This document shows positions 1 to 39,853 of a DNA stretch of 39,853 bases, one piece after another. The notes beneath the pieces are model-generated. The model had not been told where the DNA came from. It saw nothing but the letters and a program-made list of their open reading frames with translations, and did no database searches. This DNA is from a virus: the IMG/VR virus record IMGVR_UViG_3300045003_000117, positions 1 through 39,853 of that record; one strand, 5' to 3'. Position numbers and translations under genes: made by a program. Position 1 is the stretch's first letter, and each line of letters starts with the position of its first letter.

Positions 1-294
1 CTTGAACTCCTGGTCCCACTCTTCCGGCGAAATCGGATGCAGGAAATACGGCAGGTTGTTCTGCTGAAAGAACAGATCGTACGGCCGCAGGTAGTTCAGC
101 GGCAACGTGAACGGTCCGTAGTTGTTCGCCTGCACGGTGATGAATTCGGTGACCCGGTTGATCTTCAGGTCACGATGCAGCCAGAGGTCCTCCAGGACCA
201 TGTTCAGATAGACGCCGCCCTGCGACAGCCAGCCCGGCGCCTTTGCGATCGCGCATGCACGCGCGACGATCTGTTGGGCCTGGAGGTAGGCCAT
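1..294 (-). CDS. head-tail adaptor protein, N-terminal 98 codons (second copy)
   Basis: The reading frame starts at the ATG at 294 and runs off the left window end. It encodes the same N-terminal residues as the full gene at 39848-39144, beginning MAYLQAQQIV. All five nucleotide differences fall in third codon positions and are silent (Arg41, Gly60, Pro61, Pro71, Leu81). On a circular map this is the same gene as the one at the right end, located directly after the 141-residue protein that stops at 296. It should be counted once. Confidence 0.85.
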   Translation of the reverse strand, partial: MAYLQAQQIVARACAIAKAPGWLSQGGVYLNMVLEDLWLHRDLKINRVTEFITVQANNYGPFTLPLNYLRPYDLFFQQNNLPYFLHPISPEEWDQEFK

Positions 295-299
295 TTCAT
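1..299. repeat. terminal overlap, left copy
   Basis: These 299 bases match 39555-39853 at 294 positions. Differences lie at 52, 82, 112, 115 and 172. They cover the start of the adaptor gene. The overlap indicates a circular or circularly permuted molecule with a unit length of 39,554 bp. The two copies are not identical, so this is not a simple exact end-duplication from assembly. Confidence 0.9.
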
Positions 300-721
300 A
301 CCCCTGCGCGCGCGGCCGCGATCTTCTTGCGCGCCTTTTCGAGCTCGGCTTCGATGCCTTTCAGTTGCTGCGGCGCGTTCTTCAGGTTCGCCTGATCCTG
401 GCTCGACAGCGCTTTCGCGCCCGATCTGCCGGCTGCCTTCGCTTTCTGCCGCTCGAGCAGATCGGCGTACGCGCGCTCGATGTCATCGCGTGCCTTCTCG
501 TACTGCTCGATGTGGGCTTCGAGAACCGGGATCTCGAGCATGCGTTGTTGACGCTGGAGCGCCTCACGCACGGTATCCATCCGAGCGTCGAGTGACGCCT
601 TGTCCTCGCCCTCGACCAGATAACCGCTGGCCGAGAGTTGCGCCTGGTTCGGCGCGGGGAGAGTGATCGAGAAGTTGCCGATCACCGTTGCAGCCGTGAC
701 TTCCTGAGAGGCTTGCGACAT
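296..721 (-). CDS. hypothetical late protein with coiled coil (141 aa)
   Basis: No family recognised. The N-terminal half is beta-prone; from about residue 45 onward it is rich in Glu, Lys, Arg, Ala and Gln with heptad-like spacing, suggesting a long helical or coiled-coil domain. The ATG at 721 follows an AAGGAAG ribosome site. It sits between a 171-residue protein and the adaptor gene, whose ATG begins one base after this stop, so translation is probably coupled. Position between capsid and tail genes suggests a head-completion or minor virion role, but that is inference from order only. Confidence 0.75.
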   Translation of the reverse strand: MSQASQEVTAATVIGNFSITLPAPNQAQLSASGYLVEGEDKASLDARMDTVREALQRQQRMLEIPVLEAHIEQYEKARDDIERAYADLLERQKAKAAGRSGAKALSSQDQANLKNAPQQLKGIEAELEKARKKIAAARAGV

Positions 722-745
722 GGTCTTCCTTTCGTGGGTGGGGAA

Positions 746-1261
746 TTACGATCGTGCCCAGGCCGGCACGGGGCCGCCTCCGAGCACCTTGTTCTGCGCC
801 TGCCGGTACGGGTTGAACGCGTGGCCGTTGATGTCGTTCTCGTGCACCCAGGTGCGAGCGACCATTTCCTTGATCGAACGCAGAGTGTCCGTGTCGAACT
901 TGTACGTGTGCCCGTGCAGGTAAGGCGTGCCGTTGATCTTCAGGTGTTCGCCGCCGCACGGCGCGAGATCGATGCGGTACCACCAGAGATCCGTCTCACC
1001 GTCCTCTGCCTTGCCCGCGAAGCGCTCGACGACGCCCGACGTCAGCAGTGCCGACTGGGCCTGCGCGGAAAGGCGCGCCGATTCTTCCTCCGCGATGTCC
1101 TTCGCGGCGCCCAACTTGGCGTTTTCCGCTTCGAGGGCCTTGATGCGCTCGAGCAGTGCTTCGCGGCTTTCGTCGGTCGGTGCGGCACCGCCGAGCAATT
1201 CGTCGGCATCAGCCGACCCCGGAGCCGGTTTGCCCGGCTCCTGCGAGTTACGTGCGGCCAT
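746..1261 (-). CDS. hypothetical late protein downstream of capsid (171 aa)
   Basis: No family recognised. Residues 1-30 are Ala/Gly/Pro-rich and probably disordered. Residues about 33-70 form a probable coiled coil rich in Glu, Ala and Leu. The remainder is a compact domain with Trp, His and Tyr residues. The ATG at 1261 is preceded by GGAGTAACTG, a good ribosome site, ten bases after the capsid stop. Genes at this place in podovirus head modules are often decoration or head-completion proteins; that is inference from position. Confidence 0.75.
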   Translation of the reverse strand: MAARNSQEPGKPAPGSADADELLGGAAPTDESREALLERIKALEAENAKLGAAKDIAEEESARLSAQAQSALLTSGVVERFAGKAEDGETDLWWYRIDLAPCGGEHLKINGTPYLHGHTYKFDTDTLRSIKEMVARTWVHENDINGHAFNPYRQAQNKVLGGGPVPAWARS

Positions 1262-1271
1262 CAGTTACTCC

Positions 1272-2687
1272 TTACGGTGTGGTCACGGTACCGCCCTGGT
1301 AACCCGGCGCGAATGCGGAGCCGCATTCCACGCGAGCCAGGAAGGCCGTGTTGAGCAGGATCGAGCCGTAGAAGACCTTCCAGGACACGACCCGGGTCTG
1401 ATTCAGCGGATCCGACTTGTCGGCGCCGGTCAGGTAGTGGAACTCGGGGTTCTCGAGCAGCACCTGACCGTAGCTGTGGTTGCCGATGAAGATCACCGGG
1501 AATACCGACACGCCGGTCGCCGGCGCGGCCGGGGGCGTCTGCGTGACGCCAATGCCGGTCAGCGTGACCGTCTGGTTCGGCTGCAGCTGCGTTGCCTGGC
1601 CGGCGAGCACACCAGTCACCGGCACGCCGTTGCCGATTGCCGTCGCGAGGTTGGCCGGATTCGCGGTCGTACCGATGTACACGTTGAACACGTAGTTCGG
1701 GAACGACGGCAGCGTCACCGCGATCGAGCCGGTCGGGCCCGTCACGCTGATCGACGACGAAACCTGGTAGATGGTCTGCTCGACCGATGTCAGAGCCGGC
1801 GCGGCTGTGACCTGGATGTAGTACGTGCCGGTCGCCAGCTGGCCGCCCGACGTCGACGCGGAGCCGTTGATAGCGGCAGCGCCCGTCCAGTACGGCATCA
1901 TGTTCGTTTCGCAGAAACGAATGCCGCCGAAGTCGCCGAGCTCGTTGTTGTAGAGCCGGTTGACGTCGCTGTAGGCCCACGCTTGCTGCACCGACGCGTT
2001 CTCGCGCATGTCCTGCGCCGAGAACGGGCTGATCAGCGCGACGTAGTGCTGTTTCACGCGCGGCGTCGTCGACGGATCGCGGTATGCGCCCGCCTCGATC
2101 ATCATGTCTTCGCGTTCATCGCCGTTGAAGCGTGGCACGCCGTAGGCGGCCATCGACGCGAACAGGCGGTTCGATTCGTGCGGCGACATCACGTTGGATG
2201 CCGTCAGCGCAGCTCGGTTTGCGGCGCCCCCGGCATAGTTCACCTGCGGTGCGGACAGCAGCGTGTTCAGCGTGTTGCGCTCGAGCGTTTCCGGCATCTG
2301 CAGCGACACCAGTTCGCAGGCTTGCTGGAACAGCGGGTGCTTGATCGTGAGGTTCGCCACGTCGGTGATGATGACGCGGTCGCCCCACTGCTGCGCGGTG
2401 GCGCTGACCTGTTGAAGCGTCATCGCTTCGCCCGGGGGCGCAACGCCTTCCTGCAGCGGCGCGTACGGCAGTGGCAGGCGCTGGTAGCGCGACGCGGTGT
2501 ACGTCGTGCCGCGGTTCGTATCGAGCTTCAGCGGCTTGCCGAACTGGTATGCGACCAGCTGGCGTCGCGCGAGCGGCTCGACCTCTTCCTGGATGTACGC
2601 TTCGACGTCGGCCGTGAAGCTCGACGACTGGTTCGTCACCCCGGGGAACATGAGGCCCGTCAGGAGGGCCAGAATTTTCGTCAGCAT
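1272..2687 (-). CDS. major capsid protein, N4-gp56-like, with inserted domain
   Basis: This 471-residue protein forms the icosahedral shell. Residues about 23-265 resemble N4-gp56-type major capsid proteins: a TADVEAYIQEEV segment, then RRQLVAYQFGKPL, then a Thr/Tyr/Arg-rich beta region and a long helix around LFQQACELVSLQMPETL. Residues about 265-392 are a Thr/Ser/Val/Gly-rich beta segment that looks like an inserted Ig-like domain, after which the capsid core resumes (VFPVIFIGNHSYGQVLLENP). The N-terminus carries a hydrophobic stretch ending in FPGV that is shared with the two genes upstream. The start is ATG with GAGG six bases upstream, directly behind the scaffold gene. The family assignment is from recall of motifs, not a search. 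Confidence 0.85.
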   Translation of the reverse strand: MLTKILALLTGLMFPGVTNQSSSFTADVEAYIQEEVEPLARRQLVAYQFGKPLKLDTNRGTTYTASRYQRLPLPYAPLQEGVAPPGEAMTLQQVSATAQQWGDRVIITDVANLTIKHPLFQQACELVSLQMPETLERNTLNTLLSAPQVNYAGGAANRAALTASNVMSPHESNRLFASMAAYGVPRFNGDEREDMMIEAGAYRDPSTTPRVKQHYVALISPFSAQDMRENASVQQAWAYSDVNRLYNNELGDFGGIRFCETNMMPYWTGAAAINGSASTSGGQLATGTYYIQVTAAPALTSVEQTIYQVSSSISVTGPTGSIAVTLPSFPNYVFNVYIGTTANPANLATAIGNGVPVTGVLAGQATQLQPNQTVTLTGIGVTQTPPAAPATGVSVFPVIFIGNHSYGQVLLENPEFHYLTGADKSDPLNQTRVVSWKVFYGSILLNTAFLARVECGSAFAPGYQGGTVTTP

Positions 2688-2703
2688 GGTGTCCTCGTGC
2701 TGG

Positions 2704-3468
2704 TCAGATGTTCACGTCGGCCAGACGCGCGGCGCGCTTCTGGTGTTCGGTTTGCCCGCGCGCCGGCGGCACCGTAGAGCGCACGCCCGGCGTCTTGCCG
2801 CGCGGAACGTCCGCAGCCGGAGATTTCGCTTTCGCCTTCGGCTTCAGCTTTCCGTCGGCAATGTCCTTGCCGAGCATGTAGTAGTAGACGGCCTCGCGCG
2901 AGGCATTACGGCCCGCACGACGCTCTTCCTGTACTGCGGCTTCGACGCGATCGCGATAGCGCGCGCGGTGCGGGTCGCTGGCGATCTTCGACTCGAACAG
3001 CGTCTGGTCGCGGAGATCCTGGGCCTGAAACAGCGCGGCTTGCGCGGCCTGTTGGCTCTGGCGCAGCGTGCGGTTCGACTGGATCTGCCAGCGCTCCATC
3101 GGATCCAAGTTGGGATCGCGGAGTCGTGCCTCTTCGGCTTCGAAATCGCGATCCGCGACAGGAGCCGCGGGCGCAGCGGATCGCGCCGCATCGACCAAGC
3201 GGCCGCGGCGCTCTACTTCTGCCTCCAGCGCGGCGAGACGATCTGCCTCGGACGTCGTGCGTCGAGCGGGCGCCGGCTCGACGAAATCGAACTCGAGGTC
3301 GTCTTCCTGAATATCAGCAGCAGCAGGATCGCCAGCACCACCATCAGCGCCGCCAGAACCATCACCACCAACGTCACCGCCCCCAGTATCGCCGCCAGGA
3401 TCCGAAGGATCAGTGTCGTCGACGCCGGGAAACAGGAAACCGAGAAGTCGCTGAATAAGCTTGCTCAT
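2704..3468 (-). CDS. probable scaffolding protein
   Basis: A 254-residue protein immediately upstream of the capsid gene, as scaffolds usually are. The N-terminus is MSKLIQRLLGFLFPGV. Residues about 17-50 are a Gly/Asp/Pro-rich low-complexity linker, followed by an acidic stretch, then a long charged helical region (about 70-200) rich in Arg, Glu, Ala and Gln. The C-terminus is basic with Lys/Arg/Pro, typical of scaffolds that contact capsid. The frame is open upstream to 3618 but the ATG at 3468 fits the hydrophobic N-terminal motif and clears the preceding gene. There is no sequence signature for scaffolds, so the call rests on position and composition. Confidence 0.7.
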   Translation of the reverse strand: MSKLIQRLLGFLFPGVDDTDPSDPGGDTGGGDVGGDGSGGADGGAGDPAAADIQEDDLEFDFVEPAPARRTTSEADRLAALEAEVERRGRLVDAARSAAPAAPVADRDFEAEEARLRDPNLDPMERWQIQSNRTLRQSQQAAQAALFQAQDLRDQTLFESKIASDPHRARYRDRVEAAVQEERRAGRNASREAVYYYMLGKDIADGKLKPKAKAKSPAADVPRGKTPGVRSTVPPARGQTEHQKRAARLADVNI

Positions 3469-3476
3469 GGCCGCCC

Positions 3477-3995
3477 TTACGATTGCGTGCCCGTACCGAC
3501 CGCCTGGAGCGTTGCGGTCGTCGCGCTGGTGATGGTGACGATGAAATCGCGCCAGGTGTTCTGCGCGATCGTCATGGTTCCCCCGAGCGTCCAGCCGGTG
3601 TTCGTCGTCACCGTCCAAGCGAATGCACCGCTCGAGCTGTTGAGGATGCGCACCTGGAAGCTGAGGCCGATAGGTGCGTTCTGCACGACGGTCGGAAGCT
3701 GCGCGAGCAGCGCGGCGACCGTCGGCAGCTGCGCGTTCGCGCCCGCGCCGAGCGCGCCGGTGAGGTTCAGGAAGTTCTGCGCGGCACCGGCGATCTGCGC
3801 GGCACCCAGCGTGAAGCCGGACGTATTCGCTGCGACGTTGTAGCCGGTTTCCTGAAACGGGTTCATGCCGAGAACCGCGTTGGCCAGGCCGATCTGATCG
3901 GGCATCGCGCCGTTGTCCGGGATGTTCGGCGGGTTGCCGGCGCCGACCGCCGGGAAGACGAGGGCGACGAGATGGGCCAGGGTGGTTTTGCGCAC
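3477..3995 (-). CDS. hypothetical virion protein with FPAV N-terminus (172 aa)
   Basis: No family recognised. It starts with GTG, supported by AGGAG six bases upstream. The first 20 residues (MRKTTLAHLVALVFPAV, then a Gly/Asn/Pro stretch) match the pattern at the start of the scaffold and capsid proteins. The middle is Ala/Leu/Gln-rich and helical; the last 70 residues are Thr/Ser-rich and beta-prone, like phage decoration or fibre domains. It lies nine bases before the scaffold gene. A head decoration or spike role is possible but unproven. Confidence 0.7.
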   Translation of the reverse strand: MRKTTLAHLVALVFPAVGAGNPPNIPDNGAMPDQIGLANAVLGMNPFQETGYNVAANTSGFTLGAAQIAGAAQNFLNLTGALGAGANAQLPTVAALLAQLPTVVQNAPIGLSFQVRILNSSSGAFAWTVTTNTGWTLGGTMTIAQNTWRDFIVTITSATTATLQAVGTGTQS

Positions 3996-4046
3996 GATGA
4001 TCTCCTGATCAGGGTTGTGCGGACAGTACGATTTTTTCCCGCCGGA

Positions 4047-4283
4047 TCAAACGCCCCGCAGCAGGTATGCGGTGAACTGCACGCTCGACCAGTCGAGCGA
4101 TGCGTTTTGCTGAATCTGTCCGGTCGCGGAAATGACCGGTTCAAAACCGTCGGTAAAACCGTCCGGCACAACGCGCAGCATCACGTCGCCGACGTTCAAA
4201 CCCACAACGGCTACAGGTCCTGCGCCCGTTCCACCACTGAACGCCGCCTTAACGATCGTGGCCGTGTTGGTGGTCGTGCTCAT
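4047..4283 (-). CDS. small beta-rich virion protein (78 aa)
   Basis: No family recognised. A short Thr/Val/Gly-rich protein with predicted beta structure, beginning MSTTTNTATIVKAAF. Its ATG overlaps the stop of the fibre-like gene upstream in a TAATG arrangement, so the two are probably translationally coupled. Small Thr/Gly/Val proteins in this position can be capsid decoration proteins or fibre accessories; this is inference from composition and order. Confidence 0.65.
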   Translation of the reverse strand: MSTTTNTATIVKAAFSGGTGAGPVAVVGLNVGDVMLRVVPDGFTDGFEPVISATGQIQQNASLDWSSVQFTAYLLRGV

Positions 4284-5386
4284 TAGCGAACCCTCCGCGC
4301 CCTGAGGAACCCCACGGCGTTCATCGTGCTGGTTGCAAAATTCGACTGGGCGCCACACCGAACCGTCGTGGTCGCCGAAAGGCTTTCTCGCACGACGGGC
4401 GTACTGATGATCTGCTGCGCGCCGGTCGTGAATGCCGCTACCAAGGTCCCGCCCGTACCCACCGTGGTGTTTGGGTTCGTGTTCGCCACCGTATTGATGC
4501 CGACCACATATGCGGACACCGTTGTCGATGCATTCGGAACGAACGACACCGTGCACTCCGTATCCCAGTCACCAGCCGTCAGAGACAGTGTCGCTAGGTC
4601 GCTGTACGAGCCGTTGGTAAGACCTGTCGACGCGCTCGTCGTCGACTGGTATTCGCCCCAGCTTCCTGCGTTCGCGCTGTCGTTCGTCGTAGTTCCGACG
4701 ATGCCGGCAGTGCTGGAAGGCGTGATTGCGCCCGTGAAGGTGAGAGCACCCACAGTCGATCCGAATGCCGGATCTGCGCCTGTAGCGCCCACCAGCACTT
4801 GACCGGTCGTGCCGACGGCCAGCAGGTTAATTGCACTTGTGCCCTCACCGACCAGGACTCCGTGCGCGGTGAGCGTCTGCCGGCCGGTACCGCCCTGCGC
4901 AACAGAGAGCGCAGTTGTCAGGCCGGACAAGCTCGTGATATTGGCGTTCGCACCCGAAGTCGCGATCGAAGAGTTGCACTGGAACCCCGAACCGGTCGTC
5001 CACTGAAGCGCTTGCGCGGCGCCGCTGCATCCCGGCACAGTCACCGCGGTGACGTTCGCGGTCCCGCCGGTCGAGTTACCGAGCAACGTATTCGCAGCGA
5101 TCTGCGCGATGTTCGAAAGCGTGATGCCGTTTGTCAGGCTCTGGAACGAATACGCGCCGGCGCCAGTCCGCGTCAGGAACCCGGTACTCGAGAACCCCGT
5201 GATGTTGTCCAGCGACGTGCCGCTCGCCGTCGCGGAATTGGTGCCCCCGGACGACACTGCAAGCGGGTGGGCAGTCAGCGTCGCGATGCCCTGCACCGTC
5301 AGGTTGTTGTACGTCGGCGAGGGATACGTCTGCGCGAGTGCGGCCGAACAGATCAGCGCGAGGAGTCCAGAGAAAAGCTTCTTCAT
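4283..5386 (-). CDS. fibre-like protein with signal-peptide-like N-terminus (367 aa)
   Basis: The first 19 residues (MKKLFSGLLALICSAALAQ) look like a Sec signal peptide, with a possible cleavage after Ala-Leu-Ala. Then comes TYPSPTYNNLTVQG, a linker common in phage fibre proteins, followed by long Ser/Thr/Gly/Ala-rich beta repeats (for example around SVAQGGTGRQTL) and a C-terminal domain of about 110 residues, probably a beta-sandwich. The frame opens upstream to 5422, but the ATG at 5386 overlaps the previous stop as ATGA and gives the expected N-terminus. A signal-like start on a virion protein is odd. It lies among head genes, so head fibre is as likely as tail fibre. Confidence 0.75.
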   Translation of the reverse strand: MKKLFSGLLALICSAALAQTYPSPTYNNLTVQGIATLTAHPLAVSSGGTNSATASGTSLDNITGFSSTGFLTRTGAGAYSFQSLTNGITLSNIAQIAANTLLGNSTGGTANVTAVTVPGCSGAAQALQWTTGSGFQCNSSIATSGANANITSLSGLTTALSVAQGGTGRQTLTAHGVLVGEGTSAINLLAVGTTGQVLVGATGADPAFGSTVGALTFTGAITPSSTAGIVGTTTNDSANAGSWGEYQSTTSASTGLTNGSYSDLATLSLTAGDWDTECTVSFVPNASTTVSAYVVGINTVANTNPNTTVGTGGTLVAAFTTGAQQIISTPVVRESLSATTTVRCGAQSNFATSTMNAVGFLRARRVR

Positions 5387-5640
5387 GGTTGAACCTGTGC
5401 AAGAGTGCCGCCATCGTTCCAAAGTGCCCCGACGGGGAGGCCCGTCATATTGGTCGGCAGGCTGTTGAACCAGGCGAGCATCGCCGCGGCGAACTGAGGG
5501 CTCGCGCCGTTGCCCAGAACGTTCAGTGCAGTAGTCACCTGACTGGCGAGCTGGTTGATCGCGGTCTGAATCTCGTTCGGCGGGACGTCCTTCCCTTCCG
5601 CCTTGACCTGATATGGCGTGATGAAAAATGCGTCAGCCAT
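5383..5640 (-). CDS. small hypothetical protein before the fibre gene (85 aa)
   Basis: Not recognised. The N-terminal half contains an amphipathic helix with the pattern AINQLASQVTTALNVLG, and the C-terminal part ends in a Pro/Gly/Trp-rich segment (GLPVGALWNDGGTL) of the type seen at the front of phage fibre or receptor-binding proteins. It overlaps the metallopeptidase stop by eight bases and the next start by ATGA, so it belongs to a tightly coupled unit. It may be a fibre accessory; that is inference. Confidence 0.65.
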   Translation of the reverse strand: MADAFFITPYQVKAEGKDVPPNEIQTAINQLASQVTTALNVLGNGASPQFAAAMLAWFNSLPTNMTGLPVGALWNDGGTLAQVQP

Positions 5641-5977
5641 GGAGGGCCTCCAGCCTTTCCTGTGAGCTCGGATGCAGCGCGCTTCCCGGGTGCGGGTGCC
5701 GGCGCAGGAACATACGCATGCCTGCGACCAGCCCCTGCTCCTTCACATACTGATCAGCCGCCAGCTCCTGCTCGCGCACGCGCGCGAATACCCATTCGGG
5801 ACGGAAGAACAGTTGCAGCGTCAGTAGCCACCACAGCCGGCGCAATGGATCGCGACGGATCAGGTGCGCACGCTCATGTGCAATCACGGCGTCCTTCTCG
5901 ATCGCGGACAGCGAGCGGAAGAAAATGCCGGTCTGGATGGTTCCCCACGGCGTGCACCGGGCCACGAAGCGTTTCAT
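5633..5977 (-). CDS. small zinc metallopeptidase of M48/M56 type (114 aa)
   Basis: Contains the gluzincin motif HERAH at residues 34-38 (two His zinc ligands, catalytic Glu35) and a downstream ELAAD (71-75) that would supply the third ligand Glu71 and the conserved Asp75. A hydrophobic segment about residues 48-63 lies between them, as in membrane-bound M56/BlaR1 and M48 peptidases. At 114 residues it is only a minimal catalytic core; typical relatives have multiple membrane helices and 250 or more residues. ATG at 5977, four bases after the fibre gene. Prohead protein processing, virion maturation or an envelope role are all possible. The fold assignment is from motifs only. Confidence 0.7.
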   Translation of the reverse strand: MKRFVARCTPWGTIQTGIFFRSLSAIEKDAVIAHERAHLIRRDPLRRLWWLLTLQLFFRPEWVFARVREQELAADQYVKEQGLVAGMRMFLRRHPHPGSALHPSSQERLEALHG

Positions 5978-5980
5978 GGA

Positions 5981-6616
5981 TCACCCCAGATACTCGAGCG
6001 CGATATGAACCGCATATTTCATTGCTCCGGCCGTACCAGACGCATAGTTGCTCGTTTGATACGTAATGTTGGTGCTGGCCTTTGCGTAGATGACTTGCTG
6101 CCCCTGCCCGAATGCACCGGGGGCATTTGCCGTATTTGTCGAAGTTACCGTGCCAGCCAAGAGAGCTACGCTGGAATCTTTGTCCGTCCAGCCAATGCCC
6201 ACGTTAGGCAAAGTGGATGAAGCAGCGTCAGCCGTTGTTTCAACGGCGTAGCACGACACTCGGTACATGCCAGCCCCGTTAGCAGGTACGGCATATAGAG
6301 TCGCAGAAGCAATATTCGCGCTTTGATTGACGAGGTTCTGTTGTGCAACCTCGACAGGAATCCCCGTGCCAACCAGAGGAATACCGCTGTATTGAACAAG
6401 CGGATTCGTGATCTTGGCGACGGTCGGATTTGGATAGCTACCAGACAGATCTCCGCCAGCAGTACCACCCGGGGTCTGGGGTTGCGTCGATAGTGTGTTC
6501 AGCGCCGATTGAGTCTGATTCGACAGACTGATGATTGCCTGCTTCAAAGAAGCAGGATCAGCCATTCCACCGAGAATTTGCAGGATCGACTGAGAAATCT
6601 GGAATTGATCGGACAT
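5981..6616 (-). CDS. fibre-like protein after portal (211 aa)
   Basis: Residues 1-45 are helical (ILQILGGMADPASLKQAI). Residues about 48-70 contain GGDLSGSYPNPTVAKI, a motif often found at the junction of phage fibre proteins. The remaining 140 residues are Thr/Ser/Ala/Tyr-rich and beta-prone, probably a trimeric or jelly-roll tip domain. Its codons are visibly more AT-rich at third positions than the portal gene next to it, suggesting later acquisition. ATG at 6616 with GAGG upstream, three bases behind the portal stop. Placement in the head module argues for a head fibre, though tail fibre cannot be excluded. Confidence 0.7.
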   Translation of the reverse strand: MSDQFQISQSILQILGGMADPASLKQAIISLSNQTQSALNTLSTQPQTPGGTAGGDLSGSYPNPTVAKITNPLVQYSGIPLVGTGIPVEVAQQNLVNQSANIASATLYAVPANGAGMYRVSCYAVETTADAASSTLPNVGIGWTDKDSSVALLAGTVTSTNTANAPGAFGQGQQVIYAKASTNITYQTSNYASGTAGAMKYAVHIALEYLG

Positions 6617-6619
6617 GCT

Positions 6620-8809
6620 TTACCTCGACACTGCCATTGGAGACGCAATCTGATCCGGATGAATCATGCCGGCCGGTCCTTGCGGCCGAGGCTGGCCAGG
6701 CTGCGCGCCGGCGCGCGGCGTGCCGGCAACACCCGGCCCTGCTCCACCAGGTACACCGGGCTGCCCTTGCGGCGGCTTCGGTGCCTGTTGCGCCTGAAGC
6801 TTGGCCTGCATGGCCTGCTGATGCTGCTGCACGTGCGCGCGGAACAGCCCAGCCGGATCTCCCGTGAGCTGCGCGGCCTGCAGATGCGCGGCGATGTGCG
6901 CGCGGTCGTCATCGGCCTGATGGATCTCAGCCGGGAGACCGTTGTGCATCATCAGGTTCTCGTCCTGTGGATCGAGGTGGAACAGGTTCCGCTCGTCGAT
7001 CAGGATGCGCGGCGCTACCTCGGGTCCAAAGATCTGCTCCGTGCCGTACTCGAGAATCGGACCGATATTCAGGCGCCGGCCGTCGAGCTGCTGCGGCGGG
7101 ATGCCGCGCAGGACGTTCATCCACGAGATCATCTGCTGCATGCGCTGCAGGTTCTGTTGGTACGACGTGCCGCACCAGCGGAAGAAGTAGCGCTCTCCGA
7201 ACGCCTGCGGCGGGATCGTCTGCAGGTTCGCGCGCGCACCGAGCTCGCCGAGCACCTCGACGGTCAGCTCCTTGGTGCGGAACTGCCGATCGAGCTCGAA
7301 CATCCATTCGAGCAGCGGATTGAGCATCACTTCCTCGTACCGCTTCGCGTTGTCGATGATGTTCGATTCCTGAGACTGCGCCATGGCAGCCATCTGCGCC
7401 TGATTCTTCCGGCCGGCCGGCATCTTTCCGAGCATGGCGTCGTTGACGTCCATGGACTCGTTGATTTCCTGCTTGATGCCCTGGCAGAGCATCATCGCGT
7501 CCTTGTAGAGAGCTGGGAAGTTCGCGAACTTCGTCTTGTTCGGATCCGTCAGCCACACCGCGGCGAGGCCGACCACCATCGACTGGTAGTTCGGATTCGA
7601 AAGCGGGTCCACCATCGTGATCGGCAGCAGGCTGTACTGCGCCGAGTCCTGTCCCATGTTCCAGTAGTCGTTCAGGTTCCACTGCAGGAACTTGACCGGC
7701 TCGATTTTCGAGATGCCGAAGAACGAGCCCGTGATGCGCTCGATCGGCGCCGAGATGATCGGCCGCTTTCCCGACCAGAACGGGTTCCGGATGATCCCGA
7801 GGATCACGTCCTGGCCGGCGAAGTACACGAAACACGGCTCTTTTCCGTTGCCGAGGTCCAGGTTGGTGTGGACCTCGTAAATCAGCGCGTACTTGAACGT
7901 GCCTTCCGTGCGAATGCCGGCGTCGCCGGTGCGCTTCTTCGGCGGTACGTACTTCTCGCGTCCGCCGTCCGGCTTCGCGAGGTTGTCGATCAACTCCTTC
8001 GCCGACACGCCGACGAAGATGCCTTCATCGACGAACCGCTCCACAGCGTCGATCGTCAGGCGCAGCCGGATTGCGGTCGCGGTGGCCTTCTCGATGTCGT
8101 TGCAGGTCGGCGGATAGACGGCCAGATCCTCGGTGGCGAACTGCACGACGTCCGGCCCTTCGGTCGTGACTTCCTTCTCTTCCTTTTCCCAGTCCCAGTC
8201 GTCCTCGTCCGCGGCCAGGTCTTCGATCTCCCCGCCAAGTTCGTGATCTTCGAGGATCGGCGGCTTCTTGATCAGTTCCGTGATCCGGCGCTGCGTGCGT
8301 GTCCAGTCGATATAAAGATTCCACTGCCCGGTCACGTCGCCGGCGATCAGGTCCGCGCGCACGACGTCCTTGATTGCGGCCGAGCGGATGTAATGCTCGA
8401 GCAGGCTGATCTGCGCGAACGGGATGTTTCCGTCCGGGCCGGTCGCTCCGACGTGCTTGTGGTTCACGGGGAAGAGCTGTGCGATCGTGCGCTTCACGCG
8501 CGCATTGACCGCGTTGCGCACTGCGGGGATGTAGCACTGCGAGTTGCCGGAGTACTGCTGGTTCTCGTCCGGCTGAGCGTTGTAGATCGACCAGTACTCG
8601 GTGCACCGATCCATCTGCTCTTGCTTGTTCTCGTAGCACTTCGCGATCTTGGGGTACAGCTTCGCCGCTTCGGTGTAGGCGTCGGAATCGGGCTGGTCGG
8701 CCCAGTTCTCGATCTCTTCGCCGGTCTTCTCAGCGTCGAGAGCCCGCGCGTCCAGTGTTTCGACCGCGGGCTTGTCGTTCTGCTTGTTCGGCTTCTTCGA
8801 GCGGGCCAT
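6620..8809 (-). CDS. portal protein
   Basis: A 729-residue protein that would form the dodecameric DNA entry channel at one capsid vertex. It lies just after the terminase large subunit and before scaffold and capsid, the usual order. The length fits the large podovirus portals of the P22/T7 class. The N-terminal 30 residues are Lys/Asn-rich; the central region has alternating helical and beta segments (RNAVNARVKRTIAQLFP; PIERITGSFFGISKIEP; the helix around QMAAMAQSQESNIIDNAKRY). From about residue 645 the tail is low-complexity Gln, Pro, Gly and Ala. The call relies on context, length and general resemblance. Confidence 0.85.
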   Translation of the reverse strand: MARSKKPNKQNDKPAVETLDARALDAEKTGEEIENWADQPDSDAYTEAAKLYPKIAKCYENKQEQMDRCTEYWSIYNAQPDENQQYSGNSQCYIPAVRNAVNARVKRTIAQLFPVNHKHVGATGPDGNIPFAQISLLEHYIRSAAIKDVVRADLIAGDVTGQWNLYIDWTRTQRRITELIKKPPILEDHELGGEIEDLAADEDDWDWEKEEKEVTTEGPDVVQFATEDLAVYPPTCNDIEKATATAIRLRLTIDAVERFVDEGIFVGVSAKELIDNLAKPDGGREKYVPPKKRTGDAGIRTEGTFKYALIYEVHTNLDLGNGKEPCFVYFAGQDVILGIIRNPFWSGKRPIISAPIERITGSFFGISKIEPVKFLQWNLNDYWNMGQDSAQYSLLPITMVDPLSNPNYQSMVVGLAAVWLTDPNKTKFANFPALYKDAMMLCQGIKQEINESMDVNDAMLGKMPAGRKNQAQMAAMAQSQESNIIDNAKRYEEVMLNPLLEWMFELDRQFRTKELTVEVLGELGARANLQTIPPQAFGERYFFRWCGTSYQQNLQRMQQMISWMNVLRGIPPQQLDGRRLNIGPILEYGTEQIFGPEVAPRILIDERNLFHLDPQDENLMMHNGLPAEIHQADDDRAHIAAHLQAAQLTGDPAGLFRAHVQQHQQAMQAKLQAQQAPKPPQGQPGVPGGAGPGVAGTPRAGAQPGQPRPQGPAGMIHPDQIASPMAVSR

Positions 8810-8816
8810 GGGGGGA

Positions 8817-8999
8817 TTAGCCGATCACCTTGCCGCGGAGCTTGCGCTCGAGCGAAGTGCCGGTGCCGCGATCACGCGGCGTGCGCTTCGGCCGATCATC
8901 CACGTTCGGCTTCTTCGCGGTCTTCTCGGCGAAGAAGTCACCGACCGGGCGCGATTCGGAGCGCGTGCCCTGGAATTCGCGGCGCTTCTTCACGATCAC
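8817..8999 (-). CDS. small basic hypothetical protein (60 aa)
   Basis: Not recognised. A short, strongly basic protein (many Lys and Arg, with Asp/Glu) beginning with a GTG codon that overlaps the stop of the preceding small gene as GTGA; an in-frame GTG two codons later is an alternative. It ends seven bases before the portal ATG. Compact coupling to neighbours on both sides argues that it is real. The function is unknown. Confidence 0.55.
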   Translation of the reverse strand: MIVKKRREFQGTRSESRPVGDFFAEKTAKKPNVDDRPKRTPRDRGTGTSLERKLRGKVIG

Positions 9000-9163
9000 A
9001 GACCCGGCTTGTGCAGCTTTTCGCGCATCGGGCCGCCCGACATGCGCTCGCCGACCTTCTCGGCCTTGCCGTACGCGCCGCCCTGCTGCTTGCCCTTGTA
9101 GAAGTCCGACGGGCGCTGCGACGGCGCCTTGGGCGTGATTTTGCGATCGACTGCCATGTTCAT
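8996..9163 (-). CDS. small basic hypothetical protein after terminase (55 aa)
   Basis: Not recognised. Starts with an ATG that overlaps the terminase stop as ATGA; a second ATG lies two codons downstream. The sequence begins MNMAVDRKITPK and is rich in Lys, Gly and Gln, without membrane segments. The stop is overlapped by the GTG of the next small gene. The arrangement of terminase, two tiny basic genes and portal suggests accessory roles in packaging, but nothing in the sequence proves this. Confidence 0.6.
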   Translation of the reverse strand: MNMAVDRKITPKAPSQRPSDFYKGKQQGGAYGKAEKVGERMSGGPMREKLHKPGL

Positions 9164-11163
9164 CTCCGCGGCAAAGTGGTCAGGTAGCTCACGCCCTGCG
9201 GGTTGACGCCCATGTTCATGCCTTCCGGCAAGACGTCCGCGCGCTGCGAGCAGATCACGTACACGGCCGCTTCGAGCCCCTCGATGAGGGTGCGATGCGG
9301 ACCAGTCTCGGGGAGGCTACTTTTATTTCCCGCACGGTCCACCGGGTAGCAGTACCCGCCGGCCATGGCGTTCAGCGTGTGCGTGGCGCCGTCCGTGTCG
9401 ACCTGGAACAGGCGGCGCGCCTTGGCTTCGGTGCGGATCAGCGGCGACAGCGCGCCGCGCGCGACGTTCACGTACGCGCCGCGCATCGGGTGCATGTTCG
9501 CCGCGCGCAGCGCCTGCACGATCGGCATGCGCTCGGCCTGGTCGAGCACGTCGGCCGGCAGCCACGCCGTCACGCGTGCGCGCGGAAAGGCGGCGCGCAC
9601 CAGCTGCGCGACGTCCGGCACCGCCTCCTTGGATGGCACCGGCGAGATCCAGTCCGCGACCACCACGACGCGCTGTCCCTCGATACACACGAGCGCGGCC
9701 GTCGTCTCGGTCGCCGTGGCATGGAACGCCAGCGCAAGTGGATGCTGCTGACTCGGCTCGTATTCGCTCACGAGGTTCCACTGTCCGAAGTCCTCATACA
9801 CGGGCGCGCCCGCGAACACGCGCTGGAAGTACGCGAGCGCGTTCAGGATGTCGCGCCGCCCGCTGGGGAAGTTCAGGATCTCCGCGACCAGCTTCGGGTG
9901 TTGCCCCTGGCCGCCGACCAGCACGATGTCGCCGGCCTCGAAAAAGGGCTGCATGCCCATGATGAACTGCGTCTTGTCGCGGTCCTGCGGCGCCGTGAGC
10001 GGGCGCAGCGCGAGCGTCACGCCGCGCCGGAGCATTTCCGCGCGCATCGGTTGCAGCAACCACTCGTCGAGCGAGTTCTTCTCGATCGCCACCGCGGCGT
10101 TGCCGTAGCGCGCGGAAGTCTTGAACGCGTCGTCGATCACCTCGTCCGGCTTCCAGAACTCGCCCGAGCTCGCATGCACGTAGATCTTCGTGCCCAGACG
10201 GCTGACCACCACGCGCCCGGTCCGGTCGCTCTTCTTCACGTCCGTCGTGCGCGCGGGGTCCGTGATCACCACCTTCGGCAGCCACGGCGCGGGGTCGACC
10301 GGGCACTCCCGGATATGCTCACCTTCGAACGGTTTGTCCTGACTGCCGATCGCCATGAGCATGTACTCCTGCAGGAACCCGCGCAGCTGCCCGGCACGCT
10401 CGGCCTCGTCGCGTTTGCGCCGAATCCATTCCATCGGATACCGTTCCGGCCACGTCGCGCGCGCCTCGGGATCGTCGATATCGCGGTCGCAGATCGGGTA
10501 GCGCCGGCTCGTCCAGTCCGAGTTCTCGCGCAGACGCGTGATCATGCAGTCCTCGGCGAGCGGCGTGCCCGTGACGCGGATCTTGCCCTTGACCTTGTCC
10601 ATGGCCGGCATCAGCTCGAGGTAGAGCTTCTTCATCGTCGCGTCAACGGCCGCCTTCGACTTCACGCGCTCGGCATTCTCCAGGTCGTCGATATACGCGC
10701 GATCCGGACGCAGGTCGTGCCACTTGAACCCGCGCCACTCTTCCTCGTAGCCGTGCGCCTCGAGCAGCACGCCGTTGGCGAGCTCCATCTGGTTCTCGTT
10801 CCACACGCGACCGGCCTGCTTCAACTTCCCGAAAAGCCCGAGCAGCTTCATGTTGCGCGCGGCTTCAAACTTGATCGCCTCGAGACGCTGGCACGCCTTC
10901 GTGTAGGTTTCGCCGAGGATCAGGCAGTAGCCGAAGTTGCCGAAAGCCGCTTCGAGCAGCAAGAACTCTTCCGACAGCGTCGACTTCGCACCCTCGCGGA
11001 ACATCTCGATCAGCACGAATTCGTCCTGGCTGCGCCAGAGATCCATGATCTCGACGTGGCACGGCGGGGATGCCTGCGGGTGGCGGTGCGCGAACACCAT
11101 CGCCGAGCCGAGGGCACGGTCGTCGGATATAGCTTTGAGAAGGGCGGCGTCGGTCAGCGACAT
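9160..11163 (-). CDS. terminase large subunit with long C-terminal extension
   Basis: A 667-residue packaging motor. Walker A is REGAKST (residues 56-62), a variant in which the usual Gly before Lys is Ala; Walker B is AYIDDLE (156-162). The nuclease domain has acidic residues Asp302 (VVITDPARTTD), Glu361 (VAIEKNSLDEW) and Asp438 (GRRDILNALAY). After about residue 450 there are some 215 further residues, beyond the usual length of 450-560, beginning around AFHATATETTAALVC and resembling a second RNase H-like beta sheet. I chose ATG 11163; an in-frame TTG lies at 11178. It is the first gene of the packaging and head block. Confidence 0.92.
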   Translation of the reverse strand: MSLTDAALLKAISDDRALGSAMVFAHRHPQASPPCHVEIMDLWRSQDEFVLIEMFREGAKSTLSEEFLLLEAAFGNFGYCLILGETYTKACQRLEAIKFEAARNMKLLGLFGKLKQAGRVWNENQMELANGVLLEAHGYEEEWRGFKWHDLRPDRAYIDDLENAERVKSKAAVDATMKKLYLELMPAMDKVKGKIRVTGTPLAEDCMITRLRENSDWTSRRYPICDRDIDDPEARATWPERYPMEWIRRKRDEAERAGQLRGFLQEYMLMAIGSQDKPFEGEHIRECPVDPAPWLPKVVITDPARTTDVKKSDRTGRVVVSRLGTKIYVHASSGEFWKPDEVIDDAFKTSARYGNAAVAIEKNSLDEWLLQPMRAEMLRRGVTLALRPLTAPQDRDKTQFIMGMQPFFEAGDIVLVGGQGQHPKLVAEILNFPSGRRDILNALAYFQRVFAGAPVYEDFGQWNLVSEYEPSQQHPLALAFHATATETTAALVCIEGQRVVVVADWISPVPSKEAVPDVAQLVRAAFPRARVTAWLPADVLDQAERMPIVQALRAANMHPMRGAYVNVARGALSPLIRTEAKARRLFQVDTDGATHTLNAMAGGYCYPVDRAGNKSSLPETGPHRTLIEGLEAAVYVICSQRADVLPEGMNMGVNPQGVSYLTTLPRR

Positions 11164-11297
11164 TTCACGAACTCGCAATTTTTCGCACGTAGAGGTTTTT
11201 CCGGTGCGCGGATGGGTGAGGGGGTCTGCAAAATTTCGTCACCCCCGTCCGTGGGGCCTCTAGGGACCCCAAAGTTAGGATTTTGAAAGTATTGGTT

Positions 11298-11316
11298 GAG
11301 AATGACTCTCATTCAC
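11298..11316. promoter_or_regulatory. Fur-box-like inverted repeat
   Basis: The 19 bases contain GAATGA-CTC-TCATTC as a perfect inverted repeat and match the classical Fur consensus GATAATGATAATCATTATC at 13 of 19 positions by my alignment. A weak minus-strand promoter can be drawn across it (minus 10 AATACT at 11293-11288). This would place a repressor site in front of the terminase gene. The resemblance may be chance. Confidence 0.35.
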
Positions 11317-11483
11317 ACCCCGAACCCTATCGAACCGCCGATAACGCTAATTATGTCAACTCGCCTTGCATCGCACCAACTGAATGGAATCAATGACTTA
11401 CGGCAATCAGGCGCGGAATAGTGCATTTCGCTGTATTTGTGCACCGCACAAAGTAATGGTACTGAAAGGCAAGTTTCACGTTT

Positions 11484-11512
11484 GTAATGTGGCGAATGCT
11501 TAACGCTGTCAA
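11484..11512 (-). promoter_or_regulatory. candidate late promoter (minus strand)
   Basis: TTGACA at 11512-11507 followed by 17 bases and CATTAC at 11489-11484. The minus 35 is perfect, the minus 10 matches only three of six bases, so an activator would probably be needed. It points toward the terminase gene, whose ATG is about 320 bases away. Confidence 0.35.
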
Positions 11513-11642
11513 GGTTTTTGGGCGGCGCACACCACCCTCTTCCTCCATCCCAGCCGGGTCGCCCCGACAGCCCAAGCCACGCGCGCGAACGGCGACAGAA
11601 CACCATTTTTTCCCGATCCCCATCCGCCTTATCCTCGCGCCC

Positions 11643-11822
11643 ATGCTCTACGCCATCCTCTCTCCCGACCGCGACGCCCCGTGGGGCTACTACGCCTGCG
11701 AGCGCGTGCCGACGCTCGAGGAGCTCGCCGACCACATGGCGCGCACCGAGGGCCTGCCCTCGCGCGACGACTGGCTCGAGCGCAATCACGTCGACTTCCT
11801 CGGCTGGGCGCCGGTGCACTGA
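11643..11822 (+). CDS. small plus-strand orphan protein (59 aa)
   Basis: Not recognised. The frame encodes MLYAILSPDRDAPWGYYACE at its start, then an acidic helical segment, ending DFLGWAPVH. Third positions are almost all G or C and the amino acid mix looks natural, which is the main reason to believe it. It is the only plus-strand gene inside a minus-strand region and overlaps the zinc-ribbon gene tail-to-tail by 37 bases. No clear ribosome site precedes the ATG. It might be a moron gene with its own promoter in the AT-rich region upstream, or a chance frame. Confidence 0.5.
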   Translation: MLYAILSPDRDAPWGYYACERVPTLEELADHMARTEGLPSRDDWLERNHVDFLGWAPVH

Positions 11823-11917
11823 GCGCAGCGCCACGGCCAGCGGCCCCGCACGATCTCGAGCAGCGGCACCTGGTACTCGCGCTTGCACCCCGGGCAGCGG
11901 ATCGTCCACGGCTTCAT
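11786..11917 (-). CDS. tiny zinc-ribbon protein (43 aa)
   Basis: Two CxxC pairs, CPGC (residues 8-11) and CAQC (about 31-34), separated by about 20 residues, form a probable four-Cys zinc ribbon with Arg- and Trp-rich surroundings. Its ATG overlaps the stop of the winged-helix gene as ATGA, so the two are expressed together. Position directly upstream of the terminase and late genes suggests transcriptional control, for example an antiterminator or late activator partner. It is too small for a confident family assignment. Confidence 0.6.
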   Translation of the reverse strand: MKPWTIRCPGCKREYQVPLLEIVRGRWPWRCAQCTGAQPRKST

Positions 11918-12210
11918 CGTGCACCTCGCACCATGGCGTCGATCGTGCGCGCCACCTCCCTGATCGGCATCGGCACGGCGCGCTCCATCACCGGCGGCAA
12001 CGGCTTGCCTGTCCTCACGAACAGCCTTGGCCGGCGTCCCTGCGCCACGCCTCGGCGATTCACCGTGAGCTCGGCACGGCACACATACCCCTCGGCGCAG
12101 AGCAGCTTCAGGTACTTGCACACGCTCGGCAGCAATATCCCCGTCGCATCCGAGATCTGAAGCTCGGTCCTCTTGCCCTCTTCGAGCACTTTGCATATCC
12201 GGCGACACAT
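11914..12210 (-). CDS. winged-helix DNA-binding protein (about 98 aa)
   Basis: Residues about 2-50 read as a winged helix: CRRICKVLEEGKRTELQI, then a recognition helix ILLPSVCKYLKLLCAEGYV, then a basic wing (NRRGVAQGRRPRLF). The C-terminal 30 residues are helical. I chose the ATG at 12210 because the domain begins there and AAGGG lies just upstream; an ATG at 12246 with AGGGG is an alternative. It follows the primase-helicase in the leftward operon and precedes the zinc ribbon. A role in late gene control is plausible from location; no target site is proven. Confidence 0.65.
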   Translation of the reverse strand: MCRRICKVLEEGKRTELQISDATGILLPSVCKYLKLLCAEGYVCRAELTVNRRGVAQGRRPRLFVRTGKPLPPVMERAVPMPIREVARTIDAMVRGAR

Positions 12211-12314
12211 CGTCCCTTCCCTTTCCATTCCACCCAACGAGATCATTTCCATCCCCTGAACGTGCAAAACAATCCGCGTTCAGGCCATCAGCAGAAACCA
12301 ACCAATTCGCAATT

Positions 12315-12329
12315 TTTTACGTAGTCCTA
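12315..12329. repeat. 15-bp dispersed repeat, copy A
   Basis: Reads TTTTACGTAGTCCTA on plus; its reverse complement occurs exactly at 20004-20018. In both places the motif TAGGACTACGTAAAA lies upstream of a gene start and in the direction of that gene (winged-helix gene here, HNH gene there). A looser relative lies at 11170-11192 upstream of the terminase. It may be a regulatory site. Confidence 0.5.
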
Positions 12330-12350
12330 TCCACTCAGACCGCATCCGGA

Positions 12351-12460
12351 GCGCCTCAACGCCTCATGCCTATAGGCATTTGAGGCGTTTGAGGCGCTTC
12401 ACCGGTTTTTGCCTCAGTGCCTCAAATGTCATCTGAGGCACCTTGAGGCACTGAGGCACG
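12351..12460. other. GCCTCA/TGAGGC repeat cluster, candidate replication origin
   Basis: Nine copies of GCCTCA or its complement lie within 105 bases, at 12353, 12361, 12381, 12390, 12411, 12419, 12434, 12444 and 12452. They are arranged as two large inverted repeats: one centred on the 12-bp palindrome TGCCTATAGGCA (12367-12378), the other with 16-base arms starting at 12410 and ending at 12457. The cluster spans the 3' end and downstream of the primase-RepA helicase gene. Iterons and hairpins beside a RepA-type helicase-primase suggest an origin. A strong transcription-pausing or terminator structure is the main alternative. Confidence 0.5.
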
Positions 12461-14449
12461 CACTTTCCCGTCGAACACGTCAAAAATTTCAAGTTTGTTC
12501 GCGCCGGTAATCCACCGCCGCACGTTGTACCGCGCGCGGTGATCCGCCTCGGGTTGCCCTTCGAGCGCCCGGTCGATGACCTTTTCGACCTCGACCCAGC
12601 CGTCGTCGGAGAACTCCGCGAGCTCCAGGTAGGCGTCCAGCGCCCGCGCCGCTACCGCGCTGCGCGGCTTCTGCGCCGCTGCTGCGGGCCGCTCGTCGGA
12701 GGGAGCCGCGACGGCCGAGTAGACGACCTCCTCGTCCTCGTCCTTGCCGACCTCGACCGACGTCAGCGTGAAGCCGAATTCGGTGCCGTCGATGTCGTCC
12801 TTGGCCTTGGTGAGCTTGACGCAGCGCCACGGCGTTTCCAGGTGGCGCGTCACCGACAGCTCGAAGTCCGCGGCGGCGCGTAGCGTCGACGAGCCACGCA
12901 CGCCCCGCTCGGCGTCCTTGCCCGCGTGGGCGATCACGATTACCATGCAGCCCGTTGCGCGGCCGAGCGCGTGGCAGTTCTCGATGACCTGGCTCATGTC
13001 TTTGGCCGAGTTTTCCTCGACGCCCGGGATCGAGCGCGACAGCGTGTCGATGAAGATCACGCCGCGCTCCTTCCGGGCAATCTCGTTGATGTCCTCGGCC
13101 GCCTTGACCCAGCCGTTTTTTGCGTACAGGTTGATCGCGCGCTCGCGCGTGTAGAAAGGCACCGCGCCGGTCACGCCGTGATGGCGGGCCCAGGCTTTCA
13201 CGCGGCGGCGCACGCCGTGCGCGCCCTCGGCCGCGACGTAGAACACCCGGCGCTGCTTGGTCTTGCGACCGCGCCAGCTGCGGCCAAGCGCAAGGTGAAA
13301 TCCAAGGTCGATCGCCGCGAACGATTTGCCGGCGCCGGGCGCTCCAAACACGATGCCAAAGTCGGCGTCGGGCACCACCCCTTTGATGAGGTCCGGCTTG
13401 ATCGCCTCTTCGGCGCGCTCGAGCGCCGGCTGGAACGAGTTGATGCGACCTTCCGGCTCGTCCGGCTCCAGCACGTCGAATTCGTCGGCGATCGGTTCTT
13501 CCCAGCCGTAGTCGCGCGCGGCGATGTGCAGGATCGAGCGGGCCGTGATCAGCTCGTCGTGGTTGTCGTGGACGTATTGCCACACGCGCGCGTCGAGGAA
13601 CTGGGCGTCGTATTTCGTCGACCGGGCCGAGAACTCGTGCGCGAGTTGCCGCCCCTCGTCGGATCCCTGCGTCGCATGGTGGATGCCGAAGATGACGTTG
13701 CGCCAGCTGTCGTAGTCGAGCTCGAACTCCCCGGAATTGGGAATCGCGTCGAGCGCGGACTTCAGCAGCTGCAGCTCGACCGGCACGTCGGACGACGAAA
13801 CCGGTTCGCGCGGCTCCGGCGGCGCGAGCGGCACGGCCGGGCTGGCCGGCCACTCCATGCTCGCCGCCCATTCGCGCGGCATGTCGTCGAGCTCGAACGG
13901 GTCGAGCGGAACGGAAGCGCCCGCGAGTGGGAGAACGAACATATTGCCGTACCCATCCTCGGGTACGCTGTCCTGCTTCGGGAACACCTCGATCTCGCCG
14001 GCCGCGACGCCGGCCGGGCCGTCCGTGAAGCCGGCGGCGGCCAGGGCGGCGCGCATGAAGGTGCGCACGCTGCGCGCATCCTGCGGCGCATCCCAGAGGA
14101 CATAGACGTGGATCCCCGCGCCGCCCGACGAGCGGAACGGCAGCGGTTTCAGGCCGCGCGCCTCGAGCGCTTGCATCAGCGCCAGCGCAGCGGATTGCAT
14201 CTCGGGCCACGGCGTCTCGCCGTGGTGGGCGTCCAGATCGAACAGCGCGACGCGCGTCGTGGAAGACCCGGGCTCCATCGGGTAGACACCGTACGCGGGG
14301 CCGCCATTCACGTGGCGGGCCAGGCGGTCGGCGGTCAGTGGCGACTTGACGCGGCGCGGGGCGCCCTGGGGGCGCTTAACGCAGCACGTGGATGTACGCA
14401 CGCGCGAGACGATCGGCGCCAGTGCGCCGACGAGAAGGTTATTGGGCAT
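12422..14449 (-). CDS. AEP primase-RepA-like helicase fusion
   Basis: A 675-residue replication protein. Residues about 40-190 look like an archaeo-eukaryotic primase domain: FDLD (70-73) supplies two catalytic Asp, and SSGGAGIHVYV (107-117) carries the conserved His. Residues about 224-315 resemble the PriCT-2 helical domain (DYDSWRNVIFGIHHAT). Residues about 355-570 are a RecA-fold ATPase of the RepA/AAA_25 type, with Walker A GAPGAGKS (369-376) and Walker B VIFIDTL (464-470). ATG at 14449, 51 bases after the Cro-like gene. It should prime and unwind DNA for the DNA polymerase encoded in the opposite operon. The C-terminal codons run through the GCCTCA repeats. Confidence 0.88.
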   Translation of the reverse strand: MPNNLLVGALAPIVSRVRTSTCCVKRPQGAPRRVKSPLTADRLARHVNGGPAYGVYPMEPGSSTTRVALFDLDAHHGETPWPEMQSAALALMQALEARGLKPLPFRSSGGAGIHVYVLWDAPQDARSVRTFMRAALAAAGFTDGPAGVAAGEIEVFPKQDSVPEDGYGNMFVLPLAGASVPLDPFELDDMPREWAASMEWPASPAVPLAPPEPREPVSSSDVPVELQLLKSALDAIPNSGEFELDYDSWRNVIFGIHHATQGSDEGRQLAHEFSARSTKYDAQFLDARVWQYVHDNHDELITARSILHIAARDYGWEEPIADEFDVLEPDEPEGRINSFQPALERAEEAIKPDLIKGVVPDADFGIVFGAPGAGKSFAAIDLGFHLALGRSWRGRKTKQRRVFYVAAEGAHGVRRRVKAWARHHGVTGAVPFYTRERAINLYAKNGWVKAAEDINEIARKERGVIFIDTLSRSIPGVEENSAKDMSQVIENCHALGRATGCMVIVIAHAGKDAERGVRGSSTLRAAADFELSVTRHLETPWRCVKLTKAKDDIDGTEFGFTLTSVEVGKDEDEEVVYSAVAAPSDERPAAAAQKPRSAVAARALDAYLELAEFSDDGWVEVEKVIDRALEGQPEADHRARYNVRRWITGANKLEIFDVFDGKVRASVPQGASDDI

Positions 14450-14500
14450 CGTGACGCGGCTCGTTCAGGTGTTTTGTTTCGCGGCTGAAACACCGCGCGT

Positions 14501-14692
14501 TCACGACGCCGCCTGCTCGTTGGCGTTGAAGTGCTTTTGCAGCTTCTCCAGCACGAGCACGCCGGGATTCGGGATTCGCCCCTGGGCGAACTTGATCAGC
14601 CACCAGTAGGAGATGCCCGTCTCCCGGCTGATACGCGGCCATTCGCCCTTGCGGGCGAGCAATTCGGTTTTCACCACGGTAACGAGGGACAT
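14501..14692 (-). CDS. Cro-like helix-turn-helix repressor (63 aa)
   Basis: A small DNA-binding protein: residues about 17-40 (WPRISRETGISYWWLIKFAQ) form a helix-turn-helix, followed by a short helix (LVLEKLQKHF). It is transcribed away from the cI-like gene and preceded by AAGGA seven bases before the ATG. Two operators lie in the 99-base divergent region. By analogy with lambda it would be the lytic repressor and first gene of the leftward operon. It could instead act as an activator; direct evidence is lacking. Confidence 0.75.
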   Translation of the reverse strand: MSLVTVVKTELLARKGEWPRISRETGISYWWLIKFAQGRIPNPGVLVLEKLQKHFNANEQAAS

Positions 14693-14722
14693 AGCAACTT
14701 CCTTGGTATGGGACTTGCTCGA

Positions 14723-14751
14723 AATCTAGCACTTGATGGCTAGACACTCAA
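14723..14751 (-). promoter_or_regulatory. leftward early promoter
   Basis: TTGAGT at 14751-14746, a 17-base spacer, then TAGATT at 14728-14723. The minus 10 lies at the edge of operator 14725-14744 and the minus 35 overlaps operator 14748-14767, so repressor binding would block RNA polymerase. The Cro-like ATG follows about 30 bases downstream. Confidence 0.65.
14725..14744. promoter_or_regulatory. phage operator, leftward site 1
   Basis: TCTAGCA-CTTGAT-GGCTAGA: two 7-base half-sites around a six-base spacer, with one mismatch to the symmetric consensus. It overlaps the minus 10 of the leftward promoter. Confidence 0.7.
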
Positions 14752-14767
14752 GCAACACATTGCTAGA
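14748..14767. promoter_or_regulatory. phage operator, leftward site 2
   Basis: TCAAGCA-ACACAT-TGCTAGA: same 20-base architecture with one mismatch in the left half, centred 23 bases from site 1. It overlaps the leftward minus 35. A further lone half-site TGCTAGA at 14793-14799 lies inside the start of the repressor gene. Confidence 0.7.
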
Positions 14768-14776
14768 CCCCCCAAC

Positions 14777-14791
14777 TACACTGGTGCAATC
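14777..14791 (+). promoter_or_regulatory. candidate repressor maintenance promoter (minus 10)
   Basis: TACACT at 14777-14782 is a good minus 10 placed ten bases upstream of the repressor ATG; no good minus 35 is visible. Transcription would begin at or just before the ATG, giving a leaderless message, as known for lambda cI. A weak minus 35 next to an operator suggests activation by bound repressor. Confidence 0.45.
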
Positions 14792-15205
14792 ATGCTAGAT
14801 ACCAAGAAAATCCTTGCCGACAACCTGACGGAGCTCCTCTCCCGCCGGCCCGATGTTTCACGTTTGAATCTCTCAAAGCAGATTCACGTAGCAGATGGAA
14901 CACTTGGGCGTATCAAATACGGAACCGGTAACCCAACGGTCGAGATCCTGGAATCGATAGCCAGGTTCTTTAAAATAGAGGCGTGGCAGCTACTGGTCCC
15001 TGACTTAGGCGACCGATTACTATCGCCGCCAAGTGAACCCCCGCCCCCGAGTATCGTTAATGAGAAAAACGCGCTGGTGGTCAACGAGGTTCAGGGGCTC
15101 GACAGCATCATCGAAAAAGCAGTCGAGAAGGGAGTCGAAACAGCGGTAAAAAAGGTACTGGAAGAGCATCTAAAATGGAGCTCAGAACAGCACAAGACGG
15201 GATAA
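14792..15205 (+). CDS. cI-like repressor without peptidase domain (137 aa)
   Basis: The lysogeny repressor by position. Residues about 8-70 form an XRE-type helix-turn-helix domain (RLNLSKQIHVADGTLGRIKY, then PTVEILESIARFFKIEAWQL). A Pro-rich linker (about 77-88) leads to a helical tail (GLDSIIEKAVEKGVETAVKK) likely used for oligomerisation. There is no S24 Ser/Lys peptidase domain, so RecA-triggered self-cleavage is not expected. No ribosome site precedes the ATG. Codons are more AT-rich than in structural genes. It is followed by a lipoprotein gene on the same strand. Confidence 0.8.
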   Translation: MLDTKKILADNLTELLSRRPDVSRLNLSKQIHVADGTLGRIKYGTGNPTVEILESIARFFKIEAWQLLVPDLGDRLLSPPSEPPPPSIVNEKNALVVNEVQGLDSIIEKAVEKGVETAVKKVLEEHLKWSSEQHKTG

Positions 15206-15280
15206 GAGGCCCTCCGCGCAGATCATCGTATTCCCGAAAAACTACAAAGAAAGGGATCGTCTGAAAAATCAGGAGACTCC

Positions 15281-15487
15281 ATGAAAACGATAATCGGGGC
15301 TGTGGCAATTGCGATATTGGCCACGGGATGCACACCAGAAGCGCGCCAACGCTTCGCGATGGGGATGGCGAATTACCAAGCGCAAGCGACACCGTACGCG
15401 ATGCCGGTCGTCAGGCGCCCCACGCAGTGCCGCGAATACTGCTACACCTCCGGACCGAACCGGTACTGCAACTCGCAATGTGATTGA
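15281..15487 (+). CDS. small lipoprotein in the repressor operon (68 aa)
   Basis: MKTIIGAVAIAILATGC is a lipoprotein-type signal sequence with Cys17 as the probable lipidated residue; the lipobox LATGC is slightly off the standard pattern. The mature part has four further Cys (in REYCYTSG and YCNSQCD) that could form two disulfides in the periplasm. AGGAG sits five bases before the ATG. It lies 75 bases behind the repressor with a terminator after it, so it is probably made in the lysogen. Superinfection exclusion or another lysogenic conversion role is an inference from this context. Confidence 0.7.
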   Translation: MKTIIGAVAIAILATGCTPEARQRFAMGMANYQAQATPYAMPVVRRPTQCREYCYTSGPNRYCNSQCD

Positions 15488-15493
15488 ACGAAG

Positions 15494-15515
15494 AGGCCGC
15501 ACATCGCGGCCTTTT
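15494..15515 (+). terminator. intrinsic terminator after the lipoprotein gene
   Basis: A perfect seven-base-pair stem, AGGCCGC (15494-15500) with GCGGCCT (15506-15512), five-base loop ACATC, and TTTT at 15512-15515. It ends the repressor-lipoprotein transcript just before the rightward early promoter. Confidence 0.85.
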
Positions 15516-15527
15516 GCTCGGCCACGC

Positions 15528-15588
15528 TCTAGCATTTTAGTGCTTGACAAGCAGCATACGGTTGCTAGACTAGCCATGTAGTGCTAGA
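15528..15588. promoter_or_regulatory. three rightward operators
   Basis: Three 20-base sites with the same layout as the leftward operators: 15528-15547 (TCTAGCA-N6-TGCTTGA), 15550-15569 (AGCAGCA-N6-TGCTAGA) and 15569-15588 (ACTAGCC-N6-TGCTAGA). The last two share one base. Each has at least one strong half-site. They cover the early promoter, so the repressor should shut off the rightward operon. Confidence 0.7.
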
Positions 15589-15590
15589 TT
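15562..15590 (+). promoter_or_regulatory. rightward early promoter
   Basis: TTGCTA at 15562-15567, 17 bases, then TAGATT at 15585-15590, the same minus 10 and operator geometry as the leftward promoter. An alternative is TTGACA (15544-15549) with TAGACT (15566-15571) at 16 bases. Either drives the DUF7666 gene, with its ATG at 15614. Confidence 0.6.
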
Positions 15591-15613
15591 CCTTCTACCG
15601 AACGGAGCGTGTC

Positions 15614-16816
15614 ATGACCGAAAAGACCATCGTCGCCTTGAAGGGCTTCGACAAAAACCTGAAGTGCCGCGATTTCCAATACGAAGTCGGCAAGACGTAT
15701 GAACACCAGGGTCGCGTCGAGGCCTGCTCATCGGGCTTCCATGCGTGTGAAAACCCACTCGACACGTGGGCCTACTACCCGGTGCATCAGTCGCGGTTCT
15801 GCAAGGTCACGCTGTCGGGCACGTTGAGCCGCGATGGTGACGACAGCAAGATCGCTGCGGCGAAGATCACGCTCGACGCGGAAGTCGGCCTGCCGGGGAT
15901 CATCACTTCGGCCGTTCGATACATGCTCGACCTTGTGAAGGAAGCTTTCGCGACGCCCTCGACGGTCGATGCGCCTACCGAGGGTGATGAAAGCGGCTAC
16001 TACGCGCAGATCGGCTCCAGCGGCAACTCCGCGCAGATCGGCTCCAGCGGCAACTCCGCGCAGATCGGCTCCAGCGGCTACTACGCGCAGATCGGCTCCA
16101 GCGGCTACTCCGCGCGGATCGGCTCCAGCGGCTACTACGCGCGGATCGGCTCCAGCGGCAACTCCGCGCAGATCGGCTCCAGCGGCAACTCCGCGCAGAT
16201 CGGCTCCAGCGGCTACTACGCGCGGATCGGCTCCAGCGGCAACTCCGCGCAGATCGGCTCCAGCGGCTACTACGCGCAGATCGGCTCCAGCGGCAACTCC
16301 GCGCAGATCGGCTCCAGCGGCAACTCCGCGCAGATCGGCTCCAGCGGCTACTACGCGCGGATCGGCTCCAGCGGCAACTCCGCGCGGATCGGCTCCAGCG
16401 GCAACTCCGCGCAGATCGGCTCCAGCGGCAACTCCGCGCAGATCGGCTCCAGCGGCAACTCCGCGCAGATCGGCTCCAGCGGCTACTACGCGCGGATCGG
16501 CTCCAGCGGCGACTACGCGCGGATCGGCTCCAGCGGCGACTCCGCGCGGATCGGCTCCAGCGGCGACTACGCGCGGATCGGCTCCAGCGGCGACTCCGCG
16601 CGGATCGATGCGACCGGCCCGAACGCCGTGATCGCATGCGCAGGCGTGGGCACGGCTGTGAAGGCTGGCGAGAACGGATCCGTAGCGGCGGCTTACCGCG
16701 ACGTCGCTGGTCGCGCTCGGTTCGCCGTCGGTTACGTGGGCGAAAACATCGAGGCTGACACCTGGTACCGGGTGGACGAAGCCGGCCAGTTCATCGTCGT
16801 TGCGATCGACGAGTGA
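15614..16816 (+). CDS. DUF7666 protein with nonapeptide repeat domain (400 aa)
   Basis: Residues 1-105 match the DUF7666 pattern as I know it: VALKGFDKNLKCRDFQYEVG, then CSSGFHACENPLDTWAYY. A linker follows, then residues 129-335 are 23 tandem nine-residue repeats of the form xxA[QR]IGSSG, which should fold as a beta-solenoid. The last 65 residues (from about TGPNAVIACAG) look like further solenoid turns plus a cap. ATG 15614 with GGAG six bases upstream is preferred over an in-frame GTG at 15581 that lies inside an operator. It is the first gene of the rightward early operon. Its function is unknown; an early host-takeover or anti-defence role is speculation. Confidence 0.8.
   Translation: MTEKTIVALKGFDKNLKCRDFQYEVGKTYEHQGRVEACSSGFHACENPLDTWAYYPVHQSRFCKVTLSGTLSRDGDDSKIAAAKITLDAEVGLPGIITSAVRYMLDLVKEAFATPSTVDAPTEGDESGYYAQIGSSGNSAQIGSSGNSAQIGSSGYYAQIGSSGYSARIGSSGYYARIGSSGNSAQIGSSGNSAQIGSSGYYARIGSSGNSAQIGSSGYYAQIGSSGNSAQIGSSGNSAQIGSSGYYARIGSSGNSARIGSSGNSAQIGSSGNSAQIGSSGNSAQIGSSGYYARIGSSGDYARIGSSGDSARIGSSGDYARIGSSGDSARIDATGPNAVIACAGVGTAVKAGENGSVAAAYRDVAGRARFAVGYVGENIEADTWYRVDEAGQFIVVAIDE
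15998..16618 (+). repeat. tandem 27-bp repeat, 23 units
   Basis: Twenty-three in-frame units of 27 bases without gaps. The core GCG-C[AG]G-ATCGGCTCCAGCGGC is almost invariant in DNA; changes are confined to the first two codons (TAC, AAC or GAC, then TAC or TCC) and to CAG/CGG. The last unit diverges (IDATG instead of IGSSG). Near-identity at silent sites points to recent expansion by slippage or recombination. Confidence 0.95.
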
Positions 16817-16844
16817 TTTAGTACTACTTACCGGAGATAGACAC

Positions 16845-17342
16845 ATGAGTCTGGAATCCGCCCTCGAGGCAAACACTGCAGCCGTGCGCGAACTGATTCG
16901 AGTTCTGCACGAAGGCCCGCTTTCCGGGTCGGTTATTGCGAAGGAGGAACTGACCGAAAAAAAGCCAGACACGGTGCCGACTGCGCCTGCGACCTCTGCA
17001 CCGTCTGGCGAACCGTCTGCACCGACTCCCGGGAAATCCAGCGCCGCGCCCGAGCCGACCGTGCTGCAGCCCTGGGCTGAAGCGTGTGCCGACACGTACG
17101 CGAGCCTGAAGGATGGTGACGCGTCGCTCGACAACATCAAGACGGCGATCCTCGCGATCAACTCGAAGATCGACCGCGCACAGGCCAACGCGGTGCTCGG
17201 GCGCTTCGGTGCGCAGGCCGTGACGGCGAAGGCCGACAAGCGCGGTCTGGATCCGGAGCAGTACGAGGGCTTCTTCCGGCTCTGCCTTGACGTCCTGTCG
17301 GGTCGTGTCGACGCGACTGCATCGCTTCCGACGGAGGCCTGA
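16845..17342 (+). CDS. hypothetical early protein (165 aa)
   Basis: Not recognised. Residues 1-40 are helical (ESALEANTAAVRELIRVLHE). Residues about 43-73 are a Pro/Ala/Ser/Thr-rich disordered linker. The C-terminal 85 residues form a helical domain (SLDNIKTAILAINSKIDRAQ, then YEGFFRLCLDVLSGR). GGAG lies eight bases before the ATG. It ends two bases before the DUF2800 start, so it belongs to the recombination-replication operon; a flexible linker between two helical parts would suit an adaptor protein. Function unknown. Confidence 0.75.
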   Translation: MSLESALEANTAAVRELIRVLHEGPLSGSVIAKEELTEKKPDTVPTAPATSAPSGEPSAPTPGKSSAAPEPTVLQPWAEACADTYASLKDGDASLDNIKTAILAINSKIDRAQANAVLGRFGAQAVTAKADKRGLDPEQYEGFFRLCLDVLSGRVDATASLPTEA

Positions 17343-17344
17343 TC

Positions 17345-18688
17345 ATGACCGCCACGGCTGCCGTCGTCGAGGATCAGGAGCACGCGCTCCTGTCCCCTTC
17401 GTCGGCTCACACCTGGATCGAATGTGCTGCGTCGACCGCGGCGCAGGTCGGCCAGCCAGACGAGTCGAGCGAATACGCCGACGAGGGCACCGCCGCACAC
17501 GAGCTGGCGAAGTGGTGCTTGAACGCAGGCGAGGATGCGCACCAGCACATTGGCACGATCATCCCCGTCGGCGGCACGCCGGACGCCCCGCGCCGTACGT
17601 TCGAAGTCGACGCCGACATGGCCGATGCTGTCCAGATCTACGTTGACTCGATCCGGGACCGAATCAAGGCGTTTGAGCTCGCCGGCGCAATGGTGACGCT
17701 ACTCGTCGAGCAGCGCCTGCCGATCGAGCACATAACCGGTGAGCCCGGCGCGCGCGGCACCAGCGACGCGGTACTGATTGCAGCGTGGCCGAATGGACGC
17801 TCCGAAGTGGAAATACGCGACCTGAAGTTCGGGCGCGGGGTGAAGGTCGAGGCCGAGCGCAACCCGCAGGCCATGATCTACGCCGATGCGGTGCTCGAAG
17901 ACCAATCTGACTTCTACGAGTTCGACGCGGTCAACATCGTGATCCACCAGCCACGCATTGACGCCGTGCCCAGCGAATGGCGCACCTCGCAAGACGAGCT
18001 GGTCGCGTGGGTCGACGCCACTGCACGCCCCGCGGCGAAGCGAGCGATCGAGATCAAGAATTTCCGGGAGAACGTCGATGACACCTGGCTACCCGAGTGG
18101 TTCAACCCCGGCGAAAACCAATGCCGGTTTTGCAAGGCCAAGGCAGTATGCCCGGCCCTCGCGAAGCACGTCGAGGCCACGATCGGCGCGGACTTCGATG
18201 CTCTGGCGGACGAGAAGCTCCGACTGGATGGCGGCATGCCGACGGTCGAGGCCGTCGAACTGCTCGATGGCGAAGCGTTGGGCCGAATTTATCCGTCACT
18301 TCCCCTGATCGAGCTGTGGGGCAAGGCGGTGCTCGGCCGCATTGAGCACGAGCTGTTCAGCGGGCACGCGGTGCCGGGCGTGAAGCTCGTGGAGGGCCGG
18401 CGCGGCGCGCGGCAATGGTCAGACACTGAAGCAGCCGAGAAACTGCTGAAGGGCATGCGCCTGAAGCACGAGCAGATGTACAACTCGAAGCTCATCAGCC
18501 CGACCCAGGCCGACAAGCTGCTGTCGAAGGATTCCCCGCGGCGCTGGAAGAAGGTCGAGCAGCTCATCACCCAACGCGACGGCGCGCCGTCCGTCGCTCC
18601 CGAGTCCGACAAGCGGCCCGCACTGGTCATCGCGCCGCCCGAAGACGACTTCCAGGCAATTCCCGACGACGGAGACGACCTGTTATGA
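17345..18688 (+). CDS. DUF2800 PD-(D/E)XK nuclease with Fe-S cysteines
   Basis: A 447-residue RecB/Cas4-like exonuclease. The active site is visible as His52 (AAHELAKW), Asp141 (ARGTSDAV), Asp159 and Lys161 (EIRDLKFGRG) and a Gln175/Tyr179 helix. Cys27 near the N-terminus plus Cys260, Cys263 and Cys269 (CRFCKAKAVC) give the one-plus-three cysteine pattern of 4Fe-4S clusters in AddB- and Cas4-type nucleases. The family occurs in phages next to DUF2815 and a family A polymerase, as here. It probably processes DNA ends in replication or recombination. GGAGG stands seven bases before the ATG. Confidence 0.88.
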   Translation: MTATAAVVEDQEHALLSPSSAHTWIECAASTAAQVGQPDESSEYADEGTAAHELAKWCLNAGEDAHQHIGTIIPVGGTPDAPRRTFEVDADMADAVQIYVDSIRDRIKAFELAGAMVTLLVEQRLPIEHITGEPGARGTSDAVLIAAWPNGRSEVEIRDLKFGRGVKVEAERNPQAMIYADAVLEDQSDFYEFDAVNIVIHQPRIDAVPSEWRTSQDELVAWVDATARPAAKRAIEIKNFRENVDDTWLPEWFNPGENQCRFCKAKAVCPALAKHVEATIGADFDALADEKLRLDGGMPTVEAVELLDGEALGRIYPSLPLIELWGKAVLGRIEHELFSGHAVPGVKLVEGRRGARQWSDTEAAEKLLKGMRLKHEQMYNSKLISPTQADKLLSKDSPRRWKKVEQLITQRDGAPSVAPESDKRPALVIAPPEDDFQAIPDDGDDLL

Positions 18689-18864
18689 ACGCGAACGATG
18701 CCCAGCGCTGGGCCCACAAGGTTTTGCCGGCGGAGGCTGCCGCAGTGCTGATGCGCGCGGCCGCTGCGGCGAAGGAAATCGCAGATCCGACGAAGCGCGC
18801 GAACCGGATCGACTCCGCGATCCACATGGTGCGCGCAAACTACCCCGACTACTTCAAGGAGTAA
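18685..18864 (+). CDS. small helical protein between DUF2800 and DUF2815 (59 aa)
   Basis: Not recognised. It begins MNANDAQRWAHKVLPAEAAA and is almost wholly helical and Ala-rich, ending VRANYPDYFKE. The ATG overlaps the DUF2800 stop as ATGA and the gene ends five bases before the DUF2815 ATG, so coupling on both sides supports it. Possibly an accessory of the nuclease or the SSB-like protein. Confidence 0.7.
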   Translation: MNANDAQRWAHKVLPAEAAAVLMRAAAAAKEIADPTKRANRIDSAIHMVRANYPDYFKE

Positions 18865-18869
18865 CCGCT

Positions 18870-19460
18870 ATGTCAATCGTTCAACTCCAGAACGTCCGTC
18901 TGTCGTTTCCGGATCTGTTCACGGCCGTGCAGTACGAAGGCCAGGGCCCATTCTCGTACAAGGCCACCTTCCTGCAACCGGAAGATCAGCCGGTCATGGT
19001 GCAGCAGGAGGACAAGTCGTGGAAGAAGACCACAATGGCCAAGGTGATCGAGGCCGTCGCGACCGAAAAGTGGAAGGCCAAGGCGCCGTCGATCCTGAAG
19101 CAGATTGAGGGCAACTCGAACAAGTTCTGCTGGATCGACGGCGACGTGAAGGCATACGACGGCTACGAGGGGAACTTCGCACTGTCCGCCTCGCGCGGGG
19201 AGGAAAAGGGCCGGCCGCTCGTGATGGACCGCGACAAGTCGCCGCTGTCGAAGGACGACGGCCGGCCGTACGCGGGCTGCTACGTGAACGCGACGGTCGA
19301 AATCTGGGCGCAGGACAACAAGTTCGGCAAGGCCGTTCGCGCGACGCTGCGCGGCGTGCAGTTCGTGAAGGACGGCGACGCGTTCACCGCCGGCACGGCG
19401 CTCTCGGACGACGACTTCGACACGATCGACGCGCCGGACACCGAAGACGACATCGCGTAG
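18870..19460 (+). CDS. DUF2815 protein, probable ssDNA-binding protein
   Basis: A 196-residue protein of the DUF2815 family (opening SIVQLQNVRLSFPDLFTAV; middle WIDGDVKAYDGYEGNFAL; YAGCYVNATVEIWAQDN), regarded as related to T7 gp2.5-type single-strand-binding proteins with an OB fold. The C-terminus is strongly acidic (DDDFDTIDAPDTEDDIA), as in SSBs that recruit partner proteins through their tail. It follows DUF2800 and precedes the polymerase, a module common in tailed phages. AAGGAG lies about nine bases upstream of the ATG. Confidence 0.88.
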   Translation: MSIVQLQNVRLSFPDLFTAVQYEGQGPFSYKATFLQPEDQPVMVQQEDKSWKKTTMAKVIEAVATEKWKAKAPSILKQIEGNSNKFCWIDGDVKAYDGYEGNFALSASRGEEKGRPLVMDRDKSPLSKDDGRPYAGCYVNATVEIWAQDNKFGKAVRATLRGVQFVKDGDAFTAGTALSDDDFDTIDAPDTEDDIA

Positions 19461-19469
19461 GAGGCGATC

Positions 19470-19670
19470 GTGGACAAGCTGCTTTGGGCAGTGCTCCTCG
19501 CGGTGGTGGCGCTCGGTGGCGCTCACGTCGGCGCGCGGTATCGCGCCGACGAGATCCAGGCGACGTGCGAAGACGACCACGGGCACACGGTCATCAACGG
19601 CGCGCCGTACGTGTGCCTGTCGGCTCGCCAGCTCCGGATGCTCAACCAGGCACCCGGTCGGGAGACGTGA
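19470..19670 (+). CDS. small membrane or exported protein (66 aa)
   Basis: Not recognised. The GTG start is preceded by GGAGGCGATC. Residues 1-20 (MDKLLWAVLLAVVALGGAHV) are a membrane anchor or signal sequence; the remaining 45 residues are polar, with two Cys (ATCEDD, YVCLSA) that could pair in the periplasm. It sits between the SSB-like gene and another tiny gene. Confidence 0.65.
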   Translation: MDKLLWAVLLAVVALGGAHVGARYRADEIQATCEDDHGHTVINGAPYVCLSARQLRMLNQAPGRET

Positions 19671-19671
19671 A

Positions 19672-19845
19672 ATGGAAGCGGTGGCGGTGCTCCGTTACAT
19701 CCAGGTCGGCCCGTGCCACACGGGGCTGATCTGGTTCGACACGGAAACGAAGCTGTACCCGATCTTCGAGGCTGGGATCAATCCGAACGAGCCCCAGCCG
19801 ATGAAGGCGGAGATCGACTACAAGGCCGGCTGGCACAGCCGGTAG
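19672..19845 (+). CDS. small hypothetical protein (57 aa)
   Basis: Not recognised. It begins MEAVAVLRYIQVGPCHTGLI and is beta-prone with no membrane segment. The ATG lies two bases after the stop of the preceding small gene. It is followed by a 183-base gap, so it may end the first part of the operon. Codon choice matches neighbouring genes. Confidence 0.6.
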   Translation: MEAVAVLRYIQVGPCHTGLIWFDTETKLYPIFEAGINPNEPQPMKAEIDYKAGWHSR

Positions 19846-19854
19846 CGGAAAGCA

Positions 19855-19899
19855 GCGGGGCGTCTGATACCAGCCGCAGCCGGCTCTGCGGTACCCCGC
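19855..19899. other. nested hairpin in intergenic gap
   Basis: Inner stem CCGCAG (19874-19879) with CTGCGG (19886-19891), outer stem GCGGGG (19855-19860) with CCCCGC (19894-19899). No T run follows, so it is not a normal intrinsic terminator. AGCGGAAAGC occurs on both sides of the gap (19844-19853 and 19978-19987). It could be an RNA structure or a trace of insertion of the HNH genes. Confidence 0.4.
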
Positions 19900-20003
19900 C
19901 CTGGCTTGCTAATGCGCGTCGCCCGCGATCAGGTTCACGGCGCGCAGGTGCATAAACCGCAGACGCTCAAATCACGCAGCGGAAAGCCAGGGAATGCCGG
20001 ATT

Positions 20004-20018
20004 TAGGACTACGTAAAA
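20004..20018. repeat. 15-bp dispersed repeat, copy B
   Basis: TAGGACTACGTAAAA, the exact reverse complement of 12315-12329. It ends at the AGGAGG ribosome site of the HNH gene, so it is in or just upstream of its leader. Confidence 0.5.
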
Positions 20019-20028
20019 GGAGGCTGTG

Positions 20029-20382
20029 GTGGCGCGCTACGAGAACATGCAGGAACGGATCATCGCAAACAGCGTGCTGTCGCCCGATTCGTTCTACAAC
20101 GGCACGCCGTGCTGGATCTGGACCGGTGCCTACGGCTCCAGCGGCTACGGTACGTTGAATGTCCGCGCACGCACTGGGAAGATCAAGCACCGCGGCGCGC
20201 ACCGCGAACCCCTGAAGGCCTTCACCGGCCGCAAACTGACCTCGCGCTCAGTCTGCAAGCACCTCTGCAACAACCCGTGCTGCGTGAACTGGGAGCACTT
20301 GGCCGGCGGCTCGCAGAAGTCGAACGTCCGTCAGTGCGTCGCGGAAGGTCGCCACTACACCCCGTTTAGGAAGGCGGCATGA
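20029..20382 (+). CDS. HNH homing-type endonuclease (117 aa)
   Basis: Contains the phage HNH signature CKHLCNNPCCVNWEHL (roughly residues 80-95), preceded by the typical front segment GTPCWIWTGAYGSSGYGTLNV. Such free-standing nucleases nick or cut DNA and often spread as selfish elements. GTG at 20029 is five bases behind AGGAGG; the GTG one codon earlier (20026) is too close to it. It follows a 183-base gap with repeats and overlaps the next HNH gene as ATGA. Confidence 0.85.
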   Translation: MARYENMQERIIANSVLSPDSFYNGTPCWIWTGAYGSSGYGTLNVRARTGKIKHRGAHREPLKAFTGRKLTSRSVCKHLCNNPCCVNWEHLAGGSQKSNVRQCVAEGRHYTPFRKAA

Positions 20383-21092
20383 CTAAGCGCAAACCCGGGT
20401 CGACCACGCCGCCCAAAGTTTTCTGGACAGCCGAGCAAATCGAGGTCCTTCGTCAGCGTTATCCGAACGAACGCGCTGAAGTGCTAGCTGCGCTTTTCGA
20501 CTGCGACGTTCAACGCGTGTACGCGAAAGCAGCGAAGCTCGGGTTGAGTAAGTCAGCCGAATTTTTCGCGAGCGCTGAATCCGGCCGCACTGGTCACGAT
20601 GATCGCGGCATCGCCGGCCGCTTCGTCAAAGGGATGAAATCCTGGAACAAAGGCGTCAAAGGTTCGACCGGAAATCACCCGAACTGCAGGCGCACGCAGT
20701 TCAAAAAAGGCCGGCCGGCGAACGAGACGTTCAACTACGTGCCGATCGGCACGGAAAAGCTCAGTAAGGAAGGCTACCTGCTGCGCAAGGTTACCGACGA
20801 TCCAACGATCGCTCCCGTGCGCCGCTGGGAAGCTGTGCATCGCCTGGTCTGGGCTGAAGCCAACGGGCCAATCCCCGCCGGATACGTCGTTTGTTTCCTT
20901 CCCGGTCGCTTTTCGAATGAGGCGGCCAAGATCACGCCCGATGCGCTGGAACTCGTCCACCGCCGAGATCTCGCAAACCGAAATCACCCGCGAAACAAGG
21001 ATCCTGAACTGGCCAAGCTGGTTCAGCTCAAAGGCGCGATTACACGCCAGGTCAACCGCATCGCCCGTGAGGCGAAGGAGGCGCAGTCATGA
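20379..21092 (+). CDS. second HNH endonuclease with Myb/SANT-like N-terminus (237 aa)
   Basis: Residues about 14-60 form a SANT/Myb-like DNA-binding domain (FWTAEQIEVLRQRYPNERA, then DCDVQRVYAKAAKLGL). A basic linker with NUMOD-like pieces follows (GRFVKGMKSWNKGVKG; TQFKKGRPANET). The HNH-type core is about residues 118-200: YVPIGTEKLSKEGYLLRKV, WEAVHRLVWAEANGPIP, then ALELVHRRDLANRN. The usual second His is Phe here (VVCFLPG), as in some relatives. It is coupled by ATGA to the HNH gene before and the small gene after, so both nucleases are now embedded in the operon. Confidence 0.8.
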   Translation: MTKRKPGSTTPPKVFWTAEQIEVLRQRYPNERAEVLAALFDCDVQRVYAKAAKLGLSKSAEFFASAESGRTGHDDRGIAGRFVKGMKSWNKGVKGSTGNHPNCRRTQFKKGRPANETFNYVPIGTEKLSKEGYLLRKVTDDPTIAPVRRWEAVHRLVWAEANGPIPAGYVVCFLPGRFSNEAAKITPDALELVHRRDLANRNHPRNKDPELAKLVQLKGAITRQVNRIAREAKEAQS

Positions 21093-21355
21093 GCAACAAC
21101 ATTACCACGGTGCGTCAGCACCTTCTCGACACGCTGGCCGATCTGCGCAATCGCGAGAACCCGATGGAAATCGATCGCGCGCGCGCGGTTGCCGACGTGG
21201 CGCGTGTCCTGGTCGATAGCGCGAAGGTCGAGGTCGATTTCATCAAGGCCACTGGCACGACCGACGCTACGTCAGAATTTCTGCAGCCCGACCAGCCCGA
21301 AACCGAGCTGCCGCCCGGTATCACGGGCATCACGCGTCACCGCATTACGGGATGA
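21089..21355 (+). CDS. hypothetical early protein (88 aa)
   Basis: Not recognised by name. Residues 1-60 are helical (TVRQHLLDTLADLRNRENPM, then RARAVADVARVLVDSAKVEV), followed by a Pro/Glu/Thr tail. Short proteins of this kind are common in phage early operons. The ATG overlaps the HNH stop, and the gene ends six bases before the DNA polymerase. Confidence 0.65.
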   Translation: MSNNITTVRQHLLDTLADLRNRENPMEIDRARAVADVARVLVDSAKVEVDFIKATGTTDATSEFLQPDQPETELPPGITGITRHRITG

Positions 21356-21361
21356 CCGGTC

Positions 21362-23524
21362 GTGAAGCTCTGGATCGACACCGAGACGTTCTGCGAGACG
21401 CCCCTGAAGCACGGCACGCACGCCTACGCCGAAAAGGCGGAGGTGATGATCGTGACGTGGGCGGTCAACGACGGCCCGGTCGGCACATGGGATCGTACGG
21501 CGGATCCGCGCATGCCCGACGAGCTCGACTTCGCGATCGACGAGGCCGATGAGTACTGGTGGCAGAACGGCGGCATGTTCGATCGCCCTGTCCTGCTGCA
21601 CGCCGCGCCCGAGATCTTCGAGCGCATGCCGGCCGAGCGCTGGCGCGACACGATGGTCCAGGCCTATGCGCACTCCCTGCCCGGCTCGCTCGATCTGCTC
21701 TGCGATCTGCTGAAGATCCCGGTCGACACGGCGAAGCACAAGGACGGCCAGACCTACATCCAGCTGTTCTGCAAGCCGCGGCCCGCGTACAGCGAACTGC
21801 GCCGCGCCACGCGCCTGACCCACCCGAAGGAATGGGCCGGGTTCCTCGCCTACGCCGGCGGTGACATCACGGCGATGCGCGCGGTGCACGAAAAGATGCC
21901 GAAATGGAATTACCCGAACCGCGCCGGCGAGCTGGCGCTCTGGCACCTCGACCAGCGGATCAACATGCGCGGCATCCAGATGGATCTGGAACTCGCACGC
22001 GCGGCGGTCGCGGCCACCGACCAGGCGAAGAAGGAACTGAAGGCGCGCACGGTCGAGCTGACCGACGGTGAAGTGCAGTCCGCGACGCAGCGCGACAAGA
22101 TGCTCGAGTACCTGCTCGCCGAGCACGGCGTCGACCTGCCCGACCTGAAGAAGTCGACGCTCGAGCGCCGCATCAACGATCCGGAGCTGCCCGACGCGCT
22201 GCGCGAGCTGCTCGTGATCCGCCTCGAAGCGACAATGACCAGCACGTCGAAGTACCAGACGCTGCTGCGCGGCGTATCGAGCGACGGTCGTCTGCGCGGC
22301 ACGCAGCAGTTCTGCGGCGCCAACCGCACCGGCCGCGTCGCGCACCGCCTATTCCAGCCCGGCAACATGCCGCGCCCGGACGTCGAGCTGATGGCGCGCG
22401 AGCTGGGCGTGGCGAAGCTCGCCGACGGTGACGCCGAGCGCTATACCGCGATGGGAATCGCCGCGCTGAAGGCCGGCTGCGCCGACCAGATTTTCACGAA
22501 CGTGATGGGCCTGACCGCGAACGTCGTGCGTGGCACGATCGTCGCCGCGCCCGGCAAGCGCCTCGTCGTATCCGACCTGTCGAACATCGAAGGCCGCGTC
22601 GCCGCGTGGCTCGCAGGCGAGAAGTGGAAGCTGCAGGCGTTCCGCGACTACGACACGATCCTGGGCGTCGACGAGCACGGCAAGGAAATCCGCAAGGGCG
22701 TCGACCTGTACATCCAGGCGTACGCGCGATCGTTCGGCGTGTCGGTGGCCAGCGTCACGAAGGCCATGCGCCAGCTCGGCAAGGTGCAGGAGCTGGCGCT
22801 CGCGTACGAGGGCGGCGTCGGCGCATTCGTCACGTTCACGATGACCTACAAGATGGAGCTGGAGGCGATCCGCGCCGCCGTGTTCGCCGCGCTCGGCACG
22901 ATCGATCCCGAAGTCGTGCGTGAGGCGCGCGGCATGTGGGAATGGGCGGTGAAGAAGCACCGCACGCTCGGTCTGCCGCAGGACGTGTTCCTCGCCTGCG
23001 ACATCCTGAAGCGCCTCTGGCGCCGCGCACATCCGCAGACGTCCAGCTACTGGCCCGAGCTGAAGGACGCCGTCATTCAGGCGATTTGCCACCCCGGCGA
23101 GGCTGTTCGCGCGCGGAAGATCGTCATGCGGCGTGACGGGAACTGGCTTCGCGTGCAGCTGCCGTCCGGCCGCCAGCTCTGCTACATCGCGCCGCAAGTC
23201 GATGACGCCGGCCAGATCAGCTACATGGGCGTCAACCAGTACAGCCGGAAGTGGCAGCGTGTGAAGACCTACGGCGGGAAGATCTTCGAGAACCTCTGCC
23301 AGGCGATCGCGCGCGACGTGCTGTTCTACAACATGCCGCGCGTCGAGGACGCCGGCTACGAGATCGGGCTGTCGATCCACGACGAGCTGATCACCGAAGC
23401 GCCCGACACCGACAAATTCAACGACGTCCACCTATCCGAGCTGATTTCCACAGTTCCGGACTGGGCGGACGGCCTGCCCCTCTCTGCCGGCGGATTCACC
23501 GGCTATCGCTACCGCAAGGATTGA
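21362..23524 (+). CDS. family A DNA polymerase with 3'-5' exonuclease
   Basis: A 720-residue replicative polymerase starting with GTG. The exonuclease domain shows DTE (Asp6, Glu8) and the YAGGD motif around residue 163. Polymerase motif A is VVSDLSNIEGRVAAWL with Asp405; motif B is RQLGKVQELALAYEGG with Lys474; motif C is IHDELITEAP with His673-Asp674-Glu675. The usual 5'-3' exonuclease of host PolI is absent, as is normal for this phage group. It should extend primers made by the primase-helicase at 12422-14449. Confidence 0.95.
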   Translation: MKLWIDTETFCETPLKHGTHAYAEKAEVMIVTWAVNDGPVGTWDRTADPRMPDELDFAIDEADEYWWQNGGMFDRPVLLHAAPEIFERMPAERWRDTMVQAYAHSLPGSLDLLCDLLKIPVDTAKHKDGQTYIQLFCKPRPAYSELRRATRLTHPKEWAGFLAYAGGDITAMRAVHEKMPKWNYPNRAGELALWHLDQRINMRGIQMDLELARAAVAATDQAKKELKARTVELTDGEVQSATQRDKMLEYLLAEHGVDLPDLKKSTLERRINDPELPDALRELLVIRLEATMTSTSKYQTLLRGVSSDGRLRGTQQFCGANRTGRVAHRLFQPGNMPRPDVELMARELGVAKLADGDAERYTAMGIAALKAGCADQIFTNVMGLTANVVRGTIVAAPGKRLVVSDLSNIEGRVAAWLAGEKWKLQAFRDYDTILGVDEHGKEIRKGVDLYIQAYARSFGVSVASVTKAMRQLGKVQELALAYEGGVGAFVTFTMTYKMELEAIRAAVFAALGTIDPEVVREARGMWEWAVKKHRTLGLPQDVFLACDILKRLWRRAHPQTSSYWPELKDAVIQAICHPGEAVRARKIVMRRDGNWLRVQLPSGRQLCYIAPQVDDAGQISYMGVNQYSRKWQRVKTYGGKIFENLCQAIARDVLFYNMPRVEDAGYEIGLSIHDELITEAPDTDKFNDVHLSELISTVPDWADGLPLSAGGFTGYRYRKD

Positions 23525-23526
23525 CC

Positions 23527-23706
23527 ATGAAAAACCTGATCCGCTACCTGTTCCTGCGCCGTCGACTGGCCAGCGTCGCCGCGCATCTGGAATCGATCCC
23601 GAAAGAGCGCGCGATGCTCGAGCACTCGGAGCGCTTCTACCTACGGCAGGCGGCCGAGCTGCGCCTGCAGCTGCTCAACCTCCAGATTCGCGCGCGCCGT
23701 GCGTGA
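23527..23706 (+). CDS. small basic helical protein (59 aa)
   Basis: Not recognised. It begins MKNLIRYLFLRRRLASVAAH and continues as a charged helix rich in Arg, Glu and Leu (SERFYLRQAAELRLQLLNLQ). The ATG is three bases after the polymerase stop and the end overlaps the VRR-NUC start, supporting a real gene. Possibly a small accessory of polymerase or nuclease; no direct evidence. Confidence 0.65.
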   Translation: MKNLIRYLFLRRRLASVAAHLESIPKERAMLEHSERFYLRQAAELRLQLLNLQIRARRA

Positions 23707-23986
23707 GGCGAACGTCGAGGCCTACTTCGTCGCGCAGGTGAAGGCGCACGGCGGCGAGCAGCGCAAGCTGAAATGGATCGGCCGGCGCCACGGGCCCGAC
23801 AGGTTCGTGAAATTCCTGGGCGTGCCTGCGGTACTCGTCGAGCTGAAGCGGCCCGGCAAAGCGCCGCGCGAAGGACAGGAGCGCGAGATTGCGCGCCTGC
23901 GCGACGTCGGGATGGACGTCCGGGTGATCGACACGAAACAGGGTGTCGACAACTTCATTCGGGACATGACGACATGGAAGAGCTGA
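23699..23986 (+). CDS. VRR-NUC nuclease (95 aa)
   Basis: A minimal VRR-NUC domain of the PD-(D/E)XK superfamily: Glu7 near the start, Asp34 in HGPDRFV, then Glu48 and Lys50 (VLVELKRPGKAP), Gln60 and a final beta segment (DVRVIDTKQG). Phage members of this family cleave branched DNA such as Holliday junctions. The GTG start overlaps the preceding stop. It stands in the standard polymerase/VRR-NUC/SNF2 neighbourhood. Confidence 0.9.
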   Translation: MREANVEAYFVAQVKAHGGEQRKLKWIGRRHGPDRFVKFLGVPAVLVELKRPGKAPREGQEREIARLRDVGMDVRVIDTKQGVDNFIRDMTTWKS

Positions 23987-24087
23987 AACACGTGCAGGTC
24001 GAATGCCTGCTGCGCTGCGCGCAAATCGGCTCCGCGTGCGGATTCATCGCAGTGCTGGTTGCCGGCCGTCTGGCGGGGCTGCTATGA
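23974..24087 (+). CDS. tiny single-span membrane protein (37 aa)
   Basis: It begins MEELKHVQVECLLRCAQIGS, followed by a 17-residue hydrophobic segment. It overlaps the VRR-NUC end by 13 bases and the next gene by ATGA. Too small to classify; tight packing is the argument that it is translated. Confidence 0.5.
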   Translation: MEELKHVQVECLLRCAQIGSACGFIAVLVAGRLAGLL

Positions 24088-24410
24088 CCGACCGGGCCCT
24101 GAACCTCAAGGAGGCCGCGGCGCTGCTCGGCATCAGCTACGCGACTGCATACGCGCACCGGAAAGAGCTGGGTTTCTTCCAGATCGGCTCGGTCTGGAGG
24201 ATCTGGCCGGAAAAATTGAAGCAGGCGACCGAGCGGTACAATTCCGACCGACCGGCGCAGGATAACCAGGAGCATGCATCATGGCGATCCGAAAGCGCAA
24301 AGAATCCGACGTCTGGTACCTCGATATCCGCAAACCAGGCGGCGGCCGAATTAGACAGACTACTGGCACGACCGACCGAAAGGAGGCGCAAGAGCTGCAC
24401 GACAAGGTGA
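24084..24410 (+). CDS. excisionase-like helix-turn-helix protein (108 aa)
   Basis: Residues 6-50 are a MerR/excisionase-type winged helix: LNLKEAAALLGISYATAYAH, then FFQIGSVWRIWPEKL. The ATG at 24084 overlaps the previous stop. The 3' 130 bases overlap the integrase gene in another frame, an arrangement also known for xis-int in lambdoid phages. Position right before the integrase suggests a recombination directionality factor. The last 45 residues, encoded within the overlap, have no recognisable fold. Confidence 0.7.
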   Translation: MTDRALNLKEAAALLGISYATAYAHRKELGFFQIGSVWRIWPEKLKQATERYNSDRPAQDNQEHASWRSESAKNPTSGTSISANQAAAELDRLLARPTERRRKSCTTR

Positions 24411-25342
24411 AGCACGAGTTGTGGCGTTCCGCGAAGCTCGGTGAGCGGCCGCGCCGCACCTTCGACGAAATGGCGGTGCGGTTCCTGCAGAAGCACGCGG
24501 GCACGACCGACTACCGCAACAAGCTGCTGCACATCGGGCATTGGCGGACGGTGTTCGGCGGGCGGCACATCGACAGCATCACGGCCGACGACATCTACGA
24601 CAACCTGCCCACGGTGAACCGGCGTACGAAAACGGCACGCACGATCGCCGTCAGCACGCAGAATCTCTACCTAGCGACGTTGCGCGGCATGTTCAACACG
24701 GCGGTGCACGAGTGGGAGTGGATCGACAAGGCCCCACGGCTGTCGGAGAAGCCGAAAGGCCCGAAGCGGATTCGCTGGATCACGCGCGAGGAAGCGCAGC
24801 AGCTGCTCGGCGCGATCCAGGCCGACTGGCTGCGCGACGTAGCGACCTTCGCGCTGGCCACCGGCCTGCGCCGCGCGAACGTGCTCGGCCTGGAGTGGTC
24901 GCAGGTAGATCTGGTGAACCGTCGCGCGTGGATCCACCCGGACCAGGCAAAGGCGCGCAAGCCAATCGGCGTGCCGCTAAACGACGAGGCGGTCGCAGTG
25001 ATTCGCCGGCAGCTGGGCAAGCACGCCACGCACGTGTTCGTCCGGCGCGGGAAGGTGGTGCAGGCATGGAACAACGAGCAGTGGCAGCGCGCGTGCGCGC
25101 GGGCCGGCATCCAGAACTTCCGGTTCCACGATTTGCGGCACACGTGGGCGAGCTGGCACGTGCAGGCCGGCACGCCGCTGAATCGGTTGATGGAGATGGG
25201 CGGATGGTCGAAGTACGAGATGGTGCTGCGCTATGCTCACCTCGCGCCCGACCACTTGGCGGCGCACGCCGCAGCGGTCACAATCTGGGCACAGCCCGAC
25301 GGCGGGTGCAGTGTTGAAACCCCGCACAGCCACGCTGCATAA
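24281..25342 (+). CDS. int: tyrosine recombinase (phage integrase)
   Basis: A 353-residue site-specific recombinase for prophage integration. An N-terminal beta arm-binding part (WYLDIRKPGGGRIRQ), a SAM-like core-binding domain about residues 55-150, and a catalytic domain with Arg197 (ATGLRRANVL), His283 and Arg286 (HDLRHTWA), Trp309 (GGWS) and nucleophile Tyr318 (LRYAH). AGGAG precedes the ATG by eight bases. Unusually, it lies inside the replication operon between the polymerase and the SNF2 helicase. The candidate attachment site follows directly. Confidence 0.93.
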   Translation: MAIRKRKESDVWYLDIRKPGGGRIRQTTGTTDRKEAQELHDKVKHELWRSAKLGERPRRTFDEMAVRFLQKHAGTTDYRNKLLHIGHWRTVFGGRHIDSITADDIYDNLPTVNRRTKTARTIAVSTQNLYLATLRGMFNTAVHEWEWIDKAPRLSEKPKGPKRIRWITREEAQQLLGAIQADWLRDVATFALATGLRRANVLGLEWSQVDLVNRRAWIHPDQAKARKPIGVPLNDEAVAVIRRQLGKHATHVFVRRGKVVQAWNNEQWQRACARAGIQNFRFHDLRHTWASWHVQAGTPLNRLMEMGGWSKYEMVLRYAHLAPDHLAAHAAAVTIWAQPDGGCSVETPHSHAA

Positions 25343-25486
25343 GGTTGAGCGGGATACGTAGGAATGCAGTAATTAAGGTAGCCTACCGCGTAAGTTTTTC
25401 CTCGAAACGCGCTAACTACCTGTTTTTAAACAACTTGCCCTGCGCCGGTCAGAAACAGGGTTTAGCGCATTTTGAAGGAAAACATC
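25343..25486. other. candidate attP region behind the integrase
   Basis: These 144 bases are AT-richer than their surroundings and hold several inverted repeats: GGTAG-C-CTACC (25377-25387), TGTTT-TT-AAACA (25421-25432), and long imperfect arms GCGCTAA...CCTGTTT at 25409-25425 and AAACAGG...TTAGCGC at 25453-25468. Location beside the integrase fits an attachment site. A weak promoter (TTGAGC 25345-25350, AGTAAT 25368-25373) may also lie here. The core cannot be named without the host junctions. Confidence 0.45.
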
Positions 25487-25693
25487 ATGGTTTCGTTAGA
25501 GTGTGGACCCAAAACGGGCACAGTGCGCGCGATGCAGAGCCTGAAGCCGCGTGCGCGGCCGGTTCCCCTGGGCCAGTGGATTGTGCACGCCGGTGGCGTG
25601 CAGGCGTTCGGCGCGTCGCTTGACCAGGCGCTGACGTACTGGCAGCGGGCGTACCTGCTTAAGCTGATCGAAGCGCGGCACGCCCGGTCATGA
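25487..25693 (+). CDS. small hypothetical protein before SNF2 (68 aa)
   Basis: Not recognised. It begins MVSLECGPKTGTVRAMQSLK and has a C-terminal helix (ASLDQALTYWQRAYLLKLIE). AAGGA seven bases upstream supports the ATG at 25487 over an in-frame TTG at 25472. Its stop overlaps the helicase start as ATGA, so the two are coupled and may work together. Confidence 0.65.
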   Translation: MVSLECGPKTGTVRAMQSLKPRARPVPLGQWIVHAGGVQAFGASLDQALTYWQRAYLLKLIEARHARS

Positions 25694-27132
25694 GTCGCCG
25701 CGTCTTCGCACCCCACCCGTACCAAGGGCTGATCATCGACCACCAGTCGTGCATCCCGCGCTCGAACGTGTGGGCCGGCATGGGCCTGGGCAAGACGGTC
25801 AGCACCCTGACGATGCTCCGCGACGTCTACGACCTCGGCATCGAGACGCAGCCGACGCTGGTCTGCGCACCACTGCGCGTGGCGCAGTCGACCTGGCCGG
25901 ACGAGTGCGAGAAGTGGGAGCACCTGTCCGGCATGGAGGTCGTGCCGATCCTGGGCGACGCCACCCGGCGCGCGATGCAGCTGCGCCGCGACGCGCCGGT
26001 GTTCTCGATCAATTACGAGAACCTGCCCTGGCTGATCGACTGGTTCAAGCACAACCCCCGCCCGTGGCCGTTTGGCATGGTCGTGGCGGACGAATCGACG
26101 AAGCTGAAGTCGACGCGGATCTCGAACCAGAGGAGCAAGACCGGTAAGGAATTCCTCCGCAAGGGCGCCGGCGGCAGCGTGCGCGGCGGCGCCCTTGCGC
26201 AGGTCGCGCACACGAAGGTGCGGCGCTGGACGAACCTGACCGGCACGCCGTCCCCGAACGGACTGAAGGACCTCTGGGGGCAGCAGTGGTTCGTCGACGG
26301 CGGCACGCGGCTTGGACGCTCGTACACGGCGTTCGAATCGCGCTGGTTCCGGCCGATGAAGGGCGACCGCGGCTACCACGCCATGGAGCCGCTCGAGAAC
26401 GCCCAGGAGCAGATCCAGGCCGCGCTGCGCGACTGCACGATCTCGCTGAACCCGGCCGACTGGTTCGACCTCGAGCAGCCGATCGTGCGCTCGGTCTACG
26501 TCGACCTGCCGGCGCGTGCGCGGCGCCTGTACCAGGACATGGAACGCCGCATGTTCATGGAAATCGACGAGAACCCGATCGAGGCGATGAACGCGGCCGC
26601 GCGCACGCTGAAGTGCCTGCAGCTCGCCAACGGCGCGGCCTATACCGACGAGAAAGGCAGCTGGACAGACGTTCACGACCTGAAGCTGCAGGCGCTCGAG
26701 GACATCGTCGAGGAAGCCGCCGGCATGCCGGTGCTCGTCGCGTACCACTTCAAATCCGACCTCGCCCGGCTGCAGCGTGCGTTCCCGCGCGGGCGGCAGC
26801 TCGACCAGAACCCACAGACGCTGCGCGACTGGAACGCTGGAAAGATCCCGGTGATGTTCGCGCACCCGGCCAGCGCCGGTCATGGGCTGAACCTGCAGGA
26901 CGGCGGCAACATCCTGGCCGTCTTCGGGCACTGGTGGAACCTCGAGGAATACCAGCAAATCATCGAGCGGATCGGTCCGGTCCGTCAGCTGCAGGCCGGT
27001 CACAACCGCCCGATGTTTATCTACCACATCGTCGCGCGCGACACCGTCGACGAGGACGTGATGCTGCGCCGCGAAACGAAGCGGGAAGTGCAGGACATCC
27101 TGCTCGAATCCATGAAGCGGCGGAGGAAATGA
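25690..27132 (+). CDS. SNF2-family helicase/ATPase
   Basis: A 480-residue superfamily 2 motor. Walker A is GMGLGKT (residues 30-36), motif Ia TLVCAPLRV, motif II DEST (134-137), motif III LTGTPSPNGL, and in the second RecA lobe HPASAGHGLNLQ and motif VI QIIERIGPVRQ. The protein is close to the minimal two-lobe size, without extra DNA-binding domains. Such genes accompany VRR-NUC and family A polymerase in many phages and probably act in fork remodelling or replication. AAGCGG-rich basic residues end the protein. Confidence 0.9.
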   Translation: MSRRVFAPHPYQGLIIDHQSCIPRSNVWAGMGLGKTVSTLTMLRDVYDLGIETQPTLVCAPLRVAQSTWPDECEKWEHLSGMEVVPILGDATRRAMQLRRDAPVFSINYENLPWLIDWFKHNPRPWPFGMVVADESTKLKSTRISNQRSKTGKEFLRKGAGGSVRGGALAQVAHTKVRRWTNLTGTPSPNGLKDLWGQQWFVDGGTRLGRSYTAFESRWFRPMKGDRGYHAMEPLENAQEQIQAALRDCTISLNPADWFDLEQPIVRSVYVDLPARARRLYQDMERRMFMEIDENPIEAMNAAARTLKCLQLANGAAYTDEKGSWTDVHDLKLQALEDIVEEAAGMPVLVAYHFKSDLARLQRAFPRGRQLDQNPQTLRDWNAGKIPVMFAHPASAGHGLNLQDGGNILAVFGHWWNLEEYQQIIERIGPVRQLQAGHNRPMFIYHIVARDTVDEDVMLRRETKREVQDILLESMKRRRK

Positions 27133-27134
27133 CC

Positions 27135-27254
27135 ATGTACAGCGCCGCAGACTGGTTCATCGACGGTTTCGTATTCGGGCTGCTTTTTGGCCCTGTTATC
27201 GCCCTTCCGTATCTGTTCGGCTGGGGTCCGGCGGACGGGCTTTTTCACCACTAG
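27135..27254 (+). CDS. tiny membrane protein (39 aa)
   Basis: It starts MYSAADWFIDGFVFGLLFGP and has a central hydrophobic span of about 22 residues, Phe- and Leu-rich. The ATG lies two bases after the helicase stop. Unknown function. Confidence 0.55.
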   Translation: MYSAADWFIDGFVFGLLFGPVIALPYLFGWGPADGLFHH

Positions 27255-27264
27255 GAGATCCACC

Positions 27265-27471
27265 ATGAAATTCCTGATCGCACTTGCTGCTCTGCTCCTG
27301 TCGGCCTGCGCGGCCGCGCCCGATCGCTGCGACCGCACCACTGTCGCGAACGCCTGCTACTGGACGCGCGGCGGCGAGCCGAACGCGGCCGGCAACGGCC
27401 CGAGCTCCGGCGCGGCCGCGCGCGGCGGCCGTAGCGCCACGTCGGGCGGCATGGGCCACGGCCGGGGCTAA
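27265..27471 (+). CDS. small lipoprotein (68 aa)
   Basis: MKFLIALAALLLSAC is a standard lipoprotein signal with lipobox LSAC and lipidated Cys15. The mature part has two further Cys near the front and a Gly/Ser/Arg-rich, probably disordered tail. AGGAG lies upstream of the ATG. In size it resembles outer-membrane spanins (Rz1), but it is in the early operon and far from endolysin and holin, with no Rz partner seen. An envelope role during infection is likely; the precise function is unknown. Confidence 0.7.
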   Translation: MKFLIALAALLLSACAAAPDRCDRTTVANACYWTRGGEPNAAGNGPSSGAAARGGRSATSGGMGHGRG

Positions 27472-27474
27472 GCG

Positions 27475-28290
27475 ATGAAGCTCTACCGCACGAACAACGT
27501 CGTCGCGTCGATCCGCCGCGCGCACGAGGCGTTCACGCACGTGCATGTCCATCGTGCGTACGTGAACGCGCGGCCGATCCTCGTGCGCACCGAAGCGCTG
27601 AAGGACCTGCCGATCTTCGCGTGGGCGTCGTGGCAGAAGGAAGCCGCAGCGCAGCTCGCGCGCTGGCGCGAGAACGGTGGCGTGCTGCTCAATCGTGGCA
27701 AGGTTACGCCGGTCGTCGGGCCGGCCGACGTGATGGTGTTCTTCGAATGCCCGCTCGAGCTGCGCTATCTCGAGCAGGCCTCGGCCGGCGTCACCGACCA
27801 GGTCGTCATTCCGGTAGCGCCGACCTGGCGCCAGCACGAGCTCACGATCGACCTGCGCACACCGTCCGAAATGCAGCTGCGCGCGCTATGGCAGCATTGC
27901 CAGGGCCGACGCATGACCGACCAGGAACTGGCCGAAGCCAGCGGCGTGCCGATGCAGCACGTGATGCTGATGCGCCGGTCGTTGGCGCCGCAGGAGGAAT
28001 GGGATATCCGGCCACGCTTGGCGCCCGAATCCGCGGCGCTGCTGCCGGCATGGAAGTGGGCCGGCGCGGGCCGCGTAGCGTCGAAGCGCGAGGTGCGCGC
28101 CGCCGGCCACAAGACGGCGCTGCGCGAAATGAAGCGGCTCGGGCACATCGCGCTGACGAAGTACCTGACCTATCCGACGACCCCACCCGACTGGATCACG
28201 CTCGCGGCGAAGCGCCGCAAGGCTATAGAAGATCTAGACCAGATTCGATCGCTGGTTGAATCGCTTCCCGACCATCTTCAAGACGAATGA
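27475..28290 (+). CDS. hypothetical protein at end of early operon (271 aa)
   Basis: Not recognised. The N-terminal 130 residues look like a mixed alpha-beta domain (RPILVRTEALKDLPIFAWAS; VVGPADVMVFFECPLELRYL). Residues about 145-175 resemble a helix-turn-helix (MTDQELAEASGVPMQHVMLM). The C-terminus is basic and helical (KREVRAAGHKTALREMKRLG). It is the last gene of the rightward operon and overlaps the convergent gene by 68 bases. A regulator is possible, but only the HTH-like piece hints at it. Confidence 0.7.
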   Translation: MKLYRTNNVVASIRRAHEAFTHVHVHRAYVNARPILVRTEALKDLPIFAWASWQKEAAAQLARWRENGGVLLNRGKVTPVVGPADVMVFFECPLELRYLEQASAGVTDQVVIPVAPTWRQHELTIDLRTPSEMQLRALWQHCQGRRMTDQELAEASGVPMQHVMLMRRSLAPQEEWDIRPRLAPESAALLPAWKWAGAGRVASKREVRAAGHKTALREMKRLGHIALTKYLTYPTTPPDWITLAAKRRKAIEDLDQIRSLVESLPDHLQDE

Positions 28291-28756
28291 CGGTCTGGCG
28301 GATTTCGCGGATGCGCGGCGCATTCGCGTGGTAGAGCTGATTCAACTCGACGAGGGCGTGCTCGACTTCCCGATCGCCCGCCGCGCGCTGCTCACCGCCA
28401 CGCAGCGCGATCGCAGCCTGCAACTTGACCTTCGCCATCGCCCCGCTGCCGCCGTGGTCCATGGTGGCCAGCTTGTGCAGCTCGTCCAGGCCGACCACTT
28501 TGTATGCGCGTGTGCGGTCGCCCACGGCGGCCTCGAACTGCTCGGCGCTCATCCGCGAGTAGGCGGGGTCGACCTTCACTGTCTCGATCGCCGCGGCGAA
28601 CTGCTGTAGCGCCGGCGATGCGCGCACGTAGCGGTCGAGCTCGATCGGCGTGCAGTCGAGCAGCGACGAGGCGAGGAACAGATCGCCGCACGCTTCCGTC
28701 AACGCGTCGCGGATCGAGTTCTCGGTGATCAGGCCGTCGCGCATGGATCGTCGCAT
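28223..28756 (-). CDS. possible terminase small subunit (177 aa)
   Basis: A helical protein whose residues about 8-55 look like a DNA-binding head (ENSIRDALTEACGDLFLASS, then CTPIELDRYVRASPALQQF) followed by longer helices and an Ala/Glu-rich tail. This pattern resembles small terminase subunits, and no other candidate was found. It is odd that it lies at the far end of the minus-strand late block rather than next to the large subunit. The ATG at 28756 is one base after the PurD-like stop. An alternative is a transcription regulator. Confidence 0.4.
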   Translation of the reverse strand: MRRSMRDGLITENSIRDALTEACGDLFLASSLLDCTPIELDRYVRASPALQQFAAAIETVKVDPAYSRMSAEQFEAAVGDRTRAYKVVGLDELHKLATMDHGGSGAMAKVKLQAAIALRGGEQRAAGDREVEHALVELNQLYHANAPRIREIRQTVIRLEDGREAIQPAIESGLDLL

Positions 28757-28757
28757 G

Positions 28758-30101
28758 TCAGTAACTCAGTCCTTTCGCGTAGCCCATGGCCTGCAATTCG
28801 GGCAGTTGCTTCTTCAGCCGACCCACACCGATGTCGGTGCGGTAGAACGGACTGTTCGGGATCTTCACCTTCTTGATCGCGCTGTATGCCGACCGACGTG
28901 CGCCGGTGATCGTCTCTCCAGTGCCCGTCGCAATCAGCACGTAGTCGCCGGCCGTCACCGGTCCCGGCAGCTCGACCACCTTGCCGTTCACCTCGCGCGG
29001 CGCCACGCCCATCATCACTTCGGAGAAGTGCAGGTGTTCCATGTCCTCGGCGCCGTAGATCGGGATCCCGCACAGCTCCTTGTTCGTGATCTTCGAGTAC
29101 GGGAAGTCGGGCAACGCCATCAGCACCGAAATGCACACCTCGTCCATGCGGATCTTCAGCGTGTCGCGACCCTGGATCTTGTCGGCCATCCACTGCGCCG
29201 GGTCACCCTCGATCAGTGCGGTCAGGTTGTGACGGATCGGCCAGCCGTCGCGCATCGTCCATTCAAGCGGATACGGGCCCTTCCCGTCGGTCGGGATCAT
29301 GCAGTTCACGTCGACGTAGCCGACGTACCCGATCCGCTTCAGATGTTCGGTGGCCGGCTTCAGCACCTCGTCGGCGAGTTTCGACTGTCGGACGACGCGC
29401 ACCGTGGTGCCCATCTCCCCGGTGTTCACGCCCAGGTCGCCGTTCATCAGCTTCTTGTTTTCCCAGTTCTCGACCCAGCCGCGCGACCAACCGTCCGGGC
29501 CGAAGAACCCGCCCACGGCCATTTCGATGCCGCTGATCTTCTCCTGCAGGATGAAGCCATCCTTGCGCGCCGCCGAGCGGTACTTGTCGATCTTGTTCCA
29601 GCGCCCCAGCATGTAGACCATGTCGGCTGCGCTGTCGGCGACGTAGGACATCGCGCGCTCCCCATCTCCCGACGGCTTCGAAACGAATGCTTTGCCCTGC
29701 TTCTTCACGTAGGCGATCGCAGATTCATAGTCGTGGAACGTCTTGCCGGGGATGATGCGCATCCCGCACTCTTCCATGACTTTCTGCCCGACCTCGCGAT
29801 CGAGTTCCCACTCGACGGCCGCCAGGTTGCAGCCGTAGATCGGGTACCCGATTCGACGGTATGGCTCTAGCATCTCGAGGTAGCTCACGTTGTCGGGCGT
29901 ATAGATGAGATCGGCCCAGCCGAGCCACTTTCGGCGCAGTTCGTCGTAGTCGCGGATCTTCGGCACGATCCCTTCGCCCGCATGACGGTCGGTACCGTCC
30001 GGGCGCGGCTTGTCGTACCAGAGCACCTGATGCCCCCACTCCTGGCAGCGCATCAACCAGTCGAGGCAGTTCGAACCGACGTCGATTGCGAGGATTCTCA
30101 T
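28758..30101 (-). CDS. PurD-like ATP-grasp ligase
   Basis: A 447-residue protein with the overall plan of phosphoribosylamine-glycine ligase. Visible parts are the N-terminal Rossmann-like strand (MRILAIDVGS), the ATP-grasp stretches FVSKPSGDGERAM and LQEKISGIEMAVGGFF, the family hallmark GDLGVNTGEMGTT (about 221-233), the metal region PLEWTMRDGWP, and the C-terminal FYRTDIG (419-425). The usual glycine-rich GSGGREHA substrate loop near the start is GSNCLDWL, so the substrate may differ. ATG overlaps the upstream stop as ATGA. Being in the virion gene block, it may ligate an amino acid or amine to a phage product rather than make purines; this is inference. Confidence 0.82.
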   Translation of the reverse strand: MRILAIDVGSNCLDWLMRCQEWGHQVLWYDKPRPDGTDRHAGEGIVPKIRDYDELRRKWLGWADLIYTPDNVSYLEMLEPYRRIGYPIYGCNLAAVEWELDREVGQKVMEECGMRIIPGKTFHDYESAIAYVKKQGKAFVSKPSGDGERAMSYVADSAADMVYMLGRWNKIDKYRSAARKDGFILQEKISGIEMAVGGFFGPDGWSRGWVENWENKKLMNGDLGVNTGEMGTTVRVVRQSKLADEVLKPATEHLKRIGYVGYVDVNCMIPTDGKGPYPLEWTMRDGWPIRHNLTALIEGDPAQWMADKIQGRDTLKIRMDEVCISVLMALPDFPYSKITNKELCGIPIYGAEDMEHLHFSEVMMGVAPREVNGKVVELPGPVTAGDYVLIATGTGETITGARRSAYSAIKKVKIPNSPFYRTDIGVGRLKKQLPELQAMGYAKGLSY

Positions 30102-31705
30102 GGGGCGGGCGGTCGCTGGAGGAGTTGTTCGGTGATGGCGGGACCGGCGCGGTTGTACAGATTCGCGGCCGCCCAAGGCACCGCGGCAGCGGCCGGATTG
30201 ACCCCGAAGCCCGCGCCGCCGAGCAGACCCGCCACGATGCCGCGCTCGGCCGTGTTCGACGTGCCGGGCTCGCGCAGAAACAGCGAACCGATGTCCGCCA
30301 GCTTGCCCAGTTCGCCGCCCTGACCCATCGCCATCGCACGCTTGCCATACGCATTCGATGTGACGGCACCCATCAGCGCCTTGGGGCTGATGTTGCCGCC
30401 GGGCGACTTTGCTACGAGCGGCTCGATCGTCTTCCCGATCGCATACTGCCGGCGTGCGGCCGCATAGCGCGCCGCTTCATCGGCCGACAGCTGCGGCAGG
30501 AAAGCATCCTCGATTTCGCCCTGCAGGTCGCTAAGCGCGTGCCGCAGATCGCCGTTCGACGTGCTTCGGATAGTGGCCTTCAGCTTCGTCAGGAACGGCC
30601 GCAGCTTCGCCCCATCGAGCTGACGTGCCGCCGACGTCGCGCCACCGCCGGAGAGTTTCTGACGCGGGCCGGCGAGCGCCTCCAGATCGTCGATGTACCC
30701 CTGCACGACGCCCTGCACTTCCGGCAGCTGGTTGCCCTTCGCACGCTGAAGCCGGTTCAGGAATGCATTGTCGACTGGGATGCTGTGCGCAGCCGTGATC
30801 GCATCGATCTCGGTCCCCGACTTCTTCATCGCGTTGGCGTACACCTGGCGCGTCAGCTTGTCGCCCTCACCGCCGATCGCCTGAATCAGGCGCTGATTGA
30901 ACACACGCTGGTTCGCGCCGGACGTCTCACCGGAGAACGGCACGTCAGACGACAGCTGCCCTGCGATTCGCCCGAATTTGTTCTCGTACATCTGGTCCGG
31001 CCGGAAGCGGAAGCCCATTTCGTGCGCCTCTCGCGCGAGCCGCAGCGTCTCCGGATCGACTTCGGGCAGCGCTCGAGCAGTGGCACGCGCCGCGCCGCGT
31101 CCGACGGCATTCGCGCCAGCGCGCGCCGCGCCGGCCGCACCCTCACCGGTGGCCAGCACGCCCCGCGGCACTTCCGGAATCCGCGCGATCATCGGCGACT
31201 CGACCGGCATGCCCTGCAGAGCGTGCATCAGCCCGGAATTGCCGAGCGCTTCGACGTCGCTTCGGCCGGCCTCGGTGCGCGGCTGGTACGTCAGCTTGCT
31301 GGCGAGCGCGGCGCCCGCTTTCTCACCTTCCTCGATGCCCTGCTGCGTGCCGTACTTGCCACTCGTGAGCGTCTTGCCAATGCCGTACGCAGCGCCCACG
31401 GGAGCGGCCAGCGCGCCGGTCGCGGCCGACAGTCCGGCCTCGCCGAGCCCGACTGCGCTCTTGCCCAGGCCGAGCAGGCGCTCTGCGATAGTATCGGCGT
31501 GCTGCGGCGTCAAGCCCGTTGCCGGGCTATCAGGCGGTAGACGGTCGAGAGGCGCGACAGGGCCGCGCGACGCTGCCGGTGCAGCGACACCAGTTGCACC
31601 GAGACGCTGTTGGAGGATCGAAAACGCTTGCTCCTTGGTAGCGCCATCAGGACCCTGCACGTCATAGGTTTTCCCTTCCGGAGAGGTGAAAGTGAAAGTA
31701 GGCAT
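30098..31705 (-). CDS. internal virion/ejection protein C (535 aa)
   Basis: The first 36 residues (FTFTSPEGKTYDVQGPDGAT, then EQAFSILQQRLG) are a segment often found at the start of phage internal virion proteins. After it come Gly/Ala-rich, helix-prone regions with possible membrane-active stretches (GLGEAGLSAATGALAAPVGA), a long central helical domain (about 230-430), and another hydrophobic Gly/Ala stretch near the C-terminus (IVAGLLGGAGFGVNPAAAAV). This composition fits proteins ejected with DNA to form a channel through the envelope. It follows two other such genes. No enzymatic domain is seen. Confidence 0.7.
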   Translation of the reverse strand: MPTFTFTSPEGKTYDVQGPDGATKEQAFSILQQRLGATGVAAPAASRGPVAPLDRLPPDSPATGLTPQHADTIAERLLGLGKSAVGLGEAGLSAATGALAAPVGAAYGIGKTLTSGKYGTQQGIEEGEKAGAALASKLTYQPRTEAGRSDVEALGNSGLMHALQGMPVESPMIARIPEVPRGVLATGEGAAGAARAGANAVGRGAARATARALPEVDPETLRLAREAHEMGFRFRPDQMYENKFGRIAGQLSSDVPFSGETSGANQRVFNQRLIQAIGGEGDKLTRQVYANAMKKSGTEIDAITAAHSIPVDNAFLNRLQRAKGNQLPEVQGVVQGYIDDLEALAGPRQKLSGGGATSAARQLDGAKLRPFLTKLKATIRSTSNGDLRHALSDLQGEIEDAFLPQLSADEAARYAAARRQYAIGKTIEPLVAKSPGGNISPKALMGAVTSNAYGKRAMAMGQGGELGKLADIGSLFLREPGTSNTAERGIVAGLLGGAGFGVNPAAAAVPWAAANLYNRAGPAITEQLLQRPPAP

Positions 31706-33162
31706 CAGTGCTCCTTAACCGACCAACCAGCCGGCAGTCCGGTAGATGCGGAACCTTCACCTCGGCCTGAAATTCGGGCCTTCTGCTGAGCCTGCACTTC
31801 AGTCGGAGCCTGACGCGCCGCCGACATTTCCTTTTCCATCATCGACAACACCGCGTTCAGCTGCTCTGGCGTGCTGGCGGTGGACAGCAGCTCGCGCGCG
31901 TGCTCTTTGTCCGACACCGTCGGCACGCCCGTGGGGCTGATCGCGCGCGCGTATGCATTCACCGACGTGTTCAGTGCAGTGCCGAGCGCAACGACGCGCG
32001 GATCACCGGTACCGGTCTGGGCCGCCTGCATCGCCCGGTTCACACCCGGAAACTCGGTGCGCGGCAGTGCAGCCGACGCTTCACGTACGAGCGGGAAAGT
32101 CTTCTGTGCTTCGGCAACAGCCATGCCGATGTTCGCGGCGCGCGTAGCGCCGGTCCGGGCGGCTGCTTTCTCGCCTTGGAATCCAGCGTTCGCGGCGGCA
32201 ATGTCGGCACCGGTGCCGCCCGCTTCCCGCTCCTGTCGCATGACCTCGCGACGCAGCGCGATGATGTTCTTCGCGCCCTGCGCCCCGCGGCCGAGGTTCT
32301 GGTAGACCGACGTATCGCCGGCGCGCGCCTGCTCCGCCAGAAACTTCAGATCTTCCGGCGAGAACTTCGCATCGTCTCCCATTCCCATTGCGAGCGTTTG
32401 CCGACGAAGCGCAATGGATTCCGCGCGCAATGCATTCGACTCGGCGCGTGCCTGCCGACGGTCTTCTCGGTTCAGTGCGTTGTCCTCAGCTCTCTGGCGC
32501 AACGCGTCGTAGCGCTCCTGAAGCTGTGCAATCTGCAGCTCACGCGTGAACTGCTGCTGGATCTGAGCAGCTTGCGCCTTCGCCTGTGAGTCGAGGATCG
32601 GGGTGAGTTGCTGCAGGCCCATCATGAGGTCCGCACCGGAGAGGCCCTGATCCTTCAGCACCTTGATCGCGCTGTCGAGCGTAAGCGGACCGTTTGGTTG
32701 CTGAGGGGCAGCCGGTGCTGCAGGCGGCGCAGGAATTTGCATAGGCGCTGTTTGCGCCGGACTGCCGGCCGTCGGCATCGGCTGAAACGGTGGCAGAGGC
32801 GGTTTCCCGCGCGCCCCAGTACCTCCACTCATGCCCGGAGGCATTCCAGGCGGAAGCGGAGGCATCTGTCCGGGAGCACCGCCCAGCGACGACTGCGCAG
32901 GTACGGACGGCTGACCGGGATTCGGCGGTTGTGGCGGAGGAGGCATCTGCGGAGGCGGCATTTGCATGGGTTGCCCCTGCTGCCCAATCAACATCGGCAG
33001 CGCATTTCCGGCTGCTTCGAGCGCGGCTTGCTGGCGTTGTCGGTTCTGCTGCTCCGTCTGGAACTGTGCGAGCTGAAGCGCGCGCAATTGGCGCTGCGCG
33101 GCCTGCTGCTCTGCAGCCTGCTGATACTGGAGGAAATAGGGAAGCCCCGCGAGCCCGGCCAT
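31705..33162 (-). CDS. internal virion protein B, Gln/Pro-rich (485 aa)
   Basis: Residues 10-50 are an amphipathic Gln/Ala helix; residues about 60-155 are low complexity, rich in Pro, Gln, Met and Gly (runs such as MPPPQMPPPPQPPN). The rest is a long charged coiled coil (QLQERYDALRQRAEDNALNR) and a helical domain ending PAGWSVKEH. Position between two Gly/Ala-rich virion proteins and this layout suggest an ejection protein, comparable in role to P22 gp16/gp20 or T7 gp14-16, without recognisable homology. The ATG lies three bases behind the previous stop. Confidence 0.65.
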   Translation of the reverse strand: MAGLAGLPYFLQYQQAAEQQAAQRQLRALQLAQFQTEQQNRQRQQAALEAAGNALPMLIGQQGQPMQMPPPQMPPPPQPPNPGQPSVPAQSSLGGAPGQMPPLPPGMPPGMSGGTGARGKPPLPPFQPMPTAGSPAQTAPMQIPAPPAAPAAPQQPNGPLTLDSAIKVLKDQGLSGADLMMGLQQLTPILDSQAKAQAAQIQQQFTRELQIAQLQERYDALRQRAEDNALNREDRRQARAESNALRAESIALRRQTLAMGMGDDAKFSPEDLKFLAEQARAGDTSVYQNLGRGAQGAKNIIALRREVMRQEREAGGTGADIAAANAGFQGEKAAARTGATRAANIGMAVAEAQKTFPLVREASAALPRTEFPGVNRAMQAAQTGTGDPRVVALGTALNTSVNAYARAISPTGVPTVSDKEHARELLSTASTPEQLNAVLSMMEKEMSAARQAPTEVQAQQKARISGRGEGSASTGLPAGWSVKEH

Positions 33163-33165
33163 GTC

Positions 33166-34206
33166 TTACCCCATCGTGAAACCGTACGAATTGCCGCCGC
33201 CCGAGTAGTACGGGCTCGACGTGAACGCACCGCTGAAATCCCCACCACCGAACGAGCCTGTCGCACCGTTGAAGAAGTTGCCGAAGCCTCCGGAATTCTG
33301 GAACGCGTTGCCCAACCCCGAAATGCCTTGCGACACTAGACTGCCGAGAGCGCCCGCGCCCTGAGCCTGGCTCTGAAACGGCACCGATTGCGCGCCAGCA
33401 CCGTAGTTCATGTACGGGATGATCTGCCCTTGGAGCGAGCTCGCCGACGACAGCGGACCTCTTTCCAGCTGCTGCGCGAAGGTATCGGCGAGCGTGCCAG
33501 GGAGAGCCGCGAGGCTGCCGGCCACCTGGTAGGGAATCTGCCCCGACTGCAACATGTACTGCGGAGCCATCGTCAGCGCGTTCGCGCCAGCCTGCCCGTA
33601 GCTACCGGCGGTATTCGCCGCGCCGGTATAGCCCTGCAGGCCCTGCAGCGCGCGCGACAGCTGGTTGTTTTGCCAGTCGATGTTGAAGTTCGACAGCGCC
33701 TGGTTTTGCACACCTGCCCCCGCAGCCGAGGAGCCAAGGCCGTACATCGAGTTCGTCGCGCCGGTCTGCTGTGTGAGCTGGTTGAGCGTGCGATCGTAGA
33801 GCGCGTTCTGCGGGTCGAGGCCCATGTTGTAGACCTGGCGCCCCGCGCCGAGTAGTTGCCTCTGCGTATCGAGGTCGAGATTGCCAAGCCCCGTCAGCGC
33901 GTTGCTGGCGTTAGCGTAGCCAGTGCCCGCGGCGTTCGCTGCATTCTGATAGCCCGTGCCATACAGGTTCGTACCGACGTTCAGACCTTGACTCAGCGCC
34001 TGCTGGTAGTACGGCATCATCCCAGCGATCTGCGACTGCACCGCCCCCTGCTGATCGAGAAGCTTCTGCCAATCTTGATCGGCCAGGCCAAGTCCGGTTG
34101 GCGTGTAGTACGAAGGGCCACCTCCGGATACGCTCGGCGAGGAGCCTCCCGAAACGAGGCCCCCTACAACGCTCCCGACAGCTCCAACAGCTGCTGCGAA
34201 CGGCAT
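33166..34206 (-). CDS. internal virion protein A, Gly/Ala/Gln-rich (346 aa)
   Basis: The N-terminus is a Gly/Val/Ala-rich, membrane-active-looking helix (AAAVGAVGSVVGGLVSGG). The middle contains repeated Tyr/Gln/Asn/Gly segments (YQNAANAAGTGYANASNA). The C-terminus is Gly/Phe/Ser-rich. These traits are typical of podovirus ejection proteins such as those in P22-like and N4-like phages. ATG three bases behind the cupin stop. No catalytic motif is visible. Confidence 0.65.
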   Translation of the reverse strand: MPFAAAVGAVGSVVGGLVSGGSSPSVSGGGPSYYTPTGLGLADQDWQKLLDQQGAVQSQIAGMMPYYQQALSQGLNVGTNLYGTGYQNAANAAGTGYANASNALTGLGNLDLDTQRQLLGAGRQVYNMGLDPQNALYDRTLNQLTQQTGATNSMYGLGSSAAGAGVQNQALSNFNIDWQNNQLSRALQGLQGYTGAANTAGSYGQAGANALTMAPQYMLQSGQIPYQVAGSLAALPGTLADTFAQQLERGPLSSASSLQGQIIPYMNYGAGAQSVPFQSQAQGAGALGSLVSQGISGLGNAFQNSGGFGNFFNGATGSFGGGDFSGAFTSSPYYSGGGNSYGFTMG

Positions 34207-34209
34207 ATC

Positions 34210-34497
34210 TCACCCCTTCATCAAGACTTCTGGATCCGCCACGCTCTCGGCATGGATACAGAGCCACGTCAGATCCGACAGCGCGGTGATTCGATGCGCG
34301 CGCCCCGCCTTCACTTCCAACATGCACGGCCCATGGAGCACCTGCAGTTCACCATCGACGTCCAGCATCGCCGTGCCGTGAGCGAGATAGCTCAGGTGGT
34401 CGTAGTCGTGCACGTGCTTCTGCACTTCCTCACCAGCGCGCAGCGTCTGCTCGCGCGCGTACACGCCACCGGTCGTGAAGTGGTGCTTGATGGTCAT
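34210..34497 (-). CDS. small cupin with four-His metal site (95 aa)
   Basis: A single cupin barrel. Motif 1 reads G-x5-HVH-x3-H (His28, His30, His34) where the usual Glu is His34; motif 2 is AGRAHRI with His68. All four ligands would be His. Metal-binding cupins of this size act as isomerases, dioxygenases or sugar-binding enzymes, so the activity cannot be read from sequence. The ATG overlaps the stop of the hydroxylase as ATGA, which ties it to that enzyme. The frame is open further upstream, but the earlier part is out of character. Confidence 0.75.
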   Translation of the reverse strand: MTIKHHFTTGGVYAREQTLRAGEEVQKHVHDYDHLSYLAHGTAMLDVDGELQVLHGPCMLEVKAGRAHRITALSDLTWLCIHAESVADPEVLMKG

Positions 34498-35057
34498 TTC
34501 TCGCACCGAATCGACACGATCAGCGTGATCCGATCGTCGTCGCCGTCGTTGACCACCTCGTGCTCCTTCGTGTTGTCGAAGTACCAGACGTCGCCCGGCG
34601 CCATCACGACCACGTCGTTCTCGACGCGGTTCACGCACTTCGGGTTCGTCTGTAGCGGCACGTAGAGCTTCGTGTTGTAGTGCTTCACGTGCCAGCTGTC
34701 ATCCGCGTGCGGCAGGATGCGTTTGCCTGCTGGCACCTTCGTGATGAGGACGCCGCCCAGGCGCGTGCCCTCGACCCGCGCCATCAGCCCGAACACAATC
34801 GGTCGTACCTGCGGCAGCGCGTACCACTCCGGGTAGAACACCGCGTCGTGCGCGTCGTTGAATCCGGTGTAGTCGCCGGCCGCCTTGTACGGCTTCTCAT
34901 CGTTGTAACGCAGCCAGATATCCGATACGTCGGCATGCGGGCTGCCCTCGCGCGCCGTGCGGAACGTATGGCGATTCCACAGACCCGGCTGCCGCGCGAT
35001 GGCGAGCAGCAAAGGAGCCGTGTCGATACCGGCAGCGATGCGGACGAGGTTGTTCAT
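34494..35057 (-). CDS. aspartyl/asparaginyl beta-hydroxylase-like 2-oxoglutarate oxygenase
   Basis: A 187-residue double-stranded beta-helix oxygenase. The iron site is HAD (His117, Asp119) and His166 in TKEHEVVN; Arg176 (DDDRITLIV) would hold 2-oxoglutarate. Around them are ITKVPAGKRILPHADD and APGDVWYFDN, typical of the Asp_Arg_Hydrox family. Known members hydroxylate Asp or Asn in proteins, or free amino acids. ATG 35057 overlaps the holin stop as ATGA, and the cupin follows by ATGA. Placement between lysis and internal virion genes suggests expression late in infection and a virion protein or small late product as substrate. Confidence 0.82.
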   Translation of the reverse strand: MNNLVRIAAGIDTAPLLLAIARQPGLWNRHTFRTAREGSPHADVSDIWLRYNDEKPYKAAGDYTGFNDAHDAVFYPEWYALPQVRPIVFGLMARVEGTRLGGVLITKVPAGKRILPHADDSWHVKHYNTKLYVPLQTNPKCVNRVENDVVVMAPGDVWYFDNTKEHEVVNDGDDDRITLIVSIRCEK

Positions 35058-35452
35058 TTGCCTTTGACCTGTTGATAGACGTGCATGCCGCCCAGGCCGA
35101 GCATGCCGATCGTGATCGTCGCGAGCTGCGTCAGGTCCATTTCCGTCAGGACGATGTGATGACCGAACAGCGCGGAAATGTCGCTGATTGCCGGCCGCAA
35201 CACGAAATTCCAGGCGTACCCACACACGCACACCCAGCCCATTCCGCCGCGCCAGTGCTGCAACGGGTCGGCGCTCTGTGCCTCGGCCTGGTTGATCTGC
35301 ATCTGGCCGGTGATCTGCGCGAGTTCGCCCGTCTGCTGAAGCTGGAGCAGTTGGAGCTTTGCTGCGGCCGCCTGCGCCGGATCCGGCCAGACGCGGTCGA
35401 TGATCTTCCCGACGACGTCGGAGACAGCGGAAATCGGATCGAGGACTCCCAT
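35054..35452 (-). CDS. holin of the GTA 3TM type (132 aa)
   Basis: The N-terminus (DPISAVSDVVGKIIDRVWPD), the Gln/Ala helix after it and the phrase FVLRPAISDI fit the family of 3TM holins described from gene transfer agents. Hydrophobic segments are about residues 70-87 and 107-126, with a weaker one near the start. Such proteins open the inner membrane so that the endolysin can reach the cell wall. It starts within the endolysin stop codon (TGATG), so both are made together. Confidence 0.8.
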   Translation of the reverse strand: MGVLDPISAVSDVVGKIIDRVWPDPAQAAAAKLQLLQLQQTGELAQITGQMQINQAEAQSADPLQHWRGGMGWVCVCGYAWNFVLRPAISDISALFGHHIVLTEMDLTQLATITIGMLGLGGMHVYQQVKGK

Positions 35453-35934
35453 CACGCGGCTCCCTTCAAGAGGTTGTTGGCGATGCGGTTCGCCCATCCG
35501 TGGCTGAACGCCGGCCAGTTATGCAGGTCGGCCAGATACTTCAACCGGTATGCGAGGAACCGCGCGACGATGCGAACAGGGTCCGCCGCATTGACCGCGG
35601 CGATCGTCACCGGTCCGATCCGACCGTCCACTTTCGTGTCGGCGGCCTGTTGCAGCCAGGTCACGGGCAGTCCGCCGTTGTATGCGGCGTCGAATACCTG
35701 GAACGCCACGCGCGGGTCGAACTGGTCGCAGTAGTACGGATCCCAGTAGACCCGCTTCGCAATCAGCCGAGCCGTCGCCTGCGGCATCGAGCGCATGTCG
35801 CCGCCATACCCGTTCGCGCGCGCGACGCGGGCTGTGACGCCCCACATCGTCTCGCCGCCCGGGTCGGCGGGGTTGTTCGAGTAGGCGCCCTCATTGCCCA
35901 TCAGGGCTTCGAAGGCGTCGTCGAAGCTGCTCAC
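35452..35934 (-). CDS. endolysin, GH108 family muramidase
   Basis: A 160-residue peptidoglycan hydrolase. Residues 9-30 contain the family signature EALMGNEGAYSNNPADPGGE, with Glu15 as the catalytic acid; the C-terminal part (GRIGPVTIAAVNAADPVRIV) matches the peptidoglycan-binding half usual in this family. No signal peptide is seen, so release depends on the holin that follows. The GTG start overlaps the stop of the small gene before as GTGA. Spanin genes were not recognised nearby. Confidence 0.92.
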   Translation of the reverse strand: MSSFDDAFEALMGNEGAYSNNPADPGGETMWGVTARVARANGYGGDMRSMPQATARLIAKRVYWDPYYCDQFDPRVAFQVFDAAYNGGLPVTWLQQAADTKVDGRIGPVTIAAVNAADPVRIVARFLAYRLKYLADLHNWPAFSHGWANRIANNLLKGAA

Positions 35935-36155
35935 AGCTTGCCCACCGCGCGCAGGATCTGCTCGACCTTCTGCTCGGCGGTGGCCTCGGCGTCGTTGACG
36001 ATCGTGGTAACGCGCGATTCCAGGTCGCCGAGCTCCTTCGCTGCGTTGCCCAGGCCAACGATTTCCTCGACCTTGTCGACGAACGCGCGGCCGTCATTTG
36101 CGAGCGCCTGGAAACGGGCCTCGACGGCGGATTTGATCGATTCGAGCATGTCCAT
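35931..36155 (-). CDS. small coiled-coil protein in lysis cluster (72-74 aa)
   Basis: Not recognised. The whole protein is helical and acidic (ESIKSAVEARFQALANDGRA; VDKVEEIVGLGNAAKELGDL), without a membrane segment. AGGAG is six bases from the ATG at 36149, which is therefore a better start than the ATG at 36155. It overlaps the endolysin start. It might regulate lysis or be a small virion protein. Confidence 0.6.
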   Translation of the reverse strand: MDMLESIKSAVEARFQALANDGRAFVDKVEEIVGLGNAAKELGDLESRVTTIVNDAEATAEQKVEQILRAVGKL

Positions 36156-36158
36156 CTC

Positions 36159-36347
36159 CTAGAAGAACTTCTTCAGGCCGCCGCCAGCCCCATAGGCTGC
36201 AACGGCGACCAGGGCATACACGAAGACGCGCCACGCAAGCCCGAGGATTCCGCGGCCGACGTTGAGCTGAAACCGCTGCGTAATGCCGCTTTCGATCTGC
36301 GCGGCAATCGCTTTGACGTCGTCTTCGGTGAGTGTCCGGTTTCCCAT
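36159..36347 (-). CDS. small membrane protein, possible second holin or antiholin (62 aa)
   Basis: Residues 1-28 are polar (MGNRTLTEDDVKAIAAQIES); residues about 33-55 form one transmembrane helix (ILGLAWRVFVYALVAVAAYG), followed by a Lys-containing tail. It lies just ahead of the endolysin and holin genes. A single-span pinholin or antiholin, or a component of the envelope-spanning lysis machinery, would fit. Three bases separate it from the next gene. Confidence 0.6.
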   Translation of the reverse strand: MGNRTLTEDDVKAIAAQIESGITQRFQLNVGRGILGLAWRVFVYALVAVAAYGAGGGLKKFF

Positions 36348-36395
36348 GTTTTCCCCGATGGTTGGTGCAGATGGTAGTTTTGTTTCCCGTCTCGG

Positions 36396-36866
36396 CTAAT
36401 TCGACGGGGTGATGGTGAAATTGTCGGTAACGCCAGGTCTCAAGATGTTTCCCGGGTTGCTGTTCACCTGCCAGGAAGTCGAGCTGAATTTAGGAAGCAC
36501 GATCGAGCCGCCGGTCGTGTTGTTTTTCAAGAGGATATTTCCGCTCCAATTAGGCGCACTGCTGAAACTCACGGAGACCGTATTGCCCGGCAGGCCACCA
36601 GACGTGGCGCCGAGCTGCGCGATTTGCCCCCGGAACCACGGTGAGGAGAATGGTGCGGTAATACCCGTACCACCGCCGCCCGATGTCGAGGTCGCGTTTC
36701 CGGTCGCCGTGCCCGTCTGTCCGAGCAGGTTCGAGAAGCTGACGGGTGTTCCCGACTTCCCGGCGAGCGCGAGTACCCACGGATGTTCGAGGTGCAGCGG
36801 AAGCGACAGTGTCAGCTCGCTGGCGATCTGCGACATCGAGAGAGGAAACGAAGGGGGCAGCGTCAT
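36396..36866 (-). CDS. tail tip or fibre-associated protein (156 aa)
   Basis: The opening MTLPPSFPLSMSQIASELTL, then LHLEHPWVLALAGKSGTPVSFSNLLGQ, is a pattern seen at the front of many phage tail proteins. A Gly/Ser/Thr linker (about 54-70) leads to a C-terminal beta domain with several Trp and Asn. The ATG overlaps the stop of the S74 fibre gene as ATGA. It could be a receptor-binding tip or fibre cap. It is 48 bases from the next gene, the largest gap in this block. Confidence 0.65.
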   Translation of the reverse strand: MTLPPSFPLSMSQIASELTLSLPLHLEHPWVLALAGKSGTPVSFSNLLGQTGTATGNATSTSGGGGTGITAPFSSPWFRGQIAQLGATSGGLPGNTVSVSFSSAPNWSGNILLKNNTTGGSIVLPKFSSTSWQVNSNPGNILRPGVTDNFTITPSN

Positions 36867-37516
36867 TTGACTGGCTCCAGCAGTGCGCGCAGGCGCATCA
36901 CTTCCTTCGCCAACTCGACGCATGCGGCAAGTGCTGCCTGCCCGTACGCAACGGACAGCACCCCCTCCTCGTCGGTCCTGACCGCCTCCGGCAGGAAGGC
37001 CTGCAGCGATTGCGCACCGACGCCGACCTGACGCGTGTCCGTATCGGTGCGGGTATACGTCCCGCAACGCAGCGAGGCGAGTTGCTCGATAAAATTTCTG
37101 TCGAGCGGCGTCCAGTCCTTCTTGAGGCGCTCGTCAGACGTCGCGGTAATGTCTCCGCCGGCCGTCACGTTACCGGTGTCATCGACAGAAAATACCGACG
37201 CGGAGTACGCATTATTGACGACCTGGAACGTACCGTTCTGTGCGCGGATAGTCTTGTTCGGTGCGGTCGAACCGTTGCCTTCCAGAAGAATCCCGGCGCC
37301 GTTGCTATCGCCCGTGCCAACGAGCGTAAGGAGCTGATTGGGGTTGCCGACCGATGTGACCGTGACTGCGTTCACAGACAGCGTCTGCACATTGGCCGGC
37401 ATCGCGTTCGCGTTGACCTGGTTCACGATGAAGCTCAGGTCCGACATGACCTGTGATGCGTCGGCGGTCGTGCCGTTCTGCAGCGTGACCGGCAAGTTGC
37501 CGATGATGTTGGCCAT
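36863..37516 (-). CDS. tail fibre with S74 intramolecular chaperone (217 aa)
   Basis: Residues 1-120 are beta-prone fibre shaft. From residue 121 comes the S74 peptidase/chaperone domain: TSDERLKKDW (126-135) with the catalytic Ser127 and Lys132/Lys133, then LRCGTYTRTD and RQVGVGAQSLQAFLPEAV, ending in a helix (VAYGQAALAACVELAKEVMR). In known cases the chaperone trimerises the fibre and then cleaves itself off at the Ser. AGGGG upstream of the ATG. The shaft is short, so this may be a small spike. Confidence 0.85.
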   Translation of the reverse strand: MANIIGNLPVTLQNGTTADASQVMSDLSFIVNQVNANAMPANVQTLSVNAVTVTSVGNPNQLLTLVGTGDSNGAGILLEGNGSTAPNKTIRAQNGTFQVVNNAYSASVFSVDDTGNVTAGGDITATSDERLKKDWTPLDRNFIEQLASLRCGTYTRTDTDTRQVGVGAQSLQAFLPEAVRTDEEGVLSVAYGQAALAACVELAKEVMRLRALLEPVK

Positions 37517-37519
37517 GGT

Positions 37520-39139
37520 TCACCCCTGGTTGGTGTAGCCGGCGTCCTGATACCGGGCGAAAAAAGTGCCGATCTTGACGGCGTTCACGGGCGTCACCTG
37601 GACGTCGATTGACATCTTCTGGAACACGAGGGCCCTCGGCCAGGGAACGGTATAGACGTGCGGGAAGCTGGCGTTCGACGACCAGTTGCCGGCGCCCCAG
37701 TTGAATCCGCCCCACTGATTGCCGGACGAAGGGGTCGTCACGAACGTGGTGCCGAGCGTCGTCAACTGGTCGTTCAGCGCGGTCAGATTGAACAGCCCCT
37801 GCGAGCCGGTCGATGACAGCTCAATCGTCGACTCGACGACCTGCACCTGCTGCATGTGCCCGGTCTTCGGAAAGTTGGACGACTGCAGGTGGCAGACGAT
37901 CGACGTGCCGGCGTCCTGGTACGACGAGTTAGATGTGGGGATCGTCGTGCTCACGAAGAGCGCCGCGCCCTGCGCCGCGCTGGAAAGAACAAACGACTCG
38001 CCAAACTGCGATGCACAGTCGTAGGTGAACGTGTGAGGTCCGTTCCAGCGCTTGCGCCGGATGTCATACCAGTAGTCGTTGGTCTGCTGCTGCCCCTGGA
38101 TCAGGGTCGGCACGCAGGTCCGATATGTGTTGCCGGCAAACGCCGCAGCGATACGCGACGGTTGCGTGGTGTTCTGAAATGGCACCTGCAGGTCCGCCGG
38201 GAAATCCGTGCCAGGCCGACTCGACAGCGGCACCAGCGTGCCGAGGAAGTTCAGGATGTAAGGCGCATCGATGCCGGCAAAGAAGATGCCGAACGGGCCC
38301 TGCACGACACTGCGCGGCGAGACGCAGCCCGTCGTCAGCGAAATGTAGTTCAGCGCGAGGTTGTTCGTTGCCGGGTCGCCGGTGACCTGCCAGACCTGCC
38401 CTGCCTTGAACACCACCAGCGCGCCAATCACGCCGGCTGACGTCGTCTGAATCGGCAGGCCGGACTGCGCGGTGATCGGAGTCGTGTCGCCGATCGTCAC
38501 CGCCTGCGATGCGTTCGTGCGCGTGAGCGGCACGAGCGGGTCGCTGAAGTTCAGCACGTTGCCGACGGAGAAGTAGGCACGGTTGTTGAAGTTCGCGACC
38601 GACGTCGGCACGGCGGTGAGCGGATTCGTCGCGAGATTCGACGACGACCACGCCGGCGCGGAAGGGTTCGAGATGTCGATCACGCCGAAGAAGTTCGTGC
38701 TTAGCCCGCTGAAGCCCGGGTGCGTGATCAAGATCTTCGTGCCCACGACCGCCATCGTTGGGGGCGTCCATGCCCCGGTCGTGGCCGGCGACGCCGGTAC
38801 GTTCCCCGCCGTCACCCCGCTGATCGTGATGAACGAGCTGGTCAGCAGGTTGAACGCGAACGGTTCATCAAAGCCGGGATTTCGCGCCGTCGACACCATC
38901 CCGTATGCGACAGTGCCGATCACCGTGTGCACTGAGACGTACGTCGGCGAGTTGAAGCCGCTGAACGTTGTAGCCGCGGCGCCGACGCCGGGGCGCGCGA
39001 CGATGAGTTCCGGATTGCCCTGGTCGAATACCAGGTTGGTCAGGAGTTGGCATGCGCCGGCGAAGGCGTCCGTGGCGTCAAACGCATCGCAGAGGCCCTT
39101 CGGAGTGAAGCGGACCGGCTTCGCGTTGCGGATAGCCAT
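37520..39139 (-). CDS. beta-rich tail or stabilisation protein (539 aa)
   Basis: A Ser/Thr/Gly/Val-rich protein with regularly spaced beta segments, such as NRAYFSVGNVLNFSDPLVPL and IGALVVFKAGQVWQVTGDPA, suggestive of a beta-propeller like P22 gp10-type packaged-DNA stabilisation proteins or the tail tubular B protein of T7. It directly follows the adaptor gene, which is where such proteins are encoded. A C-terminal domain (about 430-539) is also beta-rich. The fold and role are inferred from position and composition. Confidence 0.65.
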   Translation of the reverse strand: MAIRNAKPVRFTPKGLCDAFDATDAFAGACQLLTNLVFDQGNPELIVARPGVGAAATTFSGFNSPTYVSVHTVIGTVAYGMVSTARNPGFDEPFAFNLLTSSFITISGVTAGNVPASPATTGAWTPPTMAVVGTKILITHPGFSGLSTNFFGVIDISNPSAPAWSSSNLATNPLTAVPTSVANFNNRAYFSVGNVLNFSDPLVPLTRTNASQAVTIGDTTPITAQSGLPIQTTSAGVIGALVVFKAGQVWQVTGDPATNNLALNYISLTTGCVSPRSVVQGPFGIFFAGIDAPYILNFLGTLVPLSSRPGTDFPADLQVPFQNTTQPSRIAAAFAGNTYRTCVPTLIQGQQQTNDYWYDIRRKRWNGPHTFTYDCASQFGESFVLSSAAQGAALFVSTTIPTSNSSYQDAGTSIVCHLQSSNFPKTGHMQQVQVVESTIELSSTGSQGLFNLTALNDQLTTLGTTFVTTPSSGNQWGGFNWGAGNWSSNASFPHVYTVPWPRALVFQKMSIDVQVTPVNAVKIGTFFARYQDAGYTNQG

Positions 39140-39143
39140 GGTC

Positions 39144-39848
39144 CTAGTCCGTGATCTTCGTCGGCTTCAGCGTGCGATTCGTATGGAAGCGCCGCGGGTC
39201 GAGCCGCACCGACTTGACGACCTGCTGCTCGTCGCCCTCCATGATGAGGTGCGTGCGCAGCATCGCCTCGCACTGCGCACGAAACGAGTCCTGACGAACG
39301 TCGTCCGTCTCGCTCATCAGCTCCGCGGCCGTGGCCTTGATCAGATAATTCTGGTCCGGAAACCACGGGATAACCGCCGACGACTCCGGCGTTGTGATGT
39401 CCGGCTGCTTCACCATATACCGGTGCGTCAGAACGATCTGCCCGGACGATTGCGGATAGATGAAGAGTTGTCCCGCCGATTGGTTCGCCTGCGCCGTCGT
39501 CTCATCGTACAGCAGGGTCATGTACTCGTACGGGTAGTTCGCGATCGAGGGGTCCTTGAACTCCTGGTCCCACTCTTCCGGCGAAATCGGATGCAGGAAA
39601 TACGGAAGGTTGTTCTGCTGAAAGAACAGATCGTATGGCCGCAGGTAGTTCAGCGGCAACGTGAAAGGGCCGTAGTTGTTCGCCTGCACGGTGATGAATT
39701 CGGTGACCCGGTTGATCTTCAGGTCGCGATGCAGCCAGAGGTCCTCCAGGACCATGTTCAGATAGACGCCGCCCTGCGACAGCCAGCCCGGCGCCTTTGC
39801 GATCGCGCATGCACGCGCGACGATCTGTTGGGCCTGGAGGTAGGCCAT
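39144..39848 (-). CDS. head-tail adaptor protein (234 aa)
   Basis: A helical N-terminal part (MAYLQAQQIVARACAIAKAP; VYLNMVLEDLWLHRDLKINR) and a beta-containing middle (YGPFTLPLNYLRPYDLFFQQ) resemble the T7 gp11 / P22 gp4 class of adaptors that join portal and tail. The C-terminal segment includes a helical PDQNYLIKATAAELMSETDD. The first 98 codons occur again at the left window end with five silent changes. It follows the 141-residue gene across the circle junction with one base between stop and start. Confidence 0.75.
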   Translation of the reverse strand: MAYLQAQQIVARACAIAKAPGWLSQGGVYLNMVLEDLWLHRDLKINRVTEFITVQANNYGPFTLPLNYLRPYDLFFQQNNLPYFLHPISPEEWDQEFKDPSIANYPYEYMTLLYDETTAQANQSAGQLFIYPQSSGQIVLTHRYMVKQPDITTPESSAVIPWFPDQNYLIKATAAELMSETDDVRQDSFRAQCEAMLRTHLIMEGDEQQVVKSVRLDPRRFHTNRTLKPTKITD

Positions 39849-39853
39849 TTCAT
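39555..39853. repeat. terminal overlap, right copy
   Basis: Matches 1-299 except at 39606, 39636, 39666, 39669 and 39726. See the left copy. Joining the ends here gives an unbroken late operon across the junction. Confidence 0.9.

Follow-up and report, generated by a model that had tools for sequence, protein, structure and literature searches.

Two small genes in the late operon of a temperate, short-tailed phage, one for a putative Fe(II)/2-oxoglutarate oxygenase (OX) and one for a cupin with four histidines (CU), raise the question of what oxygen and metal chemistry would be doing between the lysis genes and the genes of the virion. The stretch of DNA that was analysed, hereafter the window, is the whole of virus record IMGVR_UViG_3300045003_000117 (39,853 nucleotides); the phage is considered temperate because the window contains a tyrosine integrase gene. 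A SNF2-type helicase gene adjoins the integrase gene.

Organization of the locus

The genes on the minus strand follow one another in the order endolysin, holin, OX, CU, ivpA, ivpB, ivpC and a gene for a PurD-like ATP-grasp enzyme (Table 1). Four-nucleotide ATGA overlaps join the holin stop to the OX start and the OX stop to the CU start, and CU is separated from ivpA by 3 nt. An oxygenase and a cupin gene at these positions, coupled by ATGA to each other and to the holin, had been proposed in a sequence-only reading of this DNA, and both the ORFs and the overlaps were confirmed. No promoter-like site was found in 33000-36400, so that OX, CU and their neighbours are probably carried on one late transcript; Rfam also gave no match. 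The same reading had described the three genes after CU as encoding internal virion proteins. This stands for ivpC, the only one of the three with a match in PHROGs; ivpA matched no family, and it and ivpB are presumed to be virion proteins from their size, composition and synteny. The gene that follows the three encodes the PurD-like enzyme and not a virion protein, and it overlaps ivpC by an ATGA.

Table 1. Features of the OX-CU locus and other features of the window referred to in the text
Feature	Coordinates	Strand	Family match, residues or basis
Tyrosine integrase	24281-25342		
SNF2-type helicase	25690-27132	+	
PurD-like ATP-grasp enzyme	28758..30101 (ORF to 30176)	-	TIGR00877, E 4e-26; GARS_A + GARS_C
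ivpC, DNA-ejection protein	30098..31705	-	phrog_26400, PHROG match E 3.9e-26
ivpB, presumed internal virion protein	31705..33162	-	Synteny only
ivpA, presumed internal virion/ejection protein, directly after CU	33166..34206	-	Position and synteny
CU, 4-His cupin, 95 aa	34210..34497	-	PF07883; H28, H30, H34, H68; also conserved C80, H82
OX, Fe(II)/2-oxoglutarate oxygenase, 187 aa	34494..35057	-	PF05118; H117, D119, H166, R176
Holin (GTA_holin_3TM)	35054..35452	-	ATGA overlap with OX; ORF listing has an upstream start at 35497
Endolysin	35452..35934	-	Glyco_hydro_108 + PG_binding_3
Tail fiber	36863-37516	-	Peptidase_S74 chaperone domain

Identity of OX and CU

A search with the OX amino acid sequence identified PF05118 (E 1.6e-15; 57.7 bits against a cut-off of 22.6), and the CU sequence matched PF07883, Cupin_2 (E 7.6e-8; 32.4 bits against a cut-off of 27.2). 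The metal-site residues named in the sequence-only reading proved to be present and invariant in relatives: H117, D119 and H166, which make up the HxD...H iron ligands, and the 2OG-binding R176 were retained in 68/68 nonredundant relatives of OX, and H28, H30, H34 and H68 in every OX-linked cupin (78/78 HHHH). The OX model (pLDDT 95) displayed the double-stranded beta-helix fold, with top structural matches that all lie within the 2OG oxygenase family, namely the proline 3- and cis-4-hydroxylases, a nucleoside-antibiotic hydroxylase and AspH. In the profile comparison L-proline cis-4-hydroxylase scored best among the solved relatives (E 1e-12), and AspH came behind it (5e-6). For CU the model (pLDDT 89) shows a plain cupin that matches many cupins at Z ~11. 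CU also matched phrog_24280/phrog_12032, annotated as 'tail fiber adhesin' (PHROG E 3.9e-12), a match that rests on the cupin sequence.

Conservation of the pair

In IMG/VR, 59 loci were retrieved with the OX query and 52 with the CU query, and CU was adjacent to OX in every complete OX locus at an identity of at least 44%, mostly with a -4 overlap. To avoid selection on OX, loci of the lineage were collected by means of the downstream ATP-grasp gene; both OX and CU were present in all 51 of the 51 loci that extend 7.5 kb or more upstream of that gene, which makes the pair part of the lineage core and not occasional cargo. The dN/dS values of 0.064 for OX and 0.054 for CU, against 0.16-0.23 for ivpA-C, revealed strong purifying selection, on a par with that on the best-conserved genes in this phage. 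Two further genes deserve mention here. The tail fiber gene evolves fastest among the genes compared (dN/dS ~0.30). The PurD-like enzyme, with a dN/dS of 0.061, ranks first in conservation among the proteins of this lineage; it is core in this lineage only, and as a candidate third member of the module it was rejected after being found missing from the non-lineage OX loci checked.

Beyond the lineage, the pair was kept in L062 and L063 (59 and 44% OX identity), two loci that share with the window none of the 16 other proteins tested and in which the gene after OX-CU bears the DNA-ejection signature of phrog_598. In L272 the order is reversed, with CU preceding OX through an ATGA overlap and the cupin carrying four histidines. 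Co-inheritance as a block would by itself be hard-pressed to explain a pairing that outlasts a changed background and a changed gene order. The earlier view of a true functional pair, late and beside virion genes, is upheld, and the possibility it had left standing, that a neighbourhood search in other phages would show the pair not to be conserved beyond chance, fails on the same three observations. The genome collection contained a single close bacterial relative, a Paraburkholderia tropica prophage, together with two distant matches in a Sphingomonas MAG; these two OX-like matches lie at 6001-7902 of the contig (L275), with no clear phage context.

Exchange of the partner gene

More distant relatives of OX (35-50% identity) have no cupin, and a gene of about 150 codons occupies its place. 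Pfam assigned this partner to the GNAT acetyltransferases in 29/33 cases, and at 29 of the 41 loci PHROGs identified the gene after the pair as phrog_598 'DNA ejection'. Further scans brought the collection to 408 OX loci. Clustering at 85% identity left 94 clusters, of which 90 had enough downstream sequence. A census of these 90 by profiles gave 68 with GNAT and 17 with cupin, and a phrog_598-like gene followed 59 of the 68 GNATs; the GNAT and ejection profiles were made from these same loci, and Pfam and PHROGs agree with them independently. Inspection added L272, with its cupin upstream, and L434, whose GNAT belongs to another subfamily (Pfam E 7.5e-4, just under the cut-off). The final count for the 90 nonredundant clusters was thus 18 cupin, 69 GNAT and three with neither (L002, L375 and the Sphingomonas L275). 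Having been built with OX queries, the census shows the neighbours of OX and not how frequent OX is. In a maximum-likelihood tree of OX, cupin-partnered and GNAT-partnered clades were split with 100/100 support, and L002, a long branch without either partner, fell on the cupin side. The cupin is one of two interchangeable partners of OX, the other being the GNAT. Gene 13 of T7, which lies before gene 14 in the same slot, was tested for homology to the GNAT partner and rejected, as it gave no match and has a Pfam family of its own.

The pre-ejection slot without an oxygenase

A cupin relative directly precedes the ejection gene in phages that have phrog_598 and lack OX, among them the BA3-like Vibrio phages, VvAW1, DSL-LC05 and P26218; the exception is Pseudomonas phage PAE2 (L282), which has neither cupin nor GNAT. 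A GNAT without OX was observed before presumed ejection genes in Vibrio Zobellviridae and in a Manatee Spring phage (L283, L285, L286, L287). Among the slot cupins without OX, HHHH was found in 0/62 nonredundant sequences, most of which read K/A-H-H-R. Since the cupin tree places HHHH and the lost site on either side of about one split, the contrast between 78/78 and 0/62 amounts to roughly a single evolutionary event and the counts cannot be treated as independent. The four histidines were also kept in two siphophage cupins (L005, L006) that have no OX. Within the slot, metal site and oxygenase travel together, which suggests a joint chemistry. On the cupins of this slot, the labels 'tail fiber adhesin' and 'short tail fiber' seem to lack a basis, and an assembly factor may occupy the position. 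Such cupin-fold proteins under these labels, with the metal site lost, are widespread before phrog_598 genes (L004, L278-L281, L445-L524).

A possible role in virion-protein modification

The reading that we prefer, at a probability of about 0.4, is that OX and CU form a late catalytic module which modifies a virion protein of the ejection apparatus or the tail tip. The genes, their intact catalytic residues, the predicted folds, the obligate pairing, the replacement of CU by a GNAT, the core status and the position are observations; the enzymatic activity, the late timing and the virion-protein substrate we infer. The two genes would be translationally coupled and expressed late alongside the lysis and virion genes. 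OX would act on its substrate as a soluble Fe(II)/2-oxoglutarate hydroxylase, and CU, as a four-histidine metal cupin, would either carry out a second oxidative or processing step or serve as the metal-dependent helper of OX; in most relatives the GNAT found in place of CU would supply the second step. The slot of the module would be directly before the genes for DNA-ejection (internal virion) proteins, and the ejection or tail-tip protein would be modified during assembly. A virion-protein substrate is favored because the module is core, late and strongly selected, and because many lineages have it beside ejection or tail-tip genes. Synteny is common to late phage operons in any case, and adjacency by itself therefore does not identify the substrate. 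Among the ejection proteins no substrate motif specific to OX-bearing phages emerged, the DPGYxF...SAAARG motif of phrog_598 proteins being present equally without OX. When ivpA was compared with phrog_598 by hhalign, the same region lined up at a probability of 0.4%, which is not significant; homology is thus not demonstrable, and the module precedes two different ejection proteins. A locus that counts against the ejection slot is that of Limnohabitans phage DC33 (L003, PQ492659), where OX-GNAT lies between the terminase and portal genes. A wider and more doubtful proposal is that many podophages have a module dedicated to post-translational modification, a 2OG hydroxylase with a 4-His cupin or a GNAT, which would hydroxylate and then further oxidise or acetylate DNA-ejection proteins before packaging, and so tune ejectosome assembly or passage through the envelope.

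That the closest solved relatives of OX use free proline counts against a virion protein as substrate, and it makes a serious rival of the idea that the module acts late on a small molecule or a component of the cell envelope, aiding release or blocking re-adsorption. The target might be an amino acid, the acyl chain of lipid A or of an ornithine lipid, or another surface group. Small molecules are also substrates of GNATs and of 4-His cupins, and in the window OX adjoins the holin and endolysin genes. However, a position behind the holin is peculiar to this lineage, the relatives lying mostly before ejection genes, and inspection of the 187-residue OX by eye revealed no membrane segment. The similarity of OX to the lipid hydroxylases in NCBIfam is weak (OlsC, E 1.6e-4; LpxO, E 2.3e-3), with scores of 17 bits for LpxO and 21 bits for OlsC against equivalog cut-offs of 500 and 450. 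On balance we consider such a substrate somewhat less likely than a virion protein.

Two other explanations are improbable to much the same degree. OX and CU could be morons or auxiliary metabolic genes of use to the lysogen or its host, a status proposed for the DC33 homologue, and the integrase, hence the temperate lifestyle, would suit this; against it stand the presence of the pair in all 51 lineage loci, its ATGA coupling within the late operon without a promoter-like site of its own, and the occurrence of the module at the same late position in very different phages. Alternatively, both could be structural or assembly factors in which the cupin and double-stranded beta-helix folds have no catalytic part. 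The PHROG tie of CU to tail fiber families points that way, and the stand-alone cupins of the slot, having lost the metal site, indicate that a non-catalytic role in the slot exists; but the invariance of the OX catalytic residues and of the 4-His site in OX-linked cupins is difficult to reconcile with it. Regulation of lysis through modification of the holin or endolysin, to which the ATGA coupling with the holin in this lineage would point, is very improbable, given that no holin gene lies upstream in L062, L063, PfAn1 and the GNAT-type phages; its place is taken by a small gene of tail-tip- or fibre-like character or by one without assignment.

Significance

Each of the enzyme families involved (PF05118 oxygenase, cupin and GNAT) is already known. 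A description of a phage oxygenase with a cupin or GNAT at ejection genes was not found in the literature searched, which comprised open-access papers and is accordingly weak evidence; relative to those papers the paired module, the partner exchange, the place where the module lies and the association of OX with a cupin whose metal site is intact appear to be new. Relatives of OX with a cupin or GNAT occur in hundreds of phage contigs, usually just before DNA-ejection genes, and so widespread a pairing points to an overlooked enzymatic step, most likely the modification of a virion protein. As far as we found, modification of phage virion proteins by oxygen chemistry is essentially undescribed; a core paired oxygenase module beside ejection genes would make enzymatic modification of ejection proteins testable by mass spectrometry. 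The pairing rule, an oxygenase with an intact 4-His cupin or with a GNAT, also gives a name to genes now listed as 'tail fiber adhesin', as hypothetical or as auxiliary metabolic.

Comparison with known systems

The sequence-only reading had described OX as Asp/Asn hydroxylase-like. Human AspH does share with OX the Pfam family, the fold (Z ~14) and the positions of the His ligands and the 2OG-binding Arg, yet it binds iron through two His residues only and needs its TPR domain (PMC7251097). OX, in contrast, has the Asp119 ligand and lacks a TPR domain, and its best matches are the proline hydroxylases. With a full HxD...H triad and no TPR domain, OX should not be called an Asp/Asn hydroxylase; judged by its sequence features, that name is just the label of its Pfam family. 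L-Proline cis-4-hydroxylase (4P7W) and proline 3-hydroxylase type II (1E5R) have in common with OX the PF05118-type double-stranded beta-helix, the HxD...H triad and the distal Arg (Z 14.6-15.7). Identity is only 18-20%, however, and OX stops after the core, with 187 aa against ~290; the C-terminal domain that the proline cis-hydroxylases carry beyond the core is absent, and the alignment covers just the first 175-187 of their ~290 residues.

Among phages, ORF8 of DC33 and its counterpart in Pseudomonas phage PfAn1 are homologous to OX (36-40% identity) and have a second enzyme gene immediately behind them, which differs from that of the window phage in encoding a GNAT and not a cupin. The oxygenase of DC33 was listed as an auxiliary metabolic gene, and its neighbour was reported as an N-acyltransferase that the authors did not link to the oxygenase (PMC12195039). 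The DC33 record is classed as Inoviridae, yet its terminase and portal genes are those of a tailed dsDNA phage.

The cupin-like PHA00672, phrog_24280 and phrog_12032 proteins ('tail fiber adhesin/short tail fiber') of Vibrio, Thalassomonas and Shewanella phages have the fold of CU by sequence and occupy the same slot, with a phrog_598 DNA-ejection gene coming next, but no oxygenase is nearby and the 4-His site is lost. The metal site of CU finds its closest parallel in TM1459, a Mn-binding cupin with His ligands H52/H54/H58/H92 (PMC5031596). Although identity is ~11% and many other cupins equal TM1459 in fold score (Z ~11), its histidines are spaced exactly as in CU (2, 4, 34; HxHx3H...H), and the all-histidine cupin is therefore already a known kind.
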